DNA of 64,000 nucleotides, from positions 5,599,501 to 5,663,500 of the forward strand of contig NZ_CP107811.1 of the NCBI RefSeq assembly GCF_036346105.1, given 5' to 3'. Under the pieces are notes generated by a model, which was not told where the DNA came from, did not search any database, and saw only the letters and a list, made by a program, of their open reading frames with translations. The DNA is from Streptomyces sp. NBC_00539. GTDB taxonomy: Bacteria; Actinomycetota; Actinomycetes; Streptomycetales; Streptomycetaceae. The translations under genes and the position numbers were made by a program. Of this stretch, positions 1 to 64,000 are shown piece after piece (the stretch's first letter is position 1; every line of letters begins with the position of its first letter).

Positions 1-416
1 CCCCCGACCGGTTCCTCGTACGGGTCAGCCGCCCGCTGCCCGACCTGTGGGCCGACCCGGACAAGATCGACCAGATCCTGGGCAACCTGCTCGAAAATGC
101 GGTGCGCCACGGTGAGGGAACCGTCACCATCGACGTATCGCCGACCACCTTCGCGAACGCCGCGGGGAAGACCGAGAAGGGAACCGCCGTCACCGTGACC
201 GACGAGGGCCCCGGCATCCCCGAGGAGTCGATGGGCCGCGTGTTCACCCGCTTCTGGCGGGGCAGCAAACGCGGCGGCACCGGCCTTGGCCTGTACATCG
301 TCAAGGGCATCGTGGAGGCGCACGGAGGCACCATCACGGTCGGCCGCGGCCCCGGCGGGGGCGCCGAGTTCCGATTTATCCTGCCCGTCGCCGCCCCGGC
401 CTACCTCACGCAGTAA
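1..416 (+). CDS. Sensor histidine kinase, C-terminal ATPase part (truncated by window edge)
   Basis: Only the last ~138 codons are present; the reading frame is open to the left edge. What is visible is the catalytic ATP-binding domain: an N box ([10 protein letters not shown]), a G1 box (DEGPGIPEE) and a G2 box ([10 protein letters not shown]), in the usual order and spacing. The protein would phosphorylate itself on a histidine that lies outside the window and pass the phosphate to a response regulator. The sensory domain and the partner regulator are not visible, so the signal cannot be named. It ends with TAA, 150 bases before pheS. Confidence 0.93.
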
Positions 417-471
417 CCCTGCGGAACGTCTCGCCAGGCGGCCCACGGGCCCCTTCAACCCCGGCGACCTT

Positions 472-477
472 TAGACT
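472..477 (+). promoter_or_regulatory. Possible -10 element for pheST
   Basis: TAGACT matches the Streptomyces TANNNT -10 pattern and lies 89 bases before the pheS start. No good -35 hexamer sits 16-18 bases upstream. The 150-base gap holds no recognisable T-box or Phe-rich leader peptide. A small dyad, CGATC-N5-GATCG, sits near position 510. Confidence 0.3.
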
Positions 478-566
478 CGTGCTTTGGCACCTTTGTGTCT
501 CTGTATCGATCGGTCTGATCGTTCCGTACGGGGACCACCAGCCAGCCATCGGAAGTACGGGAAGAG

Positions 567-1694
567 ATGTCGGCACCGAACAAGTCGTACGACCCTGTCG
601 AGGTCGAGGCACTGAAACCGGAAGAGATCGAGCGCATGCGGGACGAGGCGCTCGCCGCCTTCGCGGCCGCCGGCGACCTCGACGAGCTCCGTGAGGCGAA
701 GACCGCGCACATGGGCGACCGCTCGCCCCTGGCGCTCGCCAACCGCGAGATCGGCGCCCTGCCGCCCCAGGCGAAGGCCGAGGCCGGCAAGCGCGTCGGC
801 CAGGCCCGCGGCGCCGTGAACAAGGCCTTCGGGGCCCGCACCGTCGAGCTCGAAGCCGAGCGCGACGAACGGGTGCTGGTCGAGGAGGCAGTGGACGTCA
901 CGCTGCCCTACGACCGCGTCCCGGCGGGCGCCCGCCACCCCCTGACCACCCTGATGGACCGCATCGCGGACATCTTCGTGGGCATGGGGTACGAGGTCGC
1001 GGAGGGCCCCGAGGTCGAGGCGGAGTGGTTCAACTTCGACGCCCTCAACTTCACGCCCGACCACCCGGCGCGCCAGATGCAGGACACCTTCTTCGTCCAG
1101 GGGCCCGCCGGCACCGAGGGCGACGAGTCGGGCGTCGTGCTGCGCACCCACACCTCCCCGGTGCAGGCGCGCTCGCTGCTGGAGCGCAAGCCGCCCGTCT
1201 ACATCGTCTGCCCGGGCCGGGTGTACCGCACCGACGAGCTCGACGCGACGCACACCCCGGTCTTCCACCAGGTCGAGCTGCTCGCCGTGGACGAGGGCCT
1301 CACCATGGCGGACCTCAAGGGCACCATGGACCACATGGTCCAGGAGCTCTTCGGCGAGGGCACCACCACGCGCCTGCGCCCCCACTTCTTCCCGTTCACC
1401 GAGCCGTCCGCCGAGATGGACATGCAGTGCTACGTGTGCCGCGGCGAGTCGGTGGGCAACCCCGACCGCCCGTGCCGTACCTGCTCCAGCGAGGGCTGGA
1501 TCGAGCTCGGCGGCTGCGGCATGGTCAACCCCAAGGTGCTCGTCGCCTGCGGCGTCGACCCGGAGAAGTACAGCGGCTTCGCCTTCGGCTTCGGCATCGA
1601 ACGGATGCTGATGTTCCGCCACAACGTAGAAGACATGCGAGACATGGTCGAGGGTGACGTCCGTTTCACCCGGCCGTTCGGGATGGAGATCTGA
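567..1694 (+). CDS. pheS: Phenylalanine-tRNA ligase alpha subunit
   Basis: This 375-residue class II synthetase subunit charges tRNA-Phe with phenylalanine as an alpha2-beta2 complex with PheT. An N-terminal coiled-coil region (about 1-90) is followed by the catalytic core. Motif 2 ([18 protein letters not shown]) is near residue 218, and motif 3 ([10 protein letters not shown]) is near residue 343. Length is in the normal bacterial range. The ATG at 567 follows GGGAAGAG, which can serve as ribosome binding site. Its TGA overlaps the pheT ATG by one base (TGATG), so the two subunits are translationally coupled. Confidence 0.97.
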
Positions 1695-4222
1695 TGCGGG
1701 TCCCGCTTTCTTGGCTGCGGGAGTACGTCGACCTCCCCGCGGGTGAAACCGGTCGCGACGTCGCGGCCAAGCTCGTCGACGCCGGCCTGGAGGTCGAGAC
1801 CGTCGAGCAGCTCGGCGCCGGGCTCAAGGGCCCCCTGGTCGTCGGCCAGGTCCTGACCATCGAGGAGCTGGAGGGCTTCCGCAAGCCGATCCGCTTCTGC
1901 ACGGTCGACGTCGGACAGGCCAACGGCACCGGTGAGCCGCAGGAGATCGTCTGCGGCGCCCGGAACTTCTCCGTCGGCGACAAGGTCGTCGTGGTCCTGC
2001 CCGGCGCGGTGCTGCCCGGCGACTTCGCGATCGCCTCGCGCAAGACGTACGGCAAGACCTCGCACGGCATGATCTGCTCCGGCGAGGAGCTGGGCATGGG
2101 CGACGACGGCACGCACGGGATCATCGTGCTGCCGCCCGAGCACGAGGTCGGCACCGACGCGATCGAGCTGCTCCAGCTCGTCGACGAGGTCCTCGACATC
2201 GACATCACCCCGGACCGCGGCTACTGCATGTCTATGCGCGGTGTGGCCCGCGAGGCCGCCACCGCGTACGGCCTGCCGCTGCGCGACCCGGCGCTGCTGG
2301 ACGTGCCCGCGCCGAACTCGTACGGCTACCTCGTCAAGATCGACGACCCGGCCGGCTGCGACCGCTTCACCGCCCGTACGGTGACCGGTCTCGACCCGGA
2401 GGCGCGCTCCCCGATCTGGCTCACGCGCCGCCTGCAGAAGGCGGGCATGCGCCCGATCTCGCTCGCCGTCGACGTCACCAACTACGTGATGCTGGAACTC
2501 GGCCAGCCGCTGCACGCGTACGACCGCTCGCGTCTGGACGGCGCGATCGGCGTCCGCCGCGCCGAGCAGGGCGAGAAGTTCACCACGCTCGACGGGGTCA
2601 AGCGCACGCTCGACGCCGAGGACCTGGTGATCACCGACAACAGCGGGCCGATCGGGCTCGCCGGTGTCATGGGCGGCGCCGACACCGAGATCGCCGACTC
2701 CGTCACGGACCCGGAGACCGGCCAGGTCACGGGCACCACGGACGTGGTCATCGAGGCCGCGCACTTCGACTCCGTGTCGATCTCGCGCACCGCCCGCCGG
2801 CTCAAGCTGTCCTCCGAGGCGTCCAAGCGCTTCGAGCGGGGCGTCGACCCGCAGGCCGCCGCCGCGGCCGCGCAGCGGACCGTCGACCTGCTGGTGCTGC
2901 TCGCCGGCGGTACCGCCGAGGCCGGAGTCACCGAGCTCACCGCCCCGGGCGCCCCGCGCACGATCGCGATGAGCGCGGACCACCCGGACCGGGTGGCGGG
3001 CATGGACTACGGCCGCGAGACCGTCGTACGCCGCCTCCAGGAGATCGGCTGCGACGTCTACGGGCAGGACGAGCTCGTCGTCGCCGTCCCGTCCTGGCGG
3101 CCCGACCTCGCCGAGCCGAACGACCTCGCCGAAGAGGTCATCCGGCTGGAGGGCTACGGGAACCTCCCCTCGACCCTGCCGCAGGTGCCCTCCGGCCGCG
3201 GTCTGACCGCCCGCCAGCAGCTGCACCGCCGGGTCGGCCGCGCGCTGGCCGGCGCGGGGTACGTCGAGGCGCTCAGCTACCCGTTCCTCGGCGAGGGCGT
3301 CTTCGACCAGCTCCAGCTGCCCGCGGACGACGCCGCCCGGCGGGTCGTCAAGCTGGTCAACCCCATCTCCGACGAGGAGCCGGCGCTGCGCACGACGCTG
3401 CTGCCGGGCCTGCTGGGCGCGCTGCGCCGCAACGACAGCCGGGGCAGCCACGACCTCGCGCTGTTCGAGACCGGTTCGGTCTTCCTGGCCGGCGAGCGGG
3501 CGGGTGTCGCCGTACGGCTGCCCGTCGACCGTCGTCCCACGGACGAGGAGATCGCCACGCTGAACGCGGCCCTGCCCGCCCAGCCGCGGTACGCCGCGGT
3601 CGTGCTGGCCGGTGCGCGCGAAGCGGCCGGCTGGTGGGGCAAGGGCCGGCCTGCCGACTGGGCGGACGCGGTGCAGGCCGCGCGCTCGCTTGCGGCCGAG
3701 GCCGGTACGGAGCTCGTGGTGCGCCAGGGCCAGTACGGCCCGTGGCACCCGGGCCGGTGCGCCGAGCTGGTCGTCACCCTGGACGGGGTGGAGACGGTCA
3801 TCGGCCACGCCGGTGAGCTGCACCCGCGCGTGGTCAAGGCGATGGGCCTGCCGGCGCGGACCAGCGCGATGGAACTCGACCTGGACCGCCTCGCGGCGGC
3901 CGGCGGCGAGGCCGTGCGGGCGCCGCGGATCTCCACCTTCCCGGTGGCGACCCAGGACGTCGCGCTGATCGTGGACGCCTCGGTTCCGGCGGCTGCCGTA
4001 GAGGCGGCGCTGCGCGAGGGCGCGGGCGAACTCCTCGAATCGCTGCGGCTGTTCGACGTGTTCACCGGTGAGCAGGTCGGGGAGGGCAAGAAGTCCCTGG
4101 CGTACGCGCTGCGCTTCCGCGCGGCCGACCGGACGCTGACGGCGGAGGAGTCGACGGCGGCGCGTGACGCGGCCGTGGCGCTGGCCGCGGAGCGGGCGGG
4201 GGCGGTGCTGCGGGGCGCGTAG
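1694..4222 (+). CDS. pheT: Phenylalanine-tRNA ligase beta subunit
   Basis: An 842-residue protein, the long PheT form. An EMAP-II-like tRNA-binding OB fold lies at about 40-155, followed by the B3/B4 editing region, the B5 domain and the inactive catalytic-like core. The C-terminal ferredoxin-fold anticodon-binding domain starts near residue 745 ([13 protein letters not shown]). It partners with PheS and removes mischarged Tyr through its editing site. Translation starts on the last base of the pheS stop codon, giving stoichiometric expression. A strong hairpin follows the stop. Confidence 0.97.
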
Positions 4223-4239
4223 CCGCCGCAGGTCTTGAC

Positions 4240-4273
4240 GAGGGGCGCATCCGGGTCACCGGATGCGCCCCTC
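4240..4273 (+). terminator. Terminator hairpin after pheT
   Basis: A perfect 15-base-pair stem, GAGGGGCGCATCCGG (4240-4254) with its complement at 4259-4273, and a four-base loop GTCA. It begins 17 bases after the pheT stop. There is no T tract, as is common for Streptomyces terminators. Confidence 0.85.
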
Positions 4274-4319
4274 ACCCGTTCCCGTGCTCTGCCGGGCTCT
4301 GCGGCCGCGCCGCCGCCAC

Positions 4320-4362
4320 CAATCGCCGGCGGGGCTGGTTCCTTCAGCCCCGCCGGCGATTG
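4320..4362. repeat. Intergenic palindromic repeat, short copy
   Basis: A perfect 18-base-pair inverted repeat: CAATCGCCGGCGGGGCTG at 4320-4337, a 7-base loop, and the complement at 4345-4362. The same 18-base arm occurs again at 42142-42159 inside a much larger palindrome after cobT. From memory, this sequence is frequent between genes in Streptomyces genomes. It may act as a second terminator or a protein-binding repeat. The rest of the 530-base gap (4223-4752) has no supported gene. Confidence 0.75.
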
Positions 4363-4687
4363 AGGCGCAGGTCCGGGCGGAGCCCGTGTCGGGAGAGTGG
4401 GCATCCCCGGGCGGGACGGCGCACCGGGTCCCGGTGGATGGGCCCGGTGCGCGGTCGCCCCGGCCCCCGCGCGGCCCGGCGACCAACCGGGCGCCCGCAG
4501 GAACCGTGGCGCGCCGCCCGCCTGCCGTGGAGTGTCGGGCAGACAACAGGACGGGCGGCGCGGTGCCGGGTCGTCGCACTGTACGAGGGGGAGCCGACGA
4601 CCCGGGCGGCCTCTTGGCGAGGCCCTTAAGTGAAGCGCCCCCGGGCACCCCCGCGGCAGGGTGCGTATCGCATTTATGCGCGTACTC

Positions 4688-4708
4688 GGTTCACACCCCG
4701 TGTGAACC
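4688..4708. promoter_or_regulatory. 9-3-9 dyad, probable operator of the 4753 regulator
   Basis: GGTTCACAC-CCC-GTGTGAACC is a perfect 9-base inverted repeat with a 3-base spacer. A TAGCCT hexamer (4719-4724), a good -10 candidate, lies 10 bases downstream, and the regulator gene starts at 4753. The dyad would overlap the -35 region, fitting repressor binding and perhaps autoregulation. Confidence 0.55.
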
Positions 4709-4752
4709 CCGCACCCACTAGCCTGAGCGGGACGAGCCCTTGGAGGGGCCCC

Positions 4753-6090
4753 ATGCAGCCCAATGCCCTGCTCGACGCCCTCCTCGCCGAGGCGGGAATG
4801 TCCCACGCCGGTCTCGCCGCGCACGTCAACCAGGCGGGCCGGTCCCGCGGACTTGCGCTGCGCTACGAACACACCGCCGTCTCCCGTTGGTTGAAGGGGC
4901 AGCGGCCGCGCGGCCAGGTGCCCGAGCTGATCTGCGAGGTGCTCGGCGGACGGCTGCGGCGGCCCGTCTCGCTGGACGACGCCGGGCTCGGCCCGCCCGG
5001 GCAGCCCGCGTCCCACCCGACCCCGCTCAGCGGCTTCGTCGACCGGGCGGCCGCGCTGTGGCGGGCCGACGAGCAGGGACGCTCCCGCTCGGCGGCCGTG
5101 GCGGCGCTCACGGGGACGCCCGCGGTGATCCCGGTCTGGGAGTGGGAGAACCCGCCCGAGGACTGCGACGTGTCCCGCGAGGGCCCCCAGCGCATCGGCC
5201 CCGAGCACATCGAGATCCTCGGTGCCGCCCGCGCCCACTACGAGCTGATGTACCGCCGCTCGGGCGGCCTCGCCACCCGTTCCCGCATCGTGCGCTTCCT
5301 CGGCAGCGAGACCGCGCCCATGCTGCGCGGGAGCTACCCCGACGCCCTCGGGCGGCAGTTGCACCGGGCGACCGGGTCGCTGGTGGCCGTTGCGGGAATT
5401 TGCGCGTACGACTCGGACGCCCACGGCCTCGCGCAGCGGTACTTCCACCAGGCGCTGCGGCTCGCGAAGGCCAGCGGTGATCGGGGGCTCGGGGCGTACG
5501 TGATCGCGCTGCTCGTCAACCAGTCGCTGCACCTGCGGGACCACCGGCAGGCCGTCGCCTTCGCCGAGGCCGCGCTGCGCTCCGCCGGACGGCACACCAC
5601 CCCGGCCCTGGCCGCCGATCTGTACGCGATGCAGGCCAAGGCCTACGCCCGGCTCGGCGACGGCGCGGCCGCGTTGGCCTGCATCCGGCACGCGGAGGCG
5701 GCAGCCGAGCGGATCCGCCCCGGCGCGGAGCCGGCCGAGACCGGATACGTACAGCCGGGGCTGGTCAACGTACAGGTGGCCGAGGCGCTGCTCAGCCTCG
5801 GCGACCTCGACGCCGCGCACGAGCAGGCGGCGGCGGCCGCCGGGACTCCGGCACACGAGCGCGGGCGCGTCCACCGGCTCGCCATGCTGTGCGAGATCCA
5901 GCTGCGGCAGGGGGAGGCGGACCGGGCGGTGGCGTCGGCGGCCGAAATGGCGGAGCGGGCCAAGGGGATGGAGTCGCTGCGGCTGCGCGACCGGTTGCGC
6001 GCGGTCCGCGAGCAGCTGCTGACCAGCGGCTGCTCGGGCGCCGAGGAGACCGCGGGCCTCATCGACGGGGCGCTGCGCGTTCCCCTGTGA
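4753..6090 (+). CDS. HTH regulator with TPR-like C-terminal region (NsdA-like architecture)
   Basis: A 445-residue protein starting at ATG 4753 behind GGAGGGGCCCC. An upstream in-frame extension lacks a ribosome binding site. The first ~60 residues resemble a helix-turn-helix with the segment YEHTAVSRWLKG. The remainder is alanine-rich and helical, like the tetratricopeptide sensor regions of Streptomyces regulators such as NsdA. The specific target is unknown. A perfect dyad just upstream (4688-4708) suggests autoregulation. The Nudix gene follows within 60 bases on the same strand and may be cotranscribed. The family resemblance is from memory; the DNA-binding role is an inference. Confidence 0.75.
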   Translation: MQPNALLDALLAEAGMSHAGLAAHVNQAGRSRGLALRYEHTAVSRWLKGQRPRGQVPELICEVLGGRLRRPVSLDDAGLGPPGQPASHPTPLSGFVDRAAALWRADEQGRSRSAAVAALTGTPAVIPVWEWENPPEDCDVSREGPQRIGPEHIEILGAARAHYELMYRRSGGLATRSRIVRFLGSETAPMLRGSYPDALGRQLHRATGSLVAVAGICAYDSDAHGLAQRYFHQALRLAKASGDRGLGAYVIALLVNQSLHLRDHRQAVAFAEAALRSAGRHTTPALAADLYAMQAKAYARLGDGAAALACIRHAEAAAERIRPGAEPAETGYVQPGLVNVQVAEALLSLGDLDAAHEQAAAAAGTPAHERGRVHRLAMLCEIQLRQGEADRAVASAAEMAERAKGMESLRLRDRLRAVREQLLTSGCSGAEETAGLIDGALRVPL

Positions 6091-6110
6091 CGCCCCCGAC
6101 TGCTGCCATG

Positions 6111-6139
6111 TTGCCACCCGTTCGAAAAGAAGGTGGCAA
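6111..6139 (+). promoter_or_regulatory. Hairpin covering the ribosome binding site of the Nudix gene
   Basis: TTGCCACC (6111-6118) is complementary to GGTGGCAA (6132-6139), separated by 13 bases. The right arm contains the only Shine-Dalgarno-like sequence (AAGGTGG) before the GTG start at 6144. If it forms, it would limit translation of the downstream gene. Confidence 0.4.
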
Positions 6140-6143
6140 AGCC

Positions 6144-6674
6144 GTGCAGTGGACGAACCTGAGTGAGCAGACCGTGTACAAGAACCGCTGGTTCGATGTG
6201 AACCTCGCCGATGTGGAACTCCCCGACGGGCGGCACCTGGACCACTTCGTGATCCGGTTGCGGCCCGTCGCCGCGGCCACGGCCGTCAACGACGCGAACG
6301 AGGTGCTGCTGCTGTGGCGCCACCGTTTCATCACCGACAGCTGGGGCTGGGAACTGCCCGCGGGGGTGGTCGAGGACGGTGAGGACGTCGCGGCCGCGGC
6401 CGCCCGCGAAATGGAGGAGGAGTCGGGCTGGCGGCCCGGCCCCCTGCACCACCTGATGACGGTCGAGCCCTCCAACGGGCTGACCGACGCCCGCCACCAC
6501 CTCTACTGGGCCGACGGAGCCACGTACACCGGCCACCCGGAGGACGGCTTCGAATCCTCGCGCCGCGCCTGGGTCCCGCTCAAACAGGTCCCCGACATGA
6601 TCGCCCGGGGCGAGGTACCGGCCGCCAACATGGCGGCCGGCCTGCTCCTGCTGCGCCACCTGCGCCTGGGGTGA
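6144..6674 (+). CDS. Nudix hydrolase
   Basis: A 176-residue protein with a complete Nudix box at residues 74-96: G-x5-E-x7-REMEEESGW. The glutamates of REMEEE coordinate the metal used to hydrolyse a nucleoside diphosphate linked to another group X. The N-terminal region (YKNRWFDVNLADVELPDG) resembles ADP-ribose pyrophosphatase-like enzymes, but the substrate cannot be fixed from sequence. GTG 6144 was chosen because AAGGTGG sits 7 bases upstream; an in-frame ATG at 6108 would add 12 residues. It ends four bases before the convergent dehydrogenase gene. Confidence 0.88.
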   Translation: MQWTNLSEQTVYKNRWFDVNLADVELPDGRHLDHFVIRLRPVAAATAVNDANEVLLLWRHRFITDSWGWELPAGVVEDGEDVAAAAAREMEEESGWRPGPLHHLMTVEPSNGLTDARHHLYWADGATYTGHPEDGFESSRRAWVPLKQVPDMIARGEVPAANMAAGLLLLRHLRLG

Positions 6675-6678
6675 GCGG

Positions 6679-7551
6679 TCAGCCGTACGGGTAGAAGCCC
6701 GCGCCCGTCTTGCGGCCGAGGCGGCCGGCGTCGACCATCCGCTGGAGCAGCGGGGGAGCGGCGTACAGCGGCTCCTTGAACTCGGCGTACATGCTGTCCG
6801 CGACCGAGGCGACGGTGTCCAGGCCGATCAGGTCCGCCAGCTTCAGCGGGCCCATCGGGTGGGCGCAGCCCAGCTCCATGCCGTTGTCGATGTCCTCGCG
6901 GCTGGCGATGCCGGACTCGAACATCCGGATGGCCGACAGCAGGTACGGGATGAGCAGCGCGTTGACCACGAAGCCGGACCGGTCCTGGGCGCGGATCGCG
7001 TGCTTGCCGAGCACGTCCCGCACCAGGGCCTCGGCCCGCTTGACGGTCTCCTCGCCCGTGGTCAGCGCGGGGATCAGCTCGACCAGCTGCTGCACGGGGG
7101 CCGGGTTGAAGAAGTGGATGCCGATCACCTGGTCGGGCCGCGAGGTCGAGACGGCCAGCTTGACCAGCGGGATCGAGGAGGTGTTGGACGCCAAGATCGC
7201 GTCCGGGCGGGTGACGACCTGGTCCAGGACCTGGAAGATCTCCGTCTTGACCTGCTCGTTCTCCACGACGGCCTCGATGACGAGGTCACGGTCGGCGAAT
7301 TCGCCGAGGTCGGTGGTGAAAGTGAGGCGGGCCAGGGTGGCGTCCCGCTCCTCCTCGCTGATCTTGCCGCGTTCGGCGGCCTTGGTCAGGGAGTTGTACA
7401 GCCGGGTACGTCCGATCTCCAGGGCCTCGCCCGTGGTCTCGGCGACCTTGACCTCAAGGCCACTGCGGGCGCACACCTCGGCGATACCCGCGCCCATCTG
7501 GCCACAGCCCACTACGCCGACTCGAACGATGTCGGAAGGGAGGTCAGTCAC
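6679..7551 (-). CDS. 3-hydroxybutyryl-CoA dehydrogenase
   Basis: A 290-residue NAD-dependent dehydrogenase. The Rossmann motif GCGQMG lies at residues 15-20. The second half carries the 3-hydroxyacyl-CoA dehydrogenase C-terminal dimer domain, including IHFFNPAP and CAHPMGPLKLADL. It interconverts 3-hydroxybutyryl-CoA and acetoacetyl-CoA, supplying butyryl and ethylmalonyl-CoA routes or degrading fatty acids. GTG at 7551 is preferred because AAAGG lies six bases upstream; an in-frame ATG at 7572 would add seven residues without a good ribosome binding site. No partner genes of the pathway are adjacent. Confidence 0.94.
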   Translation of the reverse strand: MTDLPSDIVRVGVVGCGQMGAGIAEVCARSGLEVKVAETTGEALEIGRTRLYNSLTKAAERGKISEEERDATLARLTFTTDLGEFADRDLVIEAVVENEQVKTEIFQVLDQVVTRPDAILASNTSSIPLVKLAVSTSRPDQVIGIHFFNPAPVQQLVELIPALTTGEETVKRAEALVRDVLGKHAIRAQDRSGFVVNALLIPYLLSAIRMFESGIASREDIDNGMELGCAHPMGPLKLADLIGLDTVASVADSMYAEFKEPLYAAPPLLQRMVDAGRLGRKTGAGFYPYG

Positions 7552-7726
7552 TTCGTGCCTTTCGCTGCTCATCCGTCGGCGGGTCCCCCGTGCTCGGCAG
7601 TGGTAACTGCTGCCCGGCGCCCGCCACGCCCCACGACGTTACCCCCGACCTTCCACCGGGTGGCGGCCCGGGGCGGGCATGCTGGGCGAACGCGAGCGAT
7701 GTCACAGAACGGAACGGAGCCGTCAC

Positions 7727-8998
7727 ATGGCGCACATCGGACGACGCAGGCTACTGGCGGGAGCGGCGGGCCTGCTGGCCGCGCAGGCGGCGGCGGGCCC
7801 CGCACGGGCCGCACGGGCCGCACGGGCCGCACGGGCCGCGCGGGCGGCCGCGGGCGGGCGCCGCGGGGCCGGCCCGGCGGAGTTCCGGGCCATGTGGATC
7901 GCCTCCGTGGAGAACGTCGACTGGCCCTCGAAGGCCGGCCTGTCCGCCGACCGGCAGCGCGCGGAGCTGCTGTCCCTGCTGGACACCGCCGTGGAGCGCC
8001 GGCTGAACGCCGTGATCCTCCAGGTCAGGCCCGCGGCGGACGCCATGTGGCCCTCGCCCCCGGAGCCCTGGTCACAGTGGCTGACCGGGACCCAGGGCCG
8101 CGACCCCGGCTGGGACCCGCTGGGTACGGCGGTCGCCGCCGCGCACGAGCGGGGGCTGGAACTGCACGCCTGGTTCAACCCCTACCGGGTGGCCAACCAC
8201 ACCGACCCCGACCGGCTCGCCGACACCCACCCGGCCCGCCGCAACCCCGAGTGGGTGGTCCCGTACGGGGGGAAGCTGTACTACAACCCCGGGATGCCCG
8301 AGGTGCGGGCGTTCGTGCAGGACGCCATGGCCGACGCCGTGGCCCGCTACCCGGTGGACGGGGTGCACTGGGACGACTACTTCTACCCGTACCCCGCCGA
8401 GGGCGAGGAGTTCGACGACGACGCCGCGTTCGAGGAGTACGGCGGCTCGTTCGACTCCCGCGGGGACTGGCGCCGGGACAACACCGACACCCTGGTCCGG
8501 GAGATGTCCGAGCGGCTGCGCCGGATCCGGCCGGCGGCCCGGTTCGGGGTGAGTCCGTTCGCCGTCTGGCGCAACGACGACGTGGACCCGCTGGGCTCAC
8601 GCACCCGCGCGGGAGTCAGTACGTACGACGACCTGTACGCGGACACCCGCAAGTGGGTGAAAGAGGGCTGGCTCGACTACATCGTGCCGCAGGCCTACTG
8701 GCAGCTCGGGCACCCGACCGCCGACTACGCCGAGATCGTGCCGTGGTGGGCCCGTACGGTCGCGGGGACGGGGGTGAGCCTGTACGTGGGGGAGGCGCTG
8801 TACCGCTGCGACGCCGACAGTCCGACCGAGGCCTGGCGGGATCCGGCGGAGCTGTCGCGGCACGTGAGCTTCGCCAAGGGCTGCCCCGAGGTCCGCGGCC
8901 ACGTCTACTTCTCGGCGAAGCAGGTGGTCGCGGACCCCAACGGGGCGATGGCCCGGGTGGTCGCCGATCACTATCCGACGCCGGTGCCGCCGCGCTGA
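7727..8998 (+). CDS. Secreted family-10-like glycosyl hydrolase (GHL10/DUF187)
   Basis: A 423-residue exported protein. Its N-terminus has a Tat-type signal (GRRRLLAGAAGLLAAQAAA), followed by an ARAARAARA stretch encoded by perfect 9-base repeats. The mature part carries GHL10 features: FRAMWIASVENVDWPS, LHAWFNPYR, VDGVHWDDYFYPYP and YIVPQAYWQLG. Members of this family act on cell-surface or extracellular carbohydrate; the substrate here is unknown. ATG 7727 has GGAG seven bases upstream. It stands alone between two minus-strand genes. Confidence 0.87.
   Translation: MAHIGRRRLLAGAAGLLAAQAAAGPARAARAARAARAARAAAGGRRGAGPAEFRAMWIASVENVDWPSKAGLSADRQRAELLSLLDTAVERRLNAVILQVRPAADAMWPSPPEPWSQWLTGTQGRDPGWDPLGTAVAAAHERGLELHAWFNPYRVANHTDPDRLADTHPARRNPEWVVPYGGKLYYNPGMPEVRAFVQDAMADAVARYPVDGVHWDDYFYPYPAEGEEFDDDAAFEEYGGSFDSRGDWRRDNTDTLVREMSERLRRIRPAARFGVSPFAVWRNDDVDPLGSRTRAGVSTYDDLYADTRKWVKEGWLDYIVPQAYWQLGHPTADYAEIVPWWARTVAGTGVSLYVGEALYRCDADSPTEAWRDPAELSRHVSFAKGCPEVRGHVYFSAKQVVADPNGAMARVVADHYPTPVPPR
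7802..7837 (+). repeat. Four tandem copies of a 9-base unit
   Basis: GCACGGGCC is repeated four times without change inside the signal peptide region of the 7727 gene, coding for repeated Ala-Arg-Ala. A degenerate fifth unit follows. Copy number could vary by slippage without changing frame. Confidence 0.9.
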
Positions 8999-9057
8999 CC
9001 CGGCTGCGGACGGGCTCGGGCTCAGCAGGGTCTTTCAGGAGACGGGGGAAGGAGGGG

Positions 9058-9255
9058 TCACTGGGTGGTTTCGGTCGGGTGCTTGACCACGCAGTCGGGG
9101 CCCGGGGACATCACGGCCTCGTGTCCGTCCTGGAAGCGGACGCGGTAGGGAGGTGTGCCGTTCTCCCCCAGGACCTGCGTGATCTCTCCGACCTTGTCGT
9201 GCTGGCCCACGATCCTGCCGTGCTGCACCAGCTGGTCGCCCTCGGTCGCGCGCAT
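9058..9255 (-). CDS. DUF1918 small protein
   Basis: A 65-residue soluble protein with the DUF1918 pattern: an N-terminal GDQLVQHG, a central conserved glycine turn, and PYRVRFQDGHEAVMSPGPD near the C-terminus. The fold resembles small SH3-like barrels; no function is established. The ATG at 9255 follows GAGGAGGT, a strong ribosome binding site. It lies between the glycosidase-like gene and the EamA exporter gene, with no sign of an operon. Confidence 0.87.
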   Translation of the reverse strand: MRATEGDQLVQHGRIVGQHDKVGEITQVLGENGTPPYRVRFQDGHEAVMSPGPDCVVKHPTETTQ

Positions 9256-9311
9256 AGCTGACCTCCTCGGTGGCGGTCCGATCCGTGCTAGCAGTTTAGG
9301 CCGACAGGTAC

Positions 9312-10217
9312 CTATTTGACCCGTTGGGTCACTGCGATGCAGACCAGGACCGCGCAGGCGGCGACCGGCGCGGCCGGCGACAGCCGCTCGCCCAGCAGCG
9401 CCACCGACCAGACCAGGGTCAGCAGCGGCTGGGCGAGCTGGAGCTGGCTGGCCCGGACGGCGCCGATCTCCGCCATGCCCCGGTACCAGACGTACAGGCC
9501 GAAGAAGGACGACCCCGCCGCCACCCAGACCAGCCCGGCCAGCCCGTGCCAGTTCAGGTGCACCGGCTCGTGGGCGAGCCCGACCGCCGAACCCACCAGT
9601 GCGAGGGGCAGGCACACGACCAGCGCCCAGCCGATCACCTGCCAGCCGGGCAGCACGCGCGCCAGCCGGCCGCCCTCCGTGTAACCGGCCGCGCACACCA
9701 GCAGTGCGCCGAACAGGTACACGTCGCCGGTCGACAGGGAGCCGCCGCTCTGCCCGAGGGTGAAGGCGAGGACGACCACCGCTCCGGTGACGGCCGCGGC
9801 CCAGAAGCGGCCCGACGGCCGGGCGCCGGTGCGCAGCGAGGACACCACCGCGGTGGTCAGCGGCAGCAGACCCACGACGACGGCGGCGTGCGAGGTGGTG
9901 GAGGTCTGGAGCGCGAGGGTGGTCAGCAGCGGGAAGCCGACCACGACCCCGCCAGCGACCACCAGCAGCCCGCCCCAGTGCTCCCGCGCGGGAAGCGGCA
10001 CGCGCAGGGCGAGCAGGAAGCCGCCCGCCACCAGCGCCGCCAGGACGCCGCGCAGGGCGACGAGCGACCAGGGGCCGAAGCTCTCCAGGCCCCAGGCGGT
10101 GCCGGGGAAGGTCAGGGAGAAGGCGGTGACGCCGAGCGCCGCCAGTGCGGTTCCGCCCCTCACCGATCCCCGGACCGCTATCGGAGAGGCGAGAGTAGCG
10201 CTATTCTGTGCTGTCAT
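9312..10217 (-). CDS. EamA/DMT-family exporter
   Basis: A 301-residue membrane protein with ten predicted hydrophobic segments in two EamA halves (around 20-150 and 165-295). The family exports amino acids and other small metabolites in exchange for protons. It is transcribed away from a MocR-type regulator whose start codon overlaps its own (CATG at 10215-10218). The regulator therefore probably controls this gene. No ribosome binding site exists, and a TACGCT -10 hexamer five bases before the ATG indicates a leaderless mRNA. Substrate unknown. Confidence 0.88.
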   Translation of the reverse strand: MTAQNSATLASPIAVRGSVRGGTALAALGVTAFSLTFPGTAWGLESFGPWSLVALRGVLAALVAGGFLLALRVPLPAREHWGGLLVVAGGVVVGFPLLTTLALQTSTTSHAAVVVGLLPLTTAVVSSLRTGARPSGRFWAAAVTGAVVVLAFTLGQSGGSLSTGDVYLFGALLVCAAGYTEGGRLARVLPGWQVIGWALVVCLPLALVGSAVGLAHEPVHLNWHGLAGLVWVAAGSSFFGLYVWYRGMAEIGAVRASQLQLAQPLLTLVWSVALLGERLSPAAPVAACAVLVCIAVTQRVK

Positions 10218-10230
10218 GTACGAGCGTAGC
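10196..10230. promoter_or_regulatory. Back-to-back promoters with overlapping start codons
   Basis: Rightward, TATTCT (10202-10207) lies eight bases before the MocR ATG at 10216. Leftward, TACGCT (complement of 10223-10228) lies five bases before the EamA ATG at 10217. Both mRNAs would begin at or near their AUG. A TAGCGCTA palindrome (10196-10203) overlaps the rightward -10. One bound regulator could block both promoters. Confidence 0.6.
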
Positions 10231-11676
10231 AGTGTGGCGGCCTTGGCAGAATCCCTGCGAGCCGAGCTGAACCGCTACTCGATAGGGGGAAAGCTCCCGT
10301 CGAGTCGGGCCTTGGTGGAGCGCTACCGGGTCAGCCCCGTCACCGTCTCCCGGGCCCTCGCCCAGCTCGCCGCCGAAGGGCTGGTCGTCACCCGGCCCGG
10401 CGCCGGGGTGTTCCGCGCGCCGCCCCGTACGTCGGCCCCCGCACCCGGGGACACCTCGTGGCAGGAGGTCACCCTCACTGCCGAGGGCGCCGGGGACGTC
10501 GTACCCCGCTCCGTCGACGCCTCCGGGGTGCTGGTGACCCTGGCTGCGCCGCCGCCCGGGGTGATCGAGCTGCACAGCGGCTACCTGCACCCCTCGCTCC
10601 AGCCCGAGCGGGCCATGGCGGCGGCCCTGGCCCGGGCGGGGCGCAGGCCGGGCGCGTGGGGGCGGCCGCCCGTGGAGGGGCTGCCCGAGCTGCGCGACTG
10701 GTTCGCCCGGGAGATCGGCGGCGCGGCCCGCGTCCTCACCGCGGCCGACGTCCTGATCACCGCGGGCGGCCAGAGCGCGCTGACCACCGCCCTGCGGGCG
10801 CTGGCGCCGCCCGGGGCCCCGATCCTCGTGGAGTCGCCGACCTACCCCGGCCTGCTGGCGATCGCCCGCGCCTCGGGGTGCCGGCCCGTGCCGGTCCCCG
10901 TCGACTCCGAGGGGGTCCGGCCGGAGCTGCTCGCCGCCGCCTTCGAAGCGACGGGCTCGCAGGTGTTCGTGTGCCAGCCGCTGTTCCAGAACCCGACCGG
11001 CGCGGTGCTGACGGAGGCCCGGCGCCGCGAGGTGCTCCGGATCGCGCGGGCCGCCGGGGCCTTCGTGGTCGAGGACGACTACGCCCGGGCGCTGGCCCAC
11101 GAGGACGCCGGAGCGCTGCCCCCTGCGCTCGCCGCCGAGGACGAGGACGGGGTGGTGGTCCACGTACGGTCCCTGACCAAGGTCACCTCGCCCAGCATGC
11201 GGGTGGGGGCGCTGGCCGCCCGGGGCCCGGTGCTGGACCGGCTGCGCGCCATCCAGGTCGTGGACAGCTTCTTCGTGCCCCGGCCGCTCCAGGAAGCCGC
11301 CCTCGAACTGGTCGGCGCACCCGCCTGGCCGCGCCACCTGCGCGCCGTCGCCGCCGAGCTGCGCCACCGCCGGGAGGTGCTCGCGGGCGCGCTGCGCCGG
11401 GAGCTGCCCGCCCTGGAGGTGCCCCACCTGCCGCGCGGCGGCTACCAGTTGTGGGCCCGGCCGGGCGAGGGCGTCGACGACACCGCCTTCGCGGCGGCCG
11501 CGCTGCGGGCCGGTGTGGCCGTCGCCCCCGGCCGGCCCTACTTCTGCGCCGAGCCGCCCGGCCCGTACGTCCGCCTCAGCTTCGCCGGGGTCGCGGCCGC
11601 GGCGGAGCTGACCGAGGCGGTGCGGCGGCTGCGCGACGGCTCGGGGACGGCGGGCCCGAACGGCAGCGGGGCGTAA
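10216..11676 (+). CDS. MocR-family regulator (GntR HTH fused to aminotransferase)
   Basis: A 486-residue protein. Residues 1-75 form a GntR winged helix (SRALVERYRVSPVTVSRALAQL). The remainder has the fold-type I aminotransferase domain with Lys322 (SLTKVTSPS) as the likely pyridoxal phosphate ligand. MocR proteins use the PLP domain as a sensor of amines or PLP. Its start codon overlaps that of the divergent EamA exporter, so it probably regulates that gene and itself. A longer upstream frame would run through the exporter gene and is rejected. Confidence 0.92.
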   Translation: MYERSSVAALAESLRAELNRYSIGGKLPSSRALVERYRVSPVTVSRALAQLAAEGLVVTRPGAGVFRAPPRTSAPAPGDTSWQEVTLTAEGAGDVVPRSVDASGVLVTLAAPPPGVIELHSGYLHPSLQPERAMAAALARAGRRPGAWGRPPVEGLPELRDWFAREIGGAARVLTAADVLITAGGQSALTTALRALAPPGAPILVESPTYPGLLAIARASGCRPVPVPVDSEGVRPELLAAAFEATGSQVFVCQPLFQNPTGAVLTEARRREVLRIARAAGAFVVEDDYARALAHEDAGALPPALAAEDEDGVVVHVRSLTKVTSPSMRVGALAARGPVLDRLRAIQVVDSFFVPRPLQEAALELVGAPAWPRHLRAVAAELRHRREVLAGALRRELPALEVPHLPRGGYQLWARPGEGVDDTAFAAAALRAGVAVAPGRPYFCAEPPGPYVRLSFAGVAAAAELTEAVRRLRDGSGTAGPNGSGA

Positions 11677-11681
11677 AGCGC

Positions 11682-11710
11682 TTGAGGGGGACACGGGTGC
11701 GTCCTAGCCT
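11682..11710 (+). promoter_or_regulatory. Promoter TTGAGG-N17-TAGCCT, leaderless
   Basis: TTGAGG at 11682-11687 and TAGCCT at 11705-11710 are separated by 17 bases. The ATG of the next gene begins seven bases after the -10 element, where transcription should start. No ribosome binding site is present, consistent with a leaderless mRNA. Confidence 0.75.
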
Positions 11711-11716
11711 GCGGGC

Positions 11717-12463
11717 ATGACCGGCATCCTGATCACCACCCTCGCGCAGCGGCCCGAACTGACCGGCCGCCTCTGGGACATGGCCAACCCCTGGCCGGAG
11801 TTCGCCCGTCAAGACCCCGTCTCCTCGCTGCTGTACCCGTGGATGGTGGCCGAGCTGAACGAGTACGTGTTCATCGCCACGGACGGCGACGAGGTGGTCG
11901 CCCGCGCGTTCAGCGTGCCCTTCGCCCTGCACGCGGACGGCCGTGGGGCGCTGCCCGTGCGGGGCTGGGACCAGGTTCTCATGTGGGCCTGCGCGGACCG
12001 GCGGGACGGGACCCGGCCCGACACGGTCAGCGCCATCGAGATAACGGTCGCCCCCGGCCGGCAGGGCCAGGGCCTCTCCCCCCTGATGCTCGCCGCGATG
12101 CGGGACAACGCCCGCGCGCACGGTTTCGCGGAGGTGGTGGCGCCCGTCCGGCCGAACGGGAAACCGGCCGAGCCGGACACCCCGATGGAGGAGTACGCGT
12201 TCCGCACCCGCGAGGACGGATTGCCCTGCGACCCGTGGCTGCGGGTGCACGTGCGGGCGGGTGCCGTCATCGACTCGGTGGCTCCGCTGTCCATGACGAT
12301 CAGCGGCTCGCTCGCGCAGTGGCGGGAGTGGACGGGCCTGCCGTTCGACGCGCCGGGACCGGTGCGGGTGCCCGGAGCGCTCGTCCCGGTCCACTGCGAA
12401 CCGCAGCACGACCACGCGGTGTACGTCGAGCCGAACGTGTGGGTCCGCCACCCGCTCGGGTAG
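11717..12463 (+). CDS. GNAT-like N-acetyltransferase
   Basis: A 248-residue protein. The segment SAIEITVAPGRQGQGLSPLMLAAMRDNARAHG, cited here only by its core PGRQGQGLS, fits the acetyl-CoA pyrophosphate loop of GNAT enzymes. The N-terminal part (WDMANPWPEFARQDP) and a long C-terminal part are less typical, so the substrate is unknown. The gene begins on the predicted transcription start of a strong promoter. It converges on a small membrane protein gene with six bases between. Confidence 0.7.
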   Translation: MTGILITTLAQRPELTGRLWDMANPWPEFARQDPVSSLLYPWMVAELNEYVFIATDGDEVVARAFSVPFALHADGRGALPVRGWDQVLMWACADRRDGTRPDTVSAIEITVAPGRQGQGLSPLMLAAMRDNARAHGFAEVVAPVRPNGKPAEPDTPMEEYAFRTREDGLPCDPWLRVHVRAGAVIDSVAPLSMTISGSLAQWREWTGLPFDAPGPVRVPGALVPVHCEPQHDHAVYVEPNVWVRHPLG

Positions 12464-12469
12464 CGCGCC

Positions 12470-12604
12470 TCAGGCCTCGGACGCCTGCTCTGCGGTCACC
12501 TCGACGGGTTCGGGGTCCGGCCCGGAGAGCAGGTCTTCGAACGCGCCCATCCCGATCAGGAACAGCATCATCAGAACCGGTACGCACAGGGCTGCGAAGA
12601 GCAC
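12470..12604 (-). CDS. Small single-span membrane protein
   Basis: A 44-residue protein starting at GTG 12604, five bases after GGGGAGG. It begins almost directly with a hydrophobic helix (VLFAALCVPVLMMLFLIGMG) and ends in an acidic tail. A longer in-frame extension to 12808 has no ribosome binding site and overlaps the MFS gene. No known function. The strong start signal and membrane helix support that it is a real gene. Confidence 0.65.
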   Translation of the reverse strand: MLFAALCVPVLMMLFLIGMGAFEDLLSGPDPEPVEVTAEQASEA

Positions 12605-12719
12605 GAGAGCCTCCCCATGGGAACCCGAAGGAACTCCGCCCGGCTGGGCCGGCCACTGCGGCGGGGCCATGCCCAGTGTGCGTCCGAACGGGGTGCCCTG
12701 CATCTCGGCGGCCCCGCGC

Positions 12720-14018
12720 TCATCCCCGGGGGCCGGAGCGGGCCCGTGCGGTCGCCTTCGCCGCCGGTCGGCGGGGTGGTTGCGGGCGGCTGACGAGCGG
12801 GCCGACAACGAGGAGTTGGACGACCGCCAGCGCCAGGCACAGGCCCGCGGTGCCGGCCCACAAGGCGGCGGCCCCGGCGTGGGCGAGGAGCTGGGTGGCG
12901 GTGACCGGGGCGGCGGTCGTGGCGATGCCCCAACTGGTCCCGTACACCGCGAGGTAGCGGTCCGTTGCGCCCGGCGGCGCCAGGTCCGCCACGACGCTGA
13001 ACGCCCGGCCCATGACGAGCACCTCGCCCAGGCTCCACACGACGGTGGCCGCCAGGAGCGCGGGCAGCGTGTGCGCCACCGCGTAGCCGGCCAGGCCGGC
13101 CGCCATCAGCGTGTAGCCGAGGGCGAGGGCCGCCGAGGCGGGCAGCGCGGCCGGACGCCGCAGGCGCAGCACCGGCTGGGCGGCGACGGCGGTCACGGCC
13201 GAGGCGGTGAACAGCAGCCCCGCGTCGGCCGGGGCAAGGCCGATGCGGGGCAGGGTGAGCGGCAGCGCGACCACGATCTGCAGGCAGACCAGCGCGAAGA
13301 CGGTGCCGGCCGCCGACACGGCCCACAGCGCCCGGTCCCGCCACGGCCGGACCGGCTCCGGCTCCCGCCCCGGCTCCGGCTCCCGCCCCGGCTCCCCGCT
13401 CCGGCCGGTCCGGGCGGACGCGCGGCGGGGGCGGTCGGCGGGCAGGGCGATGCGCAGGAGCAGTGCGCAGGCCAGGCAGGTGAGGGCGTCGGCGACGAAC
13501 AGCCAGCGCAGGTCCCACCGGCCCAGGGCCGTGGCGATCAGTCCGGCGCCGGTGCCGCCCGCGGCGAGCGCGGCGTTCAGCAGGCCGAACGCGCGCACCC
13601 GCTCGGCGGGCCCGACGGCGTCGGCGATCAAGCCCTGGCTCGGCGGCTCGTACAGCTCGAAGGCCAGGCCGAGCAGGATCGCGAAGGCCGCCACGGCGGC
13701 CAGGGAGCCGGCGGCCGCGATCCCCAGCTGCGCGAGGGCGCACCCCGTCAGGCCGAGCACGATCGTGCGGCGGCGCCCGAGGCGGGCCGCCAGGCGGCCG
13801 CCGGCCAGCCGGGAGGGAATGGTCGCGAGGCCGAAGGCGGCGCAGAGCAGGCCGGCGGTGGTGGCGCCGGCGCCGAATTCCGCGCTGATCAGGACGGTCA
13901 GGAAGGGCAGGGAGAAGGCGCCGAGCCGGTTGATCGCCCGCGCCGCCACCAGCAGCCATACGGTCCGCGGCACGCCGCCACCCCTCGCGTAACTGTCGAA
14001 TCGGCTAATGTCAGTCAC
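12720..14018 (-). CDS. MFS transporter
   Basis: A 432-residue major facilitator with about 12 hydrophobic segments and the loop 2-3 signature GGRLAARLGRRR. It is likely a proton-driven exporter of unknown substrate. The GTG start at 14018 lies four bases after TAGCGT, which pairs with TTGACC 18 bases upstream, indicating a leaderless mRNA. It is divergent from an ABATE/CGNR gene, and an unusual symmetric site lies between them. Confidence 0.9.
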   Translation of the reverse strand: MTDISRFDSYARGGGVPRTVWLLVAARAINRLGAFSLPFLTVLISAEFGAGATTAGLLCAAFGLATIPSRLAGGRLAARLGRRRTIVLGLTGCALAQLGIAAAGSLAAVAAFAILLGLAFELYEPPSQGLIADAVGPAERVRAFGLLNAALAAGGTGAGLIATALGRWDLRWLFVADALTCLACALLLRIALPADRPRRASARTGRSGEPGREPEPGREPEPVRPWRDRALWAVSAAGTVFALVCLQIVVALPLTLPRIGLAPADAGLLFTASAVTAVAAQPVLRLRRPAALPASAALALGYTLMAAGLAGYAVAHTLPALLAATVVWSLGEVLVMGRAFSVVADLAPPGATDRYLAVYGTSWGIATTAAPVTATQLLAHAGAAALWAGTAGLCLALAVVQLLVVGPLVSRPQPPRRPAAKATARARSGPRG

Positions 14019-14067
14019 AGGAACGCTAGCCAGGGAAGGAGTGACTGGTCAAGTGATGTTCGACAGT
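13992..14067. promoter_or_regulatory. Double dyad centred between MFS and ABATE genes
   Basis: Outer arms ACTGTCGAA (13992-14000) and TTCGACAGT (14059-14067), and inner arms CAGTCAC (14012-14018) and GTGACTG (14041-14047), are both centred at 14029.5. The inner left arm covers the MFS start codon, and the outer right arm lies just inside the ABATE gene. The leftward promoter TTGACC-N18-TAGCGT lies between the arms. This looks like a two-site operator controlling both genes. Confidence 0.65.
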
Positions 14068-14625
14068 CACGTGGCGGTACTGCTGGAGCAGGCCGTGTCG
14101 CTCGTGAACACGCTGACCGACGGGGAATCGCGCGGCCGCCCCTACGCCGCGCCCCGCGGAGCGGAACTGCCGCAGGCGATCGACGCCGCCGTATCGCGCC
14201 ACGCCGCCTCGCTGCCGCGTGACATCGACTCCGCGCAGGCGCAGTACATGGCCGAAGCGGCCGGGCGGATGCGCGAGGTCTTCCGGGCCATGCAGGACGC
14301 GGAGCCGGACGCCGCCGCACGGGCCGTGAACGCCCTGCTGCGCGACACCGCTGCCCGGCCCCGGCTGGACCGCGCCGAAGGCGGGCCCTGGCAGGTGCAC
14401 TTCCACGGCGCGAACGACTCCTTCGCCGCGGGATGCAGCGCCAGTTGCGCGACCGCCCTGGCCCTGGCGGTGGGCGGCGGTCTCGCGGGCCGCCTCGGCG
14501 TCTGCCGCGCCGACCGCTGTGACCGCGTGTACGTCGACACCTCCCGCAACGCGGCCCGCCAGTTCTGCTCCACCGCCTGCCAGAACCGCACGAAGGCCGC
14601 CGCCTTCCGTGCCCGCAAGGGATAG
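14056..14625 (+). CDS. ABATE-domain protein with CGNR zinc ribbon
   Basis: A 189-residue protein. The N-terminal ABATE domain is followed by a C-terminal zinc ribbon with four cysteines: CRADRCDRVYVDTSRNAARQ (first two) and FCSTACQNR. The family is thought to contain DNA-binding regulators. Divergence from an MFS exporter supports a regulator role. GTG codons at 14053 and 14041 are alternative in-frame starts; AAGGAG lies at 14036-14041. A second family member occurs at 51577-52197. Confidence 0.82.
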   Translation: MFDSHVAVLLEQAVSLVNTLTDGESRGRPYAAPRGAELPQAIDAAVSRHAASLPRDIDSAQAQYMAEAAGRMREVFRAMQDAEPDAAARAVNALLRDTAARPRLDRAEGGPWQVHFHGANDSFAAGCSASCATALALAVGGGLAGRLGVCRADRCDRVYVDTSRNAARQFCSTACQNRTKAAAFRARKG

Positions 14626-14644
14626 CCGACCGCGGCAGACGGCT

Positions 14645-15768
<1,124 letters not shown>

Positions 15769-15772
<4 letters not shown>

Positions 15773-16941
15773 GCGTCACGGCAGCACAGGGATTCACGGC
15801 GGCGGGAATCGCCGCCGGGATCAAGGCGAACGGAAACCCGGACCTGGCCCTCGTGGTCAACAACGGGCCGCGTCTGGCCGCCGCGGGCGTCTTCACCTCC
15901 AACCGCGTCAAGGCCGCGCCCGTCCACTGGTCCGAGCAGGTCCTGCGCGGCGGCGCCGTCAGTGCCGTGGTCCTCAACTCGGGCGGCGCGAACGCCTGCA
16001 CCGGCCCCAAGGGCTTCCAGGACACCCACGCCACCGCCGAAAAGGTGGCGGCCACGCTGAACGGGCTCCGTCCCGGCGCGGAACACAACGCCGGCGAGAT
16101 CGCCGTGGCCTCCACCGGGCTGATCGGCGTCCTGCTCCCCATGGACAAGCTGCTCCCGGGCATCGACACGGCGGCGGCCGCCCTCTGCGCCGACGGCGGC
16201 GAGGCCGCCGCCATCGCCATCAAGACCACCGACACCGTCCACAAGACGGCCGTCGTCACGGGGGGAGGCTGGACGGTCGGCGGCATGGCCAAGGGCGCGG
16301 GCATGCTCGCCCCGGGCCTCGCCACCATGCTGGTCGTCCTCACCACCGACGCCGACCTGGACAGCGCCACCCTCGACAAGGCGCTGCGCGCCGCCACCCG
16401 CACCACCTTCGACCGGATCGACTCCGACGGCTGCATGTCCACCAACGACACGGTGCTGCTGCTCGCCTCCGGCGCGTCCGGCCAGGTGCCCGCGTACGGG
16501 GAGTTCGCGGAGGCCGTACGGGCCGTGTGCGACGACCTCGCCCGCCAGCTGATCGGCGACGCCGAGGGCGCGAGCAAGGACATCCGCATCGAAGTCATCG
16601 GCGCGGTGAACGAGGACGACGCGGTCGAGGTCGGCCGGTCCATCGCCCGCAACAACCTCCTCAAGTGCGCCATCCACGGCGAGGACCCCAACTGGGGCCG
16701 GGTGCTCTCCGCGATCGGCACCACCAAGGCCTCCTTCGACCCGGACCGGCTCAACGTCGCCATCAACGGCATCTGGGTCTGCAAGAACGGCAGCGTCGGC
16801 CAGGACCGCGACCTGGTCTCGATGAAGGACCGCGAGGTCCGCATCACCGCCGACCTGGCCTCCGGTTCCGAGTCCGCGGTGATCTGGGCCAACGACCTGA
16901 CCGCCGAGTACGTCCACGAGAACAGCGCGTACAGCTCATGA
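15769..16941 (+). CDS. argJ: Bifunctional glutamate N-acetyltransferase / amino-acid acetyltransferase
   Basis: A 390-residue ornithine acetyltransferase. It transfers the acetyl group from N-acetylornithine to glutamate, recycling acetyl in the arginine pathway. The precursor cleaves itself before Thr186 within [14 protein letters not shown], giving alpha and beta chains with Thr as nucleophile. GTG 15769 is preceded by AAGGAG. Its stop overlaps the argB start (ATGA). Whether it also uses acetyl-CoA to make the first N-acetylglutamate cannot be decided from sequence. Confidence 0.96.
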
Positions 16942-17876
16942 GCGCCGACAAGGCCGGGCAGCCCGGCACCGGAACCGCGCGCAAGCACACCGCGCTGCCC
17001 AAGGCGCAGATCCTCATCGAGGCGCTGCCCTGGCTCACCCGGCACAACGGCAAGGTCGTCGTCATCAAGTTCGGCGGCAACGCCATGATCGACGAGGACC
17101 TCAAGGCGGCCTTCGCCCAAGACGTCGTCTTCCTGCGCCAGGCCGGGCTGAGGCCCGTCGTGGTGCACGGCGGCGGCCCCCAGATCAACGCCCAGCTCGA
17201 CAAGCAGGGCCTGGTCAGCGAGTTCAAGGCGGGCCTGCGCGTCACCACCCCGGAGGCGATGGACGTCGTACGGATGGTGCTGGCGGGGCAGGTCCAGCGC
17301 GAGCTGGTCGGGCTGCTCAACCAGCACGGGCCGCTCGCCGTCGGCATGACCGGCGAGGACGCCCACACCATCACCGCCACCAAGCACAGCCCGCAGATCG
17401 ACGGCGAACGCGTCGACATCGGACGGGTCGGCGAGATCACCGCCATCGACACCGGCGCGATCGAGGCCCTGCTGGCGGACGGCCGGATCCCGGTCATCTC
17501 CTCCATCGCGCGCAGCGCCGACGACCACCACGTGTACAACGTCAACGCCGACACGGCGGCCGCCGCGCTCGCCGCGGCGCTCGGCGCCGAGACGCTGATG
17601 GTCCTCACGGACGTCGAGGGCCTGTACGCGGACTGGCCCAACAGCGACGAGGTCATCAGCCGGCTGACGGTGAGCCAGCTGGAGAAGCTGCTGCCCGAGC
17701 TGTCCAGCGGCATGGTGCCCAAGATGGAGGGCTGCCTGCACGCCGTCCGCGGCGGTGTCAGCACCGCCCGCGTGATCGACGGGCGGGTCCCGCACTCGAT
17801 CCTGCTGGAGATCTTCACGGACGAGGGCATCGGCACCATGGTCGTGCCCGACGCACAGGGAGGGGAACCCGAATGA
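16938..17876 (+). CDS. argB: Acetylglutamate kinase
   Basis: A 312-residue amino acid kinase that phosphorylates N-acetylglutamate. Signature segments are [12 protein letters not shown] and VVHGGGPQI for nucleotide and substrate binding, and the C-terminal [12 protein letters not shown]. The N-terminal helix region (about 1-35) is of the type found in arginine-inhibited hexameric enzymes, so feedback inhibition is plausible. It overlaps argJ by four bases and argD by four bases, giving tight coupling. Confidence 0.97.
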
Positions 17877-19141
17877 CCGGCACGTCCGGCGCGACCGGCA
17901 ACCAGGAGTACGCGGCCCGCTGGCGGGGGGCGCTGACCGACAACTACGGCACGCCCGCGCTGGCCCTCGTACGCGGCCACGGCGCGCAGGTCTGGGACGC
18001 GGACGGCAAGCAGTACACCGACTTCGTCGGCGGCATCGCCGTCAACGCCCTCGGGCACGCGCACCCGGCGGTCGTCGCGGCGGTGACCGCGCAGGTCTCC
18101 ACCCTCGGCCACGTCTCCAACCTGTACGCCTCCGAACCGGTGCTCGCGCTCGGCGAGCGGCTGCTCCAGCTCTTCGGCCGTCCCGGCCGCGTTTTCTTCT
18201 GCAACTCCGGCGCCGAGGCCGCCGAGGCCGCGTTCAAGATCGGCCGGCTCACCGGGCGCACCCACATGGTCGCCACCGACGGCGGCTTCCACGGCCGGAC
18301 CATGGGCGCGCTCGCGCTCACCGGCCAGCCCGCGAAGCAGACGCCCTTCCTGCCCCTGCCGGGCGACGTCACCCACGTCCCCTACGGCGACGTGGAGGCC
18401 CTGCGGGCCGCCGTCACCGAGGAGACGGCGCTGGTGGTCATCGAACCGATCCAGGGCGAGAACGGAGTGGTGGTACCGCCGGCCGGGTACCTGAGGGCCG
18501 CCCGCGAGATCACCCGGGCGACCGGGACCCTGCTCGTCCTCGACGAGGTGCAGACCGGCATCGGGCGCTGCGGACAGTGGTTCGAGCACCAGGCCCACGA
18601 GGGCGTCGAGCCCGACCTCGTCACGCTCGCGAAGGGCCTCGGCGGCGGGCTGCCGATCGGCGCGGTGGCAGCCTTCGGCCCGGCCGCCGACCTGCTCCGG
18701 CCCGGCCAGCACGGCACCACCTTCGGCGGCAACCCGGTCGCCTGCGCCGCCGGCCTCGCCGTGATCGACACCATCGCCACGGACGGGCTGCTGGACCAGG
18801 TCAAGGCGCGGGGGGAACGGCTGCGCTCCGCAATCGAGGGCCTGTGCGGCGGGAAGGGCCACCCGTTGGTCTCCCATGTCCGTGGCGCGGGCCTTTTGCT
18901 GGGTATCGTGCTGACCGGGCCGCTCGCACCGCAGGTGCAGAAGGCGGCCCAGGACGCCGGCTTCCTGGTCAACGCGCCCGCCCCCGATGTCGTACGGCTC
19001 ATGCCGCCGTTCGTACTGACCGAGGCCGAGGCGGACGCGTTCGTCCGGGCGCTGCCCGGCGTCCTCGACGCGGCCCAGGCCGCGGCGAACGCGGCCGATG
19101 GGGCCGACGAGGCCGATGGGGACGGACGAACCGGGGAATGA
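17873..19141 (+). CDS. argD: Acetylornithine aminotransferase
   Basis: A 422-residue class III PLP aminotransferase that converts N-acetylglutamate semialdehyde to N-acetylornithine. The PLP lysine is Lys254 in TLAKGLGGG, and [15 protein letters not shown] contacts the cofactor phosphate. The ATGA overlap with argB couples translation. A low-complexity Ala/Asp/Glu tail ends the protein. argR starts seven bases after the stop. Confidence 0.96.
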
Positions 19142-19148
19142 GACGACG

Positions 19149-19688
19149 ATGAGTCAGGCGCAGGAACACGAGCAGAACGGCAGCCAGTCCGTCCCGCAGA
19201 CCCGCACCGCCCGCCACCGCCGGATCGTGGACATCCTCAACCGGCAGCCGGTCCGCTCGCAGAGCCAGCTGGCCAAACTGCTCGCCGACGACGGGCTGAG
19301 CGTCACCCAGGCGACGCTCTCCCGCGACCTCGACGAGCTGGGCGCGGTGAAGATCCGCAACACCGGCGGCGAGCTGATCTACGCGGTTCCCAGCGAGGGC
19401 GGCTTCCGCACCCCGCAGGCCCCGCTCGGCGAGTCGGCGAAGGAGGAGCGCATGCGGCGCCTCTCCGGGGAACTGCTGATCTCGGCGGAGGCCTCCGCGA
19501 ACCTCGTGGTCCTGCGCACCCCGCCCGGCGCGGCCCAGTTCCTCGCCTCGGCGATCGACCAGGCCGAACTCCGGTCGATCCTCGGCACGATCGCCGGGGA
19601 CGACACGTTGATGCTGATCAGCCGGGACCCCTCGGGCGGCCAGGCCCTGGCGGACCACCTGCTGAGGCTGGCGCAGAAGGAAAGCTGA
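19149..19688 (+). CDS. argR: Arginine repressor
   Basis: A 179-residue ArgR/AhrC family regulator. The N-terminal winged helix spans about 20-90 ([20 protein letters not shown]). The C-terminal oligomerisation and arginine-binding domain includes [20 protein letters not shown]. Bound to arginine it should repress argC and argG through the ATAGTYATGCC-containing boxes. It is the last gene of the operon and so is itself feedback controlled. A 20-residue hydrophilic N-terminal extension is present. Confidence 0.96.
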
Positions 19689-19752
19689 CAGGGCCGGGGC
19701 CGGGCCCTCTGCTGCGGATCCCGCCCGACCGACGGCCCAGGGTCCGGACGGG

Positions 19753-20442
19753 CTAGTAGCGGGTCACGGCCAGGGCCCCGGACTCCGTACCGACCACGAT
19801 GTGCGGGTGCCTGCGCGGGTTCGCCCAGCGCAGGACCGCCCGCATGGCGCGCTTCGGGACGGACACGCAACCGGCCGTCGCGCCCTTGCCGTTGACGTGC
19901 AGGAAGATGCCCGCGCCCCGGCCGCGCACCGGCCGGTCGTAGTTGAAGCCGATGACCATGGCGTGCGCGTACTGCTGCCCGTAGGCGGCCAGGTGCTCCG
20001 CCTCGCCCGGAGCGCAGTCGGCGGGCAGGGACTCCACCCAGCGGTTGTAGCTCCCCGAGGCGTTGTCCTGGCACCACCAGGAGCGGTCCGACACCCTGCG
20101 GTACGGGTACTCCGTGGCCGCCGGGGCGTGCGCGAGGCCGAAGGCGTACGGGAGGTCGTACAGCCCGGCCGGGGTGGTGTTCGTGCCCTGGACCCGGCTC
20201 GCCCCCTCGGCCAGCCCGTTCGCCCCGAACCGGGCGGGAGCCCGCCCCTCCTCGTACCACCGCCCCGCGCGCCGGTCCCACCAGGTCAGCCACCCGGAGC
20301 TGGAGCCCGCCGTGGGCGCGACGGCCACGATGAGCTGGCTGCCCCCGCCGGTGTCGGCGAGCCGGTCCGGCAGCGGCGGACCGGCCTGGGGGAGCAGGGT
20401 GGTGACGACCAGTGGGGCGGCGAGGAGCGCGGTACGCAGCAC
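19753..20442 (-). CDS. Secreted L,D-transpeptidase-like protein
   Basis: A 229-residue protein with an N-terminal signal peptide (LRTALLAAPLVVTTLLPQAG) and a YkuD-like catalytic region ending in IFLHVNGKGATAGCVSVP; the histidine and cysteine are the expected active-site residues. Such enzymes make 3-3 crosslinks or other transfers in peptidoglycan outside the cell. The GTG start at 20442 has no ribosome binding site and lies three bases after the upstream HEAT gene stop, so it probably depends on translational coupling. Confidence 0.85.
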   Translation of the reverse strand: MLRTALLAAPLVVTTLLPQAGPPLPDRLADTGGGSQLIVAVAPTAGSSSGWLTWWDRRAGRWYEEGRAPARFGANGLAEGASRVQGTNTTPAGLYDLPYAFGLAHAPAATEYPYRRVSDRSWWCQDNASGSYNRWVESLPADCAPGEAEHLAAYGQQYAHAMVIGFNYDRPVRGRGAGIFLHVNGKGATAGCVSVPKRAMRAVLRWANPRRHPHIVVGTESGALAVTRY

Positions 20443-20445
20443 GTG

Positions 20446-21855
20446 TCAGACGGTACGGGGCGCAAGGGGCGCGGGCGGTGGAGGCAGGCCGGGGGAGCGC
20501 GGACCGTGCACCCGCTGGGCGGCGGCCCGGCGCAACCGCGGGTCGGCGTCCGCCAGCAGCTGCACGGAGGCGCGCAGCGCGAGGGCGCCGCCGCGGGAGC
20601 GCAGCACCCGGTAGGCGGCCCGGCGGGTGTGCACGGGGCGGCCGGGCGCGATCCGCTCCAGCAGCCAGTCGGCGGGCAGCCGCTCGGCGATCAGGGCCAG
20701 GCTGAGGGACGCCTCCCGCGCGACGGCGGCCGACGGGTCGTCGAGCAGGGGCCGCAGCAGGTCCGCGTCGACGGTGTCCAGCGTGCGCAGCCCGGCGACG
20801 GCGGCGGCCCGTACCGCGTCGACGGGGTGGTCCAGCAGTCCGCGCAGCAGCGGCGCGTCCGCCCGCCGGGCGCACTCGGCGAAACCGGCGACGGCGTACC
20901 GGCTCACCCGCTCCGGGTCCGCGACCAGGGCGCGGCAGTGGGCGTACGGGTCGGCCCCGGCCTGCTTGAGCAGCCAGCGGGCGCAGGCCCGGACCAGCGC
21001 GGAGCGGTCGGCCAGGTGGCCGGCCGCCTCGGCGCAGCGCCCGGCCCGGCGCAGGGCGGTGACCCCGCCCGCCCGCACCGTCGGGAGGTGACCGCCGAGC
21101 AGGGCGTCGACCGCCTCGTCGTCCGGGCCGTCGGCCGCCAGGGCGGCCAGGGCGGCATCCGCCCAGAGCCGGGCCGTCGCGGGATCCCGCTCCCCGGCCG
21201 CCCGCCGGGCCAGCTCCCGTCCGTCGAACAGTCCGGCGGCGAGCGTGATGCGGGCGGCGAACCGGCGGGTCGGCAGGTCGCCGCTGCGCCGCAGCCAGCC
21301 GAGGACCGTGTCGGGCTGCTCGCCGGTCATCGTGCGCGCGGCCCGCGCCGGGCGCCACCACCGCCCGGGACGCTCGGGGCGCCACCACGGGGCGAGGACC
21401 GGGTCCCCGGCGCCGAGGGCTCCTTCGAAGAGGTCGCGCGCCCAGCGGCCCCGTTCACGCCGGGCGAGCAGCAGGACCAGCGGGGTGAGGTCGACCAGCG
21501 TGCGCGCGGGATCGGCGGCCAGCGCCTGCGCGAGCACCTGCCGGGCCCGCTCGCGTACCGCCGGGACCCAGTCGGCGCACCGGATCGCGACGAGCGGGAG
21601 CGGGGGACGCGGGTCGTCGAGCGCGGAGAGGCGGATCCGGCCGTCGGGGTGGCAGAGGCGGACCTCGATCCTGGAGGCGGCGCCGGGTTCCGGGCACCAT
21701 GCGAAGCGGCCGCGCCGGATCTCCGTGTCGAAGGCGGTCCAGCTGCGCGGCAGGCAAGGGCGGCGGACGCCCCCGATCCCGAGGCGTCCGCCGCGCAGCA
21801 CGGCCGCCGCCGCGGCCCGGCCCGCTGCCGCCTGCTGCTGCGTCCCCACTCCCAT
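20446..21855 (-). CDS. HEAT-repeat protein
   Basis: A 469-residue, Ala/Arg/Leu-rich protein. From about residue 200 onward it consists of successive helical pairs of HEAT/PBS-lyase type, for example [18 protein letters not shown] and [18 protein letters not shown]. The N-terminal 130 residues are different and contain [20 protein letters not shown]. These repeats usually hold protein partners; no function is known. ATG 21855 follows GGGGAGGG. It is read away from argG and is followed directly by the transpeptidase gene. Confidence 0.75.
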
Positions 21856-21953
21856 GTGCCCTCCCCATCCGGTGTGGACCGCCGATCGTATGCGCGGGCC
21901 GGGACCGGCGCCCCTGATATTCGCGCTGGTCAGCCGCGCGCAACAGCGGTCGA

Positions 21954-21988
21954 TTGACGAAACATACGGAGCAGTGCATAGTTATGCC
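21954..21988 (+). promoter_or_regulatory. argG promoter with probable ArgR site
   Basis: TTGACG (21954-21959) and CATAGT (21977-21982) are 17 bases apart. The palindrome GCATA-GT-TATGC (21976-21987) covers the -10 element. ATAGTTATGCC (21978-21988) differs by one base from the argC site, which supports common ArgR control. Confidence 0.75.
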
Positions 21989-22036
21989 TGTCATCGATCG
22001 CATCGTCCCGCCCGTAACCACCGTGAGGAGAAACCC

Positions 22037-23230
22037 GTGACCGAGCGCGTCGTACTCGCCTACTCGGGCGGCCTTGACACCTCCGTCGCCATCGGCTGGA
22101 TCGCCGAGGAGACGGGCGCCGAGGTCATCGCCGTCGCGGTGGACGTCGGCCAGGGCGGCGAAGACCTGGACGTCATCCGCAAGCGCGCGCTCGCCTGCGG
22201 CGCCGTCGAGGCCGAGGTCGCGGACGCCAAGGACGAATTCGCCGACGAGTACTGCCTCCCGGCGATCAAGGCCAACGCCCTCTACATGGACCGCTACCCG
22301 CTGGTCTCGGCGCTCTCCCGGCCCGCGATCGTCAAGCACCTCGTCGCCGCCGCGAAGAAGCACGGCGCGACGACCGTCGCCCATGGCTGCACCGGCAAGG
22401 GCAACGACCAGGTCCGCTTCGAGGCCGGCATCGCCGCACTGGGGCCCGGCCTCAAGTGCATCGCCCCGGTCCGGGACTACGCGATGACCCGCGACAAGGC
22501 CATCGCCTTCTGCGAGCAGAAGGACCTGCCGATCGCGACCACCAAGAAGTCCCCGTACTCCATCGACCAGAACGTCTTCGGGCGCGCCGTCGAGACGGGC
22601 TTCCTGGAGGACATCTGGAACGCCCCGATCGAGGACATCTACGAGTACACCGCGAACCCGGCCACCCCGCGCGAGGCCGACGAGGTCGTCATCTCCTTCA
22701 AGGAGGGCGTCCCGGTCGCCGTCGACGGCAAGCCCGTCACCGTGCTCCAGGCCATCCAGCAGCTCAACGAGCGCGCCGGCGCCCAGGGCGTCGGCCGCAT
22801 CGACATGGTCGAGGACCGCCTCGTCGGCATCAAGTCCCGCGAGGTGTACGAGGCCCCGGGTGCGATCGCGCTGATCACCGCCCACCAGGAGCTGGAGAAC
22901 GTCACCGTCGAACGCGAACTGGCCCGCTACAAGCGGCAGGTCGAGCAGCGCTGGGGCGAGTTGGTCTACGACGGGCTGTGGTTCTCCCCGCTCAAGCGCG
23001 CGCTGGACGGCTTCGTCGACGAGGCCAGCCGGCACGTCACCGGTGACGTCCGGATGACCCTGCACGGCGGTCGCGCCGTCGTCACCGGCCGCAAGTCCGA
23101 CGAGTCGCTGTACGACTTCAACCTGGCGACCTACGACTCGGGCGACACCTTCGACCAGTCCAAGGCCCAGGGCTTCATCGAGATCTTCGGCCTGTCCTCG
23201 AAGATCGCCGCGCGCCGCGACCTCGCCTGA
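22037..23230 (+). CDS. argG: Argininosuccinate synthase
   Basis: A 397-residue enzyme joining citrulline and aspartate with ATP. The N-terminal PP-loop is AYSGGLDTS, and [10 protein letters not shown] is a second family signature. GTG 22037 follows GAGGAG. It is read from its own promoter with a likely ArgR site, 2.3 kb after argR, with two minus-strand genes between. From memory, S. coelicolor has argG far from the other arg genes, so this placement is informative. A hairpin follows before argH. Confidence 0.97.
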
Positions 23231-23262
23231 GCCGGGCGCGCGCCGCGACCTCGCCCGAGCCG
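23210..23262 (+). repeat. 28-base partial tandem duplication at the argG end
   Basis: A 25-base segment at 23210-23234, covering the last argG codons and stop, recurs at 23238-23262 with one change (T to C) that removes the stop-like TGA. It looks like a local duplication of the gene end. Confidence 0.8.
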
Positions 23263-23283
23263 AGTCGTTCCATGCAGTACGAA

Positions 23284-23321
23284 GGCCGGCTCCCCGTTCC
23301 CTCCGCGACGGGGAGCCGGTC
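23284..23321 (+). terminator. Hairpin between argG and argH
   Basis: CCGGCTCCCCGT (23286-23297) pairs perfectly with ACGGGGAGCCGG (23308-23319), with a 10-base loop and two more outer pairs, one of them G-T. It could end argG transcription or reduce read-through into argH, since no separate argH promoter is obvious. Confidence 0.65.
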
Positions 23322-23339
23322 GCACACCCACCCTCTTGA

Positions 23340-24779
<1,440 letters not shown>

Positions 24780-24793
24780 CCGCGTCCCCGTGA

Positions 24794-24825
24794 GGGGCGG
24801 CCGGAGCACCCGCTCCGGCCGCCCC
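24794..24825. terminator. Bidirectional terminator after argH
   Basis: A perfect 14-base-pair stem, GGGGCGGCCGGAGC (24794-24807) with its complement at 24812-24825, and the loop ACCC. It lies between convergent argH and the HAD-like gene and can serve both. Confidence 0.85.
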
Positions 24826-24833
24826 TGCGTCGT

Positions 24834-25337
24834 CTACGCCGCCCACGCCGCCAGCGCCTGGAAGTCCGCCCCCACGAGGCCGGTCCGCTCGTCGATCCGC
24901 AGCAGCAGTGCCCGAGCGGGGTGGCGCCGGTCGACGTACTCCCGGTCCCCGTCCGTGATGTCGTCGTCGATCCACGCGAAGGGCCGGTTCCCCGCGTACT
25001 CCAGGACGTACTGGGTCTTCCAGAAGGTGCCGAGCGGCGCCCGCCCGTGCATCTGCGGCCAGTCGATGTACGGCAGCCGGGGCAGACCCAGCCCTATCCA
25101 GTCGTTGGCCTCGTCCTTCCAGGTGGTCGCCCAGACCGGTTCGTAGGAGTGGGCCAGCGCGAGCAGCTCCACGCCGTGGCCGGGGTGCAGCCACACCCGC
25201 AAGGGCTTGCGGCTCTCGGCCGCGGTCCAGCCCGTCGGGCGCACGCGGTGCGTCGTGTAGCCCTCCGGCCGGCGCTGGGGCTGGGCCGCATAGGGGTTCA
25301 GCGGTCCGTCGACGTCGATCAGCAGCAGTGGCTTCAT
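24834..25337 (-). CDS. HAD-like protein of unknown substrate
   Basis: A 167-residue protein beginning MKPLLLIDVDGPLNPYAA, which matches HAD motif I (DVDG). ATTWKDEAN supplies a motif II threonine region, and FAWIDDDITDGDRE supplies the acidic motif IV. The small size and lack of a cap domain fit minimal HAD phosphatases. An upstream in-frame GTG at 25343 would add two residues. It stands alone, convergent with argH. Confidence 0.7.
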   Translation of the reverse strand: MKPLLLIDVDGPLNPYAAQPQRRPEGYTTHRVRPTGWTAAESRKPLRVWLHPGHGVELLALAHSYEPVWATTWKDEANDWIGLGLPRLPYIDWPQMHGRAPLGTFWKTQYVLEYAGNRPFAWIDDDITDGDREYVDRRHPARALLLRIDERTGLVGADFQALAAWAA

Positions 25338-25391
25338 GGGCACCGATCATCCGTTCCGGTGACCCGTCGGGCAGCTCATTTACCGGTTCGG

Positions 25392-25422
25392 TGAGACAGT
25401 GATGTCTCATTCGGGTTATGCT
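25392..25422 (+). promoter_or_regulatory. TetR operator and leaderless promoter
   Basis: TGAGAC-AGTGAT-GTCTCA (25392-25409) is an 18-base perfect-arm dyad. TATGCT (25417-25422) lies six bases before ATG 25429, so the mRNA should be leaderless. Another half site, TGTCTCAT, overlaps the start codon. Autorepression by the encoded TetR protein is the simplest reading. Confidence 0.7.
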
Positions 25423-25428
25423 TGTCTC

Positions 25429-25980
25429 ATGGCCATGGATCGTGACCAGGTGCTCCGCGCTGCGGCGGCCCTGCTTTCCCGCAAGTCGACCGCGACGATG
25501 GACGAGGTCGCGCGCGCCGCCGGAATCGGGCGGGCGACGCTGCACCGCCACTTCGCGGGGCGGGACGCTCTCGTGCGGGCCCTGGAGGAGATGGGAATCC
25601 GTGAGTTCGAGGTGGCGTTCGACAACGCCCGCCTCGACGAGGGCACGGCGGTCGAGGCGCTCGCCCGACTCGTCGCCGAGAGCGAGCCCAACGCGCAGCT
25701 CCTGGCCTTCCTCGTCACGGAGAACCAGCTCTTCGAGGGCGATCAGGTCCACGAGGGGTGGGCCCGCCTCGACGCCCGCGTCAGCGCCCTGTTCCGGCGC
25801 GGCCAGGAAGAGGGGGCCATCCGGATCGACCTGAGCCCCGCCTGGCTCACCGAGGCCCTCTACGGCCTCATCGGCACCTGCGCGTGGGCCGTCATGGACG
25901 GCCGGGTCGCGGCCAAGGACTTCCAGTACATGATCATCGAGCTGCTGCTCGGTGGCGCACGACGGAGTGTGGAGAAATGA
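25429..25980 (+). CDS. TetR-family regulator
   Basis: A 183-residue repressor. The N-terminal HTH includes ATMDEVARAAGIGRATLHRH. The C-terminal ligand-binding half is helical and poorly conserved. The start at 25429 lies at the predicted transcription start; ATG 25435 is an alternative. Its stop overlaps the start of an MFS exporter (ATGA), so it probably regulates the pair in response to a toxic compound exported by the pump. Confidence 0.92.
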   Translation: MAMDRDQVLRAAAALLSRKSTATMDEVARAAGIGRATLHRHFAGRDALVRALEEMGIREFEVAFDNARLDEGTAVEALARLVAESEPNAQLLAFLVTENQLFEGDQVHEGWARLDARVSALFRRGQEEGAIRIDLSPAWLTEALYGLIGTCAWAVMDGRVAAKDFQYMIIELLLGGARRSVEK

Positions 25981-27521
25981 CCCGTACCGAACAGCTCAAG
26001 CGGCAGAAGGGGGCGGAGGAGAGCAGCAGCGGCCGTTGGCTCGCGCTCTGCGTACTCGTCCTGGCCGTCCTGCTGGTCGCGGTCGACGCCACCGTACTCG
26101 GTCTCGCCACCCCCTCCCTCAGTGAGGACCTCGAGCCGTCCGGCACCCAGCTGCTGTGGATCGGCGACATCTATTCCTTCGTCATCGCCGGTTGCCTCGT
26201 CTCCATGGGCTCGCTCGGCGACCGGATCGGCCGCAAGAAGCTGCTCCTCCTGGGTGCCACCGCCTTCGGCGCCGTCTCCGTGCTGAACGCCTACGCGACC
26301 AGCCCCGAGATGATGATCGCCGCCCGGGCGCTGCTCGGCGTGGCGGGCGCGACCCTCATGCCGTCCACCCTCGCGCTGATCCGCAACATCTTCCACGACC
26401 CGCGCGAGCGCAGCCTCGCCATCGGGATCTGGGGCGCCACCGCCTCGGCTGGCGCCGCCGTCGGGCCCGTCGTCGGCGGAGCCCTGCTCCAGCACTTCTA
26501 CTGGGGCTCGGTCTTCCTCATCAACCTGCCCGTGATGGCCGTGCTCGTCGTCGTCGGCATCAAGCTGCTGCCCGAGTCGAAGAACCCCGTCGCCGGTCCC
26601 TGGGACCTGCTCAGCGTCGCCCTCTCCCTCGTCGGCGTCATCGGCGTGGTCTACGCCGTCAAGGAAGCCGCCACCCACGGCGTCAACGGGGAGGCCGGGG
26701 CGGCCGCCGTCCTCGGCGCCGGCGCCCTGTACGCCTTCGTGAGGCGCCAGTTCACGCTGAGCGCCCCGCTGCTCGACATGCGGCTGTTCAAGCACCGCGG
26801 CTTCTCCGGCGCGGTCCTCGCCGACCTGCTCACCGTCTTCGGGCTGTCCGGACTCGTCTTCTTCCTGTCCCAGTTCCTCCAGCTCGTGCAGGGCCGCGAT
26901 CCGCTGGAAGCGGGTCTGGCCGAACTGCCCGCGGCCATGGGCGCCGTCGCCACCGGACTGGTGGCCGGCCGCTACGCCCGCCGCTACTCGGTGCGCGTGA
27001 TGGTCAGCGGCGGTCTCGCCGCCATAGGGCTGGCCCTGGGCGCGCTCACCCTGATCCACAAGGAGAGCGCCTACCCGCTGCTCGGCGCGGCCCTGCTCGT
27101 CGTCGGTCTCGGCGCCGGTTTCTCCTTCACGGTCACCGCCGACGTGATCCTCTCCAGCGTGCCCAAGGAGCAGGCCGGTTCGGCCTCCGCCGTCTCCGAG
27201 ACGGCCTACGAGCTGGGCGCCGCCCTCGGCATCGCCCTGCTCGGCTCCATCGTGACCGGCGTCTACCAGGGCTTCACCGCCCCGGCCTCGGTACCCACCG
27301 CCGTCGCGGACTCCGCGCACGAATCGCTGGGCGGCGCCGTCGAAGCGGGCCGGATGCTGGACCCGCAGACCGCGCAGACGATGGTCGGCGCGGCCCAGGA
27401 GGCCTTCGTGGACGGGCTCCGGTTCGCCTCGGGCGTCGGCGCGGCCGTCCTGCTCGCCACCGCCGCGGCCGCCTGGTTCCTGCTGCGCGGCCAGGAGCTC
27501 CAGGACGGCACCGAGCACTGA
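25977..27521 (+). CDS. DHA2-family MFS drug exporter
   Basis: A 514-residue transporter with 14 predicted membrane spans. It carries DATVLGLATPSL in helix 1 (motif D1-like) and GSLGDRIGRKKLL in loop 2-3 (motif A). VVGPVVGG-like motif C (GAAVGPVVGGALL) in helix 5 marks an antiporter. It resembles SmvA/QacA-type pumps. It is cotranscribed with, and translationally coupled to, the TetR gene, which points to inducible multidrug or antibiotic resistance. Confidence 0.92.
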   Translation: MTRTEQLKRQKGAEESSSGRWLALCVLVLAVLLVAVDATVLGLATPSLSEDLEPSGTQLLWIGDIYSFVIAGCLVSMGSLGDRIGRKKLLLLGATAFGAVSVLNAYATSPEMMIAARALLGVAGATLMPSTLALIRNIFHDPRERSLAIGIWGATASAGAAVGPVVGGALLQHFYWGSVFLINLPVMAVLVVVGIKLLPESKNPVAGPWDLLSVALSLVGVIGVVYAVKEAATHGVNGEAGAAAVLGAGALYAFVRRQFTLSAPLLDMRLFKHRGFSGAVLADLLTVFGLSGLVFFLSQFLQLVQGRDPLEAGLAELPAAMGAVATGLVAGRYARRYSVRVMVSGGLAAIGLALGALTLIHKESAYPLLGAALLVVGLGAGFSFTVTADVILSSVPKEQAGSASAVSETAYELGAALGIALLGSIVTGVYQGFTAPASVPTAVADSAHESLGGAVEAGRMLDPQTAQTMVGAAQEAFVDGLRFASGVGAAVLLATAAAAWFLLRGQELQDGTEH

Positions 27522-27552
27522 GCCACCCCAAGGGATGGTTTCCCGGACGGAG

Positions 27553-27588
27553 TTGACACCCCGTCGATCGCCGGGACACCATCCCGGC
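27553..27588 (+). promoter_or_regulatory. Promoter with hairpin abutting the start codon
   Basis: TTGACA (27553-27558) is a consensus -35. CACCAT (27577-27582), 18 bases downstream, is the best -10, seven bases before ATG 27590. GCCGGGA-CACCA-TCCCGGC (27570-27588) is a perfect 7-base dyad covering that -10 element and ending one base before the ATG. It is either an operator or, if transcription starts upstream, an RNA hairpin. Confidence 0.5.
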
Positions 27589-27589
27589 G

Positions 27590-29065
27590 ATGGAGATCAA
27601 CGATCTGACGGCCGCCGAACGCCGCGTCTGGGACGCCTTCCCGCGCGGCGAGGGCGTCGACTTCCGCGAGGAGCCCGAGGACAGCTCCGTCGACGGGGCC
27701 GGCTGGGGACCGGGCCGCACCCTCCGTGCGGAGGTGCTCCGGGCCCTCCTGCTCGGCGCCGGGCCGGCCGAAGAGGGCCAGGTCCCCGGGCTCAAGGTCA
27801 AGGGCGCCCGGATCACCGGCGCACTCGACCTCAGGTACGCCGTCGTCGACCACCCGATCCGGTTGCGGGACTGCTGGTTCGAGCGCAAACCGCTCCTGTA
27901 CGGGGCCCAGTTGAAGGCGCTCGTCCTCGGCTACTCGACGCTGCCCGGCCTGACCGCCGCCACCGTGCGCGTCGAGGTGGTCCTGCGGCTCTCCTGCTGT
28001 CGCATCACCGGGCCCGTCCGCCTCCAGGGCGCCCGGGTCGCCGGAGGCCTCTTCGTCCAGGGGGCCGTCATCGAACCGGCCCCCGGTGAGGAGGCGGGCG
28101 AGGCCGCGCTCCAGCTCAACCACGCCGAGATCGGTACCGACATCATCGCCAACGATCTCACCGTCCACGGCCAGCTGCGCCTGAACGGCGCCACGGTGGG
28201 CGGACAGGTCCAGCTCGACGGGGCGCGCCTGCTGAACCCCGGGGGGATAGCCCTGCACGCCGAAACCCTCACCGTCGGCACCGACCTGCGCGCGCACCGG
28301 CTGCACGCCCGCGGCACGGTCAACCTCACCGGCTCCCGCATCCCGGGCCAGGCCAACCTCACCCGGGCGGACCTCGCGAACCCCGCAGGGACGGCCCTGC
28401 GCGCCTCCAGCTGCGCCATAGGCGAGCTGTGGCTGCGCCGCTGCCCGCCGGTCCGGGGTGATGTGAACCTTCGCCGGTCCACCGTCGACATGCTCCACAT
28501 CGAGCCGCAGACCTGGCCGCAGCGGATCGCCGTCGACGGCCTCACCTACCGCACCCTCGCCCCGCACCTGCCCGCCGGGGAACGCCTGCCCGCACTGGAG
28601 CGGGAGGAGTCGGGATACCTCCCGTACGCCTACGAGCAGCTCGCCGCGGCCTACCGCACCGCCGGGGACGAGGCGGCGGCGCGGACCGTGCAGCTCGCCA
28701 AACTCCGCCGGCACCGCCGTACCCTGCCCCGGTACGCCAGGCTCTGGGGGCTGCTCCAGGACGCCACCGTCGGCTACGGCTTCCGGCCGCTGCGCGCCAC
28801 GCTCTGGCTGCTGGCCCTGCTGGTGACGGGCTCGCTCGCCTTCGCCCTCCACCATCCGAGGGAGCTCAAGCAAGGGGAGGCTCCGGACTTCAATCCGGTG
28901 TTCTACACGATCGACCTGATGCTGCCGATCATCGGCTTCGGCCAGGAGGAGGCCTTCGCGCCGGGCGGCTGGTACCAGTGGCTGTCGTACCTGCTGGTCG
29001 TGACCGGCTGGGTCCTCGCCACTACGACCGCGGCGGGCGTCAGCCGGTCACTGCGACGCCAGTAG
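27590..29065 (+). CDS. Membrane protein with right-handed beta-helix-like repeats
   Basis: A 491-residue protein. Residues ~60-330 show regularly spaced hydrophobic positions (for example GALDLRYAVV, GQLRLNGATV, GQVQLDGARL, GTVNLTGSRI), typical of a beta-solenoid related to pentapeptide or bactofilin-like folds. Two membrane spans lie near the C-terminus, around 405-425 and 460-480. Homologues are sometimes labelled membrane-associated oxidoreductase, but no redox motif is visible. The function is unknown. Its TAG directly abuts the stop codon of the convergent acyltransferase gene. Confidence 0.75.
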   Translation: MEINDLTAAERRVWDAFPRGEGVDFREEPEDSSVDGAGWGPGRTLRAEVLRALLLGAGPAEEGQVPGLKVKGARITGALDLRYAVVDHPIRLRDCWFERKPLLYGAQLKALVLGYSTLPGLTAATVRVEVVLRLSCCRITGPVRLQGARVAGGLFVQGAVIEPAPGEEAGEAALQLNHAEIGTDIIANDLTVHGQLRLNGATVGGQVQLDGARLLNPGGIALHAETLTVGTDLRAHRLHARGTVNLTGSRIPGQANLTRADLANPAGTALRASSCAIGELWLRRCPPVRGDVNLRRSTVDMLHIEPQTWPQRIAVDGLTYRTLAPHLPAGERLPALEREESGYLPYAYEQLAAAYRTAGDEAAARTVQLAKLRRHRRTLPRYARLWGLLQDATVGYGFRPLRATLWLLALLVTGSLAFALHHPRELKQGEAPDFNPVFYTIDLMLPIIGFGQEEAFAPGGWYQWLSYLLVVTGWVLATTTAAGVSRSLRRQ

Positions 29066-29755
29066 CTACGCGGCTTCGGCGACGCCGGCTTCCTTGGCCT
29101 TCGTGGCGTACATGTCCACGTACTCCTGACCCGACAGCCGCATGACCTCCGCCATCACCGAGTCGGTGACGGCGCGCAGCACGTAGCGGTCCCGGTCCAT
29201 GCCCTCGTAGCGGGAGAACTCCATCGGCTCGCCGAAACGGATGGTCACCCGGCCCGGGCGGGGCATGCCCTTGCCGCCCGGCTGGAGCTTGTCCGTGCCG
29301 ATCACCGCGAACGGCACGACGGGCGCACCGGTCATCAGGGTGAGGCGGGCGATGCCGGTGCGGCCGCGGTAGAGCCGGCCGTCGGGGGAGCGGGTGCCCT
29401 CGGGGTAGATGCCGAAGATCTTTCCCTCTTCGAGGATGCGGCGGCCGGTCATCAGGGCCGCGACTCCGCCGTTCGCGCCGTCGCGGTCGACGGGGATCAT
29501 GCCGGAGCCGGTGAAGAACCACGCCATCAGGCGGCCCTTGAGGCCCTTGCCGGTCACGTACTCGTCCTTGCCGATGAAGTGGACCGTGCGGTCGCAGACG
29601 AGCGGCAGGATCATCGAGTCGATGAAGGTGAGGTGATTGCCCGCGAGGATCACGGGACCGGTGCCCGGGATGCTCTCGATGCCCTCCACCCGGGTGCGGA
29701 TGATCAGCCGCATGACCGGTCCTACGGTGGCTTTGATGAGCGCGGTACGGAACAA
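29066..29755 (-). CDS. 1-acyl-sn-glycerol-3-phosphate acyltransferase (PlsC family)
   Basis: A 229-residue acyltransferase with the catalytic NHLTFID (H-x4-D) and the phosphate-binding FGIYPEGTRSPDG. It transfers an acyl chain to lysophosphatidic acid or a related lysolipid at the inner membrane face. The start is TTG at 29755, a rare start codon, supported by GGAGGG six bases upstream; no ATG or GTG fits. It ends with no gap to the beta-helix gene. Confidence 0.9.
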   Translation of the reverse strand: MFRTALIKATVGPVMRLIIRTRVEGIESIPGTGPVILAGNHLTFIDSMILPLVCDRTVHFIGKDEYVTGKGLKGRLMAWFFTGSGMIPVDRDGANGGVAALMTGRRILEEGKIFGIYPEGTRSPDGRLYRGRTGIARLTLMTGAPVVPFAVIGTDKLQPGGKGMPRPGRVTIRFGEPMEFSRYEGMDRDRYVLRAVTDSVMAEVMRLSGQEYVDMYATKAKEAGVAEAA

Positions 29756-30008
29756 CGTGAGCCCTCCGGCATCGAAAAGCGGCTTCGCACGACACGGTGG
29801 TAGTGCAGGTGAGGACGATACTCGCGGGTCAACCCTGATCGCACATCGGGTTCACGTGTCGGATACGCAGTGTTGACGCGTGTTTGCGCCATGTTCCCCC
29901 CGCAACCCCCTCCGCGCCACCGTTCGCCGCCTACCATCGGCGGGCCGGGCAGGCCTCGTGACCTGGGGATCCTCGGGCAGGCGGCCCTCAGACACAGGGA
30001 GTGCACTC

Positions 30009-31163
30009 ATGACGCAGGGCGGGGCAGCACGGCGTACGGTCCTGGGGGCCGCGGTCCTGGCGGCGGGCACCGGGATCACCGGACTGGCGGCAGGCCCGGC
30101 CGCCGCGGCCGGCGGCCACGAGGGCGGCTACCGGGACCTCCCCGTCCCCCTGATCGTCGGTCACCGCGGGTCCAGCGGCTACCGGCCCGAGCACACCCTG
30201 GGCTCCTACCAACTGGCCCTCGACCTCGGGGCCGACGTCATCGAGCAGGACCTCGTGCCCACCAAGGACGGTCATCTGGTCTGCCGTCACGAGAACGAGA
30301 TCGGCGGCACCACGGACGTCGCCGACCATCCCGGCTTCGCCTCCCGGCGGACCACCAAGTCCGTCGACGGGGTCTTGGTCACCGGCTGGTTCACCGAGGA
30401 CTTCACCCTCGCCGAACTCAAGACCCTGCGCGCGAAGGAACGTATCCCCGCCGTCCGCCAGCGCAACACGCTTTACGACGGCCGGTGGGACGTGCCCACC
30501 TTCGAGGAGGTGCTGCGCTGGGCCGACCAGGAGGGCCGCAGGCGCGGCAAGCGGGTCTGGCTGCACGTCGAGACCAAGCACCCGAGCTACTTCCGGGCAC
30601 TGGGCCTCGGTCTGGAGGAACCCCTCGCCAAGCTGCTGCGCCGCTACGGCCGCGACGGGAAGAACGCGCCGCTGTTCCTCCAGTCCTTCGAGCCGTCCAG
30701 CATCCAGCGGCTCTCCCGGCTGGTCTCCGCGCCCCGCGTGGTGCTGCTCGGGGCCGCCAACACCCGCCCCTGGGACTTCGAGCTGGCCAAGGACCCGCGC
30801 ACCGTCGCCGACCTCGTCACGCCCGAGGGCCTCAAGTGGATCGCCGGCTTCGCCCAGGGCATCGGCCCCACCCTCGACCTGATCGTGCCGCGCGACGCGG
30901 ACGGCAAGCTGGGCACCCCGACGGCCCTGGTGCGCGACGCCCACGCGCAGCGGCTGGTCCTGCACCCCTACACCGCGCGCAACGAGAACAGCTTCCTGCC
31001 GGCCGAGTACCGCAAGGGCACCGACCCGACCGCCTACGGGGACGCCTTCGGAGCCTTCCGCCGCTACTTCGAGCTCGGCATCGACGGCATCTTCACCGAC
31101 AACCCGGACACCGGGCTGCTGGCCGCCGAGGCCTTCCGGCCCGGGCGGGGCTCGCGCCCGTAG
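30009..31163 (+). CDS. Secreted glycerophosphodiester phosphodiesterase
   Basis: A 384-residue enzyme with a Tat-like signal (ARRTVLGAAVLAAGTG) and the GDPD core: GHRGSSGYRPEHT with catalytic histidine, and VIEQDLVPTKDG with metal-binding acids. The C-terminal GIDGIFTDNPD is also typical. It hydrolyses glycerophosphodiesters to glycerol 3-phosphate and alcohol outside the cell, providing phosphate or carbon. ATG 30009 follows AGGGAG. No PHO box was recognised upstream. Confidence 0.93.
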   Translation: MTQGGAARRTVLGAAVLAAGTGITGLAAGPAAAAGGHEGGYRDLPVPLIVGHRGSSGYRPEHTLGSYQLALDLGADVIEQDLVPTKDGHLVCRHENEIGGTTDVADHPGFASRRTTKSVDGVLVTGWFTEDFTLAELKTLRAKERIPAVRQRNTLYDGRWDVPTFEEVLRWADQEGRRRGKRVWLHVETKHPSYFRALGLGLEEPLAKLLRRYGRDGKNAPLFLQSFEPSSIQRLSRLVSAPRVVLLGAANTRPWDFELAKDPRTVADLVTPEGLKWIAGFAQGIGPTLDLIVPRDADGKLGTPTALVRDAHAQRLVLHPYTARNENSFLPAEYRKGTDPTAYGDAFGAFRRYFELGIDGIFTDNPDTGLLAAEAFRPGRGSRP

Positions 31164-31261
31164 CCCCACGCCCCGCCCATGGGCCCGCCCGTGGGCCGTG
31201 TCCCGCCCGCGGAGCCGACGCGGCGTCAACGAGCGGCCGCTGTTCCTCGTACGAGTGTGCT

Positions 31262-31288
31262 GTGCCCGGCGGGGAAACCGCCGGGCAC
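31262..31288 (+). terminator. Hairpin after the GDPD gene
   Basis: GTGCCCGGCGG (31262-31272) pairs perfectly with 31278-31288, with loop GGAAA. It lies 99 bases after the GDPD stop and 22 bases before the sigma-like gene. It may end GDPD transcription or shield the next gene. Confidence 0.6.
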
Positions 31289-31309
31289 GGCCGTCGCGTC
31301 CCGCCCGGC

Positions 31310-31858
31310 ATGGACGCGATGAAGGACACCGACCTCTTCGACGAGCTGGGCCCGCTGCTCTCCGCCGAAGCCGCCGCGGAGGCCCCGGCCGCCGGGGTCG
31401 ACGCCGCCGACCTGGAACAGGCCGTCTGGGTCAGGCTGCTCGAACGCGGCCCCGCCGCCCCGGGTCCGGCCGGCGCCGCGGCGGACGCCTCCGCCGAACG
31501 GGCCCGCTGGCTGCGCCGGGCGGTGCGCGCGGAGGCCCGCCGGGCCAGGCGGCGGGCGCTGCGCGAGGTGCCGTACGGGGCGCGGCCCGGCTGCGCCGGC
31601 GCCGACCCGGAGGACGCGGTGCTGCACGGGGAGCAGCGGCGGGTCCTCCGGTCGGCGGTCGCCCGGTTGCCCGGACGGTGCCCGGAACTCATAGGAGCAC
31701 TTTTGTCGCCGAGGGACCTCACGTACCGTGAAATCGCAGGAGAGTTGGGTATCTCACAAGGAAGTTTGGGGCCGGTGCGTTCCCGTTGCCTGGGATGTCT
31801 GCGCAGAATGCTGGCTGCAGAGGTTGCGGCTCCACGCCTGCGGGGAATGGAGCGGTAG
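31310..31858 (+). CDS. Short sigma-70-like protein with region 4 HTH
   Basis: A 182-residue protein from ATG 31310 (ATG 31319 is an alternative). The C-terminal part matches sigma region 4: VARLPGRCPELIGALL then TYREIAGELGISQGSLGPVR. The N-terminal part holds DLEQAVWVRLLE and an Arg-rich helix (RWLRRAVRAEARRARRRA), which look like shortened regions 2.2 and 2.4. Regions 2.1 and 2.3 are not clear. It may be a degenerate ECF-type sigma or an accessory regulator. No anti-sigma gene is adjacent. Confidence 0.65.
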   Translation: MDAMKDTDLFDELGPLLSAEAAAEAPAAGVDAADLEQAVWVRLLERGPAAPGPAGAAADASAERARWLRRAVRAEARRARRRALREVPYGARPGCAGADPEDAVLHGEQRRVLRSAVARLPGRCPELIGALLSPRDLTYREIAGELGISQGSLGPVRSRCLGCLRRMLAAEVAAPRLRGMER

Positions 31859-31895
31859 ACCAACGGGCTACCAGGTGAGCTGGAGGCATGCGCAC

Positions 31896-32402
31896 ATGGG
31901 TATGAGCGTGACCATTTCGGCGGCGGCCGCCGAGGACGTCGAGCAGATCTTCAAGCTCCAGTACCTGGCGTTCCAGCGCGAGGCCGAGCTGTACGGCAAC
32001 TACCGCATCCAGCCGCTCACCCAGACCCTCGACTCCCTCAAGTCGGAGCTCGCGACCGACACCGTGCTCGTGGCCCGGCTCGGCGACGAGGTCGTCGGCA
32101 CGGTGCGGGGCAACGTGGACGAGGACGGCACCGGCAAGATCGCCAAGCTGTGCGTCCACCCCCGGCTCCAGGGCCACGGGCTCGGCGCCCGGCTGCTGCG
32201 CGCGGTGGAGGAAGCCCTCGCGGGCAACAGCGGCACCAGCCGGTTCCGGCTGCACACCGGCCACAAGAGCGAGTCCAACCTGCGGCTCTACCGCAAGGCG
32301 GGCTACGTACGGGTCGGCGACCGGACCGCCTCCGACGGGGTCCACCTCGTCGTCCTGGAGAAGGAAGCGAAGGACGCGGCCGACTTCGCGGTCAGCGCCT
32401 GA
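31896..32402 (+). CDS. GNAT N-acetyltransferase
   Basis: A 168-residue protein with a complete GNAT core: KIAKLCVHPRLQGHGLGARL (acetyl-CoA loop Q-x-x-G-x-G/A) and a C-terminal YRKAGYVRVGDR strand. It should transfer acetyl to an amine; the substrate is unknown. ATG 31896 has GGAGG nine bases upstream; ATG 31902 is also possible. It begins shortly after the sigma-like gene and could be cotranscribed. Confidence 0.85.
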   Translation: MGMSVTISAAAAEDVEQIFKLQYLAFQREAELYGNYRIQPLTQTLDSLKSELATDTVLVARLGDEVVGTVRGNVDEDGTGKIAKLCVHPRLQGHGLGARLLRAVEEALAGNSGTSRFRLHTGHKSESNLRLYRKAGYVRVGDRTASDGVHLVVLEKEAKDAADFAVSA

Positions 32403-32426
32403 GCCCCTGTCAGGCCCTCTCGCGCG

Positions 32427-32870
32427 TCAGCGCTTCGCGCGCAGCCAGAGCATCCCGGTGACCGGCAGGATCACCGGGATGAACAGGTAGCCCATGCCGA
32501 ACTGCGACCACACGGTCGCGTCGGGGAACGCCTCGGGCCGCACCACGGTCCAGGTCCCGACGACGAGCACGCCGGTCAGCTCGGCGGCGCAGCACACCCG
32601 CGCCGCCTTGCGGGCCGTCTCCCCGCCCCGCACCAGCGAGTACGTGATGAAGACGTACACGAGCGCGGCCACCGCCGACAGCGAGTAGGGCAGCGGAGCC
32701 CGGTCGAACTCGGTGGAGATCTGGTACGCCGAGCGCGACACCGCGCCCACCGTGATCACCCCGTACAGCCACACCAGCAGCAGCCCCGGCCCGGAGACCA
32801 GCCGCTCGCGTCGCGCGGGCGCCCCGGCGGTGTCGGCCGCGGCGGTATCGGTGTCGGGCAGGTCAGGCAC
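32427..32870 (-). CDS. Four-span membrane protein, unknown
   Basis: A 147-residue protein with four hydrophobic segments, starting around residues 27, 62, 94 and 123. GTG 32870 overlaps the end of the upstream gene by eight bases and follows GGGGAA. A longer frame extends to 32927 but would overlap that gene further. It and the preceding gene form a two-gene operon of small membrane proteins of the same topology. No family function is recognised. Confidence 0.7.
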   Translation of the reverse strand: MPDLPDTDTAAADTAGAPARRERLVSGPGLLLVWLYGVITVGAVSRSAYQISTEFDRAPLPYSLSAVAALVYVFITYSLVRGGETARKAARVCCAAELTGVLVVGTWTVVRPEAFPDATVWSQFGMGYLFIPVILPVTGMLWLRAKR

Positions 32871-33231
32871 CGGCGGTTCCCCAGATGTCGTAGAGGCGTA
32901 CTTCGAGGACGGCGAGGACGACCGCACCGGCCGCCACCGTCACCGAGCCCCACTTCGTGCGTTCGGTGAGCGAGAGCAGCCCGGCCGCCGGGACCGCCGC
33001 GAAGGCGCCGAGCAGGTAGGCGACGAACAGCACCGTGCCCTGCTCCGGCTTCTCGCCCGAGCCCAGCTCGACCAGGCCGACCACCAGCTGGGCCAGGACC
33101 AGGACGGTCACCACGGCCATGCCGATGAAGTGCCAGTCCTTGGTCGGCTGGTTCCGCAGGGCGGCGAAACCGCACCAGGCGGCGAGGGCGAGGGCGGCCG
33201 CGCCGAGGGCGACCGTCAGGGCGTCGAGCAT
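32863..33231 (-). CDS. Four-span small membrane protein, unknown
   Basis: A 122-residue protein with four hydrophobic segments and short loops. ATG 33231 has no ribosome binding site, but TAATAC (complement of 33241-33246) lies nine bases upstream, giving an mRNA with at most two or three untranslated bases. A perfect palindrome GCGGAT-G-ATCCGC (33251-33263) lies just upstream of the -10. It overlaps and probably couples to the downstream membrane protein gene. Confidence 0.7.
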   Translation of the reverse strand: MLDALTVALGAAALALAAWCGFAALRNQPTKDWHFIGMAVVTVLVLAQLVVGLVELGSGEKPEQGTVLFVAYLLGAFAAVPAAGLLSLTERTKWGSVTVAAGAVVLAVLEVRLYDIWGTAGA

Positions 33232-33348
33232 GCTGCGAGGGTATTACGGGGCGGATGATCCGCTGCGCGCGCCCCTGTGGGGGACCCCGCTGAACGCTCG
33301 GTGCCCGCCCCGCCCTCCCGCTGTCCGTCCGGCATGCGACCCGATGGC

Positions 33349-33398
33349 GTCCGCTATGCGGACAGAATGGAACGCTGAGCCGATCGGTCTGGTTTACT
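33349..33398 (+). promoter_or_regulatory. Promoter region of the metNIQ leader
   Basis: TTTACT (33393-33398) lies seven bases before the ATG of the leader ORF at 33406, so the transcript should be leaderless. The -35 region is weak. A perfect dyad GTCCGC-TAT-GCGGAC (33349-33363) sits at about -45, where an activator or repressor could bind. Confidence 0.5.
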
Positions 33399-33405
33399 GG
33401 GGCCC

Positions 33406-33492
33406 ATGACCACGACGAGCAGCCGCACCCTTGCGACCGAGGCGACGATGACGCCCGGTGCTCGTTGTATGTGTCGAATGTGCGCCTTCTGA
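33406..33492 (+). CDS. Cys/Met-rich leader peptide upstream of metNIQ
   Basis: A 28-codon ORF ending in RCMCRMCAF: three Cys and two Met among its last eight residues, encoded TGT-ATG-TGT-CGA-ATG-TGC. It starts seven bases after a -10 hexamer and lacks a ribosome binding site, like known leaderless actinobacterial uORFs. It lies 204 bases before the methionine importer metN. Ribosome stalling at the Cys/Met run when sulfur amino acids are scarce would fit attenuation. A 7-base-pair hairpin follows at 33509-33530. The regulatory role is inferred. Confidence 0.7.
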   Translation: MTTTSSRTLATEATMTPGARCMCRMCAF

Positions 33493-33508
33493 GGGCCCCT
33501 TCCCCGCA

Positions 33509-33530
33509 GTCTCGCGCCCCGAAGCGAGAC
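33509..33530 (+). other. Hairpin downstream of the leader ORF
   Basis: GTCTCGC (33509-33515) pairs with GCGAGAC (33524-33530) around an 8-base loop, 16 bases after the leader stop codon. It has no T tract. It may be part of an attenuator or a translation-sensing structure before metN. The 33531-33696 stretch also contains the 10-base palindrome GTGCCGGCAC but no other gene. Confidence 0.4.
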
Positions 33531-33696
33531 CGGCCGAGCCCCGTGGACACCCTCGTGTGACACCCGGAAACGCTCCCGCCCCGCGCATGCGCCCGCCTCA
33601 CCCTTTTGTGACGGTGTGACCCGTATCGCGTGCCAGATGTTTGCCCCGTGCCGGCACACCCCGCTGCGCCGCGCACTCGACAGCGACGGAAATCCT

Positions 33697-34782
33697 GTGA
33701 TCACCACATCGGGCCTCACGAAGGTCTACCAGTCCCGTGGCCGCGAGGTCACCGCCCTGGACGGCGTCGACCTCCACGTAAAGGAGGGAGAGGTGTACGG
33801 GGTCATCGGCCAGAGCGGCGCCGGCAAGTCCTCCCTCATCCGCTGCGTGAACCTGCTGGAGCGCCCCACCAGCGGCACGGTGACCGTCGACGGCGTCGAC
33901 CTCACCGCGCTCGCCGGTCGCGGCCGCCGCGCCGGCAAGGAGCTCCGCCAGGCCCGCAGCCGCATCGGCATGGTCTTCCAGCACTTCAACCTGCTGTCCT
34001 CGCGCACCGTCCAGGGCAACATCGAGCTGCCCCTGGAGATCCTCGGCGTCTCCGGCCGCGAACGCTCCCGCAAGGCCGCCGAACTCCTCGACCTGGTCGG
34101 CCTCGCCGACAAGGCGAAGGCCTACCCCGGCCAGCTCTCCGGCGGCCAGAAGCAGCGCGTCGGGATCGCCCGCGCCCTGGCCGGCGACCCCAAGGTGCTC
34201 CTGTCCGACGAGGCCACCAGCGCCCTCGACCCCGAGACCACCCGCTCCATCCTCCAGCTGCTGCGCGACCTGAACCGCCAGCTCGGCCTGACCGTGCTGC
34301 TGATCACGCACGAGATGGACGTGGTCAAGGCCGTCTGCGACTCCGCCGCGCTGATGAAGGGCGGCCGGATCATCGAGTCCGGCACCGTCCCGGAACTGCT
34401 GGCCACCCCCGGCTCCGAACTCGCCGGCGAACTCTTCCCCGTCAGCGGCGCCGCCACCGGCCCCGACCGCACGGTCATCGACGTCACCTTCCACGGCGAG
34501 GCCGCGACCCGGCCGGTCATCTCCCAGCTCGCCCGGACGTACAACATCGACATCTCGATCCTGGGCGCGGCGATGGACACCGTCGCCGGCAAGCAGATCG
34601 GCCGGATGCGCATCGAGCTGCCCGGCCGCTACGAGGAGAACGTCGTCCCCGTCGGCTTCCTGCGCGAGCAGGGCCTCCAGGTCGACGTGGTCGAAGAGGA
34701 CGCGGACGCGGCGCGGGACGTGGACGAAGACGTGATCGCAGACGCCGAGCTCGCCGAGCTCGTCAAGGACGGTGCCAAGTGA
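33697..34782 (+). CDS. metN: Methionine ABC transporter ATP-binding protein
   Basis: A 361-residue ATPase. Walker A is GQSGAGKS, the ABC signature LSGGQKQR, and Walker B VLLSDEATSALD. The C-terminal NIL domain (about residues 270-345) binds methionine and inhibits transport when the cell is replete. GTG 33697 is chosen from family length; an in-frame GTG at 33616 would add 27 residues (including ACQMFAPC). It overlaps metI by four bases (GTGA). Confidence 0.95.
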   Translation: MITTSGLTKVYQSRGREVTALDGVDLHVKEGEVYGVIGQSGAGKSSLIRCVNLLERPTSGTVTVDGVDLTALAGRGRRAGKELRQARSRIGMVFQHFNLLSSRTVQGNIELPLEILGVSGRERSRKAAELLDLVGLADKAKAYPGQLSGGQKQRVGIARALAGDPKVLLSDEATSALDPETTRSILQLLRDLNRQLGLTVLLITHEMDVVKAVCDSAALMKGGRIIESGTVPELLATPGSELAGELFPVSGAATGPDRTVIDVTFHGEAATRPVISQLARTYNIDISILGAAMDTVAGKQIGRMRIELPGRYEENVVPVGFLREQGLQVDVVEEDADAARDVDEDVIADAELAELVKDGAK

Positions 34783-35447
34783 CCTGGTCGGAAATGCAGC
34801 CCCTGCTCACCCAGGGCACCTACGACACCCTCTACATGGTGCTGTGGTCGACGCTGGTCACCGTCGCCGGCGGACTGCCCATCGGCATCCTCCTCGTCCT
34901 CACCGACCGCGGCGGCCTGCTCCAGAACCAGCCGCTCAACAAGGCGCTCGGCGTGATCGTGAACATAGGCCGGTCGCTGCCGTTCATCATCCTGCTGATC
35001 GCGCTGATCCCCGTCACCACCGCCGTCGTCGGCACGTTCATCGGCCCCACCGCCATGATCGTGCCGCTCGCCATCGGCGCCGTCCCCTTCTTCGCCCGGC
35101 TCGTCGAGACGGCCGTCCGCGAGGTGGACCACGGCCTCGTCGAAGCCGTCGAGTCCATGGGCGGCGGTGTCCCGACCCTGGTCGGCAAGGTCCTGCTGCC
35201 GCAGGCCCTGCCCTCCCTGATCGCCGGCGTCACCACCACCGTCATCACCCTCGTCGGCTACTCGGCGATGGCGGGCGCGGTCGGCGGCGAAGGACTCGGC
35301 TCCAAGGCCATCACCTACGGCTTCCAGCGCTTCGAGACCGGGTTCATGGTCGCCACCGTCGTCGTGCTGATCGCACTCGTCACCGTGATCCAGCTGATCG
35401 GCGACGGCGTCGTACGTCTCCTCGCCCGCCGCGGCCGCACCACCTGA
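34779..35447 (+). CDS. metI: Methionine ABC transporter permease
   Basis: A 222-residue membrane protein with five spans and the cytoplasmic coupling motif region VEAVESMGGG. It forms the transport channel as a dimer with two MetN subunits. GTG 34779 overlaps the metN stop codon. The D/L-methionine role is assigned from the MetN NIL domain and the following NlpA-type lipoprotein. Confidence 0.95.
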   Translation: MTWSEMQPLLTQGTYDTLYMVLWSTLVTVAGGLPIGILLVLTDRGGLLQNQPLNKALGVIVNIGRSLPFIILLIALIPVTTAVVGTFIGPTAMIVPLAIGAVPFFARLVETAVREVDHGLVEAVESMGGGVPTLVGKVLLPQALPSLIAGVTTTVITLVGYSAMAGAVGGEGLGSKAITYGFQRFETGFMVATVVVLIALVTVIQLIGDGVVRLLARRGRTT

Positions 35448-35563
35448 GCCGTCACGGCCCCCCAGACCCACCCCCACAGAGCCCGCACTTGTCGTGCTTG
35501 GGCCACCACCCCGCAAGTCCTGCGCACGATCCGCGCACTTGCAAGCAAGGAAAGGCACTCTTC

Positions 35564-36427
35564 GTGCGTAAGAACATCAAGCTCACCGCCTTCGCCGCCG
35601 CCTCCGCCGCGCTCGCCCTCGGCCTCACCGCCTGCGGCAGCTCCTCGGACCCGTCCTCCACCAAGGCCGACGGCGGCAAGGTCGACGCGAGCAAGCCGCT
35701 CGTCATCGCGGCCTCCCCGAGCCCCCACGCCGACATCCTGAACTTCGTCAAGGACAAGCTGGCGGCCAAGGACGGGCTCAAGCTGGAGGTGAAGGAGTTC
35801 ACCGACTACGTCCTGCCCAACACCGCCACCGAGCAGGGCCAGGTCGACGGCAACTACTTCCAGCACAAGCCGTACCTCGACGACTTCAACAAGAAGAACG
35901 GCACCCACATCGTGCCCGTCGTCAACGTGCACCTGGAACCCCTCGGCCTCTACTCCAAGAAGGTCAAGGCCATCGGTGACATCAAGGCCGGCCAGACGAT
36001 CGCCGTCCCCAACGACACCACCAACGAGGGCCGCGCGCTCCAGCTGCTCGCCGCCAACAACCTGATCGCCCTCAAGGAGGGTGTCGGCACCGGCGCCAAG
36101 CTGTCCGACATCACCGACAAGAAGGGCCTGGAGTTCAAGGAGCTGGAGGCCGCCACGGTCCCGCGCGCCCTGAACGACGTCGACGCCGCCGTCATCAACG
36201 GCAACTACGCCCTGGAAGCCAAGCTCGCGCCCGCCAAGGACGCCCTGATCCTGGAGAAGGCCGACGGCAACCCCTACGCCAACTTCCTCGCGGTCAAGGA
36301 CGGCAACCAGAGCGACCCGCGCATCCAGAAGCTCGCCAAGCTCCTGAACTCCGACGAGGTCAAGAAGTTCATCGAGGACAAGTACCAGGGCTCGGTCACC
36401 CCGGCCTTCGGCGCTCCCGCGGCCTGA
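35564..36427 (+). CDS. metQ: Methionine-binding lipoprotein (NlpA family)
   Basis: A 287-residue lipoprotein with signal peptide and lipobox LTAC at about residues 21-24, so Cys24 is lipidated. The mature part is an NlpA-type binding protein (NYFQHKPYLDDFN, VPNDTTNEGRALQLL, VINGNYAL). It captures methionine outside the membrane for MetNI. GTG 35564 follows GGAAAGG. Two CCGCACTTG-like repeats lie in the 116-base gap after metI. A strong terminator follows. Confidence 0.95.
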   Translation: MRKNIKLTAFAAASAALALGLTACGSSSDPSSTKADGGKVDASKPLVIAASPSPHADILNFVKDKLAAKDGLKLEVKEFTDYVLPNTATEQGQVDGNYFQHKPYLDDFNKKNGTHIVPVVNVHLEPLGLYSKKVKAIGDIKAGQTIAVPNDTTNEGRALQLLAANNLIALKEGVGTGAKLSDITDKKGLEFKELEAATVPRALNDVDAAVINGNYALEAKLAPAKDALILEKADGNPYANFLAVKDGNQSDPRIQKLAKLLNSDEVKKFIEDKYQGSVTPAFGAPAA

Positions 36428-36441
36428 CCCGCCGGGGCTCG

Positions 36442-36476
36442 CGGCCCCGCCCGCCCCCACCGGGCGGGCGGGGCCG
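36442..36476 (+). terminator. Terminator after metQ
   Basis: A perfect 15-base-pair stem, CGGCCCCGCCCGCCC (36442-36456) with 36462-36476, around a 5-base loop. It begins 15 bases after the metQ stop. Confidence 0.85.
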
Positions 36477-36606
36477 GCGCCTGCCCGCATCCGGGCAGCC
36501 CGGCCCTGCACATCACCCTGCCGATGCTGCATGCTGTGGCCTACGACCCGCACGAACGGTCCCCCCGCACCACGGTCGCACCACGGTCTCAGGCATGGAG
36601 CTGCGC

Positions 36607-37308
36607 ATGACTACCACCTTCCCGGACGTCACCATCAGCACGGACCGGCTGGTGCTGCGCCCCTTCGAGGAAGAGGACGTCACCGCGCTCGCCGAGATGA
36701 TGAACGACGAGCAGGTCATCGCGTGGACCTCCGCCCCCCACCCCTACACCCGGGCCGACGCCCACGACTGGGCCACCCGGCGTTCGCACGCCGAACGCAC
36801 CGAGGGGCGCGGCATCGTCCTCGCCGTCACCGAGTTCCTCACCCACCGCCTCGTCGGCGCCGTGCACCTGCGCAACACCGACTGGCGCACCCGCAGCACC
36901 GAGGTCGGCTACCTCACCGCCCCCTGGGCCCGCGGCGAGGGCTACGCCAGCGAGTCCGTCCTCGCGGTCGCCCAGTGGCTGTTCAGCGACCGCCACTTCG
37001 AGCGCCTCGAACTGCGCACCGCCGCCGACAACGCCGCCTCCCAGCAAGTGGCCCAGAAGATCGGCTGCATCAGCGAGGGCGTCCTGCGCAGCGCGTGCAT
37101 AGTGCGCACCCAGACCGCGGACGGCTCCTGGGCCGAAACCCGCAGCGACCTCATCGTGTGGGGCCTGGTCCCCGAGGACCTCGACGAAGCCGGCGACTAC
37201 GACGACCCCGGATACGGCGAGCGGTACGAGTTCCGGGAGCGGGCCGAAGTGAGCGGCCACACGGCCGGCGCCGACCGGCGGCGGTCCTGGGCGCCGGAGG
37301 CGCTGTGA
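36607..37308 (+). CDS. RimJ/RimL-type N-acetyltransferase
   Basis: A 233-residue GNAT protein of the ribosomal-protein or small-molecule acetyltransferase type: TDRLVLRPFEEEDV at the N-terminus, then EVGYLTAPWARGEGYASE in the acetyl-CoA site and LRTAADNAASQQVAQKIG. ATG 36607 has GGAG six bases upstream; an in-frame ATG at 36595 would overlap that site. A tail of ~40 residues after the fold is acidic then Arg-rich. Substrate unknown. Confidence 0.87.
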   Translation: MTTTFPDVTISTDRLVLRPFEEEDVTALAEMMNDEQVIAWTSAPHPYTRADAHDWATRRSHAERTEGRGIVLAVTEFLTHRLVGAVHLRNTDWRTRSTEVGYLTAPWARGEGYASESVLAVAQWLFSDRHFERLELRTAADNAASQQVAQKIGCISEGVLRSACIVRTQTADGSWAETRSDLIVWGLVPEDLDEAGDYDDPGYGERYEFRERAEVSGHTAGADRRRSWAPEAL

Positions 37309-37387
37309 ACCGATGACCAGGTAGTCTCACCGTGCCCGCCCCGCCCGGCGAAGCTCCGCCTGCCCCCACCCCAGGAGACTGACGACG

Positions 37388-38620
37388 ATGGCCGACCGGG
37401 TCACGGTGATCGGCTGGGACGGCTCCGCGCTGACCGCGGCCGCCCGGTCCGCGCTCTCCGCCGCCACCCTGGTGGCCGGCGCCGCCCACCACCTCGCCCT
37501 GCCCGAGGTACCGCCCGCCGCCGAACGCATCCGCCTCGGCAGCGTCGGCCTCGCCGCCCGCCGGATCGCCGGCCACCGCGGCACCGCCGTCGTCTTCGCC
37601 GACGGCGACCCCGGCTTCTTCGGAGTCGTGCGCACCCTGCGCGCCCCCGAGTACGGCCTCGAAGTCGAGGTGGTCCCCGCCGTCTCCTCGGTCGCAGCCG
37701 CCTTCGCCCGCGCCGGGATGCCCTGGGACGACGCCCAGGTGGTCGTCGCCCACCCCCGGACCCTGCGCCGCGCCGTCAACGTCTGCCGCGCCCACCCCAA
37801 GGTCGCCGTCCTCACCTCGCCCGGCGCCGGGCCGGCCGAACTCGCCCTGCTCCTCGGCCCGGTCCACCGCACCTTCGTCATCTGCGAGGAACTGGGCACC
37901 ACCAGGGAACGGGTCACCGTCCTCACCTCCGACAAGGCGGCCGACCACAGCTGGCGCGACCCCAACGTCGTCATCGTCATCGGCGGCCAGGCCTCCGCCG
38001 CGGCCGAACCCGCCTGGCTGCTCGGCCAGAACGCGGCCCGCACCGCCGGACGCGGCTGGGCCCGGCCGCAGCCCGGCACCGGCGAAGGCGAGTCCGCCCC
38101 GCTGCGCGCCGCGCAGCTCGCCCGCCTCGGCCCCCGCCCCGGCGACCTCGTCTGGGACATCGGCGCCGGCTCCGGCGCACTCGCCGTGGACGCCGCCGCG
38201 TTCGGCGCCGCCGTCATCGCCGTCGACGCCGACCCCGGCGCGTGCGAACGCGTAACTGCCCTCGCCCGCACGCGCGGAGTGCTGGTCCAGGTCGTCGCCG
38301 GACGGGCACCCCTCGTACTCGAAGACCTGCCCGAACCCGACGTCGTACGCGTCGGCGCCGGGGGAGCGGAGGTGGTCTCCGCCGTCGCCGACCGCCGGCC
38401 CGAACGGATCGTCAGCCACGCCTCCACCCGCGACGAGGCGGAGGCCATCGGCCGCGCCCTCACCGAACACGGGTACGCCGTCGAATGCGCGCTGCTCCAG
38501 TCCGTCGGGCTCGACACCCGCACCTGGGACGAACAGGACCGTTCCGTCGTGTTTCTCCTGGCAGCCGAACGACCCCGAACTGCCCCGGCAGGCCCCGGCT
38601 CCGCCACCGGGGTAGGCTGA
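37388..38620 (+). CDS. cobL: Precorrin-6Y C5,15-methyltransferase (CbiE-CbiT fusion)
   Basis: A 410-residue fusion. Residues 1-~200 are a tetrapyrrole methyltransferase (CbiE) with GDPGFFGVVRTL. Residues ~240-400 are a Rossmann methyltransferase (CbiT) with the SAM motif VWDIGAGSGALAV. It methylates C5 and C15 and decarboxylates the acetate side chain in aerobic corrin synthesis. ATG 37388 follows AGGAG. It precedes the BluB-CobT gene, so this is part of a cobalamin locus. Confidence 0.93.
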   Translation: MADRVTVIGWDGSALTAAARSALSAATLVAGAAHHLALPEVPPAAERIRLGSVGLAARRIAGHRGTAVVFADGDPGFFGVVRTLRAPEYGLEVEVVPAVSSVAAAFARAGMPWDDAQVVVAHPRTLRRAVNVCRAHPKVAVLTSPGAGPAELALLLGPVHRTFVICEELGTTRERVTVLTSDKAADHSWRDPNVVIVIGGQASAAAEPAWLLGQNAARTAGRGWARPQPGTGEGESAPLRAAQLARLGPRPGDLVWDIGAGSGALAVDAAAFGAAVIAVDADPGACERVTALARTRGVLVQVVAGRAPLVLEDLPEPDVVRVGAGGAEVVSAVADRRPERIVSHASTRDEAEAIGRALTEHGYAVECALLQSVGLDTRTWDEQDRSVVFLLAAERPRTAPAGPGSATGVG

Positions 38621-38850
38621 CCGATCGTCGTACTGCCCTGGCAGGACGTGGGACGTGGCGCAGTCCACAGCGGACCGTGCTGGTTTATGGCCCACACGGC
38701 GGCTGACGAGCGCGACAATGCTCAGTAGTTGTCGTGCGGGCGCACCCGAGGCGAACGCGGCTGACGGCAACCCCGCACGGCAACTCCGCGCGGCGGCCCT
38801 GTGGGCGACCGGGCGATCGAAGAGGCAACACCGATGGGCGAGGGGTACGC
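38621..38850 (+). other. Gap before cobT, no B12 riboswitch seen
   Basis: This 230-base gap has no recognisable cobalamin-box elements. It holds a weak dyad, CGACAA-N10-TTGTCG (38713-38734), and a 13-codon open stretch beginning at a nearby ATG, neither with further support. No convincing promoter was found. Confidence 0.4.
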
Positions 38851-41800
38851 ATGACTGACACCGGCCAGGTCCCGGGCGAGGGTCACCCGGACAACGCGGG
38901 CATGGTGGACCAGCAGGGCATCCCCGCTCAGGCCCCGCCCCTTCCCCCCGTCCCCCCGCAGGCTCCCGCGGGCTACGCCTTCCAGGACCTCGTGGACGAC
39001 TCCGCCGAGGGCGAGGACGAGGAGCTCCTGCTGATGCCGAGCGGCCAGGGCGCCTGGAGCGACCCGCAGCCCGTCCCGCCGGCCCCCGTCTTCCCGGTCG
39101 AGCCGCAGCAGGCGTACCCCGACTACCCGCAGCCGCTGTACACGGAGCAGACCGGCGGCGTCTACGCCGAGACCCCGTACGCGCAGACCCCGTACGCCGA
39201 GACCCCCGCCGCGGACAACGGCCACCCCGGACTCCCGCAGGACGCTCACCCCGCGCCCGCGCAGCCCGAGCCCGCCTACAGCGCCGGCGCGCACGAGGCG
39301 GGCGGCCGGGACTCCGGGGCGCTCGGCCTCGGCGGCCTCGTGGTCCCGCCGCCGGCCGCCGCGTCCGCGGCTCCCGCCGCCACGGCCCGGCGCCCGCTGC
39401 ACATGGGCCCGGCCGTGCCGGAGGCCGGTGGCCTCGTACGGTCCCTCGCGGACCGGGGCCCCGCCACCGCCCCGGCCGCGGCCGCGCCGGTGACGCCGAT
39501 CCCCGTGCGCCGGTCGGGTCCGCCCACCACGGGCCCGGAGTACCTGGACGTCCCGCAGCCGGAGGAGGCCCCCGAGGCCGCCGTTCCCCCGGCCGTACCG
39601 CAGCAGGCCGACGTCCCGCCGCAGGCCGGCACGCCGTGGACGGCGGAGCCGGAGGCCGGGGCCGCCGCCCCGGAGGCCGTTGCCGTGGCCGAGTCGGCGC
39701 CCGTCGTGGAGCCCGCGCCCGTCGCGGAGCCGGAGCCCGTGGCCGATCCGGCGCCCGGCGCCGGGGCCGCGCCCGTGGCCGATCCGGCGCCCGTCGCCGA
39801 GCCCGCCGGGGAACCGGCCGCCGCCGTGGAGCCCGCGCCGGAGCCCAGCACCGTGGCCGCGCCGGAGCCGGTCGCCGCCGAGGCGGAGCCGCAGCCCGCG
39901 CCGGAGCCCGCGGCCCCGCTTGAGCCGGCCGCCGCGGCGGAGCCGGCGCCGGTTGCCGCCGAGGCCGCGCCTGCACCTGCCGCGGAGCCCGCGCAGGTGG
40001 AGCCCGCGCAGGTGGACGCCGTCCAGGAGCCCGAGCCGCAGCCCCATCCCGCGCCGGCCGACGTGGCCGCCGCGGAGCCCGCCGAGGCCGCGGCCGCCCC
40101 CGAGACACCCGAGCCCCCCGTCGCCGAAGAGGCCGCACCGGCCGGGGCGGAGCCGCTCCCCGCCGAGGCCGCGCCCGTGGCGGAGCCCGCCGCCGAGCCG
40201 CAGGAGCAGGCGCAGGTCCCCGTAGCGGTGGCCGCCGAGCCCCTCCCGGCCGTGGACGAAGCCCCCGCGCCGGCCGGGACCCCGGAGCTCCCCGAGGGCC
40301 CCGAGCTGCTCGCTCCCGCCGTCGCCCCGGGCGAGCCGGCCCCCGCCTACGCCGACGCCGACCGCGAGGCCATCCAGCGCGTCATGCGCGAGCGCCGCGA
40401 CATCCGCAAGGGCTTCCGCCCCGACCCGATCCCGCACGACGTCCTGCTCCGGGTCCTCGAAGCCGCGCACACCGCGCCCAGCGTCGGCCACTCCCAGCCC
40501 TGGGACTTCGTCGTCATCCGTTCGGCCGAGACCCGCCGGACCATGCACGAACTCGCCCAGCGCCAGCGCGAGGCCTACGCCAAGTCGCTGCCCAAGGGCC
40601 GGGCGAAGCAGTTCAAGGAACTCAAGATCGAGGCCATCCTCGACACCCCGGTGAACATCGTCGTCACCGCCGACCCCACCCGCGGCGGCCGCCACACCCT
40701 CGGCCGGCACACCCAGCCGCAGATGGCCCCGTACTCCTCGGCCCTCGCCGTCGAGAACCTCTGGCTCGCCGCCCGCGCCGAAGGCATCGGCGTCGGCTGG
40801 GTCAGCTTCTTCGACGAGCGCGAGATGGTCCGCGAGCTGGGGCTCCCCGAGCACCTGGAAGTCGTCGCGTACCTGTGCGTCGGTTACGTCGACGAGTTCC
40901 CCGAGGAGCCCGAGCTGGCGCAGGCCGGCTGGTCGCAGCGCCGACCGCTGGCCTGGGTCGTGCACGAGGAGACGTACGGGCGCCGCGCGCTGCCCGGCGA
41001 GGAGCCGCACGACCTGCTCTCCGAGACGGTCGCCGGCATCCGCCCGCTCGACGCGAAGGCGCTCGGCGAGGCCTGGGAGCGGCAGAAGCGCATGACGAAG
41101 CCGGCGGGCGCGCTCGGCATGCTGGAGATCATCTCCGCCCAGCTGGCGGGTCTGTCCCGGGTCTGCCCGCCCCCGATCCCGGAGCCGGCAGCCGTCGCGA
41201 TCTTCGCCGGTGACCACGGGGTGCACGCCCAGGGCGTCACCCCCTGGCCCCAGGAGGTCACCACCCAGATGGTGGCCAACTTCCTGGGAGGCGGAGCCGT
41301 CTGCAACGCGTTCGCCAACCAGGTGGGCGCCGAGGTGTGCGTGATCGACGTCGGCGTCGCCGGGGACCTCCCGGCCACGCCCGGCCTCCTTCCCCGCAAG
41401 GTCCGCCCGGGCACGGCCGACCTCTCGACCGGCCCGGCGATGACCCGCGAAGAGGCCGTCCAGGCCATCGAGGTGGGCATCGAGACCGCCCGCGACCTGG
41501 TCGCGGCGGGCAACAAGGCCCTGCTCACGGGCGAGATGGGCATCGCGAACACCACGGTGTCGGCGGCGCTGATCTCCGTGTTCACCGGAGTGGACCCGGC
41601 CGAGGTCACCGGCCGCGGTACGGGCATCAACGACGAGACGCACGCCCGCAAGGTCGAGGTCGTCCGCCGCGCCCTGGAGCTCCACCAGCCGGACCCGGCG
41701 GACCCGATCGGCGTCCTCGCGGCCATCGGCGGCCTGGAGCACGCGGCGATCGTGGGCCTCCTGCTGGGCGGCGCGTCCCTGCGCACCCCGGTGATCCTGG

Positions 41801-42063
41801 ACGGCGTCAGCGCCGGCGCGGCCGCGCTCGTGGCCCGGGCCATCGCCCCCGAGTCCCTGTCGGCGTGCATCGCGGGCCACCGCAGCGCGGAGCCGGGGCA
41901 CGTGGCGGCCCTGAACAAGCTCGGCCTGCGGCCGCTGGTGGACCTGGACCTGCGCCTCGGCGAGGGCACGGGCGCGCTGCTGGCCCTGCCGCTGGTGCAG
42001 AGCGCGGCCCGCGCGATGCACGAGGTCGCCACCTTCGACTCGGCCGGCGTCACCGAGAAGTAG
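38851..42063 (+). CDS. cobT: BluB-CobT fusion with ~495-residue Pro/Ala/Glu-rich N-terminus
   Basis: A 1070-residue protein with three parts. Residues 1-~498 are low complexity, dominated by Pro, Ala, Glu and Val. Residues ~500-715 are a BluB/nitroreductase domain (RRDIRKGFRPDPI, APSVGHSQPWDFV), which cuts FMNH2 to make 5,6-dimethylbenzimidazole. Residues ~720-1070 are CobT (GDHGVHAQGVTPWPQEVT, GEMGIANTT, catalytic-type Glu in LGEGTGALLA), which activates that base with nicotinate mononucleotide. The fusion would channel the lower ligand to its activation. ATG 38851 follows GAGGGG. The N-terminal part has no known role. Confidence 0.92.
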   Translation: MTDTGQVPGEGHPDNAGMVDQQGIPAQAPPLPPVPPQAPAGYAFQDLVDDSAEGEDEELLLMPSGQGAWSDPQPVPPAPVFPVEPQQAYPDYPQPLYTEQTGGVYAETPYAQTPYAETPAADNGHPGLPQDAHPAPAQPEPAYSAGAHEAGGRDSGALGLGGLVVPPPAAASAAPAATARRPLHMGPAVPEAGGLVRSLADRGPATAPAAAAPVTPIPVRRSGPPTTGPEYLDVPQPEEAPEAAVPPAVPQQADVPPQAGTPWTAEPEAGAAAPEAVAVAESAPVVEPAPVAEPEPVADPAPGAGAAPVADPAPVAEPAGEPAAAVEPAPEPSTVAAPEPVAAEAEPQPAPEPAAPLEPAAAAEPAPVAAEAAPAPAAEPAQVEPAQVDAVQEPEPQPHPAPADVAAAEPAEAAAAPETPEPPVAEEAAPAGAEPLPAEAAPVAEPAAEPQEQAQVPVAVAAEPLPAVDEAPAPAGTPELPEGPELLAPAVAPGEPAPAYADADREAIQRVMRERRDIRKGFRPDPIPHDVLLRVLEAAHTAPSVGHSQPWDFVVIRSAETRRTMHELAQRQREAYAKSLPKGRAKQFKELKIEAILDTPVNIVVTADPTRGGRHTLGRHTQPQMAPYSSALAVENLWLAARAEGIGVGWVSFFDEREMVRELGLPEHLEVVAYLCVGYVDEFPEEPELAQAGWSQRRPLAWVVHEETYGRRALPGEEPHDLLSETVAGIRPLDAKALGEAWERQKRMTKPAGALGMLEIISAQLAGLSRVCPPPIPEPAAVAIFAGDHGVHAQGVTPWPQEVTTQMVANFLGGGAVCNAFANQVGAEVCVIDVGVAGDLPATPGLLPRKVRPGTADLSTGPAMTREEAVQAIEVGIETARDLVAAGNKALLTGEMGIANTTVSAALISVFTGVDPAEVTGRGTGINDETHARKVEVVRRALELHQPDPADPIGVLAAIGGLEHAAIVGLLLGGASLRTPVILDGVSAGAAALVARAIAPESLSACIAGHRSAEPGHVAALNKLGLRPLVDLDLRLGEGTGALLALPLVQSAARAMHEVATFDSAGVTEK

Positions 42064-42072
42064 CCGCCGGAA

Positions 42073-42288
42073 CCGCTGCGCGGGGCGGTAGCCCCTCCCC
42101 GCCCCTTCCCGAACCGGGACTCCGCCCCGGACCCCGCGCCTCAATCGCCGGCGGGGCTGGGATCTGCTGCGCAGATCCAGCCCGCGCGGCGATCGAGCGC
42201 ACGGGCGCGGAGCGCACGTACCGGAGGTCCGGGGGCTCGCCCCAGGTTCCGGGAAGGGGCGGGGAGGGGCAACGGCCCCGCGCAGCGG
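42073..42288. repeat. 216-base nested palindrome after cobT
   Basis: Outer arms of 14 bases (42073-42086 with 42275-42288) and 21 bases (42091-42111 with 42250-42270) are each perfectly complementary, separated by symmetric 4-base internal loops. Inside lies CAATCGCCGGCGGGGCTG (42142-42159), the arm seen at 4320-4362, followed by GATCTGC-TGC-GCAGATC. The RNA would fold as a long branched or stacked hairpin, probably terminating cobT. It fills most of the cobT-cysG gap. Confidence 0.85.
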
Positions 42289-42384
42289 CGGACGCCACGG
42301 GTCGTATCGTGGACCCGCACACCCCGACCAGCCGCTCCAGCGCAGCAGCGGCAGACACACCGCCGTATCAGGAGCCGCACCGCC

Positions 42385-43596
42385 ATGGCCGAACACCCCG
42401 CGTACCCCGTCGGTCTGCGCCTCGCCGGCCGCCGCGTCGTCGTCATCGGCGGCGGCCAGGTCGCCCAGCGCCGCCTGCCCGCGCTGATCGCGGCCGGGGC
42501 CGACGTCCTGCTGGTCTCGCCCTCGGCCACCCCCTCCGTGGACGCCATGGCCGAGACCGGCGAGATCCGCTGGGAGCGCCGCCGCTACGAGGACGGCGAC
42601 CTGGCCGGCGCCTGGTACGCCCTCATCGCCACCCGGGACCGCGAGGCCAACGACCGCGCCTCCGCCGAGGCCGAGAGCAACCGCGTGTGGTGCGTACGCG
42701 CCGACGACGCCGAGGCGGCCACCGCCTGGACCCCGGCCACCGGCCGCGTCGAGGGGGTCACCGTCGCCGTCCTGAGCGGCAACGACCCCCGCCGCTCGGC
42801 CGCGGTCCGTGACGCGGTCGTGGAGGGGCTGCGCGACGGCTCCCTCACCGGGGCCCGCACCCGCACCCCCGGCGTGTCCCTCGTCGGCGGCGGCCCCGGC
42901 GACCCCGACCTGATCACCGTCCGCGGCCGCCGCCTGCTCGCCGAGGCGGACGTCGTCATCGCCGACCGGCTCGGCCCCCGGGACCTCCTGGACGAACTCC
43001 CGCCGCACGTCGAGGTCATCGACGCCGCGAAGATCCCGTACGGCCGTTTCATGGCCCAGGAGGCCATCAACAACGCCCTCATCGAGCACGCCAAGGCCGG
43101 CAAGGCCGTGGTCCGGCTCAAGGGCGGGGACCCGTACGTCTTCGGCCGCGGCATGGAGGAGCTCCAGGCCCTCGCGGAAGCCGGGATCCCCTGCACCGTG
43201 GTGCCCGGCATCTCCAGCTCCATCTCGGTGCCCGGCGCGGCCGGCATCCCGGTCACCCACCGGGGCGTCGCCCACGAGTTCACCGTCGTCAGCGGCCACG
43301 TCGGCCCCGACGACCCGCGGTCCCTCGTGGACTGGGCCTCCCTCGCCAAGCTGACGGGCACCCTCGTCATCCTGATGGGCGTGGACAAGATCGGCCTGAT
43401 CGCCGAGGCGCTGGTGCGCCACGGCCGCCCCCACGACACCCCCGTCGCCGTCGTCCAGGAAGGCACCACCGCGACCCAGCGGCGCGTGGACGCCACCTTG
43501 GCCACGGTCGGGGAGACGGTGCGAGCGGAGGAGATCCGCCCGCCGGCCGTCATCGTCATCGGCGCGGTCGTCGCCGTCAACGCCCCCAAGGCCTGA
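42385..43596 (+). CDS. cysG: Siroheme synthase / uroporphyrinogen-III C-methyltransferase
   Basis: A 403-residue bifunctional enzyme. The N-terminal ~150 residues are a CysG-B-like precorrin-2 dehydrogenase/ferrochelatase with NAD site VVVIGGGQVAQRR. Residues ~160-400 are the SUMT methyltransferase (LVGGGPGDPDLIT, RLKGGDPYVFGRG, PGISSSISVPG). It is shorter than E. coli CysG, with a reduced central dimerisation region. It supplies precorrin-2 for cobalamin and siroheme for sulfite and nitrite reduction. ATG 42385 lies after the long palindrome. Confidence 0.93.
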   Translation: MAEHPAYPVGLRLAGRRVVVIGGGQVAQRRLPALIAAGADVLLVSPSATPSVDAMAETGEIRWERRRYEDGDLAGAWYALIATRDREANDRASAEAESNRVWCVRADDAEAATAWTPATGRVEGVTVAVLSGNDPRRSAAVRDAVVEGLRDGSLTGARTRTPGVSLVGGGPGDPDLITVRGRRLLAEADVVIADRLGPRDLLDELPPHVEVIDAAKIPYGRFMAQEAINNALIEHAKAGKAVVRLKGGDPYVFGRGMEELQALAEAGIPCTVVPGISSSISVPGAAGIPVTHRGVAHEFTVVSGHVGPDDPRSLVDWASLAKLTGTLVILMGVDKIGLIAEALVRHGRPHDTPVAVVQEGTTATQRRVDATLATVGETVRAEEIRPPAVIVIGAVVAVNAPKA

Positions 43597-43624
43597 CCAC
43601 CGTCGCCGGCGCCTGACCGGGCCG

Positions 43625-43653
43625 TTGGCACCACACCCAGGACAAGGCAGTAT
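43625..43653 (+). promoter_or_regulatory. Leaderless promoter of the methyltransferase gene
   Basis: TTGGCA (43625-43630) and CAGTAT (43648-43653) are 17 bases apart, and the GTG start at 43660 lies seven bases downstream. There is no ribosome binding site. Confidence 0.55.
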
Positions 43654-43659
43654 CACCCT

Positions 43660-44481
43660 GTGGCTGATCTCATCACCGTCGAAGACCCCGACGACCCGCG
43701 TCTGCGCGACTACACGGGCCTGACCGACGTCGAACTGCGGCGCCGGCGCGAGCCCGCCGAAGGGCTCTTCATCGCCGAGGGCGAGAAGGTCATCAGACGG
43801 GCCAAGGACGCCGGCTACGAGATGCGCTCGATGCTGCTGTCCGCGAAGTGGGTCGACGTCATGCGCGACGTCATCGACGAACTCCCGGCCCCCGTCTACG
43901 CCGTCACCCCCGAGCTCGCCGAACGGGTCACCGGCTACCACGTGCACCGCGGCGCCCTCGCGTCGATGCAGCGCAAGCCCCTTCCGGCGCCGGACGAACT
44001 GCTGGCCGACGAGTCCGAGGGGCGCCGCATAGGTGTCTTCGAGGGCTTCGTGGACCACGCCAACCTGGGCGCCGCGTTCCGCAGCGCGGCGGCGCTCGGC
44101 ATCAGCGCGATACTGCTCTCGCCGGACTGCGCGGACCCCCTGTACCGGCGCGCCATCAAGGTCTCGATGGGCTCGGTCTTCTCCGTCCCCTACGCGCGCC
44201 TCGACCAGTGGCCGGCCGACCTGGAGAAGGTCCGCGAGGCCGGCTACCGGATCCTCGCCATGACGCCCAGCCCCAAGGCGACCCCTCTGGACCAGGTCCC
44301 GCCGGCGCGCTTCGCACGCTCGGCGATCATGCTGGGCTCCGAGGGCCACGGCCTGTCGACGTACGCCCTGCGGGCCGCCGACGAGTGGGTCCGCATCCCC
44401 ATGGCGGAGGGCATCGACTCCCTGAACGTCGCCGCGGCCTCCGCGGTGGCCTTCTACGCGACCCGGCCGCCGTCGGCGTAG
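43660..44481 (+). CDS. SpoU/TrmH-family RNA 2'-O-methyltransferase
   Basis: A 273-residue SPOUT methyltransferase. An N-terminal substrate-binding part (about 1-110) precedes the knotted SAM domain with motif 1 (FVDHANLGAAFRSAAALG), motif 2 (IMLGSEGHGLS) and motif 3 (IPMAEGIDSLNVAAASAV). It methylates a ribose in rRNA or tRNA; the exact target is not determined by sequence. GTG 43660 lies at the expected transcription start. Confidence 0.92.
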   Translation: MADLITVEDPDDPRLRDYTGLTDVELRRRREPAEGLFIAEGEKVIRRAKDAGYEMRSMLLSAKWVDVMRDVIDELPAPVYAVTPELAERVTGYHVHRGALASMQRKPLPAPDELLADESEGRRIGVFEGFVDHANLGAAFRSAAALGISAILLSPDCADPLYRRAIKVSMGSVFSVPYARLDQWPADLEKVREAGYRILAMTPSPKATPLDQVPPARFARSAIMLGSEGHGLSTYALRAADEWVRIPMAEGIDSLNVAAASAVAFYATRPPSA

Positions 44482-44515
44482 CCCCGGTCCGCCCTCGGGC
44501 CGCCCTCCCCGGCCC

Positions 44516-45700
<1,185 letters not shown>

Positions 45701-46246
45701 CCCGCTGCCCGGTCGTCCTGTTGACGTGCCACAGCTTACGGACCATCCGGCACGTGCGCTCAGAGGCCGCGCCCTCGCCGGGGCAATCGATCGTCAGTGC
45801 GGAGCACGCCACTTGAGGGTGGCTCAGATGGTTCGCCCGGTTTTCGCACCACACCACCCGACACCTCCAAACGGCCCCCGCACCAAGGCGATTGGCCCCT
45901 CGGACGGTTCCCGCGGTGCTCCGCGGGCGAACGGCCGGCCCCGCGGCCGCCCCCGCATGCGCGCACATCTCGTAGGAAGACACGCGTGTGCGGGGAGTGA
46001 CGGAAGTGAGCGAAGTCACTACCCTCCGGTCATCCCTTCCGGGGAGACCCTCATACCGGGGGAGTGATCTCCACCCTGGGGAGTACACGGGAGGGTGGTC
46101 CCTCATCCTCCCGGAGGCCCGGCAAGGGGTACGAGGGCATGAGGCCAGGGCCCCCCGGCCCGCCTAGTGTTGAGCACAAGCGGCGGGCGGCACACTCGTC
46201 CCCCGAGGTCACGAGCCCGCCGCTGCCAGACGACAGGGAGAGGACC
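45701..46246. other. 546-base regulatory gap between kinase and small membrane gene
   Basis: No gene is supported here. It contains a hairpin CCCGCGG-TGCT-CCGCGGG (45910-45927); three GGGGAGT repeats (45992, 46059, 46078); an AGTGA-N6-TCACT dyad (46005-46020), which fits the BldD box pattern; and TAGTGT (46165-46170), a likely -10 for the gene at 46247. Confidence 0.5.
46005..46020. promoter_or_regulatory. BldD-like dyad AGTGA-N6-TCACT
   Basis: AGTGA at 46005-46009 and TCACT at 46016-46020 match the inverted AGTGA-Nx-TCACY pattern described for the developmental repressor BldD. A further AGTGA occurs at 45996-46000. The kinase gene lies to the left and a small membrane protein gene to the right. 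Confidence 0.35.
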
Positions 46247-46432
46247 ATGGCGGACTCCGCACGGCAGGGGCGCAAGGCATTCGCGTTCAACAGCCACGAG
46301 TCCGGGACGCGCCACCCCTTGGTGGCCGCGGCCATGGTGCTCCCCCTGGCCGTCCTCCTGCTCTTCGTCTTCGGAGGCTTCGATCAGGTGGCGGCACAGG
46401 CGTCGTCCGTGGGCGCGATGCTGGGGCGCTGA
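46247..46432 (+). CDS. Small single-span membrane protein
   Basis: A 61-residue protein with a polar N-terminus and one hydrophobic span (LVAAAMVLPLAVLLLFVFGG). ATG 46247 follows GGGAGAGGA, a strong ribosome binding site, and a T-rich terminator follows the gene, so it is a real transcription unit. Function unknown. The upstream region has BldD-like sites. Confidence 0.72.
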   Translation: MADSARQGRKAFAFNSHESGTRHPLVAAAMVLPLAVLLLFVFGGFDQVAAQASSVGAMLGR

Positions 46433-46522
46433 GCGGCGCTCCAGGCCCGGAAGAGCGGTCCGGGCCGGGACATCGCCCTGTCGTACCCCGTGGGGACGGG
46501 GGCGCGACGGACGGCAGGTGAA

Positions 46523-46569
46523 GGGTGCTGCCCGTACGACTGGGGAGTCGGACGGGCAGCACCCTTTTT
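46523..46569 (+). terminator. Terminator with T tract
   Basis: GGGTGCTGCCCGT (46523-46535) pairs with 46552-46564, extended inward by CGACT/AGTCG, and is followed by TTTTT (46565-46569). It is the most classical intrinsic terminator in the window. Confidence 0.92.
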
Positions 46570-46665
46570 CGCGCCCACTTCACTCCTCGCGCCCGCTCTG
46601 CCCCGCGCGACGCCCCGCTTCCCCGCACGGCGCCGCTTCTTCGCGCCCGGCGCCGACGGCAACGC

Positions 46666-46699
46666 GAAAGCCCCGGCCGTTGATACGGCCGGGGCTTTC
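46666..46699 (-). terminator. Terminator of the tRNA operon
   Basis: A perfect 14-base-pair stem (46666-46679 with 46686-46699) and a 6-base loop, just downstream of the last tRNA-Val gene on the minus strand. The first arm as read on that strand begins GAAAG, and the second ends CTTTC. Confidence 0.85.
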
Positions 46700-46705
46700 A
46701 GGCGG

Positions 46706-46777
46706 TGCGCGATACTGGGATTGAACCAGTGACCTCTTCCGTGTCAGGGAAGCGCTCTCCCGCTGAGCTAATCGCGC
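46706..46777 (-). tRNA. tRNA-Val (GAC), copy 3 of the operon
   Basis: A 72-base cloverleaf with acceptor GCGCGAT/ATCGCGC, discriminator A, anticodon loop CTGACAC (anticodon GAC), and T-loop TTCAATC. CCA is not encoded. It is identical to the copy at 46828-46899. Confidence 0.95.
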
Positions 46778-46827
46778 GGGATCACGGCTCTGGAGCCGCA
46801 GGTGGAGCAGGTGTTACGGATGCTGCG

Positions 46828-46899
46828 TGCGCGATACTGGGATTGAACCAGTGACCTCTTCCGTGTCAGGGAAGCGCTCTCCCGCTGAGCTAATCGCGC
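46828..46899 (-). tRNA. tRNA-Val (GAC), copy 2 of the operon
   Basis: The same 72-base sequence as 46706-46777. The spacer between the two copies contains GGCTC-TG-GAGCC, a small hairpin that may guide processing. Confidence 0.95.
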
Positions 46900-46919
46900 G
46901 GGTGGTCCTCGCGGACCAG

Positions 46920-46991
46920 TGGACGATACTGGGATTGAACCAGTGACCTCTTCCGTGTCAGGGAAGCGCTCTCCCGCTGAGCTAATCGTCC
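46920..46991 (-). tRNA. tRNA-Val (GAC), copy 1 with changed acceptor stem
   Basis: Anticodon GAC and the whole body match the other two copies, but the acceptor stem is GGACGAT/ATCGTCC instead of GCGCGAT/ATCGCGC. Base pairing is kept. The spacer to copy 2 holds GGTCC-TCGC-GGACC. Confidence 0.95.
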
Positions 46992-46992
46992 T

Positions 46993-47066
46993 TGGAGGTG
47001 GAGACGGGATTTGAACCCGTGTAGACGGCTTTGCAGGCCGTTGCCTCGCCTCTCGGCCACTCCACC
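46993..47066 (-). tRNA. tRNA-Cys (GCA) with encoded CCA
   Basis: Acceptor GGTGGAG/CTCCACC, discriminator T, then CCA encoded in the DNA. The anticodon loop CTGCAAA gives GCA. Its 3' end is one base from the 5' end of the next tRNA-Val, so processing must be tight. Confidence 0.95.
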
Positions 47067-47104
47067 AGGAGCTGCGGGGGTTCTCGGGAAGACCCCCCAC
47101 TTCG

Positions 47105-47177
<73 letters not shown>

Positions 47178-47231
47178 AGGTCACCATGTTCGCTCCGGGG
47201 TGTTCCCCTTCGCTCCCTGGCGACGTGTTGA

Positions 47232-47259
47232 ACTCTAGCGGATTCCCGGGCCAGCTCAA
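47232..47259 (-). promoter_or_regulatory. Promoter of the Gly-Cys-Val-Val-Val tRNA operon
   Basis: On the minus strand TTGAGC (47259-47254) and TAGAGT (47237-47232) are separated by 16 bases, about 55 bases upstream of tRNA-Gly. The motifs are close to the vegetative consensus. Confidence 0.6.
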
Positions 47260-47356
47260 AAACGCGTTTCCGCAGCGTGCTGCCGCTCGATCACCGTCGG
47301 TCACCCCGCCGTCACCTCTCCGGCGCCATCCCGTCACCGGTCATAGACTCGCAGCC

Positions 47357-48451
47357 GTGCACGACCTGCCTCCCCTGGCCCGCTTCGGCGGCCGCCTCGC
47401 GACCGACCTCCGCGACGTCACCAGCGACCCCTGCGCCCTCGACTCCACCGGCTTCTGGGCGGTGACCGCAGACTTCGAGGGCCGTCTGGTGTGCGCGCGC
47501 TTCGGGGACGTACGCCCCGACCCCGTTCCCGCGCCCGTCCCCGGTGCCTGGCACGGGCCCGCCGCCGACCAGTGGACCTCCTCGCTCGACCGCGGCGCCT
47601 ACGTGGCGGGCGTCCGCCGCATCCGCGAGCACATCGCCCGCGGCGAGGTCTACCAGGCCAACCTCTGCCGCGTGCTGTCCGCGCCGCTGCCCGACCCGGT
47701 CCGGGCAGACGTCGACGCCCTCACCGCCCTGCTCGCGCGCGGCAACCCCGCGCCCTATGCAGGAACGATTCGGCTCCCGGCCCACGGCGTCGAGATCGCC
47801 ACCGCCTCCCCCGAACTGTTCCTGCGCCGCAGCGGCCGGCACGTGGAGTCCGGGCCCATCAAGGGAACCGGCCGTACCGTCGCGGACCTGCTCCCCAAGG
47901 ACCACGCCGAGAACGTGATGATCGTGGACCTGGTGCGCAACGACCTGGGCCGCGTCTGCGTGCCGGGCTCGGTCACCGTCCCCGAGCTGTGCGCCGTCGA
48001 GGAACACCCCGGCCTGGTCCACCTGGTCTCCACCGTCAGCGGGGAGCTGGCCGAGAGCGCCGGCTGGCCGCAGCTGCTCAGGGCCTCCTTCCCGCCCGGC
48101 TCCGTCACCGGCGCCCCCAAATCCTCGGCCCTGCGGATCATCGAGGCCCTGGAGACGGCCCCGCGCGGCCCCTACTGCGGGGGCATCGGCTGGGTCGACG
48201 CCGACCGGGGCACCGCCGAGCTCGCCGTCGGCATCCGCACCTTCTGGATCGACCGCGAGGTGCCCGGCGGCGCCCGCCTGCGGTTCGGCACCGGCGCGGG
48301 GATCACCTGGGGCTCGGACCCGGAGAGGGAGTGGGCCGAGACCGAACTGAAAGCGGCCCGGCTGCTCGCGGTAGCGTCAGGTACGCACGAGACGCGCGAG
48401 CCGCATGAGGCACGCGATGCGCATGGGCTGAGTGAAGGGACCGTTCGGTGA
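47357..48451 (+). CDS. pabB: Aminodeoxychorismate synthase component I (chorismate-binding)
   Basis: A 364-residue chorismate-utilising enzyme with the signature regions GEVYQANLCRVL, ESGPIKGTGRT, NVMIVDLVRNDLGRVC and FPPGSVTGAPK. PIKGTGRT is the TrpE/PabB type. It aminates chorismate to 4-amino-4-deoxychorismate, the folate precursor, with a glutaminase from elsewhere. GTG 47357 lies eight bases after TAGACT (47344-47349), so the mRNA is probably leaderless. Its stop overlaps the pabC start (GTGA). An acidic His/Glu/Arg tail ends the protein. Confidence 0.92.
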   Translation: MHDLPPLARFGGRLATDLRDVTSDPCALDSTGFWAVTADFEGRLVCARFGDVRPDPVPAPVPGAWHGPAADQWTSSLDRGAYVAGVRRIREHIARGEVYQANLCRVLSAPLPDPVRADVDALTALLARGNPAPYAGTIRLPAHGVEIATASPELFLRRSGRHVESGPIKGTGRTVADLLPKDHAENVMIVDLVRNDLGRVCVPGSVTVPELCAVEEHPGLVHLVSTVSGELAESAGWPQLLRASFPPGSVTGAPKSSALRIIEALETAPRGPYCGGIGWVDADRGTAELAVGIRTFWIDREVPGGARLRFGTGAGITWGSDPEREWAETELKAARLLAVASGTHETREPHEARDAHGLSEGTVR

Positions 48452-49269
48452 GGATCTGGCTCAACGGAGAGCTGCGGGACGCTGACGCGGCGAAGGTGTC
48501 CGTACTGGACCACGGGCTGACCGTGGGCGACGGCCTCTTCGAGACGCTCAAGGCGCAGAACGGGACCGTGTTCGCGCTCACCCGCCACCTCGACCGGCTG
48601 ACCCGCTCGGCCCGCGGCCTCGGGCTGCCCGACCCCGACCTGGACGAGGTGCGCCGCGCCTGCGCCGCCGTGCTCGAAGCCAACCCGATGCCGCTCGGCC
48701 GGCTGCGCATCACCTACACCGGCGGCGTCTCCCCGCTGGGCTCCGAGCGCGGCAAGACCGGTCCCACCCTGGTCGTCGCGGTCGGCGAGACCACCCGGCG
48801 TCCCGACACCACCGCCGTGGTCACCGTGCCCTGGGTCCGCAACGAGCGTTCGGCGCTGACCGGCCTCAAGACCACCTCGTACGCCGAGAACGTGGTCGCG
48901 CTCGCCCGCGCCCACGCGGCGGGGGCCTCCGAGGCCCTCTTCGCCAACACCGTGGGGCAGCTCTGCGAGGGCACCGGCTCCAACGTGTTCGTCGTACTCG
49001 ACGGGGAACTGCACACCCCGCCGGTCGCCTCCGGCTGCCTCGCGGGCATCACGCGGGCCCTCGCGGTGGAGTGGACCGGCGCCAAGGAGGCCGACCTGCC
49101 CCTGGACGTACTGGAGCGCGCCGACGAGGTCTTCCTCACCTCGACCCTGCGCGACGTCCAGGCGGTCCACCGCGTCGACGGCCGCGACCTGACGGCCGCC
49201 CCGGGGCCCGTCACCGCCAAGGCCATGCGGATCTTCGACGAGCGCGCGGGCTCCGACCTCGATCCGTAG
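48448..49269 (+). CDS. pabC: Aminodeoxychorismate lyase
   Basis: A 273-residue fold-type IV PLP enzyme. VLDHGLTVGDGLFETLK and the PLP lysine in GLKTTSYAENV are family hallmarks, as is ANTVGQLCEGTGSNVF. It removes pyruvate from aminodeoxychorismate to give p-aminobenzoate. The branched-chain or D-amino acid aminotransferase relatives share this fold, but coupling to pabB by a four-base overlap favours the lyase. Confidence 0.9.
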   Translation: MRIWLNGELRDADAAKVSVLDHGLTVGDGLFETLKAQNGTVFALTRHLDRLTRSARGLGLPDPDLDEVRRACAAVLEANPMPLGRLRITYTGGVSPLGSERGKTGPTLVVAVGETTRRPDTTAVVTVPWVRNERSALTGLKTTSYAENVVALARAHAAGASEALFANTVGQLCEGTGSNVFVVLDGELHTPPVASGCLAGITRALAVEWTGAKEADLPLDVLERADEVFLTSTLRDVQAVHRVDGRDLTAAPGPVTAKAMRIFDERAGSDLDP

Positions 49270-49296
49270 GGCCCGCCCCGCGGGAACGCCCGCCGC

Positions 49297-49325
49297 CCGC
49301 ACGCCCTGTCGCGGCGGGCGTGCGG
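49297..49325 (+). terminator. Terminator after pabC
   Basis: CCGCACGCCC (49297-49306) pairs perfectly with 49316-49325 around a 9-base loop. The right arm lies directly before the -10 hexamer of the next gene. Confidence 0.65.
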
Positions 49326-49341
49326 AGGGTAGAACTCGACG

Positions 49342-50166
49342 ATGACCACCACACTGCGGCCGAGCGGGCCGCTCCAGCACGGCGAAGGGGGCGCGCGCTC
49401 GCGCCCGTACGAGGTACGCGTCAACAGCAGGCGCGTCGGCGAGCTGCTGATCCGCGCCGGAACCGCGTTCGGGCCGCAGGTCGGCGAAATCGGGGATCTG
49501 GTCATCGACCCGCCGGACCGCCGCCGGGGCCGCGCCACCGTCGCCTCGCTCGCCGCCGAGGAGGTGCTGCGCGGCTGGGGCTGCCGGCGGGTCCGGGTCT
49601 CGGTCCCGGCGGGATCCCCGGGCGGCCTGCGGCTGGCCGAAGCCCTCGGGTACACCGAGTACAGCCGCTACCTGGCCAAGCAGCTCCCGTCCGGGCCGCC
49701 CGCCCTGCCGCAGCAGCTCACCTCCCGCCCGATGACGGAGGAGGAGTACGCCGCCTGGTCCGCGGTGGCTCCGGCCGGCTACGCGGCGGAACTGGCCGAG
49801 CGCGGCATGCCGGAGCACGACGCGCACGCGAGGGCGGTCGCCGACCACGCGGCCCGGTTCCCCGAGGGCCGGGACACCCCGGGCGTCACCCTCGCCGTCC
49901 TGGAAGCCGCCGGCGCCCCCGTGGGCCACCTCTGGCTCGCCGCGCACGGCCAGGACGCGTACGTCTTCCAGGTCGAGGTCTGCGAGGGGCACCGGGGCCG
50001 CGGCTACGGCCGCGCGCTGATGCTGCTCGCGGAACGCGAGGCCCTCGCCGCGGGCCACCGGACGGTCGCCCTCCAGGTCTTCACCACGAACACCCCGGCG
50101 CTGCGCCTGTACGAGTCCCTCGGCTACCGGCCCACGGCCCTGAACTACGCCAAGGACCTGCTGTAG
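49342..50166 (+). CDS. Double-GNAT acetyltransferase
   Basis: A 274-residue protein with two GNAT halves. The first (about 40-110) has IDPPDRRRGRATVA as a degenerate acetyl-CoA loop. The second (about 180-270) is intact: VEVCEGHRGRGYGRALM and ALRLYESLGYRP. Only the second half is likely to be catalytic. TAGAAC (49330-49335) lies seven bases before ATG 49342, so the mRNA should be leaderless. Substrate unknown. Confidence 0.85.
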   Translation: MTTTLRPSGPLQHGEGGARSRPYEVRVNSRRVGELLIRAGTAFGPQVGEIGDLVIDPPDRRRGRATVASLAAEEVLRGWGCRRVRVSVPAGSPGGLRLAEALGYTEYSRYLAKQLPSGPPALPQQLTSRPMTEEEYAAWSAVAPAGYAAELAERGMPEHDAHARAVADHAARFPEGRDTPGVTLAVLEAAGAPVGHLWLAAHGQDAYVFQVEVCEGHRGRGYGRALMLLAEREALAAGHRTVALQVFTTNTPALRLYESLGYRPTALNYAKDLL

Positions 50167-50184
50167 CCGCCCGCCCGCGGCTCC

Positions 50185-50715
50185 TCAGCCCGCGAGCAGC
50201 CGGTCGGCGATCTCCTCGATGCGGGCGCGCAGGCCCTCCTGGCTCTTGCCGCCGTCGAGGCGCTCGCCGCCGATCACGTACGTGGGGGTGCCGGTCACGC
50301 CGATCGCCTTGCCCTCGGCCTGGTCGGCGTCGACGACCAGGATGTGCCGCCCGTCGACCAGGGCGGTGTCGAACTCCTCCACGTCCAGACCGAGTTCACG
50401 TGCCACATCGAGCAGCACCGCCTCCCCGCGCTCACCCAGCTCGGCGGTGCGGGCCAGTACGGCCTCGGCGTACGGCCAGCCCTGCCCCTGCTCCGCGGCT
50501 TCCTCGGCGGCCTGGGCCGCGGCGAAGGCGTGCTTGTGCTTCTCCAGCGGGAAGTGCCGCAGCACGACGTCCAGCCGGTCGCCGTAGCGGGCGCGCAGGG
50601 CGCGTACGTCCTCCAGCGCGCCGTGGCAGTCCGGGCACTGGAGCTCGCACCACACCTCCAGGACGACGGGCGCGGCGGGTGCGGTGACGGAGTCGGGGGA
50701 GTGGGAATCGGTCAT
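50185..50715 (-). CDS. DsbA-family thioredoxin-like protein
   Basis: A 176-residue protein with the active-site pair CPDC (in ELQCPDCHGAL) in a thioredoxin fold that has a helical insertion, and the cis-proline segment GVTGTPTYVIGGERL. There is no signal peptide, so it acts in the cytoplasm, perhaps as a thiol oxidoreductase. ATG 50715 lies six bases after GAGACT, suggesting a leaderless mRNA. A longer upstream frame lacks start signals. Confidence 0.87.
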   Translation of the reverse strand: MTDSHSPDSVTAPAAPVVLEVWCELQCPDCHGALEDVRALRARYGDRLDVVLRHFPLEKHKHAFAAAQAAEEAAEQGQGWPYAEAVLARTAELGERGEAVLLDVARELGLDVEEFDTALVDGRHILVVDADQAEGKAIGVTGTPTYVIGGERLDGGKSQEGLRARIEEIADRLLAG

Positions 50716-50903
50716 GCGCACAGTCTCCCAGCTCGCCGTCGGCCGCACCGACCGGCACCTGCGGAGGAGGCCCGACCCCGAGATCTCCCGGAGATCGGTC
50801 CGGGGGCCGCCCGGGACGTGGCCCCCGCGCCGGTGGGCGGTGCACGATGGACGGGGGCGGACCACCGCCGCCCGCCCGACCGCGTCGGCTCCTGGAGGAC
50901 AGC

Positions 50904-51350
50904 ATGCTCGCCGAGACCATTTGTTCCGCGGTGTCCGCGGCGGGCCTGGGGATCGCCGCGGTGACCGCGTACCGCAGGCGTTTCCTCGCCGCGGCGCGCA
51001 TCGCCGCTTACGCGCTGGTGCCGGTCGCGCTGGTACTGACCGGTTTCGTGGAGTGGGTCGCGGGGATGGTGTTCGCGCCGTCCGTCTGGATCGGCTTCGG
51101 GCTGCTGGGCGTGGCGTGGGTGCTGTTGCTGACCACCCGGGCCGTCGAGCGCCGCGCGCTCGGCCGGCCCGCGAAGCAGAAGGAGCCGAAGGCGGCCGGG
51201 GGACGTCCCGGCCGGGAGGCCGTCGCCCCCGACGCCTCCGCTCCCTCCCTCGCCGCAGGTTCCCGGTCCCGTTCGGCGCCGGAGCGGGCCGCCGCCCCGG
51301 CGGACGACTTCTCCGACATCGAGGCGATCCTCAAGAAGCACGGCATCTGA
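50904..51350 (+). CDS. Two-span membrane protein with conserved C-terminal tail
   Basis: A 148-residue protein with two hydrophobic segments near residues 30-50 and 55-75, then a hydrophilic, Ala/Arg/Pro-rich tail ending DDFSDIEAILKKHGI, likely a short conserved helix. ATG 50904 follows GGAGGAC. No function is known; the tail looks like a docking motif. A weak hairpin (51351-51372) follows the stop. Confidence 0.72.
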   Translation: MLAETICSAVSAAGLGIAAVTAYRRRFLAAARIAAYALVPVALVLTGFVEWVAGMVFAPSVWIGFGLLGVAWVLLLTTRAVERRALGRPAKQKEPKAAGGRPGREAVAPDASAPSLAAGSRSRSAPERAAAPADDFSDIEAILKKHGI

Positions 51351-51477
51351 CGGCCTCTGACGGCGGAGGCCGGCGGCCGCGCGCCGCCCGCCCCGTCACG
51401 GGAAAGGGCGAACTCCCGCCATGCCGCTGGCGTGTTGAGGGACGGATCGGGGTCCACTGGGCGATCATCGGCCCGAC

Positions 51478-51636
51478 ATGCCGGACACATCACCTGGTGA
51501 GCCGCCGGCTCACACCCCCGCCGAAGAACCCCGCGGCTGTCTCTTCGCGCTGTCCCAGCCGCCCCTGATGATCTTCCTAGCGGTGATCGGAACCCTGCTG
51601 CTGCTCGCCGCCGTACACGACCTCTTCCTGCTCTGA
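51478..51636 (+). CDS. 52-residue single-span membrane protein
   Basis: ATG 51478 opens a 52-codon frame with a Pro/Glu-rich start (EPPAHTPAEEP), then LFALSQPPLMIFLAVIG and a second hydrophobic stretch ending VHDLFLL. Its last 60 bases overlap the 3' end of the convergent ABATE gene. Codon use has high G/C at third positions. From memory, similar peptides occur in other streptomycetes. No ribosome binding site is obvious. Confidence 0.55.
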   Translation: MPDTSPGEPPAHTPAEEPRGCLFALSQPPLMIFLAVIGTLLLLAAVHDLFLL

Positions 51637-52197
51637 GCCGTGCGTGTCCGCCTCCTTGCGGCGCGCCCGGTAGGCGGCCACGTGGAGCCGGTTCCCGCAG
51701 GTCCGGCTGTCGCAGTAGCGCCTTGAGCGGTTGCGGGAGAGGTCGACGAAGGCCCGTCGGCAGTCGGGGGCCTCGCAACGCCGCAGCCGCTCCTGCTCTC
51801 CCGAGACCACGATGAACGCCAGCGCCATGCCGCCGTCCGCCGCCAGGTGGTCGCCCACCGAGGCGCCCGGCGCGAAGTAGTGCACGTGCCAGTCGTAGCC
51901 GTCGTGATCGGTCAGCCGCGGCGTGGTGCCGGCCGTGGCCACCAGCTCGTTGATCAGTGCGGCAGCCGCGCGGGGGTTCGGGGCGGCGAAGGTCTGCGCG
52001 AACTTCTCGCGGACGGTGCGCACCCCGGCGAGGTCGCGGGCGCCGAGCTCGCCCACGTCGCTGATCGCGTACTCCTGGACGAAAGCGCGCAGGGCGCCCA
52101 CGTCGGACAGTCCGTCGGGCCTGCCGGGCTCGGCCGCGGTGTTCACCAGCGCGACGACGACGTCGAGCGCGCGACGGGTGTCGTGGGGGATCTGCAC
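51577..52197 (-). CDS. ABATE-domain protein with CGNR zinc ribbon, second copy
   Basis: A 206-residue protein: N-terminal ABATE domain, then RRCEAPDCRRAFVDLSRNRS and YCDSRTCGNR, giving four zinc-binding cysteines and the CGNR motif itself. A likely DNA-binding regulator. GTG 52197 follows AGGGAG. A palindrome CGACT-CT-AGTCG (52252-52263) covers a likely -10 (TAGAGT), a candidate operator. Longer upstream frames lack start signals. The gene is alone and convergent with the small membrane gene. Confidence 0.85.
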   Translation of the reverse strand: MQIPHDTRRALDVVVALVNTAAEPGRPDGLSDVGALRAFVQEYAISDVGELGARDLAGVRTVREKFAQTFAAPNPRAAAALINELVATAGTTPRLTDHDGYDWHVHYFAPGASVGDHLAADGGMALAFIVVSGEQERLRRCEAPDCRRAFVDLSRNRSRRYCDSRTCGNRLHVAAYRARRKEADTHGSEQEEVVYGGEQQQGSDHR

Positions 52198-52251
52198 GGG
52201 GTCTCCCTGGGGGCCGGGCCTGCGGCGATCGGTCACTGCCGCGTGGGGGGC

Positions 52252-52263
52252 CGACTCTAGTCG
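52252..52263 (-). promoter_or_regulatory. Palindrome over the -10 of the ABATE gene
   Basis: CGACT-CT-AGTCG, 55 bases before the GTG start. On the minus strand it contains TAGAGT, a good -10. The rest of the 250-base gap up to ssgB shows no gene. Confidence 0.4.
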
Positions 52264-52447
52264 CCCCCGGCCGCCGCCGGGAGGTGCGGCCGCTCCCGCG
52301 ACGCACCGCGGCGCCGCTCCCGCGGTTGGCTTCCGCGAGAACAGCGCCGGCACTGCCACATGTGATTGTTCCTCCCGCACCGTCGCCCCGAGTCGGACGG
52401 TGTCGGGTGGCCCCCCGGCCGCTGCCGGGAGGAGCGCTCGTCCTGGG

Positions 52448-52861
52448 TCAGCTTTCGGCCAGGATGTGGGAGAGCTCCTTGTCGAGGTCGAAGTGCCGGT
52501 GTTCGGTCCCGGGTGGGACCGCGGCGTCCGTCCGCTTGAGGAATGACTCAAGGGCTCGGGCGGGTGCTTCGAGCAGTGCTTCTCCTTCCGGAGAGCTGAG
52601 GGCGATGCAGACGACTCCCTGACCGTGGCTGCGGGACGGCCAGACGCGGACGTCGCCGGTGCCGGTGGGTCGGTGGAGACCCTCTGCGAGGAGGTCGCGG
52701 GCGAATACCCATTCGACCGTCTCCTCGGCGCCGGTGTGGAAGGTGGCGTGCACGGCGTAGGGATCGGCCGTGTCATACCGCAGGCCCGCGGGAACAGGCA
52801 GTGAGGACTCGCTCGACACAACGAGGCGCAGGTGCAGCTCGCAGCTGACCGTGGTGTTCAT
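52448..52861 (-). CDS. ssgB: Sporulation septation protein SsgB
   Basis: A 137-residue SsgA-like protein, recognised from its start (MNTTVSCELHLRLVVSSES) and from VEWVFARDLLAEGL; as I recall, it is nearly identical to S. coelicolor SsgB. In streptomycetes SsgB, placed by SsgA, recruits FtsZ to future sporulation septa in aerial hyphae. ATG 52861 is the accepted start; AAAGG lies 14 bases upstream. Known ssgB control includes stress and development sigma factors; a dyad lies upstream at 52923-52937. Confidence 0.97.
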   Translation of the reverse strand: MNTTVSCELHLRLVVSSESSLPVPAGLRYDTADPYAVHATFHTGAEETVEWVFARDLLAEGLHRPTGTGDVRVWPSRSHGQGVVCIALSSPEGEALLEAPARALESFLKRTDAAVPPGTEHRHFDLDKELSHILAES

Positions 52862-52922
52862 AAGCGCCAGGGCCTTTCGCTCAGTGTGCGCTCGGGGATT
52901 CGCACGTCGGCGAAATCGACAT

Positions 52923-52937
52923 GCCACCTACGGTGGC
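52923..52937. promoter_or_regulatory. Dyad upstream of ssgB
   Basis: GCCACC-TAC-GGTGGC is a perfect 6-3-6 dyad, 62 bases upstream of the ssgB ATG. It could be an operator for ssgB or for the divergent gene at 53050. Confidence 0.4.
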
Positions 52938-53049
52938 GTTGTAAACCCCTCTGACCGTTTTGCGGACCTCTGGGTCCCTCGTACGGCGGATCCAAACGAC
53001 CGATCGCGTGTGCTTCCGGCCCGCGTTTCACCTCCGGTAGATTCGACCC

Positions 53050-53487
53050 ATGAATACGGGGAGTGACCGCGAGACCAACGAGTCCGCGCAGGGCGGAACG
53101 GATTCCGCAGCCGAGCCGCACGTGTCGAAGGCGCCCGCCTTCGTCAAGGCCAACCGCAGCCTCCACCTGAGCTGGCAGGTCGGGGTGTTCATCGTCGGTC
53201 TTGCCGTGATAGCCGCGGGCGTCGCGATGCTGGTCCTGCCGGGCCCGGGCTGGGTCGCGATCTTCGCGGGCCTGTTCATCTGGGGGACCGAGTTCGCCTG
53301 GGCCCAGGTGGTGCTGCGCTGGACGAAGCGCAAGGTCGCCGAGGCCGCCCAGAAGGCCATGGACCCCCGGGTGCGCCGCCGCAACCTCATCCTGACCGGC
53401 GTGGGCCTCACCGTGGCGGGCGCGCTGATCGGCTTCTACCTGTGGAAGTACGGCCTCGTGCTGCCGTGGAACATCAAGGACCAGTGA
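53050..53487 (+). CDS. TIGR02611-family membrane protein
   Basis: A 145-residue protein with a ~30-residue acidic N-terminus and three hydrophobic segments. The signature VLPGPGWVAIFAGLFIWGTEF marks the TIGR02611 (PGPGW) family; its central part is quoted as LPGPGWVAIFAG. No function is established. TAGATT (53038-53043) lies six bases before ATG 53050, so the mRNA should be leaderless. It is divergent from ssgB. Confidence 0.88.
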   Translation: MNTGSDRETNESAQGGTDSAAEPHVSKAPAFVKANRSLHLSWQVGVFIVGLAVIAAGVAMLVLPGPGWVAIFAGLFIWGTEFAWAQVVLRWTKRKVAEAAQKAMDPRVRRRNLILTGVGLTVAGALIGFYLWKYGLVLPWNIKDQ

Positions 53488-53543
53488 TCGGCACCTGATG
53501 GCGTAGAGCGCCGCTGACATGCGGTAATGTTTGCGGTGCGTCC

Positions 53544-53615
53544 GGGCGATTAGCTCAGTGGGAGAGCACTTCGTTCACACCGAAGGGGTCACTGGTTCGA
53601 ACCCAGTATCGCCCA
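53544..53615 (+). tRNA. tRNA-Val (CAC), first copy
   Basis: A 72-base cloverleaf: acceptor GGGCGAT/ATCGCCC, discriminator A, anticodon loop TTCACAC (CAC), T-loop TTCGAAC. CCA is not encoded. TAATGT (53525-53530) is a likely -10. It has its own terminator. Confidence 0.95.
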
Positions 53616-53622
53616 CCGGACC

Positions 53623-53659
53623 GAAGGCCCGGAGACTCGTGAAGAGTCTCCGGGCCTTC
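53623..53659 (+). terminator. Terminator after tRNA-Val
   Basis: A perfect 16-base-pair stem (53623-53638 with 53644-53659) with the loop GTGAA, eight bases after the tRNA. Confidence 0.9.
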
Positions 53660-53833
53660 GTCGTGCGCGGCCACCGCGGGCGTTCTCGCGCCCTCGTGGC
53701 TGGCCGCCGGTCCCGTGCGCCGACCGGGAACCGCGCGGGCGCCAGGGGGCCCCTGGGGCCGCGCCGGGGGGCATCGGGCGGCGGGCGGACGCGCACCGGG
53801 ATAGCCCGCTCGCGCCCGGGGCAGGCTCGGGGC

Positions 53834-54322
53834 ATGGACCGCAGCCCCTCGCGCCGACCGAATCGCTCCCGTTTCCGTTTCCGCAGCGTGTGGGACCTCG
53901 ACGCCCCGCCGTCGGCCGTCTACCGCGCCCTGGAACAAGCCGGCGACTACCCGCTCTGGTGGCCCCAGGTCCGCCGCTTCGAGTCCGACGGCGCCGACGG
54001 CCGCGCCGGCACCGCCGTCATCCGCTCCGTACTCCCGTACGCGCTGCGCGTCACCGCGACCGAGCTGCTGCGCGACCCCGCCCGCGGCGTGCTGGAGGTC
54101 GCCCTGGGCGGGGACCTCGAAGGATGGGCGCGGTGGACGGTACGCCCGCGCGGGGCGCGGACGCGCGCCCTGTACGAACAGGAGGCCGAGGTGTGCCGGC
54201 CGTTGCTGCGCTTCCTCGCGGTGCCCGGACGGCCCCTGTTCCGGCTCAACCACGCCCTGATGATGCGCGCCGGGCAGCGTGCCCTCGCGGCGCGGCTGGC
54301 GGCCCTGCCGGAAGCGGTTTGA
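53834..54322 (+). CDS. SRPBCC (START-like) protein
   Basis: A 162-residue protein with an SRPBCC/polyketide cyclase-like fold: WDLDAPPSAVYRALEQAGDY followed by WWPQVRRFE, the usual first helix and strand. The fold binds hydrophobic ligands; nothing indicates which one. The Arg-rich N-terminus (RSPSRRPNRSRFRFR) precedes the fold. ATG 53834 was chosen because the fold begins soon after; no strong ribosome binding site is present. It lies between the two tRNA-Val(CAC) genes. Confidence 0.78.
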   Translation: MDRSPSRRPNRSRFRFRSVWDLDAPPSAVYRALEQAGDYPLWWPQVRRFESDGADGRAGTAVIRSVLPYALRVTATELLRDPARGVLEVALGGDLEGWARWTVRPRGARTRALYEQEAEVCRPLLRFLAVPGRPLFRLNHALMMRAGQRALAARLAALPEAV

Positions 54323-54348
54323 ACAGAACCCCGGGGCTCTTGTATTGT
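54319..54348 (+). promoter_or_regulatory. Promoter of the second tRNA-Val(CAC)
   Basis: TTGAAC (54319-54324) and TATTGT (54343-54348) are 18 bases apart, 12 bases before the tRNA. The -35 overlaps the 3' end of the SRPBCC gene. Confidence 0.7.
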
Positions 54349-54360
54349 TCAACCCGTTCC

Positions 54361-54432
54361 GGGCGATTAGCTCAGCGGGAGAGCACTTCGTTCACACCGA
54401 AGGGGTCACTGGTTCGATCCCAGTATCGCCCA
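54361..54432 (+). tRNA. tRNA-Val (CAC), second copy
   Basis: A 72-base cloverleaf differing from 53544-53615 at two positions, in the D-loop (AGCGGG for AGTGGG) and the T-loop (TTCGATC for TTCGAAC). Anticodon CAC. CCA is not encoded. Confidence 0.95.
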
Positions 54433-54440
54433 CCGGGACA

Positions 54441-54468
54441 GGCCGGTCCGTCGCAAGACGGACCGGCC
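54441..54468 (+). terminator. Terminator after second tRNA-Val(CAC)
   Basis: A perfect 12-base-pair stem, GGCCGGTCCGTC (54441-54452) with 54457-54468, and the tetraloop GCAA, followed by TT. Confidence 0.88.
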
Positions 54469-54499
54469 TTCCGCGTTCTCGGGTGTCCGCAGGCGCCGT

Positions 54500-55225
54500 T
54501 CACGCGGCGGCCGGGACCTCCGGACGCAGCGGCCAGTGCGGGTCCACGGCTTCCGGGGTGCCCTGCCGGGCGAACCAGGCCTGCAGTCCCCGCGCCTGCG
54601 CCGCGTGCCACACCGCCTGGAGCGTGTGCAGTTCCGCCGGTGTCAGCCGCTCCAGCCGGCCCGCGAACCGGCGCCCGAGCGCCCGTACGAGCTCCAGCGA
54701 GGCCAGCGCGTCCGCCGCCGCGTCGTGCGCCCCCTCCAGCTCTATCCCGTAGTGCGCGCACAGGTCGCCCAGGGTGCGGCGGCCCTTGCGGTAGCGGTCC
54801 AGGTGCTTGTCCAGCACCCGCGGGTCCAGCACCGTCAGCGGCCGGTCGTCCAGGTACCGCGCCAGCGAGGACGCCCGGTGCCTGCGCAACTCCCGGTCCA
54901 GCAGCGTCAGGTCGAACGGCGCGTTCATCACCACCAGCGGCCGGCCCGCCAGGCGCTGCTCACCGAGCGAACGGGCTATCTCCTCCACCACCGGCGCCGG
55001 CCAACGGCCGTTGCGCTGGAGGTGTTCGTCGGTCAGGCCGTGCACTTCCGTGGCGCCCCGGGGCACCGGGATACCCGGATTGACCAGCCAGCGGGTGGTG
55101 CGGACCCGGCCGCCCGCACACTCCTGCACGACGAGCGCGGCGGACACGATCCGGTCCTGCTCGACGTCCACCCCGGTCGTCTCCGTGTCGAATGCGGCCA
55201 GCGGGCCCTCGTACCAGCGTGTCAT
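54500..55225 (-). CDS. DEDD-family 3'-5' exonuclease (DnaQ-like)
   Basis: A 241-residue exonuclease with ExoI motif AAFDTETTGVD (DxE), ExoII motif NAPFDLTLLD, and ExoIII motif GAHDAAADALASL (HxxxxD). Residues ~185-240 are a C-terminal extension. It resembles stand-alone epsilon-like proteins of actinobacteria that act in repair or RNA/DNA trimming, and is not the main proofreading subunit by context. ATG 55225 follows GAGGAG. Confidence 0.92.
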   Translation of the reverse strand: MTRWYEGPLAAFDTETTGVDVEQDRIVSAALVVQECAGGRVRTTRWLVNPGIPVPRGATEVHGLTDEHLQRNGRWPAPVVEEIARSLGEQRLAGRPLVVMNAPFDLTLLDRELRRHRASSLARYLDDRPLTVLDPRVLDKHLDRYRKGRRTLGDLCAHYGIELEGAHDAAADALASLELVRALGRRFAGRLERLTPAELHTLQAVWHAAQARGLQAWFARQGTPEAVDPHWPLRPEVPAAA

Positions 55226-55436
55226 GGCGAACTCCTCGTCCCCGATCGGCAGATGGGGCGCGACGGGAACTCGCCACCCCCTTGCCCGAATCGGTGATAC
55301 CCGGGCTGTTTGCCCCGTACGCCGTTTGCCGCACCTCTGCTGCGGAGACAACCTCCTTGGGGGACCGCACACCTGATCTGCCATCACCCCCATCACCCCT
55401 CACGAGGCAGAGCCCACAAGGCATGGGGAGCCGGCC

Positions 55437-56027
55437 ATGGCGCTCGCGCAGCCCGAACCGGGCGGGGTGCTGCAAGGGCGGATCGGACCGCGGACGGACG
55501 CGGGGACCGGACCGCTGCGCGGCTCACTCGCCACCACCGCCTGCATGGAGACCCTCCAGGTGGGCTACCTGCACGCCGTCGCCGCCGCGGCCGGCTGCTC
55601 GCTGTCCCAGCCCTTTCCCGACAACGGCATCGACTGGCACGTCAGTCACGGCGCGGCCGAGCACGTCGTCGACGACGAGGTCACCATCAAGGTGCAGTTG
55701 AAGGCGACCTACCAGGTACCGCCGCGGCCGGCCGGCGCGACCTTCGGCTTCACCCTCGACAACGAGCACCTCGTGAAGCTGGCCCGCACGCCGGTCGCCG
55801 TCCACAAGATCCTCGTGGTGATGCTCGTCCCACGGGAGCGCGGGCAGTGGCTGAGCGCCGGGCACGACCGGCTCGACCTGAGGCACTGCTGCTACTGGAC
55901 CAATCTCGCCGGGCACCCGGTGACCGGCCGCCGCCGGACCACCGTACGGATCCCCACCACACGGATCTTCGACGACCGGGCGCTCTGCGAGATCATGACC
56001 CGGGTCGGGTCGGGAGGGACACCCTGA
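55437..56027 (+). CDS. DUF4365-domain protein, possible nuclease fold
   Basis: A 196-residue protein with DUF4365 features: an N-terminal helix (ACMETLQVGYLHAVAAAAG), GIDWHVSHG with a conserved Asp, and VTIKVQLKATYQ, a QxK strand. The D...QLK arrangement resembles PD-(D/E)xK nuclease cores; this is inference, not a database result. ATG 55437 follows GGGGAGCC. Its stop overlaps the start of the following gene (TGATG), forming a two-gene unit. Confidence 0.78.
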   Translation: MALAQPEPGGVLQGRIGPRTDAGTGPLRGSLATTACMETLQVGYLHAVAAAAGCSLSQPFPDNGIDWHVSHGAAEHVVDDEVTIKVQLKATYQVPPRPAGATFGFTLDNEHLVKLARTPVAVHKILVVMLVPRERGQWLSAGHDRLDLRHCCYWTNLAGHPVTGRRRTTVRIPTTRIFDDRALCEIMTRVGSGGTP

Positions 56028-57232
56028 TGAACTGGCACCCGCCGCGCCTCGAACCGCTCTCGTCCCCGCAGTTCACGCCGGACGCGCCCGACGCCGCGCA
56101 CGTCGACCCGGCCGTGCTCGGCGCGCTCCTGCACCGCCACGGCTGGCTGCGGCGGGGCGGCGCCGCCGGACGGTACGGGCGCTGGACCCCGCCGGGACAG
56201 GAGGGCACGAGCCTGCTCGTGCCGGAGAGCCGGGCCTTCCCCGACTGCGCCGACCTCCTGGAGGAGGCGCTGAGCGCCCTCTCGCGCGGCGGGCTGCCCT
56301 CGGCGAAGGAAGTGCTGCTCGGGCTGAGCGTGCCGAGCGACGAGATCCGCTGGGAGCGGGAGTTCCCGGAGGGCGCGTACGCGACCGGACGGGCGGAGGC
56401 CTGGCCCGTGCAGGAACAGCTCCGCTCGGCCGCCCGGCAGCTGCTGCTGGCCGGGGCCCTCGCCGCCCGCGCCCGCGCCGGATACTTCGGCGCACGGCAC
56501 CGCGCGCAGGCCGGGCGGTCCCTGGACGGCGTGCTCGTGGGCCCCTCGCCGGGCGGCCGCCGGCTGACCGCGTACCTCCCGGTGGACGGGGGCCGGGAGG
56601 TGGTCACCCGGCTGCACCACGCCCTGCACGCGGCGCGCGAAGCGGTGGACTACCGGCGGGCCACCGGCGGCATGGACGCCTTCGACGCGGCGGTGGGGGC
56701 CGGGGTCAGCCGGGAGCTCGCGGACGCGCTGATCGCGCTCGTACGGGGTTCCGAAGGGGCCCGCGTCTCGCTTGCCTGGGCCCCGGCGGCCGGGGCCCCC
56801 GCCGGATGCGCGGCAAGGCCGGAGCCGGTGGAGTTCTCCCCGGGCGACCTGCCGGTGCTGCGGGAGGCGGCGGCCCGGTACACCCGGGACGAGCCGGCGC
56901 CGGCGGTGCGCCTGGCCGGGGCGGTGGTCCGGATGCGGCGCTCGGCCCCCGGGGGCGGCGGGACGGTCCGGCTGCGGGTGCTGGCGGGGGCGGAGGTGCC
57001 CTACGTACGGGCCGAGCTCGACGAGGAGGCGTACCGGGTCGCGGGTCACGCGCACCTGGTGGGCCTGCCGGTCCGGGTGAGCGGCCGGCTCCAGCGCCGG
57101 GGCGGCTTCCGCCGGCTGACCGACGCCACCGACGTCACCCCCGTCCCGCTGGACGAGGTGGAGCGGGACCGCCTGATGAAATCGCTGGACGAGTCCTTCG
57201 ACCCGGCGGACGCCCTGCCCGCCGACGACTAG
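56027..57232 (+). CDS. Unknown protein coupled to the DUF4365 gene
   Basis: A 401-residue soluble protein with no family I recognise. It has a Trp-rich N-terminal region (MNWHPPRLEPL, HRHGWLRRGGAAGRYGRW), a central all-helical stretch (about 130-260), and a C-terminal beta-rich part from ~270 (VRLAGAVVRMRRS, GLPVRVSGRLQRRGGFRRLT), perhaps an OB-like fold. It is translated from the stop codon of the DUF4365 gene, so the two probably act together. A 17-base-pair hairpin follows. Confidence 0.72.
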   Translation: MNWHPPRLEPLSSPQFTPDAPDAAHVDPAVLGALLHRHGWLRRGGAAGRYGRWTPPGQEGTSLLVPESRAFPDCADLLEEALSALSRGGLPSAKEVLLGLSVPSDEIRWEREFPEGAYATGRAEAWPVQEQLRSAARQLLLAGALAARARAGYFGARHRAQAGRSLDGVLVGPSPGGRRLTAYLPVDGGREVVTRLHHALHAAREAVDYRRATGGMDAFDAAVGAGVSRELADALIALVRGSEGARVSLAWAPAAGAPAGCAARPEPVEFSPGDLPVLREAAARYTRDEPAPAVRLAGAVVRMRRSAPGGGGTVRLRVLAGAEVPYVRAELDEEAYRVAGHAHLVGLPVRVSGRLQRRGGFRRLTDATDVTPVPLDEVERDRLMKSLDESFDPADALPADD

Positions 57233-57248
57233 GCACTGTCCGGCCCAG

Positions 57249-57307
57249 GCCGTCTCTTCCGGATCTTGCCTGGCCCGCGCCGCCCGACAGGATCCGGAAG
57301 AGACGGC
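57249..57307. terminator. Bidirectional terminator, 17-base-pair stem
   Basis: The arms 57249-57265 and 57291-57307 are perfectly complementary, with a 25-base loop that itself contains a short CCTG/CAGG stem. It lies between convergent genes, and its right arm touches the stop codon of the minus-strand acetyltransferase. Confidence 0.85.
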
Positions 57308-57784
57308 TTAGACGCCCGGCCCGCGGGTGAAGGAGGCCATCAGCAGGCCCGGCGCGGGGGAGAAGTCCTCGCCGCGCACGAAGCCCAGGCGGTCGTAGAG
57401 CCCCACCGCGGGGACGTTGGCGGCGCCCGTGGTGACCTCGACCGGGCGGCCCGGGAAGAGCTCGGTCAGCGCGTGGCGCAGCAGCAGGGAGGCGATGCCC
57501 AGACGGAACCGGGCCGGCGCCACGCAGAGCCGGTCGATGCATACACCGCCGTCGGCCCGGTCCTCCCAGGCCAGGAACCCGGTGAGCTCCCCGGACCCGG
57601 AGACGGCGCCGACCCAGTGGAGGTCCTGCGCCCGCATCTCGGGGAGGCTCTCGCGCAGTGCCGGGATGCCGTCGAAGCCGATCAGCTCGGCCTCCACCGC
57701 GTAGGAGTCGCGCCCGATCCGGAACACGGCGGCCGCGGTGGCCTCGTCGGCCAGGTCCAGCGGCCGGATCTGCGGGTTCGCCAT
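57308..57784 (-). CDS. GNAT N-acetyltransferase
   Basis: A 158-residue GNAT protein. CIDRLCVAPARFRLGIASLL is the acetyl-CoA region and VGLYDRLGFVRGEDF the C-terminal strand. ATG 57784 follows GGAGGGA, five bases upstream. Its TAA stop abuts the hairpin. Substrate unknown. It is read away from thrS. Confidence 0.87.
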   Translation of the reverse strand: MANPQIRPLDLADEATAAAVFRIGRDSYAVEAELIGFDGIPALRESLPEMRAQDLHWVGAVSGSGELTGFLAWEDRADGGVCIDRLCVAPARFRLGIASLLLRHALTELFPGRPVEVTTGAANVPAVGLYDRLGFVRGEDFSPAPGLLMASFTRGPGV

Positions 57785-58022
57785 ACGGTCCCTCCGGTGG
57801 AGTCGGGCGGTCGGCCCACACTACCGGGCCCCTCGGCCCGCCGGCGCCCGCGCCCGGCACCGCGCCGGCCCGCGCCCGGAGGGCCCGGAGGGGGAGGGCA
57901 GCCGGGCGGGGGCCTGCGCGGGGCGGCCCCGGCGATAACCGTTTAGCGGCGCGGCCACAACGCTCGGTACGATTCAGGCGCGCAGTGTTCCCTCGCGCAC
58001 CCCCAGAGTTCAGGAGAGACCG

Positions 58023-59999
58023 GTGTCAGACGTCCGTGTGATCATCCAACGCGATTCCGAGCGGGACGAGCGCGTGGTGGCCACGGGCACTACGGCGGCC
58101 GAGCTCTTCGCCGGCGAGCGCACCGTCGTGGCCGCGCGCGTCGCGGGCGAGCTCAAGGACCTCTCGTACGAGCTGAGGGACGGCGAGTCCGTCGAGCCGG
58201 TGGAGATCTCCTCCGAGGACGGCCTGAACATCCTGCGCCACTCGACCGCGCACGTCATGGCACAGGCCGTGCAGGAGCTGTTCCCCGAGGCCAAGCTGGG
58301 CATCGGCCCGCCGGTCCAGAACGGCTTCTACTACGACTTCGACGTCGCCAAGCCCTTCACTCCCGATGACCTCAAGGCCATCGAGAAGAAGATGCAGGAG
58401 ATCCAGAAGCGCGGCCAGAGGTTCTCCCGCCGCGTCGTCACCGACGAGGCGGCCCGCGAGGAGCTCGCCGACGAGCCGTACAAGCTGGAGCTCATCGGCA
58501 TCAAGGGCTCCGCCTCGTCCGACGACGGTGCGGACGTCGAGGTGGGCGGCGGCGAGCTGACCATCTACGACAACCTGGACGCGAAGACCGGCGAACTGTG
58601 CTGGAAGGACCTCTGCCGCGGTCCCCACCTGCCCACCACCCGCAACATCCCCGCGTTCAAGCTGATGCGCAACGCCGCCGCGTACTGGCGCGGCAGCGAG
58701 AAGAACCCGATGCTCCAGCGCATCTACGGCACCGCCTGGCCCTCGAAGGACGAGCTCAAGGCCCACCTCGACTTCCTCGCCGAGGCCGAGAAGCGCGACC
58801 ACCGCAAGCTCGGCAGCGAGCTCGACCTCTTCTCCATCCCGGACGAGATCGGCTCCGGCCTGGCCGTCTTCCACCCGCGCGGCGGCATCATCCGCCGGAC
58901 CATGGAGGACTACTCGCGCAAGCGGCACGAGGAGGAGGGCTACGAGTTCGTCTACTCCCCGCACGCCACCAAGGGCGCGCTCTTCGAGAAGAGCGGTCAC
59001 CTGGACTGGTACGCGGAGGGGATGTACCCCCCCATGCAGCTCGACGGTGGTACCGACTACTACCTCAAGCCCATGAACTGCCCGATGCACAACCTGATCT
59101 TCGACGCGCGCGGCCGCTCCTACCGCGAACTGCCCCTGCGCCTCTTCGAGTTCGGCACCGTGTACCGGTACGAGAAGTCGGGTGTCGTCCACGGCCTGAC
59201 CCGCGCCCGCGGCTTCACCCAGGACGACGCGCACATCTACTGCACCCGCGAGCAGATGGCCGAGGAGCTCGACACCACCCTCACCTTCGTCCTCGGCCTG
59301 CTGCGCGACTACGGTCTGACCGACTTCTACCTGGAGCTGTCCACCAAGGACCCGGAGAAGTTCGTCGGCTCGGACGAGGCCTGGGAGGAGGCGACCGCCG
59401 TCCTCACGCAGGTCGCCGAGAAGCAGGGTCTCCCGCTGGTCCCGGACCCGGGCGGCGCCGCGTTCTACGGCCCGAAGATCTCGGTCCAGTGCAAGGACGC
59501 CATCGGCCGCACCTGGCAGATGTCGACGGTCCAGCTCGACTTCAACCTGCCGGAGCGGTTCAACCTGGAGTACACCGCCCCCGACGGCTCCCGCCAGCGG
59601 CCGGTCATGATCCACCGCGCGCTGTTCGGCTCCATCGAGCGGTTCTTCGCGGTGCTGCTGGAGCACTACGCGGGCGCCATGCCGCCGTGGCTGGCCCCGG
59701 TCCAGGCGGTCGGCATCCCGATCGGCGACGGGCACGTGGAGTACCTGCGGGAGTTCGCCGCCGCGGCGAAGAAGAAGGGGCTGCGCGTCGAGGTCGACGC
59801 CTCCTCCGACCGCATGCAGAAGAAGATCAGGAACCACCAGAAGCTCAAGGTCCCGTTCATGATCATCGTCGGTGACGAGGACATGGCCGCGGGCACCGTC
59901 TCCTTCCGCTACCGCGACGGTTCGCAGGAGAACGGCATCGCCAAGGACGAGGCGCTGGCCAAGCTGGCCAAGGTCGTCGAGGACCGCGTCCAGGTCTGA
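58023..59999 (+). CDS. thrS: Threonine-tRNA ligase
   Basis: A 658-residue class II synthetase. It has an N-terminal TGS domain (1-60), a second additional domain for editing ([11 protein letters not shown] supplies the HxxxH), the catalytic core ([20 protein letters not shown] and zinc ligands such as Cys in MNCPMH), and a C-terminal anticodon-binding domain (from ~560). It charges tRNA-Thr and removes Ser. GTG 58023 follows AGGAGAG. TACGAT (57968-57973) is a possible -10. No T-box leader was seen. Confidence 0.97.
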
Positions 60000-60011
60000 C
60001 CGGCACCGCCC

Positions 60012-60698
60012 TCAAGGAGCCCCCGGGGAACTTCGGTCCCCCGGGGGCTCCTCCTCGTCCTCCCGCCGGAAGACCTGGATCAGCCAGGACGAGAAGCTGC
60101 CCGTCACCGCGCCCAGCAGGGCCAGCCCGCAGACCATCAGCCCGACCGCGATCAGCCGGCCCGCCGGGGTCACCGGGGCCACGTCGCCGTAGCCCACCGT
60201 CGTCAGCGTTTCGCACACACACCACACCGCGTCCCAGAAGGTGCGGATGGCGGACCGCGGGTCCCGGTGCTCGTGGTAGTAGAGGCCGAGGGCACCGGAG
60301 AAGCCGAGCAGGACCGCCGAGAGACCGGCGTACGTGATCACGCGCTGGTGCAGCCCCCGGCGCGGGCGCTCCCGGCGGGCCTGGATGGCGTCGTGGACCT
60401 TGACCATGCGCAGCGGCCGCAGGGTGGGCAACAGCACGATCAGCGTGTCCAGCCAGTGCCGGCGGACGAACCGCAGCGGCCGGCGGCCGCTGAGCACCAT
60501 GCGCACCACGTAGTCGCCGATGAAGCACAGCCAGGTCAGCAGGACCACGATCCCGGCGCCGTCCCGCCACAGGTGATCCGTGGGGGAGGCGAGCACGCGC
60601 ACCGCGTACCCGGCGATGAACAGCAGCGAGGCGTAGAACAGCGGCAGCTCCGTACGGCGCTCCCAGGTCTCCTCGCGGGTCGTCGGGTCGTGGCGCAT
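60012..60698 (-). CDS. Potassium channel, voltage-gated-like
   Basis: A 228-residue ion channel with about six membrane segments. The selectivity filter TTVGYGD sits between the last two helices, preceded by a pore helix (WDAVWCVCETL). Arg-rich helices (LPTLRPLRMVKVHDAIQARR) resemble a reduced voltage sensor. It would conduct K+ as a tetramer. ATG 60698 lies six bases after GATGCT, suggesting a leaderless mRNA. Its 3' end contains the thrS terminator. Confidence 0.93.
   Translation of the reverse strand: MRHDPTTREETWERRTELPLFYASLLFIAGYAVRVLASPTDHLWRDGAGIVVLLTWLCFIGDYVVRMVLSGRRPLRFVRRHWLDTLIVLLPTLRPLRMVKVHDAIQARRERPRRGLHQRVITYAGLSAVLLGFSGALGLYYHEHRDPRSAIRTFWDAVWCVCETLTTVGYGDVAPVTPAGRLIAVGLMVCGLALLGAVTGSFSSWLIQVFRREDEEEPPGDRSSPGAP
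60016..60051 (+). terminator. thrS terminator inside the channel gene
   Basis: A perfect 13-base-pair stem (60016-60028 with 60039-60051) and a 10-base loop, 16 bases after thrS. On the other strand the same bases encode the Gly/Pro/Ser-rich end of the potassium channel. Confidence 0.85.
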
Positions 60699-60777
60699 CC
60701 GCCCAGCATCGCCGGTCCCGGGGCGGTGTCCGCCCCGGCGACACGCCCGGCGGGGGCAAGGTCATATGCTGCATCCC

Positions 60778-61326
60778 ATGACGAGTGAGCCGGAGCAGCA
60801 GATCGGTGTGGGTACGCAGGACGCGTTCCAGCGTCTGTGGACGCCCCACCGGATGGCCTACATCCAGGGCGAGAACAAGCCGACCGGCCCGGAGGCCGGG
60901 GACGGCTGTCCCTTCTGCGGGATTCCGGAGATGTCCGACGAGGACGGCCTGGTCGTGGCCCGCGGCAAGCACGTGTACGCCGTGCTGAACCTCTACCCGT
61001 ACAACGGCGGCCACCTGATGGTCGTCCCGTACCGGCACGTCGCCGACTACACCGAGCTGGACGGCCCCGAGACGGCCGAGCTCGCCGAGCTCACCAAGCG
61101 GGCCATGAGCGCGCTGCGCAAGGCCTCGGGGGCGCACGGCTTCAACATCGGCATGAACCAGGGTGCGGCGGCGGGAGCCGGTATCGCCGCACACCTGCAC
61201 CAGCACATCGTGCCCCGCTGGGGCGGGGACACGAACTTCATGCCGGTGGTCGGCCACACCAAGGTGCTGCCGCAACTCCTCGCGGACACCCGCCGGATGC
61301 TCGCGGAGGCCTGGCCGAACGACTGA
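60778..61326 (+). CDS. HIT-family hydrolase or phosphorylase
   Basis: A 182-residue HIT protein. The histidine triad is HLHQHIVPRW near residue 142, and CPFCGI near residue 44 is the zinc site of the Fhit-like branch. It cleaves nucleotide phosphoanhydrides such as ApnA or ADP-linked compounds. TATGCT (60765-60770) lies seven bases before ATG 60778, so the mRNA should be leaderless. An in-frame upstream ATG (60766) overlaps that -10. Confidence 0.9.
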   Translation: MTSEPEQQIGVGTQDAFQRLWTPHRMAYIQGENKPTGPEAGDGCPFCGIPEMSDEDGLVVARGKHVYAVLNLYPYNGGHLMVVPYRHVADYTELDGPETAELAELTKRAMSALRKASGAHGFNIGMNQGAAAGAGIAAHLHQHIVPRWGGDTNFMPVVGHTKVLPQLLADTRRMLAEAWPND

Positions 61327-61493
61327 CCGGGCCTGCCGGCCGGACGACCGGCCGCGCCGGACGACCGGGCCTGCCGGCCGAACGACCGACCGGGCCGAAC
61401 GACCGACCGGGCCGAACGACCGGCCCGGTCCGGGCCTACGCGTCGGGCCCGGTCCGGGCCTACGCGTCGGGCCCGGTCCGGGCCTACGCGTCG
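61326..61493. repeat. Minisatellite with 24-base and 17-base tandem units
   Basis: Three perfect 24-base copies (61422-61445, 61446-61469, 61470-61493), each containing the 7-1-7 palindrome GGCCCGG-T-CCGGGCC and ending CCTACGCGTCG, follow about 2.8 copies of a 17-base unit, GCCGAACGACCGACCGG (from 61377). An older, imperfect duplication lies at 61326-61376. The last 24-base unit contains the final codons and stop of the minus-strand gene. Confidence 0.92.
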
Positions 61494-63145
61494 TAGACGT
61501 CCGCCTTGCGCGGGGCGGGCTCCTGGATGAGGCCGCTCATGATGGACGAGCGGTTCGTGAAGCGCTCGGTGTCCACGCCGTTCTCCTCCAGCACCCGGAA
61601 CGCGGCGGCGTGCACCGCCCGCAGCACCGGCGTCACCGTGCGCAGCGCGTCGTCGGCCATGAACCGGTGGCGCCACATGGAGCCCGCCCAGACGTGGCGT
61701 ACGCCGAAGGGCTCCGGCAGGATCAGCTTGCCGCCCAGGTAGTCCAGCAGCGGCGGGTACCAGGTCAGCGGGGCGCGCACGGCCAGGCGTACCACCTCGT
61801 CGGCGTCCACCAGCGGCAGCCGGCGCTCGACCGTCTCCCAGAACCGGAGGGACTTGGCGACCTCGACGGTCTTGGGCGCGGACTTCGTGGTGAACAGGCC
61901 GTGCACGGGACCGAGCGCGTGGGCCGTGACGTCCACCCGGAGGGTCTTGTACAGCACCGTGACGGTCACCATCATCGTGATCACCAGCTGGCCGTCCCAG
62001 AGCGGGTACTGGATGCCCAGGTAGTGCCGGTTGCCGGCGCTGAACTGCTGCTCGTTGCAGATCCGGGTGATCTCGTGCGGCTTCACGAGGAAGGTGTCGA
62101 CGTCCTCGCCGGTGGGGCGGGCCACTTCGGTGGCGCCCTCGCCGATCGGCGTGACGATCCAGTGCTGGATCGAGGCGGCCGGGAAGCCGCCGGTGTGCAG
62201 GGGGCCGCGCTCCAGCTTGCGCAGCTCGGCGTCGACCGCGCGTATGACGTCCCAGCTGCGGAACGGGTGGATCTCGGCGCCGTCCGTCTTCGGGACCAGT
62301 TCCTCCGCCATCTGCCAGCTGCCCCAGCGGGTGCCCATGCCGAGGATGCCCTTGGGACCGGCGTAGAAGACGGAGTTGCTGCGGTCCTCGGCGGTCAGCT
62401 TCGCCAGCTGGCGGCGCAGGTCCTCGCGGGCCTTCTCGTCGGGGTTGCCGGGCACCGCCTCGGGGATCTTCGCGGCGACCCCGCCGCCGCCGAGCAGCCC
62501 GTCCCAGCGGGAGCGCATGTCGGCGGCGGTGGCCTCGCAGAGCCGGCGGGCCAGGAACCAGCCCGCGGCCGGGGCGATGACCATGGCGCGCAGGTAGAGG
62601 CCGAAGAAGCCGGTGAACGGCAACCGGAACATCAGCACGGCGATGACGATGCCGACGCCGACCAGGAGCGCGGTGCCCGCCCAGGACCCCCGCTTGCCCT
62701 TGGCGAGCCACTTGCGGAGCTGGAACAGGCCGAGCCAGAGCATCAGCCCGGGCAGGAACACCACCCCGCACACCAGGGTGATCAGGCGCAGCTTGCGGTC
62801 GCGTTCCTTGCGGATGCGGGACGCGGCCAGGCAGTGCTCCACGACGGTCTGCGGGTCGGCGCCGAACGACTGGATCAGGGGTTTGCGGGCGGGGCCCAGG
62901 GTGCGGGCCTCCACGGCCCGGCAGAAGGCCTCGCCGAGGTTGGGTTCGAGCAGGGAGATCTTGCCCGGCTTGACCTTCGACTCGTGGTACTCGTTGTTGG
63001 CCTTGAGGATCTCGTCGACCTTGCCGTCGCGGTAGGCGGCGGAGGCGAGCGCGTTGGTCGCGGCGGTCTGCCCCCCGCCCCCCTGCAGCGGAATCTGCGC
63101 GCCGGGCCTGAAGTCGAATCCGTCGTCCGCCACCGTTGCCCCCAT
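61484..63145 (-). CDS. Large membrane protein of unknown function
   Basis: A 553-residue protein. Two hydrophobic pairs lie at about 115-140 and 155-195 (LVCGVVFLPGLMLWLGLFQL and ALLVGVGIVIAVLMF). The long C-terminal part is cytoplasmic or outside and contains SNSVFYAGPKGILGMGTRW and VFRVLEENGVDTERFTNR-like segments without a known domain. ATG 63145 gives the conserved-looking start MGATVADDGFDFRPG; the upstream extension has no support. TATGAC lies nine bases upstream. Its stop is inside the minisatellite. Confidence 0.8.
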   Translation of the reverse strand: MGATVADDGFDFRPGAQIPLQGGGGQTAATNALASAAYRDGKVDEILKANNEYHESKVKPGKISLLEPNLGEAFCRAVEARTLGPARKPLIQSFGADPQTVVEHCLAASRIRKERDRKLRLITLVCGVVFLPGLMLWLGLFQLRKWLAKGKRGSWAGTALLVGVGIVIAVLMFRLPFTGFFGLYLRAMVIAPAAGWFLARRLCEATAADMRSRWDGLLGGGGVAAKIPEAVPGNPDEKAREDLRRQLAKLTAEDRSNSVFYAGPKGILGMGTRWGSWQMAEELVPKTDGAEIHPFRSWDVIRAVDAELRKLERGPLHTGGFPAASIQHWIVTPIGEGATEVARPTGEDVDTFLVKPHEITRICNEQQFSAGNRHYLGIQYPLWDGQLVITMMVTVTVLYKTLRVDVTAHALGPVHGLFTTKSAPKTVEVAKSLRFWETVERRLPLVDADEVVRLAVRAPLTWYPPLLDYLGGKLILPEPFGVRHVWAGSMWRHRFMADDALRTVTPVLRAVHAAAFRVLEENGVDTERFTNRSSIMSGLIQEPAPRKADVYDA

Positions 63146-63310
63146 CGACGTGCCGTCATACGTGCTGCTCCGCCTGCGGTTCGCCCGCCGGCGTGGTGTG
63201 TCCGCCCCGCCGAAGAGCCTATCGGCGGAGCCCACCCCGTGGTCATGGGACAGGGAAATACCGCCCACCGCAACAAGGTTGAGTAGGCGGCATCCCGTGT
63301 GCTATGTGGA

Positions 63311-64000
63311 TTAACTTCCCTTCTCGGCCTGTTCGCGAACCTTGTCCGCCAGCTGCGGGGGCATCGCCTCGTGCCGGGCGTACGTACGGCTGAACCCGCC
63401 CGTGCCGTGCGATACGGAACGCAGCTCCACCGCGTACCGGCCGATCTCGATCTCGGGGATCTCGGCGCGCACCCGGGTCCGCCCGGAACCGGCCTGGTCT
63501 GTGCCGACGACGCGGCCGCGGCGGCCCGCGAGGTCGCTCATGACGGGGCCCACGTACTCGTCCGGGACCAGGACGTCGAGTTCCGCGACGGGCTCCAGCA
63601 GGTGGATCGGGGCCTCGGCGGCGGCTTCGCGCAGGGCGAGGGCGCCCGCGGTCTGGAACGCGGCGTCGGAGGAGTCGACCGAGTGCGCCTTGCCGTCGAG
63701 CAGGGTGACGCGGACGTCGACCAGCGGATAGCCGGCCGCCACGCCCCGGGCGGCCTGGGCGCGCACGCCCTTCTCCACGGACGGGATGAACTGCCGCGGC
63801 ACGGATCCGCCGACGACCTTGTCCACGAACTCGATGCCGCTGCCCGCCGGGAGGGGTTCCACCTCGATCTCGCAGATGGCGAACTGTCCGTGCCCGCCGG
63901 ACTGCTTGACGTGCCGCCCGCGCCCGGCGGCCTTGGCGCCGAAGGTCTCGCGCAGGCTCACCTTGTGGGGGACGGGGTCGACCTGCACCCCGTAGCGGGT
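63311..64000 (-). CDS. Elongation factor G-like GTPase, C-terminal part (truncated by window edge)
   Basis: The last 229 residues of an EF-G-like protein; the frame is open to the right edge. Visible are domain IV (HVKQSGGHGQFAICEIEVEP, GYPLVDVRVTLLDG) and domain V (PVAELDVLVPDEYVGPVMSDLAGRRGRVVG). The sequence fits the actinobacterial EF-G2 type rather than the main translocase, but the GTPase domain is not in the window, so GTP binding cannot be checked. TAA stop at 63311-63313. Confidence 0.88.
   Translation of the reverse strand, partial: TRYGVQVDPVPHKVSLRETFGAKAAGRGRHVKQSGGHGQFAICEIEVEPLPAGSGIEFVDKVVGGSVPRQFIPSVEKGVRAQAARGVAAGYPLVDVRVTLLDGKAHSVDSSDAAFQTAGALALREAAAEAPIHLLEPVAELDVLVPDEYVGPVMSDLAGRRGRVVGTDQAGSGRTRVRAEIPEIEIGRYAVELRSVSHGTGGFSRTYARHEAMPPQLADKVREQAEKGS

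What the first reader, a model, noticed from the sequence alone, without database searches (positions are those of the whole stretch)
33406..33492. Leaderless Cys/Met-rich leader peptide (…RCMCRMCAF) before the methionine importer metNIQ
A 28-codon ORF ends with three Cys and two Met among its last eight residues, starts seven bases after a -10 hexamer with no ribosome binding site, and precedes metN by 204 bases. Cysteine-responsive leaderless uORFs are described in mycobacteria. Here both Cys and Met codons are clustered before a methionine transporter, suggesting an attenuator reading sulfur amino acid supply. A hairpin lies 16 bases after its stop.
Basis: partly seen in the sequence, partly recalled or inferred. 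Interest (0 to 1): 0.82.

Follow-up and report, generated by a model that had tools for sequence, protein, structure and literature searches.

The report
Cys/Met leader ORF before metNIQ
A tiny leaderless gene rich in cysteine and methionine codons, folded into a conserved RNA structure, sits in front of the methionine importer of Streptomyces and its relatives and probably tells the cell when these sulfur amino acids run short.

Summary
In detail: the ORF lies at 33406-33492, 7 nt after TTTACT, 204 nt before metN. It is not new: the orthologue is in print as metL of S. lividans, leaderless by RNA-seq (PMC8079986).

A leader of this kind precedes 126 of 128 metN genes read first, 21 of 22 in other Streptomycetaceae genera and 7 of 7 in another family. 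In 16 more distant loci it was absent or doubtful.

What is new is the RNA. Codons 3-21 fold into a three-way junction (z -4.8). Variation sits mostly in its loops, and pN/pS is 1.6 against 0.27 in metN. Some compensatory pairs appear when other genera are added. The Cys/Met codons at the end lie in or beside the closing stem. In two of three groups this stretch also complements the metN ribosome-binding site.

Best model: ribosomes stalled on scarce Cys/Met codons free metN for translation. The RBS branch is only moderately supported. Rho termination in the C-rich spacer is a serious rival. No U-tract terminator was found.

The parts
33349..33363 (.). Palindrome GTCCG-CTATG-CGGAC, 57 to 43 nt upstream of the ATG; probable operator
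   Evidence: Found (one arm allowed shortened) in 88 of 120 Streptomyces-type upstream regions long enough to test, 86 of them 56-58 nt before the ATG; 4 of 10 group K; 0 of 1 group A; 44 too short to test. No shuffle control was run
33390..33398 (+). Extended -10 element TGg-TTTACT; no recognisable -35
   Evidence: Sequence. TTTACT lies 6-7 nt before ATG in 167 of 178 leaders. No sigma-70-type two-hexamer match. Orthologue called leaderless from RNA-seq in S. lividans (PMC8079986)
33406..33492 (+). Leader ORF (metL orthologue), 28 codons + TGA
33412..33420 (+). P1 5' strand ACGACGAGC
   Evidence: Fold; pair counts
33424..33435 (+). P2 hairpin CGCA-CCCU-UGCG
33436..33459 (+). P3 hairpin ACCG-A-GGCG / CGCC-CGGU with bulged A
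33460..33468 (+). P1 3' strand GCU CGU UGU, containing the first Cys codon; also complementary to the metN SD region
33463..33483 (+). Control codons CGT TGT ATG TGT CGA ATG TGC (R C M C R M C)
   Evidence: Arg codon before the constant Met is CGA in 127 of 130 distinct ORFs
33491..33499 (+). GAGGGCCCC box overlapping and following the stop codon
   Evidence: Nearly invariant among 60 aligned Streptomyces-type leaders; function unknown
33510..33529 (+). P5 hairpin TCTCGC-GCCCCGAA-GCGAGA, no U-tract
   Evidence: CCCCGAAG within 100 nt of the stop in 83 of 84, 13 of 21 and 12 of 19 distinct leaders of groups S, A and K
33493..33666 (+). C-rich, G-poor spacer (76 C, 49 G); possible Rho-binding region
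   Evidence: C exceeds G in 154 of 154 spacers; C/G 1.55 against 0.76-1.30 in 18 other upstream gaps of the window; 1.45% of 4000 random window stretches reach it
33670..33696 (+). metN ribosome-binding region CGCGCACTCGACAGCGACGGAAATCCT, complementary to leader nt 51-81
33697..34782 (+). metN (ABC ATPase with NIL domain)
   Evidence: Pfam; best NCBIfam match ABC_MetN, 376.5 bits, below its cut-off of 499.7
34779..35447 (+). metI (permease)
   Evidence: Pfam BPD_transp_1
35549..36427 (+). metQ (NlpA-type lipoprotein; start codon not settled)
   Evidence: Pfam Lipoprotein_9

Best explanation
It is a ribosome-read attenuator of metNIQ made of one stretch of leaderless mRNA that does two jobs. 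Its codons 3-21 fold into a three-way junction whose closing stem (P1) joins the 5' end of the message to the segment that holds, or directly abuts, the Cys/Met control codons. The last 8 codons test whether Cys-tRNA and Met-tRNA are charged. When Cys and Met are plentiful, the ribosome runs to the stop and the control-codon segment is free to pair, with P1 and (in Streptomyces and group A) with the region -27 to -2 before metN that holds its Shine-Dalgarno sequence, so metN is poorly translated and perhaps Rho stops the transcript. When Cys or Met is short, a ribosome stalled there covers that segment, the metN site opens and the importer is made. Shown here: the ORF, its conservation, the constraint on the three-way junction, the Cys/Met codons. 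From print: the leaderless start in S. lividans. Inferred: stalling, the RBS switch, the direction of control.
For: Conservation before metN in 126 of 128, 21 of 22 and 7 of 7 in another family with quite different sequence. Cys 24% and Met 16% of the last 12 residues against 2.3% and 0.4% of the 12 after the start (in the two other frames of that stretch Cys is 18% and 8%, Met 0%). Codon insertions often bring further Cys/Met (RLMC, RMCRMC, SMMRCC), though also Pro, Gln, Leu, Arg. Three-way junction z -4.76, 0 of 200 shuffles. Over nt 4-63, 11 of 18 unpaired and 4 of 42 paired positions vary in more than 5% of 60 sequences, permutation p 5e-5. pN/pS 1.59 against 0.27 in metN, pS five times lower than in metN. 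Compensation: 25 cells changed on both sides, 0 of 500 shuffles, including AGC to AAC with GCT to GTT (S5N with A19V). Pairing of the 5' end with the control-codon segment recurs with other letters in several group-K leaders (L315, L320, L325, L327, L331) and in the other family (TCGACAC/GTGTCGA, L341 and L344). The best duplex of leader and metN RBS falls within leader nt 48-87 in 14 of 14 Streptomyces and group-A cases tried (7 of 105 and 7 of 12 pairs on hand). Translation attenuation is reported for cysteine leaders of M. smegmatis (passages of PMC13236596 and PMC9031893).
Against: RBS pairing is not proven: shuffled p is 0.017-0.32 in the 7 Streptomyces cases, 0.003-0.22 in the 7 of group A and 0.08-0.96 in 7 of group K. 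Over all pairs only 14 of 105, 6 of 12 and 1 of 16 reach z below -2, and group-K leaders pair better with foreign RBSs than with their own. The codon before CGA varies without compensation at metN. In whole-leader folds the last 11 codons pair with the block at -31 to -17 with mean probability 0.32, 0.10 and 0.00 in the three groups, and with the SD itself 0.12, 0.20 and 0.02. The last seven codons also have pN/pS above 1 (1.63), so the persistence of Cys/Met rests on composition and distant comparison, not on purifying selection within Streptomyces. Within Streptomyces the stems hardly vary and covariation does not exceed shuffles (38 of 500 reach the score, 108 of 500 the number of pairs). 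RNAalifold gave P2, P3 and P5 but a different, broken register for P1. In one search the number of pair types does not stand out (124 of 500), and most double changes are one swap shared by group A. P1 and the RBS compete for one strand, so the order of states is not settled. My literature searches gave no expression data under Cys/Met starvation.
Confidence: 0.6

Rival explanations
1. Rho-dependent transcription attenuation: the long untranslated C-rich spacer after the leader stop is a Rho-binding region, and the position of the leader ribosome or the folds P1/P5 decide whether Rho terminates before metN.
For: C exceeds G in 154 of 154 spacers, mean C/G 1.5-1.6; 1.55 here, above all 18 other upstream gaps that I could define in the window; no intrinsic terminator found. 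The same idea was raised for cysteine leaders of Mycobacterium in PMC1262725 (passages). metQIN mRNA rises 2.3-5.2 fold under oxidative stress in S. coelicolor (PMC4991794, passages), which fits control of RNA amount or of the promoter.
Against: No Rho data; composition alone is weak evidence; a ribosome stalled upstream would not obviously hide a spacer of 108-322 nt; does not explain the complementarity to the metN RBS.
Confidence: 0.27
2. The element is an RNA sensor of a metabolite (riboswitch-like); the ORF is there but its codons are not the sensor.
For: pN/pS above 1 and near-invariant stems over codons 2-21; conserved hairpin P5 beyond the ORF.
Against: Unpaired positions, where ligands usually bind (general knowledge), are the variable ones. 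No Rfam match even at E 5. Cys/Met codons and the frame persist where the nucleotide sequence is quite different.
Confidence: 0.07
3. A nascent-peptide arrest sequence: the constant R-M-(C/R) near the C-terminus stalls the ribosome in response to a metabolite such as SAM, not for want of charged tRNA.
For: R-M is within the last 8 residues of all 130 distinct leaders counted, with the rare codon CGA for the Arg in 127.
Against: Residues around it change freely (MCAF, MRAF, MCDR, MCHC, MCD); the rest of the peptide is unconstrained. 'RM' was a selection filter for 53 of the 178 leaders.
Confidence: 0.05
4. Control lies in the promoter: the palindrome at -57 binds a regulator, and the leader is of minor importance.
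For: Palindrome in 88 of 120 Streptomyces-type upstream regions, nearly always at a fixed distance from the -10; a SenR site is predicted 31 nt before metN of S. coelicolor (PMC4991794, passages).
Against: Does not explain conservation of the leader ORF and its fold; more likely an additional layer.
Confidence: 0.05

Closest known systems
metL leader of Streptomyces lividans TK24 (SLIV_29928, PMC8079986, Table 4; passages seen)
   Same: Orthologue: same gene downstream, leaderless, MSTTSDRTPATEATTTPGARCMCRRMCAF; the identical peptide is in L155, L165 and L183. Called a methionine-dependent leader, termination 'unclear'.
   Different: In the passages seen: one genome, no comparison, no defined fold ('several hairpin structures'), 'several methionines and threonines' named, cysteine not. 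Here: order-wide distribution, three-way junction, pN/pS above 1, RBS complementarity.
Polycysteine leaderless ORFs of mycobacteria (Canestrari 2020; paper not held; known from passages of PMC9031893 and PMC13236596)
   Same: Leaderless short ORF with Cys codons, sulfur amino acid genes downstream, attenuation of translation reported.
   Different: Here Cys codons are interleaved with Met and Arg, the target is the methionine importer, and the ORF itself is a conserved folded RNA.
LEU element before leuA in Actinobacteria (PMC1262725; passages seen)
   Same: Leader ORF embedded in a conserved RNA fold; [quoted passage not shown] mechanism unsettled.
   Different: Leucine; pseudoknot; sequence relation not tested.
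Classical trp/ilv-type transcription attenuators
   Same: Control codons in a leader ORF, alternative pairing of the control-codon segment.
   Different: No terminator hairpin with U-tract, no identified antiterminator.

Membership tests
metL leader (S. lividans) | Leaderless ORF of about 29 codons before metNIQ ending RCMCR(R)MCAF | tested here: met
   identical published peptide found in three of the loci
Classical transcription attenuator | Leader ORF with clustered control codons | tested here: met
Classical transcription attenuator | Intrinsic terminator and competing antiterminator between leader and gene | tested here: not met
   0 terminator-like sites; no T-run of 5 or more in 154 spacers
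Leaderless polycysteine attenuators | Start codon at the transcription start | tested here: inconclusive
   -10 at 6-7 nt in 167 of 178; start reported only for the S. lividans orthologue (PMC8079986)
Leaderless polycysteine attenuators | Contiguous run of Cys codons | tested here: not met
   C-M-C-R-M-C pattern
Leaderless polycysteine attenuators | Downstream ribosome-binding site sequestered unless a ribosome stalls in the Cys codons | tested here: inconclusive
   Complementarity in two of three groups, weak statistics
Leaderless polycysteine attenuators | Response to cysteine limitation | not testable with these tools
   Needs expression data
LEU element | Control codons pair with the Shine-Dalgarno box | tested here: inconclusive
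LEU element | Conserved pseudoknot | not tested
   Only nested folds and duplexes were computed
Known riboswitches and leaders in Rfam 15 | Match to a family model | tested here: not met
   No match at 33300-33760 up to E 5; none at gathering level there

The most novel reading that the evidence does not exclude
One stretch of mRNA with three mutually exclusive partners: the control codons for both sulfur amino acids pair with the message's own first codons (P1), pair with the metN ribosome-binding site, or lie inside a ribosome that waits for Cys- or Met-tRNA, with a built-in slow codon (CGA, constant before the last Met) setting the pause. It would be a two-input (Cys and Met) translational switch written into the coding sequence of a leaderless ORF, kept across an order while the peptide itself evolves freely.
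Probability: 0.3. Interest if true: 0.75.

Novelty: new variant of a known kind. Interest (0 to 1): 0.58.

Why it matters
It turns a leader peptide described in one strain into a family- and order-wide regulatory element with a defined RNA fold, and gives testable pairs. It would show how a leaderless ORF can be both sensor and switch in GC-rich bacteria, where print calls the mode of regulation of cys and leuA leaders unknown (PMC1262725) and the termination of metL unclear (PMC8079986).

Tried and rejected
Chance ORF: rejected by conservation. Ordinary conserved small protein: rejected by pN/pS 1.6 and by variation lying mostly in RNA loops; no NCBIfam family matches the peptide. Intrinsic terminator: none found. 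Known Rfam element: none. A second copy of the element before another gene: none convincing. In the own genome one strong match, three more at E 1.1-3.2. Other weak second matches: G002 4.5e-4 and G005 0.033, both partial; G366 0.0039, G345 0.029, G333 0.042 and G225 0.049. These were not followed up. A shorter pattern, TGYATGTGYNGNATGTGY, hit 59 of 148 genomes of the order draw and its reversed control 5 of 148. An ECF-sigma promoter (GGAAC...GTT, motif recalled) was considered and dropped: upstream of GTCTGn-TTTACT little but the palindrome is conserved. Pairing of the stop region with the P5 loop (CUUC..GGGC with GCCCCGAAG) was considered and not pursued: the Phe codon changes without change of the loop.

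Literature searches: 'leader peptide/Streptomyces/cysteine/leaderless/attenuation', 'metNIQ+Streptomyces', 'uORF/cysteine/leaderless/mycobacteria/attenuation', 'SCO1559', 'ribulon', 'Streptomyces/ribosome profiling/leader peptide', 'polycysteine/leaderless/mycobacteria'. In these listings and the passages I opened, only PMC8079986 describes this leader. The library holds open-licence papers only.

Limits. Of the 192 metN-bearing genomes, the 110 best-scoring were read; some loci are near-identical. Of the 80 loci, 18 were read and four more (two of the 18 read twice). Groups S, A and K were assigned by peptide patterns, not by a tree; one Streptomyces leader (L211) fell into A, and K holds genera besides Kitasatospora. 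The 40 loci L279-L318 were chosen with the RNA model and say nothing on frequency. The 30 genomes were those with weak or no model match; 8 of them had no metN at E 1e-90. The filter (at least 4 Cys/Met in the last 14 residues) missed the leader of L365 that one search shows, so its 'none' can be a miss. One metN (L319) keeps the control codons without a recognisable start.

Full report
The object. TTTACT at 33393-33398, preceded by TGg, puts the probable transcription start on the A of its ATG. metN, metI and metQ follow, metN 204 nt after the stop. The genome has 7.5 Mb; that it is a Streptomyces is inferred from the named relatives.

It is in print. PMC8079986 (passages seen) lists metL of S. 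lividans TK24, MSTTSDRTPATEATTTPGARCMCRRMCAF, before metNIQ, leaderless by RNA-seq, with termination 'unclear'. The same peptide came out of my own draw in L155, L165 and L183. The finding is therefore a new sighting of a described but uncharacterised leader.

How widespread. The nucleotide pattern for RCMCRMCAF is in 60 of 199 Streptomyces genomes, the reversed control in 0 of 199. Looking instead from metN: 192 of 199 genomes have metN. I read the upstream region of the 110 best-scoring of these (L034-L063 and, L144-L223) plus 18 of the 80 loci. A leaderless ORF ending in a Cys/Met cluster is there in 71 of 128 by the strict pattern and in 55 of the remaining 57 by a looser one; the two without are Actinomadura and Agrococcus. 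Of 30 genomes of other Streptomycetaceae genera with weak or no model match, 22 gave a metN; 21 of the 22 have a leader, L319 lacks a start. In another family of the order 7 of 7 metN genes have one with quite different sequence, for example MIDTQSSRTSAATKAPRMMCGCMPSCRMCSC, behind TATAGT with a 7-nt spacer (spacer printed for 5 of the 7). Of 16 further metN loci read (L366-L375, L079, L081, L115, L130, L132, L133), two (L366, L079) show a doubtful Cys/Met-rich frame and 14 none. That filter can miss: it missed the leader of L365, a Streptomyces, which has an insertion. A covariance model of the element finds it in 81 of 121 Streptomycetaceae genomes, 14 of 17 genera (E 0.1; the weakest matches are uncertain), as a rule one strong copy per genome; G002 has two that go with its two metN matches.

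What is conserved. Among 60 Streptomyces-type leaders the nucleotide sequence is nearly fixed, third positions included. Codons that two window genes almost never use (CTT 0 of 78, GCT 0 of 115, TGT 0 of 6, CGA 2 of 66) are nearly fixed in the leader. Nucleotides 1-64 fold into a three-way junction: P1 nt 7-15/55-63, P2 19-22/27-30, P3 31-39/47-54 with one bulged A, -28.9 kcal/mol, z -4.76, none of 200 shuffles as good; with 130 nt the junction stays, z -2.80, 2 of 200. Each rare third-position U of codons 9, 18, 19, 20 and 21 pairs with an A in it (seen in the sequence). Over nt 4-63, 11 of 18 unpaired but 4 of 42 paired positions vary in more than 5% of 60 sequences (permutation p 5e-5), and codon positions 1 and 2 vary more than position 3. 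Over 58 distinct 28-codon ORFs pN/pS is 1.59 (pS 0.065), 1.63 both in codons 2-21 and in codons 22-28, against 0.27 (pS 0.32) for metN codons 2-20 of the same loci. GC-rich codon bias alone would also quiet third positions, but metN shares that bias. So selection in codons 2-21 acts on RNA, and the amino acids there are by-products. The last codons are no better kept as peptide within Streptomyces.

Covariation. Within Streptomyces the stems are too constant to tell (38 of 500 shuffles reach the score), and RNAalifold returned P2, P3 and P5 but another, broken register for P1. With 19 leaders of group A (mostly other genera of the family) added to 18 of Streptomyces type, 25 cells are changed on both sides, reached by 0 of 500 shuffles, 5 pairs have such changes (12 of 500), pair types do not stand out (124 of 500), and sliding the partners destroys pairing. 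The main swap is G-C to A-U in P1, made by AGC to AAC (Ser to Asn) and GCT to GTT (Ala to Val) together; it may be a single event. The G-C to A-U swap at the end of P3 occurs in three sequences of both groups (L075, L292, L308). In several group-K leaders the same 5' strand pairs instead with the codons just before the last Met (L315, L320, L325, L327, L331), and in the other family TCGACAC after the start pairs with GTGTCGA over the control codons (L341, L344). These last two rest on single-sequence folds. The rule 'the first codons pair with the control codons' would thus outlive the letters.

The control codons. In 130 distinct ORFs, Cys makes up 24% and Met 16% of the last 12 residues against 2.3% and 0.4% of the 12 after the start; the other two frames of that end hold 18% and 8% Cys and no Met; all 130 have at least one Cys and one Met (the 53 leaders of the second set were picked with 'RM' as a filter, the 125 of the first were not). 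Inserted codons are often Arg, Met, Leu or Cys, sometimes Pro or Gln. Cys number varies from 1 to 5; R-M is constant, with CGA for Arg in 127 of 130. In 25 distinct ORFs the residue after this Met is Arg instead of Cys. So Met is the more constant signal, Cys the more numerous.

A switch at the metN start. The region before metN is the other conserved stretch. It is complementary to leader nt 51-81, that is to the 3' arm of P1 plus the control codons: in the window the 27 nt before metN pair almost throughout. In the best duplex of the whole leader with the metN RBS, the leader part lies within nt 48-87 in all 14 Streptomyces and group-A cases tried (7 of 105 and 7 of 12 pairs on hand), with shuffled p 0.017-0.32 and 0.003-0.22. 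Against this: 7 group-K cases give nothing (p 0.08-0.96); over all pairs only 14 of 105, 6 of 12 and 1 of 16 reach z below -2, and cognate pairs beat foreign ones in two groups but not in the third; the codon before CGA changes without compensation; whole-leader folds put only 0.32, 0.10 and 0.00 of the pairing of the block at -31 to -17 there, and 0.12, 0.20 and 0.02 of that of the SD. I therefore hold RBS masking as the likeliest single mechanism, not as shown. It has the right sign: a ribosome held at nt 61-78 would cover the masking strand and turn metN on. Passages of PMC13236596 and PMC9031893 say that cysteine leaders of M. smegmatis act by translation attenuation, from Canestrari 2020, which I could not read.

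The rival. No U-tract terminator was found, but the 108-322 nt spacer is C-rich and G-poor in 154 of 154 cases, and at C/G 1.55 exceeds all 18 other upstream gaps I could define in the window (0.76-1.30), the composition of Rho-binding regions (general knowledge). Both could act together: an unread metN is open to Rho. metQIN mRNA rises 2.3-5.2 fold under oxidative stress in S. coelicolor, with cysteine genes, and a SenR site is predicted 31 nt before metN (PMC4991794, passages), so there is control at the mRNA level too.

Verdict. New here, as far as the seven searches listed show, are that fold, the distribution, the RBS complementarity and the operator-like palindrome. I rate it a new variant of a known kind.

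Noticed in passing
33349-33363: Palindrome GTCCG-N5-CGGAC, often with a CTATN centre, in 88 of 120 Streptomyces-type upstream regions long enough to test, 86 of them 56-58 nt before the ATG; probable operator of an unknown regulator over an extended -10 promoter.
   Followed up: partly
L262 1501-1515 (own genome C1:4613773): With the pattern GTCCGNWATNCGGACA only one other site is in the own genome, about 80 nt upstream of an APC-type amino acid permease (best NCBIfam match GABA permease, below cut-off). Possibly the same regulator. Nine of 21 genomes searched have such sites, not all beside metN.
   Followed up: partly
33475-33477: The rare codon CGA is constant before the last Met (127 of 130 distinct leaders), also in leaders of another family. 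P1 explains it only in some groups; a slow codon is possible. Unexplained.
   Followed up: partly
33510-33529: Hairpin with loop GCCCCGAA, no U-tract, kept in 83 of 84 group S, 13 of 21 group A and 12 of 19 group K leaders as the motif CCCCGAAG. Function unexplained.
   Followed up: partly
own genome, C1:142 and C1:7068188, C2:123 and C2:436815: The 15-mer GTCCGCGAAGCGGAC lies within 160 nt of both ends of both contigs, and at four places inside C1; the end copies may be part of inverted terminal repeats of linear replicons.
   Followed up: no
46706-47177 (-), 53544-53615 (+), 54361-54432 (+): Seven tRNA genes, five of them in a cluster on the minus strand.
   Followed up: no
L319 (G365): A metN whose leader seems to have lost its 5' half: control codons RMCRMCA remain in an open frame but no TTTACT/ATG.
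   Followed up: partly
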